Source of the DNA: Bacteroidales bacterium | GTDB lineage: Bacteria; Bacteroidota; Bacteroidia; Bacteroidales; Bacteroidaceae | Assembly: GCA_015060835.1 (NCBI GenBank) | Contig: SUXT01000011.1 | Location: 1-43,241 of the forward strand | Reading direction: 5' to 3' | Length of the DNA stretch: 43,241 nt | Part shown: positions 1 to 43,241 of the stretch, one piece after another | How the letters are laid out: each line of letters opens with the position of its first letter | Position numbering within the stretch: the first letter of the stretch is position 1 | Notes under the pieces: model-generated | Database searches by the model: none | What the model was told of the DNA's origin: nothing | What the model saw: only the letters and a program-made list of their open reading frames with translations | Made by a program: the position numbers and the translations under genes

Positions 1-161
1 CATAGTTTCGATATTATCAAAGGAGTGCCGAGCTTGCGAGGTTTAGCAGGGCGAGGGAGTTCCAATCATTGACTTAAATTTGTCTTAATAATGAATTGGG
101 GCTTGTAGTTACTTAAATATTGAATTTTAAACGACTTAAATACGTTTACCGGACACTAATA
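1..161 (-). repeat. Element C copy (reverse orientation), truncated by window edge, chimeric interior
   Basis: TTTACCGGACACTAATA end at 145-161; interior CTCGGCACTCC module shared with 18439-18477. Confidence 0.8.
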
Positions 162-203
162 AATAATATTTAAGGTAGCCTAATTTCATACAAACAAAAA
201 CAT

Positions 204-234
204 AATCGGCACCGATATTGCTTCGGTGCCGATT
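204..234 (-). terminator. Hairpin terminator downstream of S9 peptidase
   Basis: AATCGGCACCGA-tattgc..TTCGGTGCCGATT perfect stem just past the stop codon. Confidence 0.7.
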
Positions 235-258
235 ATATTGTAAACAGACTAAATTCTA

Positions 259-2748
259 TCAGTCGTTGTTAATCTCCTTGATGTCAACCTCAGTCTTAGA
301 CTCTCCGAGGAGGTAGCGACAGAAGTGGTCGGCCATCTTCCAGAAGAAGTACTCGTCCATGTCGCTGAATGAGTGGCGCTGACCGGGGAGAAGCAGAATA
401 TCGAAACGCTTGTTTGCTCTGATGAGAGCATTGATCACGCGAATTGTATTTGCAGGGTTCACATTATTGTCCATGTCGCCCGTTACCAGCATAAGGTGGC
501 CTTTAAGACGGCTTGCAAGCTCCTGATTATTGCTTATGCGGTAAGCAAATGTAGTGTCAGTCTCGTTGATATTCTCCTTGATACCATGGTGCTTCTCGCT
601 CCACCAACGGTTGTAGATGCGGTTGTCGTGGTTACCGGCGCAAGATACAGCAGCCTTGAAGAAGTCGGGGTAATAAAGGATAGCAGCCGTAGACATAAAG
701 CCACCGCCTGAGTGTCCGTGGATACCTACGCGCTCGCCATCGATGAATGAGTGGCGTGCAATGAGCTGCTGAGCAGCAACCTTCTTGTCGGCAAGACCAT
801 AGTCGCGCAGGTTACCATAACCGAAGTTGTGGTACCACTTCGAACGGTTGGGGTGACCTCCTCGGTTACCGATTGTGATTACGATGAAGCCCATCTGTGC
901 AAGACGGTCAATGCGGTTCATGCCCGATGACCAGCTCTCGTTCACAGCCTCAGTCTGAGGACCGGGATATACATACTCAATCAAAGGATAGCACTTTGTA
1001 GAATCGAAGTCGAAAGGCTTGTACATAACACCGTAGAGGTCAGTGATGCCATCGGCAGCCTTTACCTTGAAGCGTTCAGGATATTTGTAACCGGCATCGA
1101 AGAGACGCGAAAGGTCGGCTGTTTCGAGGTGGTTCAACTGCTTGCCCGCAGCATTGTAGATGATAGATGTAGGAACAGTGTCCACGCGCGAACTGTTTGC
1201 AATGAATGCGCTACCATCCTCCGCAACGTGGAAGCGTCCGTTAAGGTCGCCCTTGTCAAGCTGTTTCAATCCCTTGCCATCGTAGCCTACGCTGAAAAGG
1301 TGGCTATAGTAGGGATTCTCATCCTTGTTGTAACCCTGGGCGGTGAAGTAAACCTTCTTCTCCTTGTCGTTTACAGCAACAACCTCATCCACGTGGAATG
1401 CACCCTCGGTGATGGGGTTGATAAGATTACCGTTCATGTCGTAGAGATAGAGCATTGCCCATCCTGTACGCTCCGACCACTGAATGAAGTTCTTGCCGTT
1501 GTTCACAACCTTAATCTGACGCGATTCGATAGAGGTGTTCATCTCCTCGTGTACGATGGTGATGGCACTGTCAGTATCCACGCTCACGCGGCAGACTTCG
1601 ATTTTCTTCAGGTCGCGGCTTGTACGCTCGAAGTAGAACTCCTTTTCTGTACCGAGCCATACGCGGTTGCGCGGTCTCTTGTACATATTCTCCAGTTTCG
1701 AGGGCTGCTGGAAGAGAGCAACAGTCTGCTCCTTGAATTTGGCAATGTTGATGAATTTGCTGCTCTTTTTCTCCATGTCGAAAAGCTCCATTGTAGTGAT
1801 GGGACCGGGTTCTCCGGGCATCTGATACTTGTAGGTCTCCAATGTGGGACGGGGTGAGCTGAGCGAGTTTATTACCCAGAAATTCTTTACCATAGAATCC
1901 TTCTGATGGAGCATCACAAAGTGGCGCGAGTCGGGCGACCAGAGACCATTGACGCCGAAACGTGCAGTGCTGTCAACCTTCTCAGTGCCTACGGGATGCC
2001 ATGCATAGCAACGGCCGGGACGGCCGTTTGTGGTGAGGCGATGCTCAACTACGGTAGAATCCTTGTCCCAGATGCGGAGCTTTTCAAGTTCCTCTATTGA
2101 CATATACCAAAGATCCCAATTCTTCTCGTAGATAGCATATTTGCCATCGGGAGATACATTTGCCCAATGGGGGTATGAGGGATAGAGATCCTCTATCTCG
2201 TCCTTTGTACGCTCGATGAGCTTACCTGTTTCAAGGTCGTACTCGAAGTGGAAATATTTATTCTCCTTCTGATTTTCCTTCTTTATTTTCTCAATTTTGG
2301 CAGAGTCGTTGCGCTCCCAACGTTTGAGTTGTTTGGGAATTTCGAGTTTAGACTGTATACCTATGCGAATGTAACGGTCCTCGCGCAACTGAAGGTCTCT
2401 GATGGGAAGATGCTGTGCATCATGCGGATCACCGGTCTTTTCTGTAATCTCCGCTGCAAGTTTCGCCATGTCCCACATCTCCTTTTTCTTACCGCTCTTG
2501 GTGTCTACGATGTAGTAGCGTGTGCCATCGGCATATGTCCACGAATACCAGAATCTCTTGCCATCGGAGAACCAATGGGGAGTAATGGAGGTGGATTTTA
2601 CCATACGGCCGATTTTGTTGGGCGAGAATCTCTCGGCAAGTGCATAATTAGGACGTACACGCTTGCACTCCTCGTTCTTAGCCTCGCTCTTCGCCTGCAT
2701 AGTAGTTGCAAGCAGGGGGAGGGCTAAAAGTAAAAAAAGTTTCTTCAT
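259..2748 (-). CDS. S9 family peptidase (dipeptidyl peptidase IV / prolyl oligopeptidase-like), secreted
   Basis: 829-aa ORF, N-terminal signal peptide, DPPIV beta-propeller-like region, C-terminal alpha/beta hydrolase with GHSGGG nucleophile motif. Confidence 0.92.
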   Translation of the reverse strand: MKKLFLLLALPLLATTMQAKSEAKNEECKRVRPNYALAERFSPNKIGRMVKSTSITPHWFSDGKRFWYSWTYADGTRYYIVDTKSGKKKEMWDMAKLAAEITEKTGDPHDAQHLPIRDLQLREDRYIRIGIQSKLEIPKQLKRWERNDSAKIEKIKKENQKENKYFHFEYDLETGKLIERTKDEIEDLYPSYPHWANVSPDGKYAIYEKNWDLWYMSIEELEKLRIWDKDSTVVEHRLTTNGRPGRCYAWHPVGTEKVDSTARFGVNGLWSPDSRHFVMLHQKDSMVKNFWVINSLSSPRPTLETYKYQMPGEPGPITTMELFDMEKKSSKFINIAKFKEQTVALFQQPSKLENMYKRPRNRVWLGTEKEFYFERTSRDLKKIEVCRVSVDTDSAITIVHEEMNTSIESRQIKVVNNGKNFIQWSERTGWAMLYLYDMNGNLINPITEGAFHVDEVVAVNDKEKKVYFTAQGYNKDENPYYSHLFSVGYDGKGLKQLDKGDLNGRFHVAEDGSAFIANSSRVDTVPTSIIYNAAGKQLNHLETADLSRLFDAGYKYPERFKVKAADGITDLYGVMYKPFDFDSTKCYPLIEYVYPGPQTEAVNESWSSGMNRIDRLAQMGFIVITIGNRGGHPNRSKWYHNFGYGNLRDYGLADKKVAAQQLIARHSFIDGERVGIHGHSGGGFMSTAAILYYPDFFKAAVSCAGNHDNRIYNRWWSEKHHGIKENINETDTTFAYRISNNQELASRLKGHLMLVTGDMDNNVNPANTIRVINALIRANKRFDILLLPGQRHSFSDMDEYFFWKMADHFCRYLLGESKTEVDIKEINND

Positions 2749-2765
2749 TTCTTTTTTGTGTTATG

Positions 2766-3971
2766 TTATTTTTTCTTTTTGAATTCGATTTTTGCAATAC
2801 CTCCGGTGGATGTCTCCTTGTAGAGTACAGGGAGGTCGTGGCCCGTGTCGCGCATCACCTCCACTATGTGGTCAAAGGTTATCTTATGCTTTCCGTCGGA
2901 GAGCATAGCGTATGTACATGAGTCAAGTGCACGCGAAGCAGCAATTGCGTTACGCTCAATACAGGGAACCTGCACAAGTCCGCACATCGGGTCGCAGGTG
3001 AGTCCCAAATGGTGTTCGAGTCCCATCTCAGCGGCATACTCTATCTGGTTGATTGTTCCACCGAACAACTGACACGCTGCTGCGGCAGCCATTGCACAAG
3101 CAACACCAACTTCACCTTGGCAGCCAACTTCGGCACCCGAGATTGAAGCATTCTCCTTTACAATGTTACCGATAAGTCCGGCAGTGGCGAGTGCACGCAA
3201 TATGCGCGCTTCGCTGAATTGATAGTTGCCGGCAAGGTGATACAAAACAGCAGGAAGCACTCCGCATGAACCACAGGTAGGTGCTGTTACCACAGTCGCT
3301 CCGCTGGCATTCTCCTCGGAGGTTGCAAGAGCATATGCATACACACGCGCCTTGCTGCGCACCGACGAACTGTATGAATTCGACTTAAGCAGATAGTTGC
3401 CTGCCTTGCGTTGCAAGCCGAGACCGCCGGGAAGCACACCCTCATGTTCGAGTCCGCGAGCAATGGTTGACTGCATGGTGTCCCACACGGTCTTCAGGAA
3501 ATCCCAAATTTCGGGGCCTTCGTGCTGCTCAACATATTCCCAAAAAGCACATCCGGTCTCGTCGCTCCACTGCATAATATCATGCATGTTGGTAAGCGGA
3601 TATATGTCGTCATCGTTCTTTACAGTCGATTCGTTGGCAAGTTCTCCACCACCTACGCTGTAAATAATCCATTCGTCGATTACCTTACCATCCTTTATTC
3701 CCTCGAACTTCATTCCGTTTGAATGGAAAGGAAGAAACACCTCCGGTTCCCAAATTATTTCGAGAGGAGCAATAGGTTCAAGCACATTCATTATCGCTAC
3801 ATCGGTCATGTGTCCGCGACCCGTTGCAGCAAGGCTTCCGTAGAGCGTTACTCTGTACGAATCGACACTTTTGCATCTTTCGGCAAATTGCAGTGCTGCA
3901 CGGTTGGGGCCCATGGTATGGCTGCTGGAAGGGCCGAGCCCAATGCGGAAAAGAGATTTTAGAGATTTCAT
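2766..3971 (-). CDS. sdaA: L-serine ammonia-lyase (single-chain, iron-sulfur)
   Basis: 401-aa ORF; GPSSSHTMGP, APTCGSCGVLPAVLYHL, GCQGEVGVACAMAAAA, CDPMCGLVQVPCIERNA motifs. Confidence 0.95.
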   Translation of the reverse strand: MKSLKSLFRIGLGPSSSHTMGPNRAALQFAERCKSVDSYRVTLYGSLAATGRGHMTDVAIMNVLEPIAPLEIIWEPEVFLPFHSNGMKFEGIKDGKVIDEWIIYSVGGGELANESTVKNDDDIYPLTNMHDIMQWSDETGCAFWEYVEQHEGPEIWDFLKTVWDTMQSTIARGLEHEGVLPGGLGLQRKAGNYLLKSNSYSSSVRSKARVYAYALATSEENASGATVVTAPTCGSCGVLPAVLYHLAGNYQFSEARILRALATAGLIGNIVKENASISGAEVGCQGEVGVACAMAAAAACQLFGGTINQIEYAAEMGLEHHLGLTCDPMCGLVQVPCIERNAIAASRALDSCTYAMLSDGKHKITFDHIVEVMRDTGHDLPVLYKETSTGGIAKIEFKKKK

Positions 3972-4002
3972 CTTATTTGGTTTTAAGAAGCCTGATACTT
4001 GG

Positions 4003-4449
4003 CTACATTAGCAGATATTTGAGTATACTTTCCCAATCGGGGAATTTCTGCGAACCGAACTGTATCCATTCGCCCTTAAATTCGCCGGCGCCATTCTTTG
4101 CTTTGTCGTCAATAAGATAGTCGCCATCAAGCAAATCCTTGCGATGGGTGATTATGACACGCTTGTGGAACACATCGTCCATATATTTTTTAACCCACTC
4201 AATCTTATCTGACGCAGCTGTAGGATTATTCCACGGCGATGTAGTCAGAATATAGACTTCGTAGTTTCGCGCGAGCAGTTTCACCACTTCTGTTGCGCCG
4301 GGCATAGGTTCCATCAATGCAAAGAGACCGGGAATCTCATCAAGGCGTCCCTCATACTGCTCCTTCACGGCGTCGTCGAGTTTTTTCAATCCTGATTCAA
4401 AATCGACGAGTACACCGTCCATGTCAAAATATATTCTTTTCTTGTTCAT
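4003..4449 (-). CDS. 5'(3')-deoxyribonucleotidase (HAD superfamily)
   Basis: 148 aa, YFDMDGVLVDF HAD motif I, LTTSPWNNPTA, DYLIDDKAKNG. Confidence 0.88.
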   Translation of the reverse strand: MNKKRIYFDMDGVLVDFESGLKKLDDAVKEQYEGRLDEIPGLFALMEPMPGATEVVKLLARNYEVYILTTSPWNNPTAASDKIEWVKKYMDDVFHKRVIITHRKDLLDGDYLIDDKAKNGAGEFKGEWIQFGSQKFPDWESILKYLLM

Positions 4450-4545
4450 AGTTATGTGTTTGCTTATGATATTCTGTAAAATTACTCCTTTTTTTCGAAA
4501 AAAATCGCATTTGGCCGAAAAAAGCTATCCCTGCACAGAAAAAAA

Positions 4546-5589
4546 CTATTTCGACAGGATTGATTTTCCTTTAAATAGTGATTTTATGAGTTTCTTTATC
4601 TTGAAGAGATTTCGCTCCACAACATATAGGTATATATTATGCAGGTCGTGCATCGACTTTGCCGGCTTTATAAGCACACTGCTCTTGGGTGCATCAGGGT
4701 CGAGACGGTCGAGACACGAAGCAATATAGTTGAACATATTGTAATCTTCGAGCACAAGCTCCTTACTCTCACGCAACGCATCGACGCTCTTCGAATATGC
4801 ATCCTCGGCAATCAGACGGTCGATAATTTTCACCGCCCCCTCAAAATCGTGAATATCTATCTTGCAGTAAGACTTCTCAGAGAAGTAATCGTTCACATTC
4901 GTACAACCGTAATATATGGGGAAACAGCCGGCAAGATAACAATCGGACAACTTTTCGGTCCAATAGTATTTCGACTCGGAATTCTCTATTGCAATATGAT
5001 ATTTATAAGGCGCAAGCACATCCCATTTGTCGTCGAAGCCGCGGTATCCTCGTCCGAAGACATCGAGTCTGTCGCCATAATAAGCCTTCAGTTTCTCAAC
5101 AAAATCTATTCTGTCCTGATGTCCCTGAGTAAAAGCCTTATTACTGGTAACCACAGATATAAGTTTGCTCTTTTCGGGCAGCGGCATTGCCTTGAACTCA
5201 TCATAGTCAATGGTGCTCTTGACACCACCCTTGCCGAAGAGCGCACCGACGAACCAGAAAATCATAGCCGGTGTAAAGACCACATTCTTGTGCTTCAGAT
5301 TCTCCTGACACGAACATACCATTCCGAACTGACGACAATAGTCGGCAGGATAGGCAAGCACCGAATATGGCTCGCTTGTGGAAAGCACAACATTCGCCGG
5401 AGCCATATTGAACACCGTATCCTTTTTGAGCGACTTTCCTCTGACCACCACAAAATCAGGGTCGGGAATCATCTCATTGACATAGAATTTATACTTTCCG
5501 CAACGCGAAATACCCTCATGGTTGTGTGTCTGACGAAGAATCCATCTATCCTTTTCTCCATCACCGCTTATCAGCAGAACCTTATACAT
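4546..5589 (-). CDS. Glycosyltransferase family 10 (alpha-1,3-fucosyltransferase-like)
   Basis: C-terminal AIENSESKYYWTEKLSDCYLAGCFPIYYGCTN resembles the GT10 nucleotide-binding motif; start set at MYKVLLISGDGEKD rather than the upstream ATG of the ORF track. Confidence 0.72.
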   Translation of the reverse strand: MYKVLLISGDGEKDRWILRQTHNHEGISRCGKYKFYVNEMIPDPDFVVVRGKSLKKDTVFNMAPANVVLSTSEPYSVLAYPADYCRQFGMVCSCQENLKHKNVVFTPAMIFWFVGALFGKGGVKSTIDYDEFKAMPLPEKSKLISVVTSNKAFTQGHQDRIDFVEKLKAYYGDRLDVFGRGYRGFDDKWDVLAPYKYHIAIENSESKYYWTEKLSDCYLAGCFPIYYGCTNVNDYFSEKSYCKIDIHDFEGAVKIIDRLIAEDAYSKSVDALRESKELVLEDYNMFNYIASCLDRLDPDAPKSSVLIKPAKSMHDLHNIYLYVVERNLFKIKKLIKSLFKGKSILSK

Positions 5590-5734
5590 TATATTATTTT
5601 GATTAAAGTACGTATTATTACGCAAAAATAGTCTCTTTAAAGTTAACAAGCAAATTTACCAGATTCTTAATTTGCCAATTAGAACATCTTGCACTATCTT
5701 CGCAGAACATAATCAACACCACCACATACACAAA

Positions 5735-6775
5735 ATGAAAAAAAGAAGATTACTGATAACCCTCATAAGCATAGCGGCATCACTTGCTGCAATAGCAATA
5801 GTCAGCAGCGGAATAATGTACCATCTGGTAAAAAGTCCGCAGATTAAGCTTCCCGAAACCGCCTACATCTACATATACCCACACGACACATCGGACAGCA
5901 TCATAAACAAGATAAAGGCAGTGGCATCACCCTCCTCCACCCTCGGATTCACTATTCTTGCCAAACACAACAACTTCGACGAGCGGAAGAGAAGCGGCAA
6001 ATTCGCCATCAACGACAAAGATTCATGGTACGACATATACGGACGAATAGTACGCAAAGAGCAAACACCCGTAAAGGTAGTTATCCCCTCGACCCGCAAC
6101 TTCGAACAGTTATCCAAAGCCATAAGCGAGCAACTTATATTCGATTCACTGAGTATACAGGAGTTCTTTGAAAGCACAATATACATCAATCAATTGGGCT
6201 ACACAAAAGAGACATTCCCCACAATCATCATCCCCGACACATACGAATTCTACTGGAATGTAAAACCGGAACAGTTCATGATTCGCATGATGAAGGAGCG
6301 CAAGAAATTCTGGAATAAAGAGCGCCGTGCAAAGGCCGAAGCCATAGGACTGACACCCGAAGAGGTTGCCACACTCGCATCAATCGTCGACGAAGAGACC
6401 AACAACGATGCCGAAAAGCCCATAGTTGCCGGACTATACATAAACCGTCTGAAACGCAACATCCCCCTGCAGGCCGACCCCACAGTAAAATTTGCATTGG
6501 GCGACTTTGCACGCAAACGCATACTCCTAGCCGACCTTGAAGTGGAATCGCCCTACAACACCTACAAAAATGCAGGGCTCCCTCCCGGCCCCATCAGAAT
6601 AGCCACAAAAGCCGGAATTGAAAGCGTACTCAACTACACAAAACACAACTACATATACATGTGCGCAAAAGAGGACTTTTCGGGCACACACAATTTTGCC
6701 ACCACCCTCTCGGAGCACAATGCCAATGCCCGTCGCTATCAGGAAGCGCTCAATAGGCTGAACATAAAGAAATAA
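5735..6775 (+). CDS. mltG: Endolytic murein transglycosylase MltG
   Basis: N-terminal TM; ASIVDEETNNDAEKPIVAGLYINRL..PLQADPTVKFALG..SPYNTYKNAGLPPGPI motifs; start set at MKKRRLL. Confidence 0.95.
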   Translation: MKKRRLLITLISIAASLAAIAIVSSGIMYHLVKSPQIKLPETAYIYIYPHDTSDSIINKIKAVASPSSTLGFTILAKHNNFDERKRSGKFAINDKDSWYDIYGRIVRKEQTPVKVVIPSTRNFEQLSKAISEQLIFDSLSIQEFFESTIYINQLGYTKETFPTIIIPDTYEFYWNVKPEQFMIRMMKERKKFWNKERRAKAEAIGLTPEEVATLASIVDEETNNDAEKPIVAGLYINRLKRNIPLQADPTVKFALGDFARKRILLADLEVESPYNTYKNAGLPPGPIRIATKAGIESVLNYTKHNYIYMCAKEDFSGTHNFATTLSEHNANARRYQEALNRLNIKK

Positions 6776-6794
6776 TACTTACGCAATCGACAAC

Positions 6795-6831
6795 AAGTAG
6801 GAGGAAAGCCAAGCGGCTTTCTTCCTACTTT
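6795..6831 (+). terminator. Terminator hairpin after mltG
   Basis: AAGTAGGAGGAAAGCC-aagc-GGCTTTCTTCCTACTTT. Confidence 0.7.
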
Positions 6832-6885
6832 CGTTATCCATTCTCTTGTACCACAGTACAGACCTACGGCATGCCTGCGCCCCCC

Positions 6886-7470
6886 ACTCAGAGCTAATCT
6901 TTGGACACATCTTTAGCTTTTATATCTTTTGCTAATCTCTTTTAAATAAGAAATATTAGTGTCCGGTAAACGTATTTAAGTCGTTTAAAATTCAATATTT
7001 AAGTTACTACAAGCCCCAATTCTTTATTAAGACAAATTTAAGTCAATGATTGGAACTCCCTCGCCCTTTGGGCACTCCCTCTTTCAAGAGGGAGAATGTT
7101 ATATATTGATAATTTTCAATGATTTACATTCCTCCTCTTGAAGAGGAGGTGGATTCAAAAACTTGTTTTTGAAGACGGAGGAGTTCAAAACATAAGCGGA
7201 ATAAAAATTTACCGGACATGAGAAACTTAAAAAAGCTGTCCCTCTTGAAGGGGGACGAGAACTTTTTTTCTTAAAAAAAGTTCGGAGGGGATTCTTTACC
7301 CATCCTACAGCAATACCCCCTGCTACGCGAGGAAAACCCCTCCGTCTTCAAAAACTATCGTTTTTGAATCCACCTCCCCTTTAAGGGCAGGAACTTTTTA
7401 GAATAGTTTTTTTATCCATTGAAGGATGGGGTTGTACTTTTTAGGTATAATATCGCATAATCATTTTAGT
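6886..7470 (+). repeat. Mosaic intergenic repeat (modules E/B/A), interrupted by element C
   Basis: GCTAATCTTTGGACACATCTTT...; GGGGGACGAGAAC-hairpin-GTTCGGAGGGG; GGTATAATATCGCATAATCATT shared with 26583-26890. Confidence 0.85.
6954..7220 (+). mobile_element. MITE-like element 'C' copy (TIR TATTAGTGTCCGGTAAA), no ORF
   Basis: Left TATTAGTGTCCGGTAAACG, right TTTACCGGACATG; same ~265-bp body as 33532-33801; possible AGAAA duplication flanks (6949-6953 / 7221-7225). Confidence 0.75.
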
Positions 7471-7497
7471 TAGACCTCCCTATAGTTAAACTTCACG

Positions 7498-8583
7498 TTA
7501 TTCTCTAATTTCAATTTTCTCAATGCGAAATTCGTATAAGCCATCAATATTGTCATCAAGAAATCTTTCAATGAGTTCATCTTCAGTCATCGAGTCGAAT
7601 TCATCTTGACTCATATCCTCGAAACAGTCCGATATATTATGCTTAATACACTCTTTGGCATCATTATAACTAACCATATAACTAATTTCACAGTCAATGT
7701 CGTTATATAATGATTCTTCCATATGCTCCTTGAAATATGCAAGAACATCGTCCACACCCTCATCTTTAGCCTGTTGATTAAGTTGCTTAAAGAGTTCTAA
7801 ATCCTTGGATGTCATTTCTAACGTACATTCGCCTTCAATAGCAAAGGCTAACTGTCCCTCATATGTAAAATTCACGATTACCTTATCCCCTTTATCAGAA
7901 GACGTAAGCATAGGACAACCTTCGAACGCATCTTTAGCTATTTCTATACCATTTTCAGGTAAGCTAACTGACGCAAGGTTTTCGCATCGAGCAAAAGCCT
8001 CCTTACCTATGCTTACTACACTTTCAGGGATATTGATAGACCTAAGATCACGACAAGCAAAAAAAGCACCGGACTCAATACTTGTTACGCTTTTGGGTAT
8101 AAGAATAGACGTTAGATTCTTACATCTACTAAAAGCTGATACCCCAATTTTTGCAACTGTATTTGGAATAACAGTACGATTGCAACCCAAAAGCAAAGTA
8201 TTGCTTTCTGTTTCAATGATAGCATTACAGTCATTACGAGAGTCATAATATTTATTACCCTCAGCAACTCGAATGCTACTTAAATTTCCACAGTCGGCAA
8301 ATGTATAAGGAAGGATCTTCTCAACTTTTTCAGGTATAGTAATACTTGTCAGTTCAATGCAACCCTGGAAAGCCATAGAACCTATATATTCTACACTATC
8401 AGGTATGACGATACTTTTTAAATTAGTACACTCAGAAAAGGCGTCCCTACCAATATAAGTTACACCATCAGGGATTACAATACTCTTAAGCTTCTTGCTT
8501 CTTTTAAAGGCTCCATCATCGATATAAGTTTCTCCTTGTGGGATTATGCCTTCTCCTTTCTTATTGATTTTATATTCTGCCAT
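7498..8583 (-). CDS. BspA-type leucine-rich-repeat (LRR_5) protein without an evident signal peptide
   Basis: Tandem IPDSVEYIGSMAFQGC-type repeats; acidic non-repeat C-terminal ~120 aa. Confidence 0.88.
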   Translation of the reverse strand: MAEYKINKKGEGIIPQGETYIDDGAFKRSKKLKSIVIPDGVTYIGRDAFSECTNLKSIVIPDSVEYIGSMAFQGCIELTSITIPEKVEKILPYTFADCGNLSSIRVAEGNKYYDSRNDCNAIIETESNTLLLGCNRTVIPNTVAKIGVSAFSRCKNLTSILIPKSVTSIESGAFFACRDLRSINIPESVVSIGKEAFARCENLASVSLPENGIEIAKDAFEGCPMLTSSDKGDKVIVNFTYEGQLAFAIEGECTLEMTSKDLELFKQLNQQAKDEGVDDVLAYFKEHMEESLYNDIDCEISYMVSYNDAKECIKHNISDCFEDMSQDEFDSMTEDELIERFLDDNIDGLYEFRIEKIEIRE

Positions 8584-8778
8584 AGTAAATTATTTTTGCT
8601 ATAATATCCAATCATTGTATTTACAATCAGTTATTACCCAATATTTTGCAAGTAATGTATCCTAAAAAAGCAAAACAGCTTCTTAATTGTACTCGCCTAA
8701 ATATATAAGCTTTTCCCTAACAGACTCGCAGTTTACCTCCAAAGTGGTTCATCCAACCAGTTGGTAAGAATAACAATT

Positions 8779-9582
8779 TTATAATTGCATTTTCAGGACA
8801 AGAATACCCAAACACAATGCAATTGCCAATGAAAGCAAAGTACCAGTCAGTACATATTCTGACTTTTCATCACCTTTGGATGCTTCGCTAAAACGCAGAA
8901 TGGACTTTGCGGCAATCAGGAAACCTATAGCTTCATATTGTGACAGGATAACAAATAGAAGTATAAGTCCACGCTCCAGCCAACCTATCAATTCTCCAGA
9001 ATGGAAATTACCATGTTCATCATTTTTTGTTGGGTTTATATTTACTTTGCAAGTTTCAAGAATAAGCAATATCAAGATATTTGCAGGTTTTAGCGCCAAC
9101 AATAAACCGACCATTGTCTTTAACCTTAGAGGATGATTTATGATAAATTCCTGCAAAAATTCAGGGAGGTGCCAATCGTTATTCCATTTGCTGTACGCCG
9201 AAAACCAAATGTATGCACCCACGACGATTATAGCAATATGCACAATTTGGTCAGCGAGAAATACCCACAAATCTTTTCGTTTACTTTCCCCTGGAATTAC
9301 TTCATTTTGGGCGTTGGTAGTAAGAATACCCATCTTTGATTGTGTGTATGACTTTAACCAATCTGTCAAAAAGTGCATTATCATTATACCAAGGGCAAGC
9401 CACCATCCGCGGATATCCCATATAGCTATCCACGATAAAACTCCCATAATCAAAGAATGCAGCCACAAACTTCTACCTTTAGCAGAATAAAGGAATTTAT
9501 TTTCGCAAGATTTCTTTGTCTGCAAGTAGAAATCTCCCAAGACATGGGCTATGATGAGATTGAATACTAAAGAGTACATCAT
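8779..9582 (-). CDS. DUF3307-like integral membrane protein
   Basis: HVLGDFYLQTKK and HFLTDWLKSYTQ H-x3-D motifs and several hydrophobic segments; overlaps 4 bp with the upstream SatD-like gene. Confidence 0.75.
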   Translation of the reverse strand: MMYSLVFNLIIAHVLGDFYLQTKKSCENKFLYSAKGRSLWLHSLIMGVLSWIAIWDIRGWWLALGIMIMHFLTDWLKSYTQSKMGILTTNAQNEVIPGESKRKDLWVFLADQIVHIAIIVVGAYIWFSAYSKWNNDWHLPEFLQEFIINHPLRLKTMVGLLLALKPANILILLILETCKVNINPTKNDEHGNFHSGELIGWLERGLILLFVILSQYEAIGFLIAAKSILRFSEASKGDEKSEYVLTGTLLSLAIALCLGILVLKMQL

Positions 9583-10232
9583 AGTTGTTTGGTTATTTTA
9601 CGATAATAGATAATCGCTTGTTCTATTGCACTCCAACCAATATCCTTCAAAGTTTGATTGACTCCAGAAACAGATATACCCATTTTTTCAGCAGTCTTAC
9701 TGGTATTAGAAGCCAGTATTCTTTCACATAGGGTCTCGCATTTTCGTGCCGTTGCGTTATTCAACAATTGGTTGACCAAAGTCAGTATCACTTGTAATGA
9801 TTGTTCGTATTCTTCATTCTCCATTGAGATTGCAAATGAATACTTGGCTCTTCCTTTAAGTTTACTCAATGCACGCCCCGAACGATATATAGCATCACCA
9901 TCTATCATATCCAAGTTACGATCAATCGTCTTCATATCACCAATACCAATGGCTATCCGAAGCCCATATCTATTAAATCTTTTCAAATCATTAACATCAG
10001 TCGGCTCAAATGATTTGACCAAAGTCTTTAGTATGAGAGCTGCTTCAAAAGCATCCTCGGGACAATCCATAACACATTCAATAGAGTCACCTTTAACTAT
10101 ACGTCCCCAAAAACCTTGGTAACGTACCTCCAAAGTACTCAGGCATTTTTTCAACTTCTCATTAAGCTCAATCATGGCTTCTTTTGATAGAGAAGTTGAT
10201 GAAACTACATCTGCTGATATTGTTGCATACAT
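9579..10232 (-). CDS. SatD-family-like protein; putative class-III-cyclase-like fold with C-terminal HTH
   Basis: ISADVVSSTSLS, RIVKGDSIECVM, LRIAIGIGD, GDAIYRSGRALSKLKG resemble cyclase homology domain motifs; C-terminal TSKTAEKMGISVSGVNQTLKDIG looks like an HTH. Confidence 0.7.
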   Translation of the reverse strand: MYATISADVVSSTSLSKEAMIELNEKLKKCLSTLEVRYQGFWGRIVKGDSIECVMDCPEDAFEAALILKTLVKSFEPTDVNDLKRFNRYGLRIAIGIGDMKTIDRNLDMIDGDAIYRSGRALSKLKGRAKYSFAISMENEEYEQSLQVILTLVNQLLNNATARKCETLCERILASNTSKTAEKMGISVSGVNQTLKDIGWSAIEQAIIYYRKITKQL

Positions 10233-10245
10233 ATTTTTCTATTTT

Positions 10246-10321
10246 ACAAGTTATATTACTTGTTATCTATTGCTACAAGTGTATTGACTTGTTTTTACTC
10301 ATTACAAGTGATTCCGCTTGC
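10246..10321. promoter_or_regulatory. Three palindromes ACAAGT-N6-ACTTGT at exact 29-bp period upstream of the SatD-like gene
   Basis: 10246-10263 ACAAGTTATATTACTTGT; 10275-10292 ACAAGTGTATTGACTTGT; 10304-10321 ACAAGTGATTCCGCTTGC. Confidence 0.75.
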
Positions 10322-10328
10322 AAATATA
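10320..10328 (-). promoter_or_regulatory. Putative -7 element (TATATTTGC) for SatD-like/DUF3307 operon
   Basis: Minus-strand TATATTTGC matches the Bacteroidetes TAnnTTTG consensus; no well-spaced -33 TTTG (nearest has a 24-nt gap). Confidence 0.4.
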
Positions 10329-10409
10329 ATAAGATTTCATTATTTGATGGAACAAATGACTAATAATTGTGTTATTCCGGTGCGTAAATTCTGCTCTTGA
10401 TAATAAAAG

Positions 10410-10446
10410 AGCCCCGCCAAGAAGTCTACATGATGCTGACGGGGCT
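10410..10446. terminator. GC-rich hairpin (possible terminator)
   Basis: AGCCCCGcCA...TGaCGGGGCT. Confidence 0.45.
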
Positions 10447-10468
10447 AATATTACTAACTAATGCTTTG

Positions 10469-10510
10469 AAAAAAGGTACTTGAAAAATAGATTTTTCAAG
10501 TACCTTTTTT
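10469..10510 (-). terminator. Strong symmetric terminator downstream of manC
   Basis: AAAAAAGGTACTTGAAAAAtagaTTTTTCAAGTACCTTTTTT. Confidence 0.8.
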
Positions 10511-10529
10511 ATATGAATTACAATTCTGA

Positions 10530-11870
10530 TTACCATTCCCAATCGAATCGGCGTATATCCTCCTCAACAAGAGAATCACCCATCTGCACCTCAACAATCT
10601 GCAAATCAGTAACGGCCTTGATAGCATGCTTCTGTCCCATCTTTATGGTAAGGACATCGCCACGCGAAACGCGACTGATGACACCATCGAGTACCACAAT
10701 ACCTTCGCCGTCGACAACAGTCCACACCTCCTGACGATGCTCATGAATCTGATAGCTGATGTAACGGCCGCTCTTCAAGTGAAGCACCTTGGTCAACGAC
10801 ATATAACCGTCGCTGTAAGTGGTGCTGTCAAGCACTCTGTAGCTACCCCATCTGCGCTCCTCATACATGGGACGGGGCGAGAGATTATCGACATAATTCT
10901 TGATATTCTCGCTGCACTCCTTACCGCATACAAGAATACCGTCGGGACTGCTCGCAACCACAATGTCCTTCACACCGTTGCAGAAAACAGGGATTCCAAG
11001 TTCATTGATAACATGAGTATTCTCAGCCTGCTCACCCAAAAGAGCATTTCCGATTGCAGTTGACGACAACTCCTCTGTCAGTGAATTCCATGTTCCAAGA
11101 TCCTTCCACTTGCCATTGAAAGGAACCACAGCCACAGACTCAGCCTTTTCGGCAACCTCGTAGTCGAAACTGATTTTGGGAAGTTCGCCGTAGCGATTGC
11201 GTAACTCGACAAACGAAGCAGCCTTGATATATTTTTCCAAAATGTCGACCATATAACCGAGTCGGAAGGCAAACACACCGCCATTCCAGAATGCGCCCTC
11301 GGCCAATAGCTCTTCTGCACGCTTCGTATCGGGCTTTTCAGTGAAACGCTTTACACGAAGCACACTCTTTCCGCAATCTTCGGCAACAGGAACCACATAT
11401 CCGAACTTTGTCGAAGGATATGTAGGAGTAATACCCATAAGCACCATGTCGGCCTCGTTTCTCTCAACGGCAGCAACCATGTCGGCAATCACATCGAAAT
11501 ACTCGGTCTCGGTATATGGGTCGCAGGGCATTATCACCACAACCTCATCGTTGCTGCACTCCTTTGCCATCGACAGATAGCCCGATGCAAGCGCAATCGC
11601 GGGGAATGTATCTCTGCGTTCAGGCTCAGTAACAATATCTACATTGTCGCCCAACTGATTGATTATTATATCGTGCTGAGAGGAGTTTGTGGCAATCGTA
11701 ATTTTACCCGCCAGGCGAGACTCACCTATCTGACGTACAACGCGCTGCACCATAGACTCAACCTCTCCCGACGGTGTCTGCAACAACGGCAGGAACTGTT
11801 TGGAGCGTGCATTGTTCGACAACGGCCACAGGCGCTTGCCCGAACCTCCTGACAATAATATTATCTGCAT
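10530..11870 (-). CDS. manC: Mannose-1-phosphate guanylyltransferase / mannose-6-phosphate isomerase-like
   Basis: ILLSGGSGKRLWPLSNNARSKQFL, FTEKPD, WNGGVFAF; C-terminal cupin RPWG-like (ERRWGSYRVLD) domain. Confidence 0.93.
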   Translation of the reverse strand: MQIILLSGGSGKRLWPLSNNARSKQFLPLLQTPSGEVESMVQRVVRQIGESRLAGKITIATNSSQHDIIINQLGDNVDIVTEPERRDTFPAIALASGYLSMAKECSNDEVVVIMPCDPYTETEYFDVIADMVAAVERNEADMVLMGITPTYPSTKFGYVVPVAEDCGKSVLRVKRFTEKPDTKRAEELLAEGAFWNGGVFAFRLGYMVDILEKYIKAASFVELRNRYGELPKISFDYEVAEKAESVAVVPFNGKWKDLGTWNSLTEELSSTAIGNALLGEQAENTHVINELGIPVFCNGVKDIVVASSPDGILVCGKECSENIKNYVDNLSPRPMYEERRWGSYRVLDSTTYSDGYMSLTKVLHLKSGRYISYQIHEHRQEVWTVVDGEGIVVLDGVISRVSRGDVLTIKMGQKHAIKAVTDLQIVEVQMGDSLVEEDIRRFDWEW

Positions 11871-11888
11871 ATCTTTTCTATTTTTATA

Positions 11889-12830
11889 TTATCTTTCGGC
11901 ACGCATAGGATTGTTCAGAAAATCCTCGTACGCAACCTTAATTCCATCTTCAAGTTCAGTGCGGTATCTCCAACCCATCGCAGCGCTCTTAGACACATCG
12001 AGCAACTTGCGCGGAGTGCCGTTAGGCTTTGATGTATCCCAAAGAATCTCACCTTCGTATCCTACCACCTTTGCAACAAGTTCCGTAAGCGCCTTGATGG
12101 TGATTTCCTTACCCGTACCGGCATTGACAGTCTCGTTACCACTATAGTTGTTCATCAGGAACAGACAGAGATCGGCAAGGTCGTCAACGTAGAGAAATTC
12201 GCGCAAGGGAGTGCCATCCCCCCAACAGGTAACCGACTCTCGTCCCTCCTCCTTTGCTTCGTGGAAGCGGCGTATAAGTGCCGGAAGCACATGGCTGTGT
12301 GTGGGGTGATAGTTGTCGTTGGGGCCATACAGATTGGTGGGCATCACACTTATGAAGTCCGTACCATATTGGCGGTTGAGATATTCGCAATATTTCAAAC
12401 CCGATATTTTTGCGAGCGCGTATGCTTCGTTTGTCTCTTCGAGCGATGAAGTGAGCAGACAACTCTCTTTCATCGGCTGCGGTGCAAGACGCGGATAGAT
12501 GCAAGAAGAGCCGAGGAAAAGCAACTTTTTGCAACCATTCTGCCATGCTGCATGAATCACATTCATTTCGAGAATCATATTTTCGTACATAAAGTCGGCA
12601 AGAGCATTGCTGTTTGCAACAATTCCTCCAACCTTAGCAGCGGCAAGAAAGACATATTCGGGCTTCTCCTGTTCAAAGAAGCGCTCAACATCCTGCTGAC
12701 GACAGAGATCAAGTTCCTTGTGTGTGCGGGTAACAATGTTCGTGTATCCGCATCGTTGCAATTCGCGCACTATGGCCGAACCGACCATGCCTCTGTGGCC
12801 TGCAACATATATTTTTGCATTCTTTTCCAT
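11889..12830 (-). CDS. fcl: GDP-L-fucose synthase
   Basis: GHRGMVGSAIVRELQ, FLGSSCIYP, YALAKISGLKYCEYLNRQYG, MPTNLYGPNDNYHP. Confidence 0.96.
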   Translation of the reverse strand: MEKNAKIYVAGHRGMVGSAIVRELQRCGYTNIVTRTHKELDLCRQQDVERFFEQEKPEYVFLAAAKVGGIVANSNALADFMYENMILEMNVIHAAWQNGCKKLLFLGSSCIYPRLAPQPMKESCLLTSSLEETNEAYALAKISGLKYCEYLNRQYGTDFISVMPTNLYGPNDNYHPTHSHVLPALIRRFHEAKEEGRESVTCWGDGTPLREFLYVDDLADLCLFLMNNYSGNETVNAGTGKEITIKALTELVAKVVGYEGEILWDTSKPNGTPRKLLDVSKSAAMGWRYRTELEDGIKVAYEDFLNNPMRAER

Positions 12831-12851
12831 TATCCTTGTCTTAACGGGAGA

Positions 12852-13943
12852 CTACTTGACAATACCCTTTTCAAGATACTCGGCAAGATTGGTGCGGATG
12901 TGCTCTCCGGCACGCTCCACAGCCACCTTCGCCATATCAGCATCCACCATAATCTTAACCAACTGTTCGAATGTGGTCTTTGTGGGATTCCATCCGAGTT
13001 TTTCGCGTGCCTTTGTCGGGTCACCCCAAAGGTTGACCACATCTGTCGGGCGGAAGAAATCGGGCGACACCTCTACAAGTACCTTTCCTGTAGCCTTGTC
13101 GATACCCTTCTCATCAATACCTTCGCCTACAAATTCAAGTTCTATGCCCACATGCTTGAATGCATGGTAGCAAAATTCGCGCACAGAATGTTGTTCACCC
13201 GTAGCAATGACAAAGTCCTCGGGTTTCTCATTCTGCAATATCAGCCACATACACTCCACATAATCCTTTGCGTAGCCCCAGTCGCGCAACGACGAAAGGT
13301 TACCAAGATAGAGTTTTTCCTGCTTACCCTGTTTGATGCGTGCAGCTGCAAGGGTTATTTTGCGTGTAACAAAAGTTTCGCCTCGGCGCTCCGATTCGTG
13401 ATTGAAAAGTATTCCCGAACAGCAGTACATTCCGTACGCCTCGCGATACTCCTTAACTATCCAGAATCCGTAAAGTTTGGCAACAGCATAAGGGCTGTAA
13501 GGGTGGAAAGGAGTATCCTCGTTCTGAGGTACCTGCTCAACCTTACCGTAAAGTTCGGAGGTTGATGCCTGATAGATTCTACACTTGTCCACAAGACCGC
13601 ACTGACGTACAGCCTCAAGCACGCGCAACACTCCCGTAGCATCAACATCTGCTGTAAATTCGGGAGCATCGAAACTTACCTGCACATGACTCTGCGCAGC
13701 AAGGTTGTATATTTCATCGGGGCGGACTAAGCCTATGACCTTCAGCAGGCTCATAGAGTCTCCCATATCTGCATAGTGTAGGTGGAAGCGCGGATGACCT
13801 TCGAGGTGCGCAATGCGCTCTCTGAAGTCTACCGATGAGCGGCGTATAGTACCATGAACATCGTATCCCTTTTCCAAGAGAAATTCCGACAGAAACGAAC
13901 CGTCCTGTCCTGTTACGCCGGTTATTAAAGCTGTCTTTGACAT
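12852..13943 (-). CDS. gmd: GDP-mannose 4,6-dehydratase
   Basis: [39 protein letters not shown]-type [28 protein letters not shown]. Confidence 0.97.
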
Positions 13944-13990
13944 TATTCAGTATGTTATATTAATAATGTATGCTGAAAAGCATATTGCCG

Positions 13991-14021
13991 CAAAGGTAAT
14001 ACAAATTATCCAACAATCAAA
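13991..14021 (-). promoter_or_regulatory. Promoter of gmd-fcl-manC operon
   Basis: Minus strand TTTG-N19-TACCTTTG, matches the Bacteroidetes TTTG-N19-21-TAnnTTTG consensus. Confidence 0.7.
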
Positions 14022-14175
14022 AATGGTTTCACGCGCATTATATTTACCACTTATAAGTAATCACGCATAAATCCTGTGATATTCAACAAAATTACAAGAT
14101 AAAACAGCTATCTTTGCCATAATTGGAGATAGGCATATAGATTTAACAACCACCATAAAATCAAACACAATAAAC

Positions 14176-15267
14176 ATGAAACAACGAATTGTATTCCTCG
14201 ACTATTTGAGAGTATTTGCGTGCTTCCTTGTAATGTTGGTGCACGCAAGTGAGAATTATTACGGTGCCGAAGGCTCAACGGATATGGCCGGCCCGCAGTC
14301 CTTTCTTGCCAACGAAGCCGACCGTCTATGGGTTTCTGTGTACGACGGTTTTTCACGCATGGCAGTGCCGCTATTCATGATTGTTTCGGCCTACCTGCTG
14401 GTGCCCATGAAAAGAGGACAATCATCGTGGCAGTTCTATGCCAAACGCTTTTCGCGAATCATCCCTCCGTTCCTTGTATTTATGATTCTCTACAGCACCT
14501 TGCCCATGCTATGGGGACAGATTGATAGCGCTACATCTATGAAAGACCTCTCCAGGCTGTTGCTTAACTTCCCGACACTCGCAGGACACCTATGGTTCGT
14601 CTACCCGCTTATCAGTCTCTATCTCTTCATTCCCATCATCTCCCCATGGCTCGAAAAGGCATCGGCGCGCGAAGAGCGCTTCTTCATCGGGCTCTTCCTG
14701 CTCTCCACCTGTATGCCCTTCCTCACACGATGGTGTGGCGAAGTGTGGGGACAATGCTTCTGGAACGAATACCACATGTTGTGGTACTTTTCGGGATATC
14801 TGGGTTATCTGGTGCTTGCCCACTACATACGCGTACACCTCTCATGGAGCCGTAACAAACGCTTCATAGTAGGCCTCACAGCAATGATTATCGGGGCATT
14901 CCTCACCATATATTCATTCTACGTCCAGGCCATTCCGGGAATAGTCCACTCCACCCCCGTGATTGAAGTGGGATGGGCTTTCTGCACGCTCAACTGCGTA
15001 ATTCTCACTGCAGGCACATTCCTTATGTTCACCTGCATAGATTCGGAAGAGGCTCCTGCTGTAGTAACAGAGATGTCAAAATTGAGTTACGGAATGTACC
15101 TGATGCACATTTTCTGGCTCGGTGCATGGGTTATGCTCTTCAAGCACACAATGGCGTTGCCTACTGTTGCAGCAATCCCCGCAATAGCAGCTGCAACTTT
15201 CATAAGCTGTTACCTGACAGCGAAAATAATTTCGTATATCCCCGGCAGCAAATGGATAATCGGTTAA
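14176..15267 (+). CDS. Acyltransferase family 3 (OafA/YrhL-like) integral membrane protein
   Basis: IVFLDYLRVFACFLVMLVHASENYY, multiple TM segments, GHLWFVYPLISLYLFIP. Confidence 0.9.
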   Translation: MKQRIVFLDYLRVFACFLVMLVHASENYYGAEGSTDMAGPQSFLANEADRLWVSVYDGFSRMAVPLFMIVSAYLLVPMKRGQSSWQFYAKRFSRIIPPFLVFMILYSTLPMLWGQIDSATSMKDLSRLLLNFPTLAGHLWFVYPLISLYLFIPIISPWLEKASAREERFFIGLFLLSTCMPFLTRWCGEVWGQCFWNEYHMLWYFSGYLGYLVLAHYIRVHLSWSRNKRFIVGLTAMIIGAFLTIYSFYVQAIPGIVHSTPVIEVGWAFCTLNCVILTAGTFLMFTCIDSEEAPAVVTEMSKLSYGMYLMHIFWLGAWVMLFKHTMALPTVAAIPAIAAATFISCYLTAKIISYIPGSKWIIG

Positions 15268-15279
15268 GAGGATGTTAAA

Positions 15280-15391
15280 ATTTCAGGAATTTACATTCCT
15301 CCTCTTGAAGAGGAGGTGGATTCAAAAACTCGTTTTTGAAGACGGAGGAGTTCAAAACATAAGCAGAATAAAAATTTACCGGACACTAATA
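15280..15391 (+). repeat. Partial copy (right half) of element C
   Basis: TTTACATTCCTCCTCTTGAAGAGGAGGTGGATTC...AAAATTTACCGGACACTAATA identical layout to 33694-33801. Confidence 0.85.
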
Positions 15392-15445
15392 AAAAGAAAT
15401 TCTATATTCGCACATCTATTTCAGCTATTGAAAAATGACGTAGAC

Positions 15446-15484
15446 AAACAATGGGGACTGTTGCAACAGTCCCCATTGTTTTGA
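15446..15484 (-). terminator. Terminator hairpin downstream of GH51-like gene
   Basis: AACAATGGGGACTGTTGCAACAGTCCCCATTGTT. Confidence 0.75.
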
Positions 15485-15502
15485 CATAATTCTTGCAAGA
15501 TG

Positions 15503-17707
15503 CTACTTTTTCAATTTTATGATTGTGTAAGAGTAACGCGGGAAAGTATATTTCGCATCCTTGCGAGGCAACGAAACTCTCTTTGTCTTTGGCGATACGT
15601 TCATCTTGTTATCAACTGTGTTTGTCTCAGTCAGGTCGCAACCACCTATGCTCCACACATCAGCCTTGTTCTTAAACTTGAAGTTATCAATTTCTATCTC
15701 AGCAGTCTGGTCATGCTCGGTAATATTCGCAACATAAACAAACAACGAATCACCGGCATCATTCAACTTTGCAGTAACATCGAGACACTTCTCGTCGCTG
15801 CTCTCAGTCTTAACCACATTAGTAAACCAATGTTTTGACAACTCCTCGTCAATATAAGCCGAAGGCATGAACCAGATTTCGTGTGAATTGAAATGTATAC
15901 GGCCCTGATCCCACATATAGTGGAGTCCGTGAGGCTGGAAAGTATTAGCTGTACCTATCATCTTGAAATTGTCTCCGTAACGCTGAATCTTGTTATAATT
16001 GTGAGCATGTGCAAGACCTCTGTACCAATCGCAACGCCAGCCGTTCTCCTCCATAGGATGCAGGTTGAGCTTAAAGCCGGGAACATCCTCCTCCACCAAG
16101 CGTTTGAGTTCAAGACCCAACTGACGGAAAAATTTATCTGTCGTAGCAAAGCCCAAGTCTCCACCATCGAAATGGGGGTCCCAAGCAAGTTTATCACCCT
16201 TACCCTGAGCCACAAACCATTTGATAAGGTCCAATGTAAGCTTGTATTCAACGTTGCCTCTTGTGTATCTGCCGTTATGCAGATTGAGAGAAGTCATTAT
16301 GTTCATTTCAGGGTCGACCTTCCATGCTGCAAGGGCAAATTTTTTCATACACTCAACATAGCCGGGAGTGATGAGTCGTTCGTTATCCACCTGAATATAT
16401 TTAAGGTTGTAAGGTTCGGGATGTCCATCAGCGACACGGCGTGCACCCCAACGTGTATCGGCAGAGCCATTGGCATACTCAACAAAATCGCTGATATCCT
16501 CAGATGTTTCGTCCATACTCATACCAATGATGCACTTGGCATTTATAACCTCAGCAAGTTGCAACATCTCTATAAACGCAAAGCTGTGTGTAGCATATGG
16601 AGAGAAACCGCTTCGATAAGTAACACGACGCTCATCGATGGGACCCATCATCTTTTTCCAACGATAGTTGTAAGGATCGGTACCGCAATCCACCATAGAA
16701 CCATTGTATCGGATAGCCTTGATTCCCTGACGCTTGAGAGCATCCACGAAATTCTTTCTAAGAGGATAACCGTTCACTCTGCCCCATTCACCGGGCTGCA
16801 TAAATGCATAACCCAAGTCTATTGAGCCCTTACTCTTGAGAGAAATGCCGAAGGCACCTTCGAGGGCCTCTTCGGAGGGTGTAAGTTCAAATGTTACCTT
16901 TTCGTAGCTGCCATCACCTTTAAGTTCATAAGGTTTTTCAGCAATAATATTTCCCTTGTCATCGCGCAAAGAGAGGTAAATAGTGATAGGCTGCTCAGCC
17001 TTCACACGCAGAACACCTTCATACTCTTTACCCTTGCACAGATGGATACCCATTCTGTAAAGTCCATGATTGGTGATTCCAACTTCGCCATTGCCGCTGA
17101 CGAACTGCACACGCTGAGTCTGGCGTCCCATGTAAGCCTTGCCGTCACGCACAAGTTTATAATCATACTCAGCACCACCCTTTACACTCTTCGACCAGAA
17201 TTTGCTCACCTGCTCGTTGCCGTTGATGCGACGCATCATCTCTTTCTGAATATTGGTAGGAAGGGAATCGAAGGGCAGGAAGCGACGATCGAATTTGTAA
17301 CCGGAAATTATATACGGGTTGCTGAATTTGCCAGCGTTGTAAACGTCGTAACTATGAATATCACACGCCTCTGAAAGATTATTCCAATTGACAGCGCAAT
17401 ATACCCAACTCTGAGTAATCAGGTGCGGCACGCGGCACTCATCGAGCATAATATATATTTTAGAGTAATCGGAACGCTTGAGGTTCAGGAAATCTGTTTC
17501 AATATTCTCTTCAAAAGCCTCGCCATGCAACAACTGACCGAATACTCCGCCGTTTGTCTGATTATTGATGTCTTCAATATTGGTTCCATTGAAGAGAGGA
17601 TTAGATTTTGCAATGCTCACAGCAGCATCTACTTTTAGCTTAATCTCGTGTGCCGAGAGCGAGCAGAAGCTTAGCAGCAAAATCAATAAAAAAGATTGTG
17701 TTTTCAT
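15503..17707 (-). CDS. GH51-like alpha-L-arabinofuranosidase, secreted
   Basis: 734 aa with signal peptide; FVDALKRQGIKAIRYNGSMVDCGTDPYNYRWKKMMGP, IQVDNERL acid/base-type Asn-Glu motif, C-terminal beta-sandwich. Confidence 0.72.
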   Translation of the reverse strand: MKTQSFLLILLLSFCSLSAHEIKLKVDAAVSIAKSNPLFNGTNIEDINNQTNGGVFGQLLHGEAFEENIETDFLNLKRSDYSKIYIMLDECRVPHLITQSWVYCAVNWNNLSEACDIHSYDVYNAGKFSNPYIISGYKFDRRFLPFDSLPTNIQKEMMRRINGNEQVSKFWSKSVKGGAEYDYKLVRDGKAYMGRQTQRVQFVSGNGEVGITNHGLYRMGIHLCKGKEYEGVLRVKAEQPITIYLSLRDDKGNIIAEKPYELKGDGSYEKVTFELTPSEEALEGAFGISLKSKGSIDLGYAFMQPGEWGRVNGYPLRKNFVDALKRQGIKAIRYNGSMVDCGTDPYNYRWKKMMGPIDERRVTYRSGFSPYATHSFAFIEMLQLAEVINAKCIIGMSMDETSEDISDFVEYANGSADTRWGARRVADGHPEPYNLKYIQVDNERLITPGYVECMKKFALAAWKVDPEMNIMTSLNLHNGRYTRGNVEYKLTLDLIKWFVAQGKGDKLAWDPHFDGGDLGFATTDKFFRQLGLELKRLVEEDVPGFKLNLHPMEENGWRCDWYRGLAHAHNYNKIQRYGDNFKMIGTANTFQPHGLHYMWDQGRIHFNSHEIWFMPSAYIDEELSKHWFTNVVKTESSDEKCLDVTAKLNDAGDSLFVYVANITEHDQTAEIEIDNFKFKNKADVWSIGGCDLTETNTVDNKMNVSPKTKRVSLPRKDAKYTFPRYSYTIIKLKK

Positions 17708-17827
17708 AAATATAAATTATATGGTTTAGTTTTTTTTGCAAAGTTAGGAAATATTTCAAAAAAAGTCATTATTTTACAAAATTCTGCTAAAATTTCGGTA
17801 GAAGATGCAAAGTGAAGCGCGCTTATA

Positions 17828-18022
17828 TTAAGAAGCTGTTTGAATTTTATTAGAAAATAATTCTATATTTGCGTTGTTCATTTCGGCTTCTTTGAGTCTA
17901 TTTTGGCATCTTTTCTTTCTTATTTTTTGGAAATAGCCCGCTATTCCCTGCAAAACAACAAAGAAAATCTACTCAAAATAGCTCTCAAATAATTCCGAAA
18001 TAAAATTCAAACAGCTTCTTAA
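17828..18022 (+). mobile_element. MITE-like element 'D' copy 1 (195 bp, inverted termini)
   Basis: TTAAGAAGCTGTTTGAATTTTAT ... ATAAAATTCAAACAGCTTCTTAA; near-identical to 28452-28645. Confidence 0.85.
17839..17871 (+). promoter_or_regulatory. Promoter inside element D copy 1
   Basis: TTTG-N21-TATATTTG. Confidence 0.5.
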
Positions 18023-18110
18023 GAAGCTGTTTGAAAGCAAAATTATAAAACCAAAAACGACCTCAACAGTACAGTGCCTGCAAAAACAGCCTTTATATCA
18101 ATTAACCATA

Positions 18111-18230
18111 AATGAAGAGGTCGAACAATCAACCTCCGAAATAATATCAACCCAACAATTACAACCTCTTCATTAAAGCAGTGGACAATAGTGTACAAAA
18201 TATACAACAAAAATAGTGCCTGATTGTTCG
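18111..18230. other. Interleaved perfect complementary arms A-B-A'-B' (pseudoknot topology)
   Basis: AATGAAGAGGT (18111-18121) with ACCTCTTCATT (18164-18174); CGAACAATCA (18122-18131) with TGATTGTTCG (18221-18230). Confidence 0.5.
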
Positions 18231-18329
18231 CTTTTAGGGTGTTAATAAAAGTTAATACGATTATGCGATATTATACCTAAAAGAATAGATTTATCTCTTT
18301 AAACCATTGAATTTTAATCAATAAAACTC

Positions 18330-18745
18330 TCCCTCTTGGATAAGAGGGAGTACCCGAAGGGGGAGGGAGTTCGAATGAAGACACAAGCAAAAAGTTTCAA
18401 ACTCCTCCGTCTTCAAACGCTTTTGCAGTTGAATAGACCTCGCAAGCTCGGCACTCCTTTGATATTATCGAAACTATGCTGCGCTCGTTGTAAATGTAAG
18501 TAAACTTCCATTCACTCGCTTGCTATAGTTTTAGGGAGCTAAAGCCCCGTCGTCGCAAAGCTCGTGCCAGCGAGTACAATGCGAGCTTGCTTGCAATTGT
18601 AAACGAGCGCAGCCGAGCTTCGCATAAAGCAAACATTGCTTATTACGCAATGTCCCCTTTAAGGGCAGGAACTTTTTAGAATAGTTTTTTATCCATTGAA
18701 GGATGGGTTGTACTTTTTAGGTATAATATCGCATAATCATTATAT
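18330..18745. repeat. Mosaic intergenic repeat block (several modules, inverted arms)
   Basis: CTCCCTCTTGGATAAGAGGGAG; CTCGCAAGCTCGGCACTCC (also at window start); 12-bp IR GCTGCGCTCGTT/AACGAGCGCAGC (18478-18489/18602-18613); GGTATAATATCGCATAATCATT. Confidence 0.75.
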
Positions 18746-18799
18746 AAAATTAACAGCACTGAGAATTAGAAGCACGAAAAGCATGAACATAGCAATGTG

Positions 18800-19291
18800 C
18801 TAATGCTCTGTCGTTTTAAGCAAAATTTCGTTTACGGCCCTCTTCAGAATATCCTTAGGCAGAAAACCTGTGCCAGCAGACGGATTACCCGTCATAGGGA
18901 CAAAAACAATTGTCGGCAAGGAAGTTATGCCGAACACTTCCGCTATTTCCTTATTATCGTCGACATTTACCTTATAAATATAGATATTGTCACGGTATTC
19001 CTCAGCCAACTCTTCAAGTATAGGAGACAATCTACGGCAAGGACCGCACCAATCTGCATAAAAGTCGATTATAGCAGGCTTGTCACCAAGATATTTCCAT
19101 TGAGTAGGTGAATTTTCAAAATCGACGACTCTTTTCAAGAATCCCTCCTTATCAAGTTTTATGGTTTTAGGCTCCGCACCAACTATATTCCTTTGAGCAT
19201 TGACATCATTGATAAAAAACAGTGAGAATGCCAACACAAATATCAAAAACAAGAATCTCTTCATATGAAAATATATAATGATAAAACACAA
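18800..19291 (-). CDS. Secreted/periplasmic thioredoxin-family protein
   Basis: Signal peptide; IDFYADWCGPCRRLSPILEELAEEY; start may be the internal MKRFLFLIF. Confidence 0.9.
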   Translation of the reverse strand: MCFIIIYFHMKRFLFLIFVLAFSLFFINDVNAQRNIVGAEPKTIKLDKEGFLKRVVDFENSPTQWKYLGDKPAIIDFYADWCGPCRRLSPILEELAEEYRDNIYIYKVNVDDNKEIAEVFGITSLPTIVFVPMTGNPSAGTGFLPKDILKRAVNEILLKTTEH

Positions 19292-19430
19292 ATTTCACCT
19301 CTAACATACTTAACATACAAAGATAATATTTGTTCCGAACATACACAAGAATATGCAGAAAAAGATTGATGATTTTCATACGGCACACAGTGATTAAAAC
19401 GCCAAAAACCGTTCTTTTGCTACTCGTTTT

Positions 19431-19480
19431 TCACCCCTATATACCTAATTTCACCCCTATATTCACTATTTCGCCCCTTT
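19431..19480. promoter_or_regulatory. Three direct repeats TCACCCCTAT/TCGCCCCTTT with exact 20-bp period
   Basis: TCACCCCTAT at 19431-19440 and 19451-19460, TCGCCCCTTT at 19471-19480, in the divergent intergenic region. Confidence 0.55.
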
Positions 19481-19622
19481 AATATGCTATCTATCAATGA
19501 AATATTGCAGTTTCGAAATCATTACTGAATTTTGTGTCAGATTTTGAAAAGAGCGCCATTGGATCGCCAAGTAAGAATCGTTTAAATTAAAGAAAAATAT
19601 AGGTAAAGTACATATTGAGATT

Positions 19623-21296
19623 ATGAGACACTATCTTGGATACATCGATGATGCAATAAAGAATTATTGGAACAATCCTGCCTTGACTAACTACGGCGGT
19701 AATACATATACATACGGTGACATTGCAGCAGGAATAGCAAAATACCACATATTGTTTGAAAAATGCAGTATAGACAAAGGCGATAAAATAGCCCTGTGTG
19801 GAAAAAACTCGGCAGAATGGTGCATCGCTTACCTTGCAGTGCTCACATATGACGCTGTTGCTGTACCATTGTTGTCGGACTTTCTCCCCAAGAATGTAGT
19901 TGAACTGACAAAAATTTCAGACAGCCGACTTATCCTTGTAGACGACGCAATAATGACAAGCTTCAAAAAGCACAAGGTAGCGGACGACTTTGCAGAAATA
20001 GAAAATTTCGGTGCAATTATCAATGTAAACGGCATAAAAATAATGCCCGAAAGCAACAATCTTCCGTCAAATATAGAAGAAGATGTAGAAAAGACATTTG
20101 CCACACGCTACCCCGGAGGAGTAACACCCAAACGCGTAAACTACGAAAAGAATAACCTTAACGCACTCTCGGTCATAAGTTTCACTTCAGGAACAAGCAG
20201 TTCACCCAAAGGAGTGATGATACCCGCACGTGCAATCTCAGCCAATCTCGAATTTGCACGCAAAGAGATGGAGGCTGAACCCGGATGGACAATATTGTCG
20301 ATACTGCCACTCGCACACATGTTCGGACAGGCATTCGACTTCATATTCCCATTCTCTAAAGGTTGCCACATATACATATTCACAGTAAAGCCCACCCCTG
20401 CCCGTCTGCTCGCAGCACTTGCCGAGGTAAAACCTTTCATGTTCCTTACCGTACCTTTGGTAATAGAAAAGGTATTCCGCTCAAAGGTAATGCCCGCACT
20501 TGAAAAACCGGCAATGCGCATACTCATGCACATCCCCGGCATTAAAGGACTGGTGCTTGGCAAGATAAGAAAACTGCTCATTGACACATTCGGCGGCAAC
20601 GTAGGAATCGGCGGCATAATACTCGGAGGAGCAGCCCTCAACAAAGAGGTTGAAGAACTGATGCACAAGATGAAGTTCCCCTACCTTGTAGGATACGGAA
20701 TGACAGAATGCGCCCCATTGATAGGCTACAAGAAATGGCAGGAATTTACCATGCGCTCATGTGGCGCTGTAGCACGCCCTTCGGTAGAGGTACGCATCGA
20801 CTCGGAGAACCCTGCAGAAATACCCGGAGAGATACAGGTACACGGGGACGCAGTGATGGTAGGATACTACAAGAACGAAAAGGCCACCAAAGAGGTCTTC
20901 ACTGCCGACGGATGGCTGAAGACAGGAGACATGGGAACAATGGATGCAAACGGCAATATGTATATAAGAGGCCGTTGCAAGAATATGATACTTACAGCCA
21001 ATGGCCAGAACATCTACCCCGAAGAGATAGAAGACATGGTCAACCAACTGCCCTACGTAACAGAATCACTGATTGTAGGACGCAAAAACACACTCGTTGC
21101 ACTCATTGTAGCCAACAGCGATGCAGCCACAGAAGCAGGTCTCAACGAAGAGGCCATGAATAAAGAAATAGAGAACAGCGTCTTTGCGCTCAACAAGGAG
21201 CTACCCTCATATAGCCAAATAACACAATGCGAAATACGCAAAGAGCCCTTTGAAAAAACCCCGAAATTAAGCATCAAGCGATTCATGTACAAGTAA
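19623..21296 (+). CDS. AMP-binding long-chain acyl-CoA synthetase-like (paralog 1)
   Basis: ISFTSGTSSSPKGVM P-loop, GYGMTECAP, DGWLKTGDMG, RCKNMILTANGQNIYPEEIE. Confidence 0.92.
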   Translation: MRHYLGYIDDAIKNYWNNPALTNYGGNTYTYGDIAAGIAKYHILFEKCSIDKGDKIALCGKNSAEWCIAYLAVLTYDAVAVPLLSDFLPKNVVELTKISDSRLILVDDAIMTSFKKHKVADDFAEIENFGAIINVNGIKIMPESNNLPSNIEEDVEKTFATRYPGGVTPKRVNYEKNNLNALSVISFTSGTSSSPKGVMIPARAISANLEFARKEMEAEPGWTILSILPLAHMFGQAFDFIFPFSKGCHIYIFTVKPTPARLLAALAEVKPFMFLTVPLVIEKVFRSKVMPALEKPAMRILMHIPGIKGLVLGKIRKLLIDTFGGNVGIGGIILGGAALNKEVEELMHKMKFPYLVGYGMTECAPLIGYKKWQEFTMRSCGAVARPSVEVRIDSENPAEIPGEIQVHGDAVMVGYYKNEKATKEVFTADGWLKTGDMGTMDANGNMYIRGRCKNMILTANGQNIYPEEIEDMVNQLPYVTESLIVGRKNTLVALIVANSDAATEAGLNEEAMNKEIENSVFALNKELPSYSQITQCEIRKEPFEKTPKLSIKRFMYK

Positions 21297-21450
21297 CACC
21301 ACTCTCAAAAGTTAACAAATAATAAAGTGTAAAAATATTAACACCGTAATTCAGTATTATTATACTTAATTTGAGTTAAACAACAAGAGAAAGCGTAAAT
21401 AAGTGAAGCAAAGCGCCCATATTTGCACAAAAATTAAAATTTGTGTAATT

Positions 21451-23127
21451 ATGGAACATTACTTGAATCATATTAATGCTGCAATCAAGCAGTATTGGGA
21501 TAAACCCGCTTTTTGCAATTTCGGTGCTGAAACACTTACATACGGCGATGTAGCTGCGGGTATTGAGAAATACCATATATTATTCAAAGAGTGCGGAATT
21601 AAGAAAGACGACAAGATTGCACTGTGTGCACGCAACTCTGCACAATGGGGAGTTGCTTACCTTGCAATAGTAACCTACGATGCAGTAATCGTACCGTTCC
21701 TTCCCGACTTTCTTCCAAAGTCAGTGGTAGAACTTTCTTGCTTCTCGGACTGTAAGATGCTTATTATGGACAATGACATACTCAGAGCATTCAACAGAGA
21801 GCAGGACATTTTCAAACCCTTTGAAGAGAAAGAAGGATTCCTTGGCGTCTACAACCTTATGAAAATGGAAGCTGTGGTATCATACGACAGCAACTTCGAA
21901 AAGGTATGTGCAGACCTCGATGGAAAATTCAGCCAAAAATTCCCCAAAGGAATAACTACTGAATCGGTCGACTACTCAAAGAGCAACGACGAAATGGAAC
22001 GTCTTGCACTCATCAGCTTCACATCAGGAACAAGCAGCGCCCCCAAAGGAGTAATGCTCCCTGTCAGAAGCCTCTCGTCGAACATCAGATTCGGCCACGC
22101 AGCAATCCCCGCAAACCCCGGCGGACACATCCTGTCCATACTGCCGCTTGCCCATATGTTCGGAATGACATTCGACTTCCTCTACCCCCTCTCGGTAGGA
22201 TGCAAGATAACAATGCTTACACAGAAGCCGACACCCGCCCGTCTGCTCGCAGCATTGGCAGAAGTGAAGCCATTCATGTTCCTCACCGTGCCTATGGTGA
22301 TAGAAAAGGTATTCAAGTCTAAGGTAATTCCTACACTGAATAAACCTGCGATGAGAATAGCCTTGGCCATCCCCGGACTGAACAAGCTCATCCTCAAAGG
22401 AGTACGCAACAAGCTCTACAACACCTTTGGCGGCAACCTTCTCCATGGAGTAATCATAGGCGGAGCAGCCCTCAACAAAGAGGTTGAGATGTGGATGAAA
22501 AAGATGAAGTTCCCCTACTGTGTAGGTTACGGAATGACCGAGTGCGGTCCCATCATATCATTCCGCCATTGGACAGAGTTCACACCCACTTCTTGTGGAG
22601 CGCTTGTACGCTACCTTGAATTGCGCATAGACTCCAACAACCCCGCGAAGGTACTCGGAGAGATACAGGTAAAAGGCGATAACGTAATGCTCGGATACTA
22701 TAAGAACGAAGAAGCAACACGTGCAGCCTTCACAAAAGACGGATGGATGCGCACAGGCGACATGGGCCTTTTCGACAAGAAAGAGAACGTATATATAAAA
22801 GGACGTTGCAAGAATATGATACTCTCTGCCAGCGGCCAGAATATATACCCCGAGGAGATAGAAGACAAGTTGAACAACATCCCTTACGTAGTGGAATCGT
22901 TGGCAGTGGGACGCAAGAACGCTATCATCGGACTCATTGTTCCCAACTGGGATGCAGTAAAAGCCGACGGCCTGACACGCGAAGAACTTGAAAAGATGAT
23001 TCGCGAAGAGATAAAGAAGATAAACGTCGACCTCCCGGCATACAGCCGTGTAAATGACATAGAATTAAGACCTGATCCGTTTGAAAAAACTCCCAAGCAG
23101 AGCATCAAACGCTTCATGTATCAATAA
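21451..23127 (+). CDS. AMP-binding long-chain acyl-CoA synthetase-like (paralog 2)
   Basis: Same motifs; start set at MEHYLNH by alignment with paralog 3. Confidence 0.92.
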   Translation: MEHYLNHINAAIKQYWDKPAFCNFGAETLTYGDVAAGIEKYHILFKECGIKKDDKIALCARNSAQWGVAYLAIVTYDAVIVPFLPDFLPKSVVELSCFSDCKMLIMDNDILRAFNREQDIFKPFEEKEGFLGVYNLMKMEAVVSYDSNFEKVCADLDGKFSQKFPKGITTESVDYSKSNDEMERLALISFTSGTSSAPKGVMLPVRSLSSNIRFGHAAIPANPGGHILSILPLAHMFGMTFDFLYPLSVGCKITMLTQKPTPARLLAALAEVKPFMFLTVPMVIEKVFKSKVIPTLNKPAMRIALAIPGLNKLILKGVRNKLYNTFGGNLLHGVIIGGAALNKEVEMWMKKMKFPYCVGYGMTECGPIISFRHWTEFTPTSCGALVRYLELRIDSNNPAKVLGEIQVKGDNVMLGYYKNEEATRAAFTKDGWMRTGDMGLFDKKENVYIKGRCKNMILSASGQNIYPEEIEDKLNNIPYVVESLAVGRKNAIIGLIVPNWDAVKADGLTREELEKMIREEIKKINVDLPAYSRVNDIELRPDPFEKTPKQSIKRFMYQ

Positions 23128-23146
23128 TAACACAAAACTACAACAC

Positions 23147-23183
23147 AAACAGCCGTCCTCCCAACAGAGAGACGGCTGTTTTT
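23147..23183 (+). terminator. Terminator after acyl-CoA synthetase paralog 2
   Basis: AACAGCCGTC-tcccaacagaga-GACGGCTGTTTTT. Confidence 0.7.
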
Positions 23184-23228
23184 AAAACAACACACACAAA
23201 AGCAAATTTATTATTTAAATTAGAACTT

Positions 23229-24905
23229 ATGGAACACTATCTGAACCATTTTGCCGAATCAGTGAAAAAATACTGGGATTCTCCCATGTTCACAAACTTC
23301 GGCGCAAACACCTTGACATACGGCGACGTAGCACGCGGAATAGAAAAATACCATATTCTATTCAATGAGTGCGGTATCTCTAAAGGAGATAAAATAGCAC
23401 TCTGCGCAAGAAACTCTGCCGAGTGGGGTATGGCATTCATGGCAATCGTAACATACGACGCCGTGATAGTGCCCCTGCTACCCGATTTTCTTCCGAAATC
23501 GGTAGTCGAGTTGTCATGCTTTGCAGACTCAAAGATTCTCATAGCCGACTCCACCTGTTATAACGGATTCAAAGACGACAAGGATGCACTCGCAATAATA
23601 GAGGGGAAAGAGGAATTCCTCGGCATATTGGATGTAAAGGAGATGAAACCCTTTGCAACCTTCAACCCCAAATTTAAGGAAGCTACCGAAGCATGGGATA
23701 ATCTCTTCGCACAGAAATTCCCTGCCGGCGTAACAGCCGAAATGGTCAACTACAAGAAAGACGAAAAGGCACTTGACGACCTTGCTCTTATCAGCTTCAC
23801 ATCAGGAACAACAAGTTCACCCAAAGGAGTAATGCTTCAGGCACGCAGCATCTCAGTAAACCTCGACTTTGCTCTGCGCAAGATACCCTTGAAGCCCGCA
23901 GGACACATACTTTCGGTACTCCCGTTGGCACACATGTTCGGACTCACATTCGACTTCCTCTTCCCCATGGCAGGAGGATGCCACATCACCATCCTCGGTG
24001 CAAAACCCACACCCGCAAAGATGCTCGCAGCATTCGCAGTGGTAAAACCCTTCATGTTCCTCACCGTACCTTTGGTACTCGAAAAGATATTCCGTTCAAA
24101 GGTAATCCCCACACTGCGCAAACCCGCAATGCGAATAATGCTCTCAATCCCCGGAGTAAGAAATATCATTCTCTCGGGTGTCCGCAAAAAACTTCTTGCA
24201 ACATTCGGCGGTGAACTCACTCAAGGCTTCCTCATCGGTGGAGCAGCCCTCAACAAGGAGGTAGAAGACACAATGCGCAAGATAGGTATCCCCTACTCTG
24301 TAGGCTACGGCATGACAGAGTGCGGTCCCCTTATCTCATACTGCGACAAGAGCGAATTTGCAGCCGGCTCATGCGGTAAGCCCGCTCGTCCTATAGAATT
24401 GAGAATAGACTCGCCCCGCCCCTCAAAAGTACTCGGCGAGATACAGGTGAAAGGCCCCTTTGTAATGATGGGATACTACAAGAACGAAGAGGCTACAAAG
24501 GCAGTATTCACCGGCGACGGATGGCTCAAGACAGGAGACATGGGTATCCTCGACTACAAAGAGAACGTATTCATCAAAGGACGTTGCAAGAACATGATAC
24601 TTACCTCAAGCGGACAGAACGTCTACCCCGAAGAGATTGAAGACAAACTCAACTCAATCCCCTTTGTGTCAGAATCACTCGCAGTAGGCCGCAAGAACTC
24701 AATCATAGCCCTTATTGTAGTAGACTGGGCAGCAGCCAAGAGCGCAGGCATCGAAGCTGAAGCATTGAAACAGCAGTTGCGCGACGAGGTAATGAAGATG
24801 AACAGCGAACTTCCCGCATACAGCCGCATCAACGACTGCGAGTTCCGCGACGAACCCTTCGAAAAGACACCCAAGCAGAGCATCAAGCGATTCATGTACC
24901 AGTAA
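23229..24905 (+). CDS. AMP-binding long-chain acyl-CoA synthetase-like (paralog 3)
   Basis: ISFTSGTTSSPKGVM, GYGMTECGP, DGWLKTGDMG, RCKNMILTSSGQNVYPEEIE. Confidence 0.92.
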   Translation: MEHYLNHFAESVKKYWDSPMFTNFGANTLTYGDVARGIEKYHILFNECGISKGDKIALCARNSAEWGMAFMAIVTYDAVIVPLLPDFLPKSVVELSCFADSKILIADSTCYNGFKDDKDALAIIEGKEEFLGILDVKEMKPFATFNPKFKEATEAWDNLFAQKFPAGVTAEMVNYKKDEKALDDLALISFTSGTTSSPKGVMLQARSISVNLDFALRKIPLKPAGHILSVLPLAHMFGLTFDFLFPMAGGCHITILGAKPTPAKMLAAFAVVKPFMFLTVPLVLEKIFRSKVIPTLRKPAMRIMLSIPGVRNIILSGVRKKLLATFGGELTQGFLIGGAALNKEVEDTMRKIGIPYSVGYGMTECGPLISYCDKSEFAAGSCGKPARPIELRIDSPRPSKVLGEIQVKGPFVMMGYYKNEEATKAVFTGDGWLKTGDMGILDYKENVFIKGRCKNMILTSSGQNVYPEEIEDKLNSIPFVSESLAVGRKNSIIALIVVDWAAAKSAGIEAEALKQQLRDEVMKMNSELPAYSRINDCEFRDEPFEKTPKQSIKRFMYQ

Positions 24906-24925
24906 ATCGCAATTACATAGCAATA

Positions 24926-24961
24926 GAGACCTCCAATGCATAATAAACTGGAGGTCTCTAT
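24926..24961 (+). terminator. Terminator after acyl-CoA synthetase paralog 3
   Basis: AGAGACCTCCA..TGGAGGTCTCT then T/A-rich run. Confidence 0.7.
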
Positions 24962-25121
24962 TATTATATAGTACGAAATCTATAGTACGAAATCAAACGA
25001 TTTTTTGTTCTAAAATCCGCTTCGATTTTTCTATTTGCTGAATAATACTTATCTTTGCAGTTCACAACTGCGCAAACAGCGGTTATTTTTACTGACAAGA
25101 ATAAAAAACAAAATAAAGATT

Positions 25122-26402
25122 ATGGAAAGAGACAACACAGTATTCCAGCTCATAGAGAAAGAGCACAGACGCCAGCTTAAAGGCATCGAACTCATCGCAT
25201 CAGAAAACTTCGTAAGCAACGAAGTGATGCAGGCAATGGGTTCATTCCTCACAAACAAATACGCAGAAGGTTACCCCGGCAAACGCTATTACGGCGGTTG
25301 CGAAGTGGTTGATATAGTAGAAAATATCGCACGCGAAAGACTCAAAAAACTGTTCAACGCCGAATGGGTAAATGTACAACCCCACTCAGGTGCACAGGCC
25401 AACGCAGCAGTATTCCTTGCAGTGCTCAACCCCGGCGACAAGTTCATGGGACTCAACCTCGCACACGGCGGACACCTCTCACACGGTTCAGCCGTAAACA
25501 CATCAGGAATCCTCTACACCCCCTGTGAATACAACCTCAACAAGGAGACAGGCCGCGTAGATTACGAACAGATGGCAGAAGTAGCAGAGCGCGAACGCCC
25601 CAAACTCATCATCGGTGGCGGCTCGGCCTACTCACGCGAGTGGGACTACAAGCGCATGCGCGAAATAGCCGACAGCGTAGGCGCACTCCTCATGGTTGAC
25701 ATGGCACACCCCGCAGGACTCATCGCAGCAGGCCTGCTCAACAACCCCCTTGAGTATGCCCACATAGTAACATCAACCACCCACAAGACACTCCGCGGTC
25801 CCCGTGGCGGTGTAATCCTCTTGGGCAAGGACTTCCCCAACCCCTGGGGCAAGACAACACCCAAAGGCGAGATAAAGATGATGTCTCAGTTGCTCGACTC
25901 AGCAGTATTCCCCGGCATACAGGGCGGTCCTCTGGAGCACGTTATTGCAGCAAAGGCAGTAGCATTCGGCGAAGCATTGCAGCCCTCATTCAAAGAGTAC
26001 CAGGCTCAGGTGCAGAAAAACGCAGCAGCACTTGCCAACGCACTCATTGAGCGCGGCTTCGGCATCGTATCAGGCGGAACAGACAACCACTCAATGCTTG
26101 TAGACCTCCGCGGCAAATACCCCGAACTCACAGGTAAGGTAGCCGAAAAGGCACTCGTTGCAGCCGACATCACAGCAAACAAGAACATGGTACCCTTCGA
26201 CACACGCAGCGCATTCCAGACCTCAGGTATCCGTTTGGGAACACCCGCTATCACCACTCGTGGAGTGAAAGAGGACTTCATGCCCGTAATTGCCGAAATG
26301 ATAGAGACAGTGCTCAACGCACCCGAAGACGAAAAGGTAATAGCTACAGTACGTCGTCGCGTAAACGAGTACATGAGCGAATACCCCCTCTTTGCATACT
26401 AA
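25122..26402 (+). CDS. glyA: Serine hydroxymethyltransferase
   Basis: [51 protein letters not shown]; start set at MERDNTVFQ. Confidence 0.98.
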
Positions 26403-26428
26403 TCAAAGAGTATATTTCCAAATACCAC

Positions 26429-26460
26429 AGAGGACGGAGTTTTTACTCCGTCCTCTTGTT
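26429..26460 (+). terminator. glyA: glyA terminator
   Basis: AGAGGACGGAGTTTTTACTCCGTCCTCTTGTTTTT. Confidence 0.8.
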
Positions 26461-26471
26461 TTTCTGATTTT

Positions 26472-26502
26472 ACAGCTTCTTAGAAGCTGTTTGAATTTTA
26501 TT
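26472..26502 (+). repeat. Remnant of element D termini (abutting right and left ends)
   Basis: ACAGCTTCTTAGAAGCTGTTTGAATTTTATT. Confidence 0.6.
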
Positions 26503-26582
26503 TAATGATTATCAAATTATTACCTAAAATGCAACGTTGCATTGCAATGTCGGTGGAAATAAGTAACTTGAAAAGTTGTCCC

Positions 26583-26890
26583 ACTTTAAGCTAATCTTTG
26601 GACACATCTTTCAGTTTTTATATTTTGCTAATCTCTTTAAAATAAGAAACTTAAAAAGCTATCCCTCTTAAAGGGGGACGAGAACTTTTTTCTCGGAAAA
26701 AAGTTCGGAGGGGGTTCTTAACCCATCGTACTACAATAAACCATACTACGCGAGGAAAACCCCTCCGTCTTCAAAAACTGTCGTTTTTGAATCCACCTCC
26801 CCTTTAAGGGCAGGAACTTTTTAGAATAGTTTTTTTATCCATTGAAGGATGTGGTTGTACTTCTTAGGTATAATATCGCATAATCATTAT
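26583..26890 (+). repeat. Mosaic intergenic repeat, uninterrupted copy
   Basis: Same module order as 6886-7470 without element C. Confidence 0.85.
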
Positions 26891-26936
26891 AAACAAAAAA
26901 CTGTTTGAATCCGTGGATTCAAACAGTTTTTTGTTT
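26891..26936 (-). terminator. Terminator of CCA/HD nucleotidyltransferase gene
   Basis: AAACAAAAAACTGTTTGAATCCgtGGATTCAAACAGTTTTTTGTTT, perfect palindrome. Confidence 0.8.
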
Positions 26937-26953
26937 ACTGAACAGCCTGCTCA

Positions 26954-28393
26954 TCAAGGCATATTGACGGGGACAAGCCCCTTTTCTGCAGCCTTTTTAA
27001 GAATGTGTTCGAGCGCCGCATCATGTTCATTGGGAATGACACCATCGAGAATGGCATCCTTCACAGAACTTTTCAACTGCCCCACAAGAGCACAAGGAGT
27101 AAGGCCGAAGATGCGCATAATCTCCTCACCGTCGACAGGCGGTTGGAAGTTACGTATGCGATCCTTCTCCTCAATATCCTTCAGTTTCTTTCGCACAATT
27201 CGGAAATTATCCAGGAACTTCTGCTTGCGCACCTCATTCTTGGATGTGATATCAGCCTCGCACAACAACATAAGATCGTCAATATCATCGCCCGCATCGA
27301 ACAACAGACGGCGCACGGCTGAATCGGTTACAATATCATCGGCAATGGCTATGGGACGCATATGCAGCCCCACCAGTTTTGCCACATAACGCATCTTTTC
27401 GTTAAGCGGCATTTTGAACTCCTTGAAGATCTGCGGCACCATCTTTTCGCCCACCACATTATGATTGTGGAAAGTCCAGAACTGCACAGGATCCCATCTT
27501 TTCGTACGCGGTTTGCCAATATCGTGCAACAGTGCCGCCCAGCGCAACCACAGATTGTCGCTCTTCGCCGCCACATTATCGAGCACTTCGAGTGTGTGGT
27601 AGAACATCTCCTTATGGCTCTTGTTGTTCTTCGTCTCCACACCCTGCAAAGCCGCCAACTGCGGGAATATCAGCGGTAACAGGCCGCAACGGTCAAGTTC
27701 TATAAACCCCTTCGATGGAGTGCGTGAAAGGAGAATCTTATTAAGTTCCTCGTTAATTCTCTCGCGCGAAATAATCTTTATACGCTCCTTGTTCTCGCAA
27801 AGAGCATCGAAAGTCTCATCATCTATATAAAAATTGAGTTGGGTGGCGAAACGCACACAGCGCATCATGCGCAAAGGGTCGTCCGAGAAGGTTATCCCCG
27901 GCTCCAAAGGCGTGCGGATAATCCTGTCTTCAAGGTCGTAGACACCATCGAAAGGGTCGACAAGTTCGCCGAAGCGCTCACCGTTCATGCAGATAGCCAG
28001 TGCATTGATGGTAAAGTCGCGGCGGTTCTGGTCATCTTCCAACGTACCGTCCTCCACAATGGGATTGCGTGAATCGTGGCTGTACGACTCTCGTCGGGCA
28101 CCAACAAACTCTATCTCTTCGTCGCGGTATTTCACCTGTGCCGTGCCGAAATTGGCATACACCGCAAGATGTGCGCCCTTTCCCAGTTTTTTACTGAAAG
28201 CACGCGCCATCTCAATACCCTTGCCCACGACAACCACATCGATATCCTTCGAAGGGCGTTGCAAAAAAATATCGCGGACATATCCACCCACAATATAGCA
28301 CTCCATTCCAAGTTCGTCGGCTGTTTGAGAAATTTTACGGAATATGGGTTTATCGAGTATTTTAATCAGTTCTTCTTTAGTAGGTATATACAT
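26954..28393 (-). CDS. CCA tRNA nucleotidyltransferase / HD-domain poly(A) polymerase family
   Basis: CYIVGGYVRDIFLQRPSKDIDVVVVG, RRDFTINALAI, DPLRMMRCVRFATQL, LLHDIGKPRTK. Confidence 0.93.
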   Translation of the reverse strand: MYIPTKEELIKILDKPIFRKISQTADELGMECYIVGGYVRDIFLQRPSKDIDVVVVGKGIEMARAFSKKLGKGAHLAVYANFGTAQVKYRDEEIEFVGARRESYSHDSRNPIVEDGTLEDDQNRRDFTINALAICMNGERFGELVDPFDGVYDLEDRIIRTPLEPGITFSDDPLRMMRCVRFATQLNFYIDDETFDALCENKERIKIISRERINEELNKILLSRTPSKGFIELDRCGLLPLIFPQLAALQGVETKNNKSHKEMFYHTLEVLDNVAAKSDNLWLRWAALLHDIGKPRTKRWDPVQFWTFHNHNVVGEKMVPQIFKEFKMPLNEKMRYVAKLVGLHMRPIAIADDIVTDSAVRRLLFDAGDDIDDLMLLCEADITSKNEVRKQKFLDNFRIVRKKLKDIEEKDRIRNFQPPVDGEEIMRIFGLTPCALVGQLKSSVKDAILDGVIPNEHDAALEHILKKAAEKGLVPVNMP

Positions 28394-28451
28394 AATATAT
28401 CATATTTAGTAACATAAACAGTCTTTTACACCCACAGTGACGAAAGACCAT

Positions 28452-28645
28452 TTAAGAAGCTGTTTGAATTTTATTAGAAAATAATTTTATATTTGCGCTG
28501 TTCATTTCGGCTTATTTGAGTCTATTTTGGCATCTTTTCTTTCTTATTTTTTGGAAATAGCCCGCTATTCCCTGCAAAATGCGAAAGAAAATATACTCAA
28601 AATATCTCTCAAATAATTCCGAAATAAAATTCAAACAACTTCTAA
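28452..28645 (+). mobile_element. MITE-like element 'D' copy 2
   Basis: TTAAGAAGCTGTTTGAATTTTATTAGAAAATAATTTTATATTTGCG... ATAAAATTCAAACAACTTCT; right terminus slightly degenerate. Confidence 0.85.
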
Positions 28646-28801
28646 ATCGCAAAATTACATTTTTCTTCCGTTTATCCTGCAAAAAAGGGGGCAGAAACAG
28701 ACCATTCAAGCATTTTTTTCGCAAATTAAGCGCATATACTCGCCGACAACAGAAATAAATCGTACCTTTGCAAAATAAAAACCAAGAAGTTTCTAAGACA
28801 A

Positions 28802-29635
28802 ATGAAAAGAATCATCCACCTATCGGCAATAATATTCGCAACCATCCTCGCTGCATCATGCGGCGAGTCAGTAGAAGAACAGGCTGCCCGTTCGCTCAAT
28901 GCGGCACGCGAAGCCTTTGAGCATGGCGACTACCAAAGCGCAAAGAACAGCCTCGACAGCCTGAAAATTCTATACCCCAAAGCCTTCGACGCACGACGCG
29001 AAGCGCTCAAATTGATGCGCGAAGTGGAACTTGCAGAACAGAAACGCAACATAGTTGTATTTGACAGCCTCATACAGACAAAGCAGGCAGAGCTTGAAAC
29101 GATGCTGAAGTCGGGATTCACATTCGAAAAGGACGATAAATACCAGGAGATAGGCAATTTCATGGTCGCGTCGCAGGCACCCATGAAAAACCTCAACAAC
29201 ACCTATCTGCGCGGTCAGGTAGATGAAAATGGAATAATGACTGTAACATCCATCTACAAAGGCCGCCCCATAGCACACAACAAAGTGCGCGTAAGCATAG
29301 GGGAGAATTATGCCGAATCGGAGAACCCCATAAACAAATACACCTCGAAACACCTCGGCATAACAACAGAAAGAGTAGACTTCCGCTTCGGCAAGGACGA
29401 GGGTATAATAGGATTCATTGTGCTCAATGCCGACAAAAACATTAAGGTGGAGCTTATAGGCGAAAAGAGCTACACATACAAAATGCGCAAAGAGGATATA
29501 AAAGCCATAAAATCACTATACGAACTCTCTGTTGTACTGCGCACAATAAAAGAACTTGAAGCATCACGCGAAGAGGCCGAACGCCACATAGAATTTGTAA
29601 AACGCAACGAGCAGCGCAGTAACAATAGCAACTAA
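28802..29635 (+). CDS. Lipoprotein of unknown function with coiled-coil/TPR-like N-terminal region
   Basis: Lipobox LAASC; AAREAFEHGDYQSAKNSLDSLKILYP. Confidence 0.8.
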   Translation: MKRIIHLSAIIFATILAASCGESVEEQAARSLNAAREAFEHGDYQSAKNSLDSLKILYPKAFDARREALKLMREVELAEQKRNIVVFDSLIQTKQAELETMLKSGFTFEKDDKYQEIGNFMVASQAPMKNLNNTYLRGQVDENGIMTVTSIYKGRPIAHNKVRVSIGENYAESENPINKYTSKHLGITTERVDFRFGKDEGIIGFIVLNADKNIKVELIGEKSYTYKMRKEDIKAIKSLYELSVVLRTIKELEASREEAERHIEFVKRNEQRSNNSN

Positions 29636-29654
29636 GCCCCCTAAACAATCATAT

Positions 29655-29697
29655 AAAAACTGTCGTCAGCACACATGGTCTGATGACAGTTTTTTAA
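29655..29697 (+). terminator. Terminator after lipoprotein gene
   Basis: AAAAACTGTCgTCAg...TGATGACAGTTTTTT. Confidence 0.65.
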
Positions 29698-29782
29698 CAT
29701 TTTCATTCGTAACATTGCGTTTGCCGATTGCCAAAACAGCGACTTTCACTAAATATATAATAATTTTTTTGCATATTTATCA

Positions 29783-29812
29783 TTGTTGTTTGATAAAAAG
29801 TAACTACATTTG
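29783..29812 (+). promoter_or_regulatory. Promoter of 1181-aa secreted protein
   Basis: TTG-N19-TACATTTG. Confidence 0.5.
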
Positions 29813-29878
29813 CAAAATAACAAACAACGACCTCCAAAAATGAGGCTAAAAAATCGTACAACCTAAATTCAAATTATT

Positions 29879-32800
29879 ATGAAAAAAAATTTACTTCTGA
29901 CAGCTCTTCTGTCGCTCGTTGCTGTATTCGGCATGGCACAGACAGCTACATGGCCCATTACGCTGACAAGAGCGAATGGTCTACCAGGACAGTACGCCGG
30001 TATGCACTATGAGTTCACATCGGAGATGTACAAATTTGACGAAGCGTTCAACACACTGCGCTTCACAGTTTGTTCAACAAACACCACTGAGGGTTACATG
30101 CAGACAAGCCTCACAGACGGTATTTCGTCCGGTTGGGGTCCCGGTTTCCCCTTCTTCACTATGTCTGAGTTGACAATACTCGACGCTAACGGTGAGAAAA
30201 TCGAATACATAGCTACATCTAATGCAGCTGCGGCAAACGAAGGTCCCATCGAAAACCTCAACAACGGTAACTTGACTGACCACTTCCACTCAACCTACTA
30301 CACAGGTGGATGTCCTCAGGAGTATCACTACGTAGAACTTGAATTCAACGAGCCCATCAGCGAGTTCCAGCTCGTATGGCAGACACGTAGCAACCTCAAG
30401 AACTGCCCCACATACGTAGGTCTTACACCCGGTACAGAGTACCTCCCCTATCCTGAGCAGGAGATGCAGGTAGGCGAACAGGTTACTACATTGGAAGGTC
30501 TTGCAGAAGAGGGTGCATTCTTCCTCATCAAGGGTAACGCTCCCGAGTTTGAATATGAGCTCGGCGGTACAAAACGTACATACCCCGGTGGTGGTTTCTG
30601 GAACTCTCCTTATGGAGGTCACGTAACAGCCAACGCAGCTTCTTTGGTTTATCTCGTTCCTCAGAAGGATGTAGAGAACTCATACAAAATCTGCTGGCTG
30701 AACAACGGTCACTACCTCTCTAATCAGGAGGTAGCAGGCTGGCTCAACTGGACAGCTAAATCAGAAGAAGCCGGCTATTACCAATTTCAACTTTGCGACT
30801 CAGTAGAGAATGACTTCAACATCCTCAAGGACGACTCTCTCTGTATCGGTCACGATGCTCTCGGCAAAATGTCTCTTTGGTACAACGATGCTGAGGCTAT
30901 GGCCAAACGCTCACGTCCGACCACTTACAACTTCACAATCTACAAGGCTGAAATCGCAGCAGGCGACCTCGCTTCACAGCTCACAGACCTCATTGCTGAC
31001 GCAAAGGCTCGCATGGAGAAACTCGGCAAAATGGAAGACTATGACACAGAAGGCACATGGGATGCTCTCATTGCAGCTATCGACGCAGCAGAGAAGGCTA
31101 CAACAGCTTCTGAAATCCTTATAGCAAAACTTGATCTTGAGGAGGCAATACCCAACTATGCAGTTGTAGGTCTCAACGCATACCTCGACTCAATGGACAT
31201 CATCATGGAAAAGCTCGACGAGGGTGAGCTCATTACCTCTGAGGCTCCCGAATGGGTTAAGGGTTCATACCCCGCAGATGCAAGCGACAACTTGCAGGCA
31301 GCTCAGGACGCAGTGCTCCTTCTCTTCGACAACTACACAACAATTGCAGACGTTGACGCTGGTCTCGATGCAGCTGTTTTGGCTATCGACAACTTCTGGT
31401 CTTCTCAGATCAACAATGTAATAGAGTTCCCCTACCGTGTAGGTCTTCCCGAGCTCCGTCTCCCCGGTGAGAAACAGACTAACGGCAGTTTCCGTTGGGA
31501 GTCTCCCGTATACTACCTCACAGAAGAGGTTTCTACACTCCGCTTCACAGTATTCGACACAAACAACCACGCCAAATACAGCAATTCAGAATTCGTATTC
31601 CCCACATACGGTGAGTTCGTAATCATGAACGCTCTTGGCGACACAATCAAGTTGACAGAGCTCGACTGGTCTTCTAACTCGGTTCACGCTTCCGACGGTA
31701 TCGGTCTTGCAGGTCTCTGCGACGGCAACATCGACACACACTACCACGCAGCTTGGGACGCAGGTCAGGTTGAAAGCTACGATGCAGATCCTAACTACGT
31801 ATACATCGAGGCACAGCTCCCCGAGCCCATCAGCGCATTCAAATTCATTCAGTACGGACGTAAGAACAGCGTAAATACTCCTATCGACTTCGCAATCACA
31901 ACAGGTAGCGCTATCACTCCTAACGAGGCTCCCCTCCCCTACGCATACGACATCCAGCTCGGCGAGCAGATTACAGATGCTTCACAGATTGTAGACGGCG
32001 AGATCTATGTTATACGCGGTCTCTACAACTGTAACCCCAACGCTTACATGGATGGTGTTGAGCCCGGTACACCCCGCTACTTCGCAGGCGATGATGTATT
32101 CGGTACAAACCTACAGGCACCTGCTGCATTCCTCATCAAGAGCACAGGCAACGGCGACGGTACATTCTACATCCAGAGCCTCAAGGACGGTAAATATTGG
32201 ACAAAGACAACCGATGAAAACGGTTGGGGACATGCAGGCTCTACCTTGGATCTCGCTGTTGCTTCTAAGGTGAAGATTGAACCCGCCAACCACGAAGGTC
32301 TCGACGGCTCAATGGTAATCTACGAATACTGCGAAAATATGATACGCGACGACGAGAGCATGCCTTATGTTATCTTCCAGGACTGGGGCGACCTCGCAAC
32401 ATTCTCAGTAACAGGTCTCGATATGAACGACCTCGATGGTGAGGGTGAGTGGTACATCAACAAAGCTGTTATGCCCGAGGGTAACCTCTACATGCTCTCA
32501 GGTCTTATGCTCGAGGCTGAAAAGTATGCAAAACTGAAGGTAGGTACCGACCCCGGTTTCTACTCACAGGAGGTTGTAGGTAAGTTCCAGGCAATGTACG
32601 AGAAAGCATTGAAGGCTCAGGCTAAGAACGACGAGGCTGTTGCCAAAGAGATTGTAATGCCCCTCTTCAACGCAATTCAGGAGACAGCAACAACTAAGCC
32701 CAACCCCGTAACACCCGGTACATACGTATTCGTTTCTTCACACGAGCAATCATCTTGGACAAGCAAGAAGGCTATGTATGCATACGATAACAGCACACCC

Positions 32801-33424
32801 GAGGATCAGTACATCGGTAACCTCAAGTACAAGATGTATTGGTCAAATGCTCCCGAGGATATGAGCAATCCTCACAAACGCTTCCAGTTCGAGCTTATCC
32901 CCGCAACAGAGGATATGAACCTCGGTCTCTGGAGAGAGGCAGGCTACATCACAGCTGAGGACTCTTTGAACGCATACTACATCAAGCACGTTGAGACAGG
33001 TTACTACATCAAGGGTGCCGAAGGCCTCTACCGTGGTATCGGTCTTACAGAGTCTCCCGAGTCTCCCTTCGTAATCCGTCTGCAGGATGACAACGACTTC
33101 GACATCTACTGTCCTTTGAACGACGGTGAATGGACAGCATACCGTTCACTCTACTTCCGCAACTCTGGTGGTGAGAACAGCGACGTTTCTACATGGTCTC
33201 CCGGTGGTAACGAAACAGCTAAGTTCCACTTCCGCCGCGTAGGTGATCCCACAGGTATCGACACACCCATCATCGGTGGCGGCGAGCAGGGCGATGTACT
33301 CGTTTCAACATCTTACTACACTGTTGGCGGTACAGCAGTAAGCGCTCCTGTTAAGGGCATCAACATCGTCAAGAAGGTTTACGCTAACGGCGTTGTTGAA
33401 ACTGAGAAAGTTTTTGTAAAGTAA
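29879..33424 (+). CDS. Large secreted protein with internally duplicated module and C-terminal sorting-like domain
   Basis: 1181 aa, signal peptide; repeated TLRFTV...NGNLTDHFH/DGNIDTHYH...EPISEFQLVWQTR/EPISAFKFIQYGR units; C-term YYTVGGTAVSAPVKGINIVKKVYANGVVETEKVFVK. Confidence 0.85.
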   Translation: MKKNLLLTALLSLVAVFGMAQTATWPITLTRANGLPGQYAGMHYEFTSEMYKFDEAFNTLRFTVCSTNTTEGYMQTSLTDGISSGWGPGFPFFTMSELTILDANGEKIEYIATSNAAAANEGPIENLNNGNLTDHFHSTYYTGGCPQEYHYVELEFNEPISEFQLVWQTRSNLKNCPTYVGLTPGTEYLPYPEQEMQVGEQVTTLEGLAEEGAFFLIKGNAPEFEYELGGTKRTYPGGGFWNSPYGGHVTANAASLVYLVPQKDVENSYKICWLNNGHYLSNQEVAGWLNWTAKSEEAGYYQFQLCDSVENDFNILKDDSLCIGHDALGKMSLWYNDAEAMAKRSRPTTYNFTIYKAEIAAGDLASQLTDLIADAKARMEKLGKMEDYDTEGTWDALIAAIDAAEKATTASEILIAKLDLEEAIPNYAVVGLNAYLDSMDIIMEKLDEGELITSEAPEWVKGSYPADASDNLQAAQDAVLLLFDNYTTIADVDAGLDAAVLAIDNFWSSQINNVIEFPYRVGLPELRLPGEKQTNGSFRWESPVYYLTEEVSTLRFTVFDTNNHAKYSNSEFVFPTYGEFVIMNALGDTIKLTELDWSSNSVHASDGIGLAGLCDGNIDTHYHAAWDAGQVESYDADPNYVYIEAQLPEPISAFKFIQYGRKNSVNTPIDFAITTGSAITPNEAPLPYAYDIQLGEQITDASQIVDGEIYVIRGLYNCNPNAYMDGVEPGTPRYFAGDDVFGTNLQAPAAFLIKSTGNGDGTFYIQSLKDGKYWTKTTDENGWGHAGSTLDLAVASKVKIEPANHEGLDGSMVIYEYCENMIRDDESMPYVIFQDWGDLATFSVTGLDMNDLDGEGEWYINKAVMPEGNLYMLSGLMLEAEKYAKLKVGTDPGFYSQEVVGKFQAMYEKALKAQAKNDEAVAKEIVMPLFNAIQETATTKPNPVTPGTYVFVSSHEQSSWTSKKAMYAYDNSTPEDQYIGNLKYKMYWSNAPEDMSNPHKRFQFELIPATEDMNLGLWREAGYITAEDSLNAYYIKHVETGYYIKGAEGLYRGIGLTESPESPFVIRLQDDNDFDIYCPLNDGEWTAYRSLYFRNSGGENSDVSTWSPGGNETAKFHFRRVGDPTGIDTPIIGGGEQGDVLVSTSYYTVGGTAVSAPVKGINIVKKVYANGVVETEKVFVK

Positions 33425-33473
33425 TTACAAGACGACATCAGAAGGTGGATTGACTTCCATCTGATAAAATAGA

Positions 33474-33512
33474 AGACTCCGCAGGTCAATCAGGCCTGCG
33501 GAGTTCTTTTTT
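33474..33512 (+). terminator. Terminator after 1181-aa protein gene
   Basis: GACTCCGCAGG-tcaatcagg-CCTGCGGAGTTCTTTTTT. Confidence 0.75.
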
Positions 33513-33531
33513 GCGGGTTGGGAAATAAAAT

Positions 33532-33801
33532 TATTGGTGTCCGGTAAACGTATTTAAGTCGTTTAAAATTCAATATTTAAGTAACTAGAAGCTCCAATTC
33601 TTTATTAAGACAAATTTAAGTCAATGATTGGAACTCCCTCGCCCTGCGGGCACTCCCTCTTCAAGAGGGAGAATGTCATATATTGATAATTTTCAATGAT
33701 TTACATTCCTCCTCTTGAAGAGGAGGTGGATTCAAAAACTTGTTTTTGAAGACGGAGGAGTTCAAAACATAAGCAGAATAAAAATTCACCGGACACTAAT
33801 A
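33532..33801 (+). mobile_element. MITE-like element 'C', most complete copy
   Basis: TATTGGTGTCCGGT...ACCGGACACTAATA; flanked by exact 9-bp AAATAAAAT (33523-33531/33802-33810). Confidence 0.8.
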
Positions 33802-33873
33802 AAATAAAATAAGACATATAGCCTGAAACTATCGGAAAAATCACTATCTTCGCAATCTGCAATACAGACTATC

Positions 33874-34875
33874 ATGCGTTTGACAACCCCCGTTGCTCTA
33901 CCCGAAAATGAGCTTGAAATTTCGTACGGAACCAAGCAGATGATAATAGGTTCGTGCTTCGCCGAGAATATCGGCGGACGACTTGTCGCATGCAAGTTCC
34001 CGGTAATGCTGAACCCCTTCGGCATTCTCTACAATCCACTCTCCATCGCCACTGCACTTGAGAGGATGGAAGAGTGCAGACTTTTTACCGAAAATTCGAC
34101 CGAACTTGCATTTCACGAAGAGCGCTGGCACAGCATGTTGCATCACGGCGACTTTTCGCGCGCCGGTAAAGAGGAGCTTATTGAAAATATCAACAGCAGA
34201 CTGACGCAGGCATCCGAGTGGATAAAAGAGACGGAGTTGCTGTCGCTCACCTTCGGAACAGCATATGTTTACAGGCGCAAAAGCGATAATATGGTAGTGG
34301 GTAACTGCCACAAGATACCCTCCACACAGTTCGAACGTTCACTCTTGTCGCCCACAGAGATTGTAACTGCAATGAGCAGAATACTCGAAAGACTCTTCAG
34401 CCGCAACAACGCGATGAAAGTGATGCTTACAGTAAGCCCCATACGCCACTTCCGCGACGGTGCCCACGGCAACCAAGTGAGCAAGGCCACACTGTTGCTC
34501 GCCGTAGACGAACTGCAAAAGAGATTCCCGGAAAAGATTTTCTACTTCCCCTCATACGAAATTGTACTCGACGAACTGCGCGACTACCGCTTCTACGCCG
34601 AAGATATGCTACACCCCTCCCCCATTGCAGCAAATTACATTTGGGAGCGATTCGGGGAGTGCTACTTCGGCGAAGAGACAAGAAGCATTGCTGCAAAGGT
34701 GGAAGAGATAAACAGGGCACTTGCCCACCGCCCGATAAACGGAGCCTCAGCGGCACATGCCGATTTTAAAAGCAAATTATTGTTAAAGATTGAGAGACTT
34801 ACAGAAAAATATCCTTTCTTTGATTTTTCAAAAGAGACTGAGCAATTAAAAAACAGTCTTTCATACAACTTCTAA
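33874..34875 (+). CDS. GSCFA domain-containing protein
   Basis: MIIGSCFAENIGGRL signature; HWHS/SPIRH motifs. Confidence 0.92.
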   Translation: MRLTTPVALPENELEISYGTKQMIIGSCFAENIGGRLVACKFPVMLNPFGILYNPLSIATALERMEECRLFTENSTELAFHEERWHSMLHHGDFSRAGKEELIENINSRLTQASEWIKETELLSLTFGTAYVYRRKSDNMVVGNCHKIPSTQFERSLLSPTEIVTAMSRILERLFSRNNAMKVMLTVSPIRHFRDGAHGNQVSKATLLLAVDELQKRFPEKIFYFPSYEIVLDELRDYRFYAEDMLHPSPIAANYIWERFGECYFGEETRSIAAKVEEINRALAHRPINGASAAHADFKSKLLLKIERLTEKYPFFDFSKETEQLKNSLSYNF

Positions 34876-34886
34876 AGAGGTAAAAG

Positions 34887-37367
34887 ATGCCGTACACGAT
34901 AGAACAAGTAAGCGAAATTATAAAAGCCCAACATATTTGCGGCGCACCCGGAGTAAAAATCTTACGTCTGCTGACAGACAGCCGCTCGCTGAGTTTCCCC
35001 GAAGAGACACTCTTCTTCTCCATAGTAACCGCAAGCGGCGACGGCCACAACTACATAGATACGCTCTACAAGCGCGGAGTAAGGAACTTTGTTGTAGGAA
35101 AGACCTTTGACAGCACCTCGTACGAAGGGGCCAATTTCCTTGTCGTGGACGACACACTGAAAGCCTTGCAGACACTCGCGGCACACCACCGCTCGACATT
35201 CGACATTCCCATCGTGGGAATCACCGGCAGCGACGGCAAGACCATCGTCAAGGAGTGGCTCTATCAAATAACAGACGGCAGTCATGTGGTTGCACGTTCC
35301 CCACGCAGCTACAATTCGCAGATAGGCGTCCCCCTCTCTGTGTGGATGCTCGGCGAAGAGAGCACATTGGGCATATTCGAGGCGGGAATATCGAGGCAGG
35401 ACGAAATGGACCGTCTGCAAAAAATCATACGCCCGACGATAGGAATAATCACAAACCTGAGCGAAGCGCATCAGGAGAATTTCAGCAACATGCAGCAGAA
35501 GTGCTCCGAAAAGCTGTCGCTCTTCAAGGAGTGCGATGTGATAATCTACAACGGCGACAACCCTATACTATCGAACAGCGTGCACCGCTCGCTGCTCTCC
35601 TCGCGCGAAATTGCATGGTCGTGCAAAGATCCCGAACGTCCTCTATTCATAAGTTCAATAGAAAAAGCGACCGAAGGTACCACAATAAAATACCGCTACC
35701 TCTCATTCGAGCACAGTTATTATATACCTTTTGTCGACGATGCATCAATCGAAGATTCCATCAACTGCCTTGCAGCAGCACTCTACCTGATGGTTCCCGC
35801 CGAAACCATTGCCGAGCGCATGGCACAGCTTGAACCTGTGGCAATGCGTCTCGAAGTGAAAGAGGGTATAAACAACTGTGTGATAATCAATGACAATTCA
35901 AATTCCGACACAGCCTCACTCGACATTGCGCTCGACTTTATGGAGCGCCGTTGCAGTACAATGGCAAGTCTGTCGCACACGCTCATTCTCTCCGACCTTA
36001 AAGAGACGGGGCAGACGGCACGCTCGCTCTACCGCACTGTGGCACGATACATTGAAAAGCGCGGGATAAACAAGCTCATAGGCATAGGAAAAGATATAAA
36101 ATCCGAAGGCGACAGGCTATCAAAAGCTGTAACTGAAGCACATTTCTTCGTTTCAGTGGAGGAATTCATGCAATCGCCGATATTCGCAGCCCTGCATGAT
36201 GAGGCAATTCTTGTAAAAGGTTCCCACGCCTTCCGCTTCGAAGAGATATCCGAAGCACTCGAAAAGAAGGTACACCAGACAATACTTGAAGTAAACCTAT
36301 CGGCACTGCGCGAAAATCTTAACCACTACCGCAAGTTCCTGCACCCTGACACAAAAATGATATGCATGGTAAAGGCCTCGGCATACGGCACGGGAGCTAT
36401 GGAAGTTGCCCGCACCTTGCAGGAGTCGCACGTGAACTACCTTGCAGTGGCTGTGGTCGACGAGGGAGTGGAACTGCGCCGTGCAGGACTTACAGCGGGC
36501 ATAATAATAATGAACCCCGAACCATGTTCGTTCCGCACACTCTTTGAGAATAAACTCGAACCGGAGGTTTATAGTTTCTCCATGCTACGCGCACTTGTTC
36601 AGGCGGCCACACGCGAGGGAATAACCGACTATCCTGTACACATAAAGATTGACACAGGAATGCATCGTCTGGGATTCCTCCCCGAAGAGGTACCCGCCCT
36701 TGTCGAAGAGCTCAAGAAGCAATCGGCACTTACTCCCCGCTCGGTATTTTCACACTTTGCGGGTAGCGATTCCGAGGTATTCAATTACTTCACCGAAGAG
36801 CAGACGGCCCGCTTCGTAAAAGCAGCCGACACCTTGCAGGCAGCCTTTCCCCACCACATATTGCGACACATCTGCAACAGCGCGGCAATAGAACGCTTTG
36901 CCGACCGACAGATGGACATGGTGCGCCTTGGAATAGGATTGTACGGCGTATCGCCGATTAAGGAAGATGCTGCCCTAAAGACCGTAGCCACACTTAAGAC
37001 AATAATCCTGCACACCTGCAATGTACCTGCTGACGAAACTGTGGGATACAGCCGCAAAGGGACACTATCGCGCCCATCGCGCATAGCAGCCCTGCCGATA
37101 GGATATGCCGACGGACTCAACCGCAAACTTGGCAACGGCAACGGCTACTGCCTCGTCAACGGCAAAAAGGCAAAATATGTGGGAAACATCTGCATGGATG
37201 TATGCATGATAGATGTTACGGACATCGACTGCAAGGAGGGCGACAGCGTGGAGATATTCGGAAGCAATCTGCCCATTTACCGTCTCGCCGAATGGCTCGA
37301 CACGATTCCTTATGAAGTTCTTACATCGGTGTCGACACGTATAAAGCGTGTTTATTATTGCGATTGA
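34887..37367 (+). CDS. Bifunctional UDP-MurNAc-tripeptide:D-Ala-D-Ala ligase / alanine racemase
   Basis: N-terminal Mur-ligase VGITGSDGKTIVKEWL; C-terminal Alr MVKASAYGTGAMEVAR, GMHRLGF, GNICMDVCMIDVTD. Confidence 0.94.
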   Translation: MPYTIEQVSEIIKAQHICGAPGVKILRLLTDSRSLSFPEETLFFSIVTASGDGHNYIDTLYKRGVRNFVVGKTFDSTSYEGANFLVVDDTLKALQTLAAHHRSTFDIPIVGITGSDGKTIVKEWLYQITDGSHVVARSPRSYNSQIGVPLSVWMLGEESTLGIFEAGISRQDEMDRLQKIIRPTIGIITNLSEAHQENFSNMQQKCSEKLSLFKECDVIIYNGDNPILSNSVHRSLLSSREIAWSCKDPERPLFISSIEKATEGTTIKYRYLSFEHSYYIPFVDDASIEDSINCLAAALYLMVPAETIAERMAQLEPVAMRLEVKEGINNCVIINDNSNSDTASLDIALDFMERRCSTMASLSHTLILSDLKETGQTARSLYRTVARYIEKRGINKLIGIGKDIKSEGDRLSKAVTEAHFFVSVEEFMQSPIFAALHDEAILVKGSHAFRFEEISEALEKKVHQTILEVNLSALRENLNHYRKFLHPDTKMICMVKASAYGTGAMEVARTLQESHVNYLAVAVVDEGVELRRAGLTAGIIIMNPEPCSFRTLFENKLEPEVYSFSMLRALVQAATREGITDYPVHIKIDTGMHRLGFLPEEVPALVEELKKQSALTPRSVFSHFAGSDSEVFNYFTEEQTARFVKAADTLQAAFPHHILRHICNSAAIERFADRQMDMVRLGIGLYGVSPIKEDAALKTVATLKTIILHTCNVPADETVGYSRKGTLSRPSRIAALPIGYADGLNRKLGNGNGYCLVNGKKAKYVGNICMDVCMIDVTDIDCKEGDSVEIFGSNLPIYRLAEWLDTIPYEVLTSVSTRIKRVYYCD

Positions 37368-37390
37368 AAATTCTATAAGGTTTTTGAAAT

Positions 37391-37458
37391 TATAGGGTCA
37401 TTAGAGTCTTTAGGGTCATTAGAGACCTTAGAGACCTTAAAGGCCCTAAAGACCCTAC
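37391..37458. repeat. 9-bp-period imperfect repeat between convergent genes (possible bidirectional terminator)
   Basis: ATAGGGTCA TTAGAGTCT TTAGGGTCA TTAGAGACC TTAGAGACC TTAAAGGCCC TAAAGACCC; first half complementary to second half. Confidence 0.7.
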
Positions 37459-37467
37459 TATCTGCTA

Positions 37468-39159
37468 TCACCTCACAAACAATTCCCGAAGAAGAATATC
37501 GCCCTGTCTTGTCATCACCTCCAGACGGTAACATCCGGCAGGCAGGCCCTCCACATTCACACTCTCGTTGTAGGGCATCGAATAGAGCAATTTTCCGCTG
37601 AAATCTTTTATCAGCACCCTCATGCCCCAGCTCTGTGCATCGGGCAGGATAAAACTGTCGCGGTACATACGCGAACATGGCGCACGCTCGCGCCACTCTG
37701 CAACAGGGCTCTCAACCTCGAATGCATCCACCGCCGTTACTGCCCAATGGGTATCCTGCGGAGTATCGTTCCAAACGAACAGAGTATCAGTAAGATTGGC
37801 TGCAATAAGATTGTCAATATTTTCTGTATCAACAGGATACACCGACGAACGGTAGAGATTGTATCGCGTCTGCGGACGGCCGTTCTTAGCCTTCACACCG
37901 CTCCACGACAGGCGGAGGGCATTGAACAGATGTTCGCCCTTGAAGTTCTTGGGAGCCTCAAGTTTAGCTTCGCCCGACCACTCCATTGCAGGAATAAGCG
38001 CCTTTTTACGATTGAATACTTTCAGAAATTCGGCAACGCCTTTATAGTTCTTCAGCAGATGCTCTGCACGGAAGATAGCTGTGCCTGCCGCTCCTGCCTC
38101 GCGCGAAGTAAAGAACTGCCGGGTAATCTCTTCGCGTGCCCAATCGCCCTCACCCGGCATAAGGCGGTAAACACCCAGTCCGGGCGCTATGTGGCGACCC
38201 GCTGAATTTTCCTGCCAATCGAGCATGAATGGATAAAAATTGTTTCCCGAAAAGTACATCATAGGGAAGAGTGCATCCATGATACCCTGCTCCAGCCAAC
38301 GCTGAGCCTCCTGAAAAACAGTGTTGTGAGCATCCCACCCGCGAGAGGAGTATCTTGTGAGATTATCGTGCTTGCCAAGCGGAGCGCAACTTACTCTCAC
38401 CCACGGCTTTATATTCTTTACAGACGAGTATATCTTCTGCACAATGGAGGTGATGTTGGCGCGGCGCCATTCAGTGTGGCTCATTCCTTTACCGTAGCGG
38501 CGGTGCAGAGCATAGTCGTTGTAGTCGCGCGGTTGGTCGGGGTAACGTATATAGTCGAGGTGAATACCATCGACATCATATTTGCCCACAATTTCGGAGA
38601 CTAACGAGACAAGATAGTCGGCCGTCTCGGGCGTGCCGGGCTCCATGTACCAGCTACCCTTGTAGAGCTTGCACATAGCGGGATGTCTGCGGCTCAGACT
38701 CATACGCCCATGTGAATTGACATGCTTCACCTTGCCCAACGGCAACGTAACCAGCCATGCGTGCAACTGCATGCCCCTCTTGTGGCACTCCTCGATGGCA
38801 AAAGCCAGAGGGTCGTATCCGGGATTCCTGCCCGCCTTACCTGTAAGCACTGCCGAAAAAGGCTCAATATCAGACGGATAGATAACATCTCCACGCACGC
38901 GCGTCTGCAATAATATTGTATTTATATTATATACAGCCAACGAATCGAGCAGGGCCTTGAATTCGTTTTTCTGCTTTTCGACATCAGCAGTGGACTTAAT
39001 TATGGTCTTGGGCCAATCGAGATTCTCTATCGTAGTTACCCAAACAGCACGATACTCTCTTTTGGGAGAGTACCAATATTGCGCTTCGGCTACCGACGGC
39101 GACAACAGCGCAATACACATAAGGACTATAAATAAGTATTTCATAATTAAAATCTTCAC
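37468..39159 (-). CDS. GHL10 (DUF187) family glycosyl hydrolase-like protein
   Basis: Signal peptide; REYRAVWVTTIENLDWP, GIHLDYIRYP, DALFPMMYFSG. Confidence 0.9.
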   Translation of the reverse strand: MKILIMKYLFIVLMCIALLSPSVAEAQYWYSPKREYRAVWVTTIENLDWPKTIIKSTADVEKQKNEFKALLDSLAVYNINTILLQTRVRGDVIYPSDIEPFSAVLTGKAGRNPGYDPLAFAIEECHKRGMQLHAWLVTLPLGKVKHVNSHGRMSLSRRHPAMCKLYKGSWYMEPGTPETADYLVSLVSEIVGKYDVDGIHLDYIRYPDQPRDYNDYALHRRYGKGMSHTEWRRANITSIVQKIYSSVKNIKPWVRVSCAPLGKHDNLTRYSSRGWDAHNTVFQEAQRWLEQGIMDALFPMMYFSGNNFYPFMLDWQENSAGRHIAPGLGVYRLMPGEGDWAREEITRQFFTSREAGAAGTAIFRAEHLLKNYKGVAEFLKVFNRKKALIPAMEWSGEAKLEAPKNFKGEHLFNALRLSWSGVKAKNGRPQTRYNLYRSSVYPVDTENIDNLIAANLTDTLFVWNDTPQDTHWAVTAVDAFEVESPVAEWRERAPCSRMYRDSFILPDAQSWGMRVLIKDFSGKLLYSMPYNESVNVEGLPAGCYRLEVMTRQGDILLRELFVR

Positions 39160-39269
39160 AAAAATACTCTTTTTTGAGGATTTTATAGTAATAGTATCCG
39201 ATTATTTTGTAATTTTGTACGTTCAAACTATGATAAAATACAATATAAACTTTTATATAGTAAAAACTT

Positions 39270-42200
39270 ATGACAAAGACAAAGAAATTTATCACTTGTG
39301 ACGGAAACCAGGCTGCGGCACACGTAGCTTATATGTTTTCCGAGGTAGCTGCCATCTACCCCATCACACCTTCGTCTACAATGGCGGAGTACGTTGACGA
39401 GTGGGCAGCTCAGGGACGTAAGAATCTCTTCGGCGAGACAGTTGCCGTTCAGGAGATGCAGTCTGAAGGTGGTGCTGCCGGTGCAGTACATGGTTCATTG
39501 CAGGCAGGTGCATTGACTAACACATTTACAGCATCACAGGGTCTTCTGTTGATGATTCCCAATATGTACAAGATTGCCGGCGAGCTTCTTCCCTCGGTAT
39601 TCCACGTATCGGCACGAAGCCTTGCAGGTAGCTCATTGTGTATCTTCGGTGACCACATGGACGTTATGGCTTGCCGTCAGACAGGCTTCGCAATGCTTTG
39701 CGAGGGTTCTGTTCAGGAGGTTATGGATCTTGCTCCCGTAGCGCACCTTGCTACTTTGAAGAGCCGCATCCCCTTCCTCAACTTCTTCGACGGATTCCGT
39801 ACATCACACGAGATTCAGAAAATCGAGCTTCTTGAGCAGGAGGACATCGCTCCCCTCGTAGACTGGAATGCAGTTCAGGAGTTCCGCAACCGCGCACTTA
39901 CTCCCACAGCACCCTCTACACGTGGTACAGCAGAGAACCCCGAAACATTCATGACTCACAAAGAGGTTGTAAACAAGTACTACGACGCAGTACCCGACAT
40001 CGTTGCAGAGTACATGAAGGAGATTTCTGCAATCACAGGTCGCAACTACGCTCCCTTCACATACTACGGTGCTCCCGATGCTGACCGCGTAATCGTGGTT
40101 ATGGGCTCGGCAACAGAGGCTGTTAAGGAGACTATCGACTACCTTGCACAGCAGGGCGAGAAGGTAGGTCTTGTAAGCGTACACCTCTACCGTCCCTTCT
40201 CATTGAAGTACCTCGCAGCTGTAATGCCCAAGAGCGTTAAGCGCATAGCTGTACTCGACCGTACAAAAGAGCCCGGTGCAAACGGCGAGCCCCTCTACCT
40301 CGATGTAGTTGAGGCATTCAACGACTGCCCCGAATTGAAGGCTATCAACCCCGTAATCGTAGGCGGCCGCTTCGGTATCGGTTCTAACGATACTACACCT
40401 GCCGTTATCATGTCGGTATATGAGAACCTTGCATTGCCCACACCCAAGAACCACTTTACAGTAGGTATCGTTGATGACGTTACATTCACATCACTCCCCG
40501 CAAAGGAGGAGATTGCTGTGTCAGAGGGTATGTTCGAGGCAAAATTCTACGGTCTCGGTGCAGACGGTACAGTAGGTGCAAACAAGAACTCAGTTAAGAT
40601 TATCGGTGAGAACACAGACAAGCACTGTCAGGCATACTTCTCATACGACTCAAAGAAGTCGGGTGGTTTCACATGTTCACACCTCCGTTTCGGTGATGCT
40701 CCCATCCGCTCAACATACCTTGTAAACACTCCCAACTTCGTGGCTTGCCACGTACAGGCATACTTGCGCATGTACGATGTAATCCGCGGTCTCCAGAAGG
40801 GCGGTACATTCCTTCTTAACACTGTATGGGAAGGCGAGGAGCTCATCAACAACCTCCCCAACGACATCAAGAGCTACTTCGCTAAGAACGACATCAAAGT
40901 TTACTATATCAACGCTACAAAGATTGCTCAGGAGATTGGTCTCGGCAACCGTACAAACACAATCCTCCAGAGCGCATTCTTCCGCATCACAGGCGTTATT
41001 CCCGTAGATCTCGCTATCGAGCAGATGAAGAAGTTCATCGTTAAGTCTTACGGCAAGAAGGGTCAGGACATCGTTGACAAGAACAACGCGGCTGTTGACC
41101 GTGGCGGCGAATACCAGCAGTTGGCTATCGACCCCGCATGGGCAAACCTCCCCGCAGATGTTACTCCTGCAAACGACGATCCCGCATTCATCAACGAGAT
41201 TGTACGCCCCATCAACGCACAGAAGGGTGCTCAGTTGCCCGTATCTGCATTCTTGAAGGTTGTTGACGGTACATGGCCCCAGGGAACATCGGCATATGAG
41301 AAGCGCGGTGTAAGTGCATTCGTTCCCAAATGGGATGCTTCTAAGTGTATCCAGTGTAACCGTTGTTCATACGTTTGTCCTCACGGCTGTATCCGTCCCT
41401 TCGTACTCGACGAGAACGAGAAGGCAGGCTTCACAGCAGAGACAATCGAAATGAAGGCTCCCGCAGCCATGAAGGGCATGAACTTCCGTATTCAGGTAGG
41501 CGTACTCGACTGTCTCGGTTGCGGCAACTGTGTTGATGTATGTCCCGGCAATCCCAAGCTCGGCGGTTCGGCACTCTCTATGGTATCTCTTGAGCAGGAG
41601 AGAGCAGAGGCTGCAAACTGGGATTACTGCGTTAAGAATGTAAAGACAAAGCAGGCACTTGTTGACGTTAAGTCTAACCCCAAGAACTCACAGTTCGCTA
41701 CTCCCCTCTTCGAGTTCTCAGGTGCATGTTCAGGTTGCGGTGAGACACCTTACGTTAAGCTCGTTACACAGCTCTTCGGCGACCACCAGCTCGTTGCCAA
41801 CGCTACAGGTTGTTCTTCAATCTACTCAGGTTCTGTACCCTCAACCCCCTACACGACCAACGAGAAGGGCGAGGGTCCCGCATGGGCAAACTCACTGTTC
41901 GAGGACTTCTGCGAGTTCGGTCTCGGTATGAAGCTCGCTGACAACAAGATGCGTAAACGTCTTGAGCGTATCATGACAGAGGCTCAGGATTGCACAAAGT
42001 GCAGCGACGAGACAAAGGCACTCTTCCGTCAGTGGATTGAAAACAAGGAGGACGCTACAATCACTAAGGAGCTTGAGCCCCAGATTATCGCTGCTTGCGA
42101 GGCTTGCGGTTGCGACTACTCTAAACAGATTCTTGCAATCAAGCAGTTCATCGCCAAACGTTCACAGTGGATCATCGGTGGTGACGGTGCATCATACGAC

Positions 42201-42824
42201 ATCGGTTACGGCGGTCTCGACCACGTAATTGCATCAGGCGAGGACATCAACATCCTTGTACTCGACACAGAGGTTTACTCTAACACAGGCGGTCAGTCAT
42301 CTAAGGCTACTCCCCTCGGTGCTATCGCTAAGTTCGCTGCATCAGGTAAGCGTATCCGCAAGAAAGACCTCGGTATGATTGCAACAACATACGGTTATGT
42401 ATATGTAGCACAGATTGCAATGGGCGCAAGCTACGACCAGTGCTTGAAGGCTATCCGCGAGGCTGAGGCTTATCCCGGTCCTTCACTCGTTATCGCATAC
42501 GCTCCCTGTATCAACCACGGTATCCGCAAGGGTATGGGTAAGGCACAGGCTGAGCAGGCTGCTGCCGTTGAGTGCGGTTACTGGCACTTGTGGCGCTACA
42601 ACCCCGCTCTCGAGGAAGAAGGCAAGAACCCCTTCACACTCGACAGCAAAGAGCCCCAGTGGGAGAAGTTCCAGGAGTTCTTGCAGGGTGAGGTTCGTTA
42701 CGCATCACTTGCAAAGATGTTCCCCACAGAAGCACAGGAGCTCTTCGATGCAGCACAGAAGATGGCACAGAAGCGCTACGCAAGCTACGTTCGTATGTCT
42801 AAGCTCGACTGGAGCAAAGAATAA
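39270..42824 (+). CDS. nifJ: Pyruvate:ferredoxin (flavodoxin) oxidoreductase
   Basis: AAAHVAYMFSEVAAIYPITPSS; two 4Fe-4S motifs CIQCNRCSYVCPHG and CLGCGNCVDVCPG; TPP region GGDGASYDIGYGGLDHV. Confidence 0.98.
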   Translation: MTKTKKFITCDGNQAAAHVAYMFSEVAAIYPITPSSTMAEYVDEWAAQGRKNLFGETVAVQEMQSEGGAAGAVHGSLQAGALTNTFTASQGLLLMIPNMYKIAGELLPSVFHVSARSLAGSSLCIFGDHMDVMACRQTGFAMLCEGSVQEVMDLAPVAHLATLKSRIPFLNFFDGFRTSHEIQKIELLEQEDIAPLVDWNAVQEFRNRALTPTAPSTRGTAENPETFMTHKEVVNKYYDAVPDIVAEYMKEISAITGRNYAPFTYYGAPDADRVIVVMGSATEAVKETIDYLAQQGEKVGLVSVHLYRPFSLKYLAAVMPKSVKRIAVLDRTKEPGANGEPLYLDVVEAFNDCPELKAINPVIVGGRFGIGSNDTTPAVIMSVYENLALPTPKNHFTVGIVDDVTFTSLPAKEEIAVSEGMFEAKFYGLGADGTVGANKNSVKIIGENTDKHCQAYFSYDSKKSGGFTCSHLRFGDAPIRSTYLVNTPNFVACHVQAYLRMYDVIRGLQKGGTFLLNTVWEGEELINNLPNDIKSYFAKNDIKVYYINATKIAQEIGLGNRTNTILQSAFFRITGVIPVDLAIEQMKKFIVKSYGKKGQDIVDKNNAAVDRGGEYQQLAIDPAWANLPADVTPANDDPAFINEIVRPINAQKGAQLPVSAFLKVVDGTWPQGTSAYEKRGVSAFVPKWDASKCIQCNRCSYVCPHGCIRPFVLDENEKAGFTAETIEMKAPAAMKGMNFRIQVGVLDCLGCGNCVDVCPGNPKLGGSALSMVSLEQERAEAANWDYCVKNVKTKQALVDVKSNPKNSQFATPLFEFSGACSGCGETPYVKLVTQLFGDHQLVANATGCSSIYSGSVPSTPYTTNEKGEGPAWANSLFEDFCEFGLGMKLADNKMRKRLERIMTEAQDCTKCSDETKALFRQWIENKEDATITKELEPQIIAACEACGCDYSKQILAIKQFIAKRSQWIIGGDGASYDIGYGGLDHVIASGEDINILVLDTEVYSNTGGQSSKATPLGAIAKFAASGKRIRKKDLGMIATTYGYVYVAQIAMGASYDQCLKAIREAEAYPGPSLVIAYAPCINHGIRKGMGKAQAEQAAAVECGYWHLWRYNPALEEEGKNPFTLDSKEPQWEKFQEFLQGEVRYASLAKMFPTEAQELFDAAQKMAQKRYASYVRMSKLDWSKE

Positions 42825-42849
42825 TATTGTTCTACGAACATAAACTGAT

Positions 42850-42881
42850 AAGGAAAGATGGCCAGTTGGCCATCTTTCCTT
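42850..42881 (+). terminator. nifJ: nifJ terminator
   Basis: AAGGAAAGATGGCCA-gt-TGGCCATCTTTCCTT. Confidence 0.8.
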
Positions 42882-42957
42882 ATTTATATATAGCGAGATA
42901 GCATAATAGGTATTATGATGTACGGCAAATTTATATTTTGCTTATATTTTTAACTTC

Positions 42958-43241
42958 TCCGCCTTCAAAAACAAGGGAAACAACTCTCCCTCTTGGATAA
43001 GCTAATCTTTGGACACATTTATTTCAAATCAATATTTACTAAATTTCTAAATATCAACAAAATAGCTTACTAAAAAAGTTCCTGCCCTTAAAGGGGAGGT
43101 GGATTCAATCGCGACGCGATTGAAGACGGAGGGGTTTTCCTCGCGTAGCAAGGTTTATTGTAGTACGATAGGTTAAGAACCCCCTCCGAACTTTTTTCTC
43201 GGAAAAAAGTTCTCGTCCCCCTTTAAGAGGGACAGCTTTTT
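42958..43241 (-). repeat. Mosaic intergenic repeat, inverted module B, truncated by window edge
   Basis: CCTTAAAGGGGAGGTGGATTC...GAAGACGGAGGGGTTTTCCTCGCGTAGCAAGG...GAACTTTTTTCTCGGAAAAAAGTTC. Confidence 0.85.

Follow-up and report, generated by a model that had tools for sequence, protein, structure and literature searches.

The satD–duf3307 gene pair: a conserved module with a phased promoter array and a possible autoregulated membrane effector operon

The streptococcal sat operon encodes a member of the SatD family (PF16264), to which the putative regulatory protein of the locus considered here is homologous. In Streptococcus pyogenes, satD was the only accessory gene (178/249 genomes) found to be transposon-essential in every tested strain having it (PMC11323703). 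This pattern is as expected of an antitoxin or of a repressor of a harmful partner, and an accessory-yet-essential regulator is one point of likeness to autoregulated toxin-antitoxin operons, others being a regulator gene in first position, overlapping genes, and palindromic operators at the operon's own promoter. Class III nucleotidyl cyclases (Ma1120, Rv1264, PycC) offer a second comparison, as they share with SatD a predicted fold and aspartates at both metal positions, which are separated by 44 residues in EaPycC (PMC11224242) and by 41 residues in SatD. The Pycsar and Panoptes antiphage systems offer a third, as they consist of two genes encoding a nucleotide-enzyme fold and a membrane effector.

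The satD–duf3307 pair departs from each of these systems. In contrast to toxin-antitoxin operons, the partner that would be the toxin is large and spans the membrane several times, a predicted cyclase fold forms part of the regulator, and the operator is a multi-unit lattice. In contrast to class III cyclases, SatD carries an added C-terminal helix-turn-helix (HTH) and lacks the transition-state Asn, while the Arg is variable. Unlike the antiphage systems, the pair has a phased operator array, and its candidate effector contains no recognised nucleotide-binding domain. The cyclase fold of SatD, its promoter array, and its pairing with DUF3307 were not found described in the literature searched, and no paper found there mentions SatD in connection with either DUF3307 or phage defence. 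The pair was examined in a 43,241-nucleotide stretch of DNA from a Bacteroidales bacterium (contig SUXT01000011.1; referred to as the window), for which an initial annotation had proposed a nucleotide-signalling or defence module.

The gene pair and its distribution

The two open reading frames lie on the same strand and the satD stop and duf3307 start codons share the letters ATGA, giving a 4-bp overlap, in agreement with the initial annotation:

9579–10232, minus strand: satD, operon gene 1, encoding a 217-aa cyclase-fold protein with a C-terminal HTH (ORF list, AlphaFold, Foldseek, PF16264 via relatives)
8779–9582, minus strand: duf3307, operon gene 2, encoding a 267-aa multi-pass membrane protein (PF11750 DUF3307, E=9.5e-19)

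The coupling of these genes, which had also been proposed, is near-obligate. In a GTDB scan, for which a closer sequence set was used as the first wide alignment was too diverse, DUF3307 lies immediately downstream of SatD on the same strand in 76/80 SatD loci; two of the remaining four are cut by contig ends and two are without a detected DUF3307. Further loci were collected starting from DUF3307, plasmids, and viral-labelled contigs, and SatD precedes DUF3307 in 41 of these 42. The 42nd, from Fusobacterium, has a divergent PF16264 SatD directly upstream that falls below the detection of the profile. Distances among SatDs are correlated with those among their DUF3307 partners (r=0.89). Judged by gene order and sequence, satD–duf3307 is a genuine conserved bicistronic module of bacteria and haloarchaea. 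No other gene holds a fixed position beside the pair in the 80 loci, where the commonest further neighbour is an integrase (9/80 loci, in varied positions).

Hosts of the pair include Bacteroidota, Vibrio, Salinivibrio, Sphingomonas, Fusobacterium, and haloarchaea. Its distribution in Bacteroidales is patchy, with the pair present in 27/201 genomes of the family and 2/13 in the genus of the window, while this type of DUF3307 occurs in 109/396 sampled Bacteroidota genomes (about a quarter). In Flavobacterium (a genus label inferred from gene content), the pair is found in 51/100 good genomes at one fixed chromosomal site between housekeeping genes, near guaB and pyrD (names from reading the sequences), and no defence genes were recognised at this locus. 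The pair is also carried on plasmids in several lineages, including the mobilisable 3.8-kb E. coli plasmid pEC34A, almost half of which it occupies (1792–3481); Klebsiella plasmids of the same size match as well, and a search of E. coli genomes for the pEC34A pair gave no match. No SatD was found among 50,697 phage records, only five viral-labelled contigs carry one, and the Fusobacterium SatD, used as a query against viral contigs, gave no match.

Departures from the usual partner and features of the surrounding DNA were also observed. In Aerococcus tenax (4097–7709), the gene after satD encodes a DUF975 membrane protein in place of DUF3307, and those before satD encode a ribonuclease-domain protein and barstar. 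The partners of SatD may therefore include further membrane proteins, and the essentiality of S. pyogenes satD may likewise concern a partner other than DUF3307. In the window, the pair is followed by a BspA-type leucine-rich-repeat protein (7498–8583), and similar repeat proteins are found near the pair in four other loci (L030, L033, L036, L042). The module is flanked by a GT10 fucosyltransferase-like gene (4546–5649) and by genes of a GDP-fucose route (10530–13943; ManC-like, Fcl-like, Gmd), which are likely surface glycan genes.

Predicted structures of SatD and DUF3307

The following parts of SatD can be delimited:

9828–10232, minus strand: cyclase-like domain, residues 1–135, from conservation in 86 non-redundant SatDs and profile matches
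10209–10211 and 10086–10088, minus strand: codons of D8 and D49, respectively, both invariant
Residues 111–120, within the cyclase-like domain: DGxAxYxSGR motif
9639–9707, minus strand: HTH, residues 176–198, with the recognition helix at about 188–198, from secondary structure, Sigma70_r4_2/GerE matches of relatives, and half-site tracking

The initial annotation had read the motifs of a class III cyclase in their expected order, with D8 and D49 as potential metal ligands, and had named structure prediction as a check. The AlphaFold model of SatD (mean pLDDT 95.3, pTM 0.92, 46 sequences) supports this reading, as class III cyclases (Ma1120, GC-A, Rv1264) make up nearly all of its best Foldseek matches in the PDB. 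The match to Ma1120 (4wpa) has an E-value of 1.8e-4, a probability of 1.00, and TM scores of 0.44/0.57, and an Anabaena uridylate cyclase appears at rank 31. At the level of sequence, the SatD profile finds the cyclase 3mr7 first (E=0.0038), followed by a GerE HTH and Ma1120 (E~0.2). The modelled fold is similar to that of class III cyclases but distant from it.

Both aspartates are unchanged in 86/86 divergent SatDs (80% non-redundancy). The predicted fold and the two metal-type side chains of a class III cyclase are present; the Asn/Arg pair of the NxxxR motif is not. As had been annotated, the Asn is replaced in the window SatD (by Tyr116); this position is variable across the 86 SatDs, Arg120 is kept in 65/86, and the intervening S118-G119 is nearly invariant. 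This combination suggests that the binding of a metal-nucleotide by D8 and D49 is likely and that ordinary cyclisation is doubtful, given the missing catalytic Asn and an Arg that only some members retain. The C-terminal HTH was borne out by matches of 12/24 SatD relatives to Sigma70_r4_2-like models (best 5.7e-7). The designation SatD-like could be sustained through relatives and not from the window protein alone, which has no Pfam match at E<=1, PF16264 included, its branch scoring below the Pfam model. With the Pfam gathering score of PF16264 as the criterion of family membership, the SatDs of Haloplanus (8.5e-32) and Fusobacterium (3.2e-14), both of which directly precede DUF3307 in the same gene pair, exceed the cut-off, and 7/24 aligned relatives match the model (best 1.6e-6).

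The AlphaFold model of DUF3307 (pLDDT 89.7) has no fold match in the PDB, and no solved relative was found by fold or sequence. Invariant polar residues are located on several predicted helices (H13/D17, H42, H70/D74/K77, D111/Q112/H115, E203/R204, K226/S227/R230, and E242/Y243). Together with the lack of a known fold, these residues make an embedded site for catalysis or transport plausible. No nucleotide-binding or cyclic-nucleotide-binding domain was recognised in 22 DUF3307 members. Assignment as a YdjM/PF04307-type membrane hydrolase was rejected, with an hhalign probability of 0.2 against a small, 3-sequence profile.

The promoter array and its putative reader

An array of palindromic units (10246–10321) lies before satD, just outside the interval covered by the initial annotation and absent from it:

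10246–10263, no strand: proposed operator unit nearest satD, ACAAGTTATATTACTTGT, a perfect dyad
10275–10292, no strand: proposed operator unit, ACAAGTGTATTGACTTGT, a perfect dyad spaced exactly 29 bp from the 10246 unit
10304–10321, no strand: degenerate proposed operator unit, ACAAGTGATTCCGCTTGC, with 2 mismatches, exactly 29 bp from the 10275 unit
10321–10328, minus strand: candidate -7 box, TATATTTG, matching TAnnTTTG, directly before the array

The units follow the pattern ACAAGT-N6-ACTTGT (two perfect, one degenerate), and the perfect sites at 10246 and 10275 are the only two in the 2.64-Mb assembly (86% complete), in keeping with an operator that serves in cis only. The consensus of the Bacteroidetes -7 box is TAnnTTTG, and since the candidate box stands directly before the array, transcription would start within the array.

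The same architecture, with different half-site sequences, precedes satD in most relatives. Autocorrelation of the upstream regions peaks at a lag of 29 and its multiple; clade B, Flavobacterium, and Vibrio have a period of 28. The best lag is 28 or 29 in 95/127 satD upstream regions versus 20/168 control promoters (p=2e-29). Perfect dyads with 6-bp arms number 531 against 63 expected, same-gap dyads are spaced almost only 14, 28, 29, 42, 56, or 58 bp apart, and the direction of the half-sites alternates every 14–15 bp. Arrays of seven or eight units occur at L101 and L150, and two haloarchaeal plasmids carry GTTCGCC...GGCGAAC-type units in 29-bp pairs. Only a weak pattern, or none, is seen in Fusobacterium, Aerococcus, and Sphingomonas, and the operator model as stated does not apply to those SatDs without a detectable array. 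Among 119 loci, the last -7-type box is at the end of the array in 61, before it in 11, inside it in 25, and missing in 22; the box of the window precedes the array, whereas in many relatives the last box is at the array's end. Upstream of satD at L101 and L103, most of the 7–8 near-identical 29-bp units contain TATATTTG themselves, and each unit could therefore resemble a promoter core.

The identity of the reader of this array is suggested by covariation. The distance between half-site motifs tracks that of the recognition helix when the cyclase domain is controlled for (partial r=0.40, permutation p=0.001); once the helix is given, no further contribution comes from the cyclase domain (partial r -0.09). 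Shared descent of helix and motif inflates this covariation; the contrast between helix and cyclase domain is not explained by descent alone. Because the half-sites track the recognition helix and not the cyclase domain, the array at the satD promoter is very probably bound by SatD itself via the HTH. A binder whose sites may lie to either side of the promoter core would fit repression better than activation. Computationally, the pair thus has the feature of an autoregulated toxin-antitoxin operon in which a palindromic operator at the operon's own promoter is read by the operon's own DNA-binding domain. The DNA-binding tail noted in the initial annotation is present, but very probably not as a mere curiosity, as it would read a dedicated array phased at 28/29 bp. 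This role would shift the reading of the pair from a cyclase plus effector to a sensor-repressor plus effector.

Candidate functions of the module

The suggestion of an accessory or defence module was upheld in part. The pair is patchy and plasmid-borne in several lineages, but its enrichment in defence islands is at most weak. Genes near the pair (n=114) include PrimPol (three proteins, identified with PADLOC PrimPol models), Type III MTase, and PDC-type candidates, and distal control genes (n=115) include methyltransferases, in each set as few cases among the top 25 families listed. On a Sphingomonas insulae plasmid (7000–14400), the pair adjoins a TIR-domain gene and a Pycsar-type operon that encodes a cyclase, a cysteine-rich protein, and a Pycsar effector, and in three Bacteroidales loci (L078, L086, L094) the next gene encodes a protein of ~966 aa resembling TOTE conflict-system proteins. 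Membership in Pycsar or CBASS was rejected, as neither SatD nor DUF3307 has a PADLOC match at E<=1; the Pycsar-like layout that had been claimed is a likeness in layout, not membership.

In the explanation we prefer, and hold with middling confidence, satD–duf3307 is an autoregulated effector operon in which SatD is a nucleotide-sensing repressor that restrains the membrane effector DUF3307. We infer that the cyclase fold would bind a metal-nucleotide through D8 and D49 while the HTH occupies the alternating half-site lattice at the promoter, such that cooperative occupancy would repress the operon. DUF3307 would then be an effector to be kept low or inactive, and is possibly toxic. Stress, acid, or phage takeover might change the nucleotide state, upon which SatD would be released and DUF3307 set free, leading to growth stop or an altered membrane. 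A more elaborate form of this mechanism, in which SatD covers the lattice as an unbroken filament whose HTH dimers and cyclase-domain dimers sit on alternate sets of dyad axes, and in which a composite nucleotide site exists only on the array, would make SatD a DNA-templated nucleotide enzyme or sensor controlling the membrane effector; we consider this distinctly improbable.

Occurrence at a fixed locus in half of the Flavobacterium genomes is unusual for a toxic, selfish module. It agrees with SatD as a nucleotide- or stress-responsive housekeeping regulator of a useful, non-toxic membrane protein, perhaps in acid or secretion stress as the naming of the streptococcal sat operon would suggest. 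Conserved surroundings in other genera point the same way, as do the many invariant polar residues of the DUF3307 helices, which suggest an enzyme or transporter, and the link of S. mutans sat genes to acid tolerance that is cited in PMC11323703. We regard this alternative as unlikely, though a serious contender, given that the pair is patchy within its family and genus and is carried on plasmids as small as 3.8 kb, and that the essentiality of satD in S. pyogenes is better suited to the guarding of a toxic partner. A messenger model along the lines of the initial annotation would have SatD work as an active enzyme, either a nucleotidyl cyclase or a palm-type nucleotidyltransferase, and its product gate DUF3307 in the manner of Pycsar or Panoptes, with an HTH that only autoregulates. 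This model draws on the predicted fold, the operon with a membrane protein gene, and the Sphingomonas neighbourhood, and the invariance of both aspartates across bacteria and archaea favours chemistry. It is rather improbable in view of the incomplete NxxxR pair, the lack of a recognisable nucleotide-binding domain on DUF3307, the PADLOC result, and the absence of clear defence-island enrichment. Tandem phased repeats before the operon of a small DNA-binding protein, together with plasmid carriage, could also describe an iteron-like centromere bound by SatD; such a partition or maintenance site is very improbable indeed, as the pair is without a ParA/ParM/TubZ-type motor, the chromosomal neighbours of most copies differ from contig to contig, and the array is at the promoter and not set apart from it.

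The module brings together two functionally uncharacterised Pfam families and is common to bacteria and haloarchaea, and the architecture of its promoter, with half-sites every 14–15 bp and a period of 28/29 bp, is conserved while its sequence drifts. The small plasmid pEC34A is a convenient laboratory test object for the pair. If the proposed autorepressing operon is correct, a cyclase fold would have been adapted to sense nucleotides while bound to DNA, and it could be tested directly whether the accessory-yet-essential satD of S. pyogenes guards against a harmful partner in the membrane.
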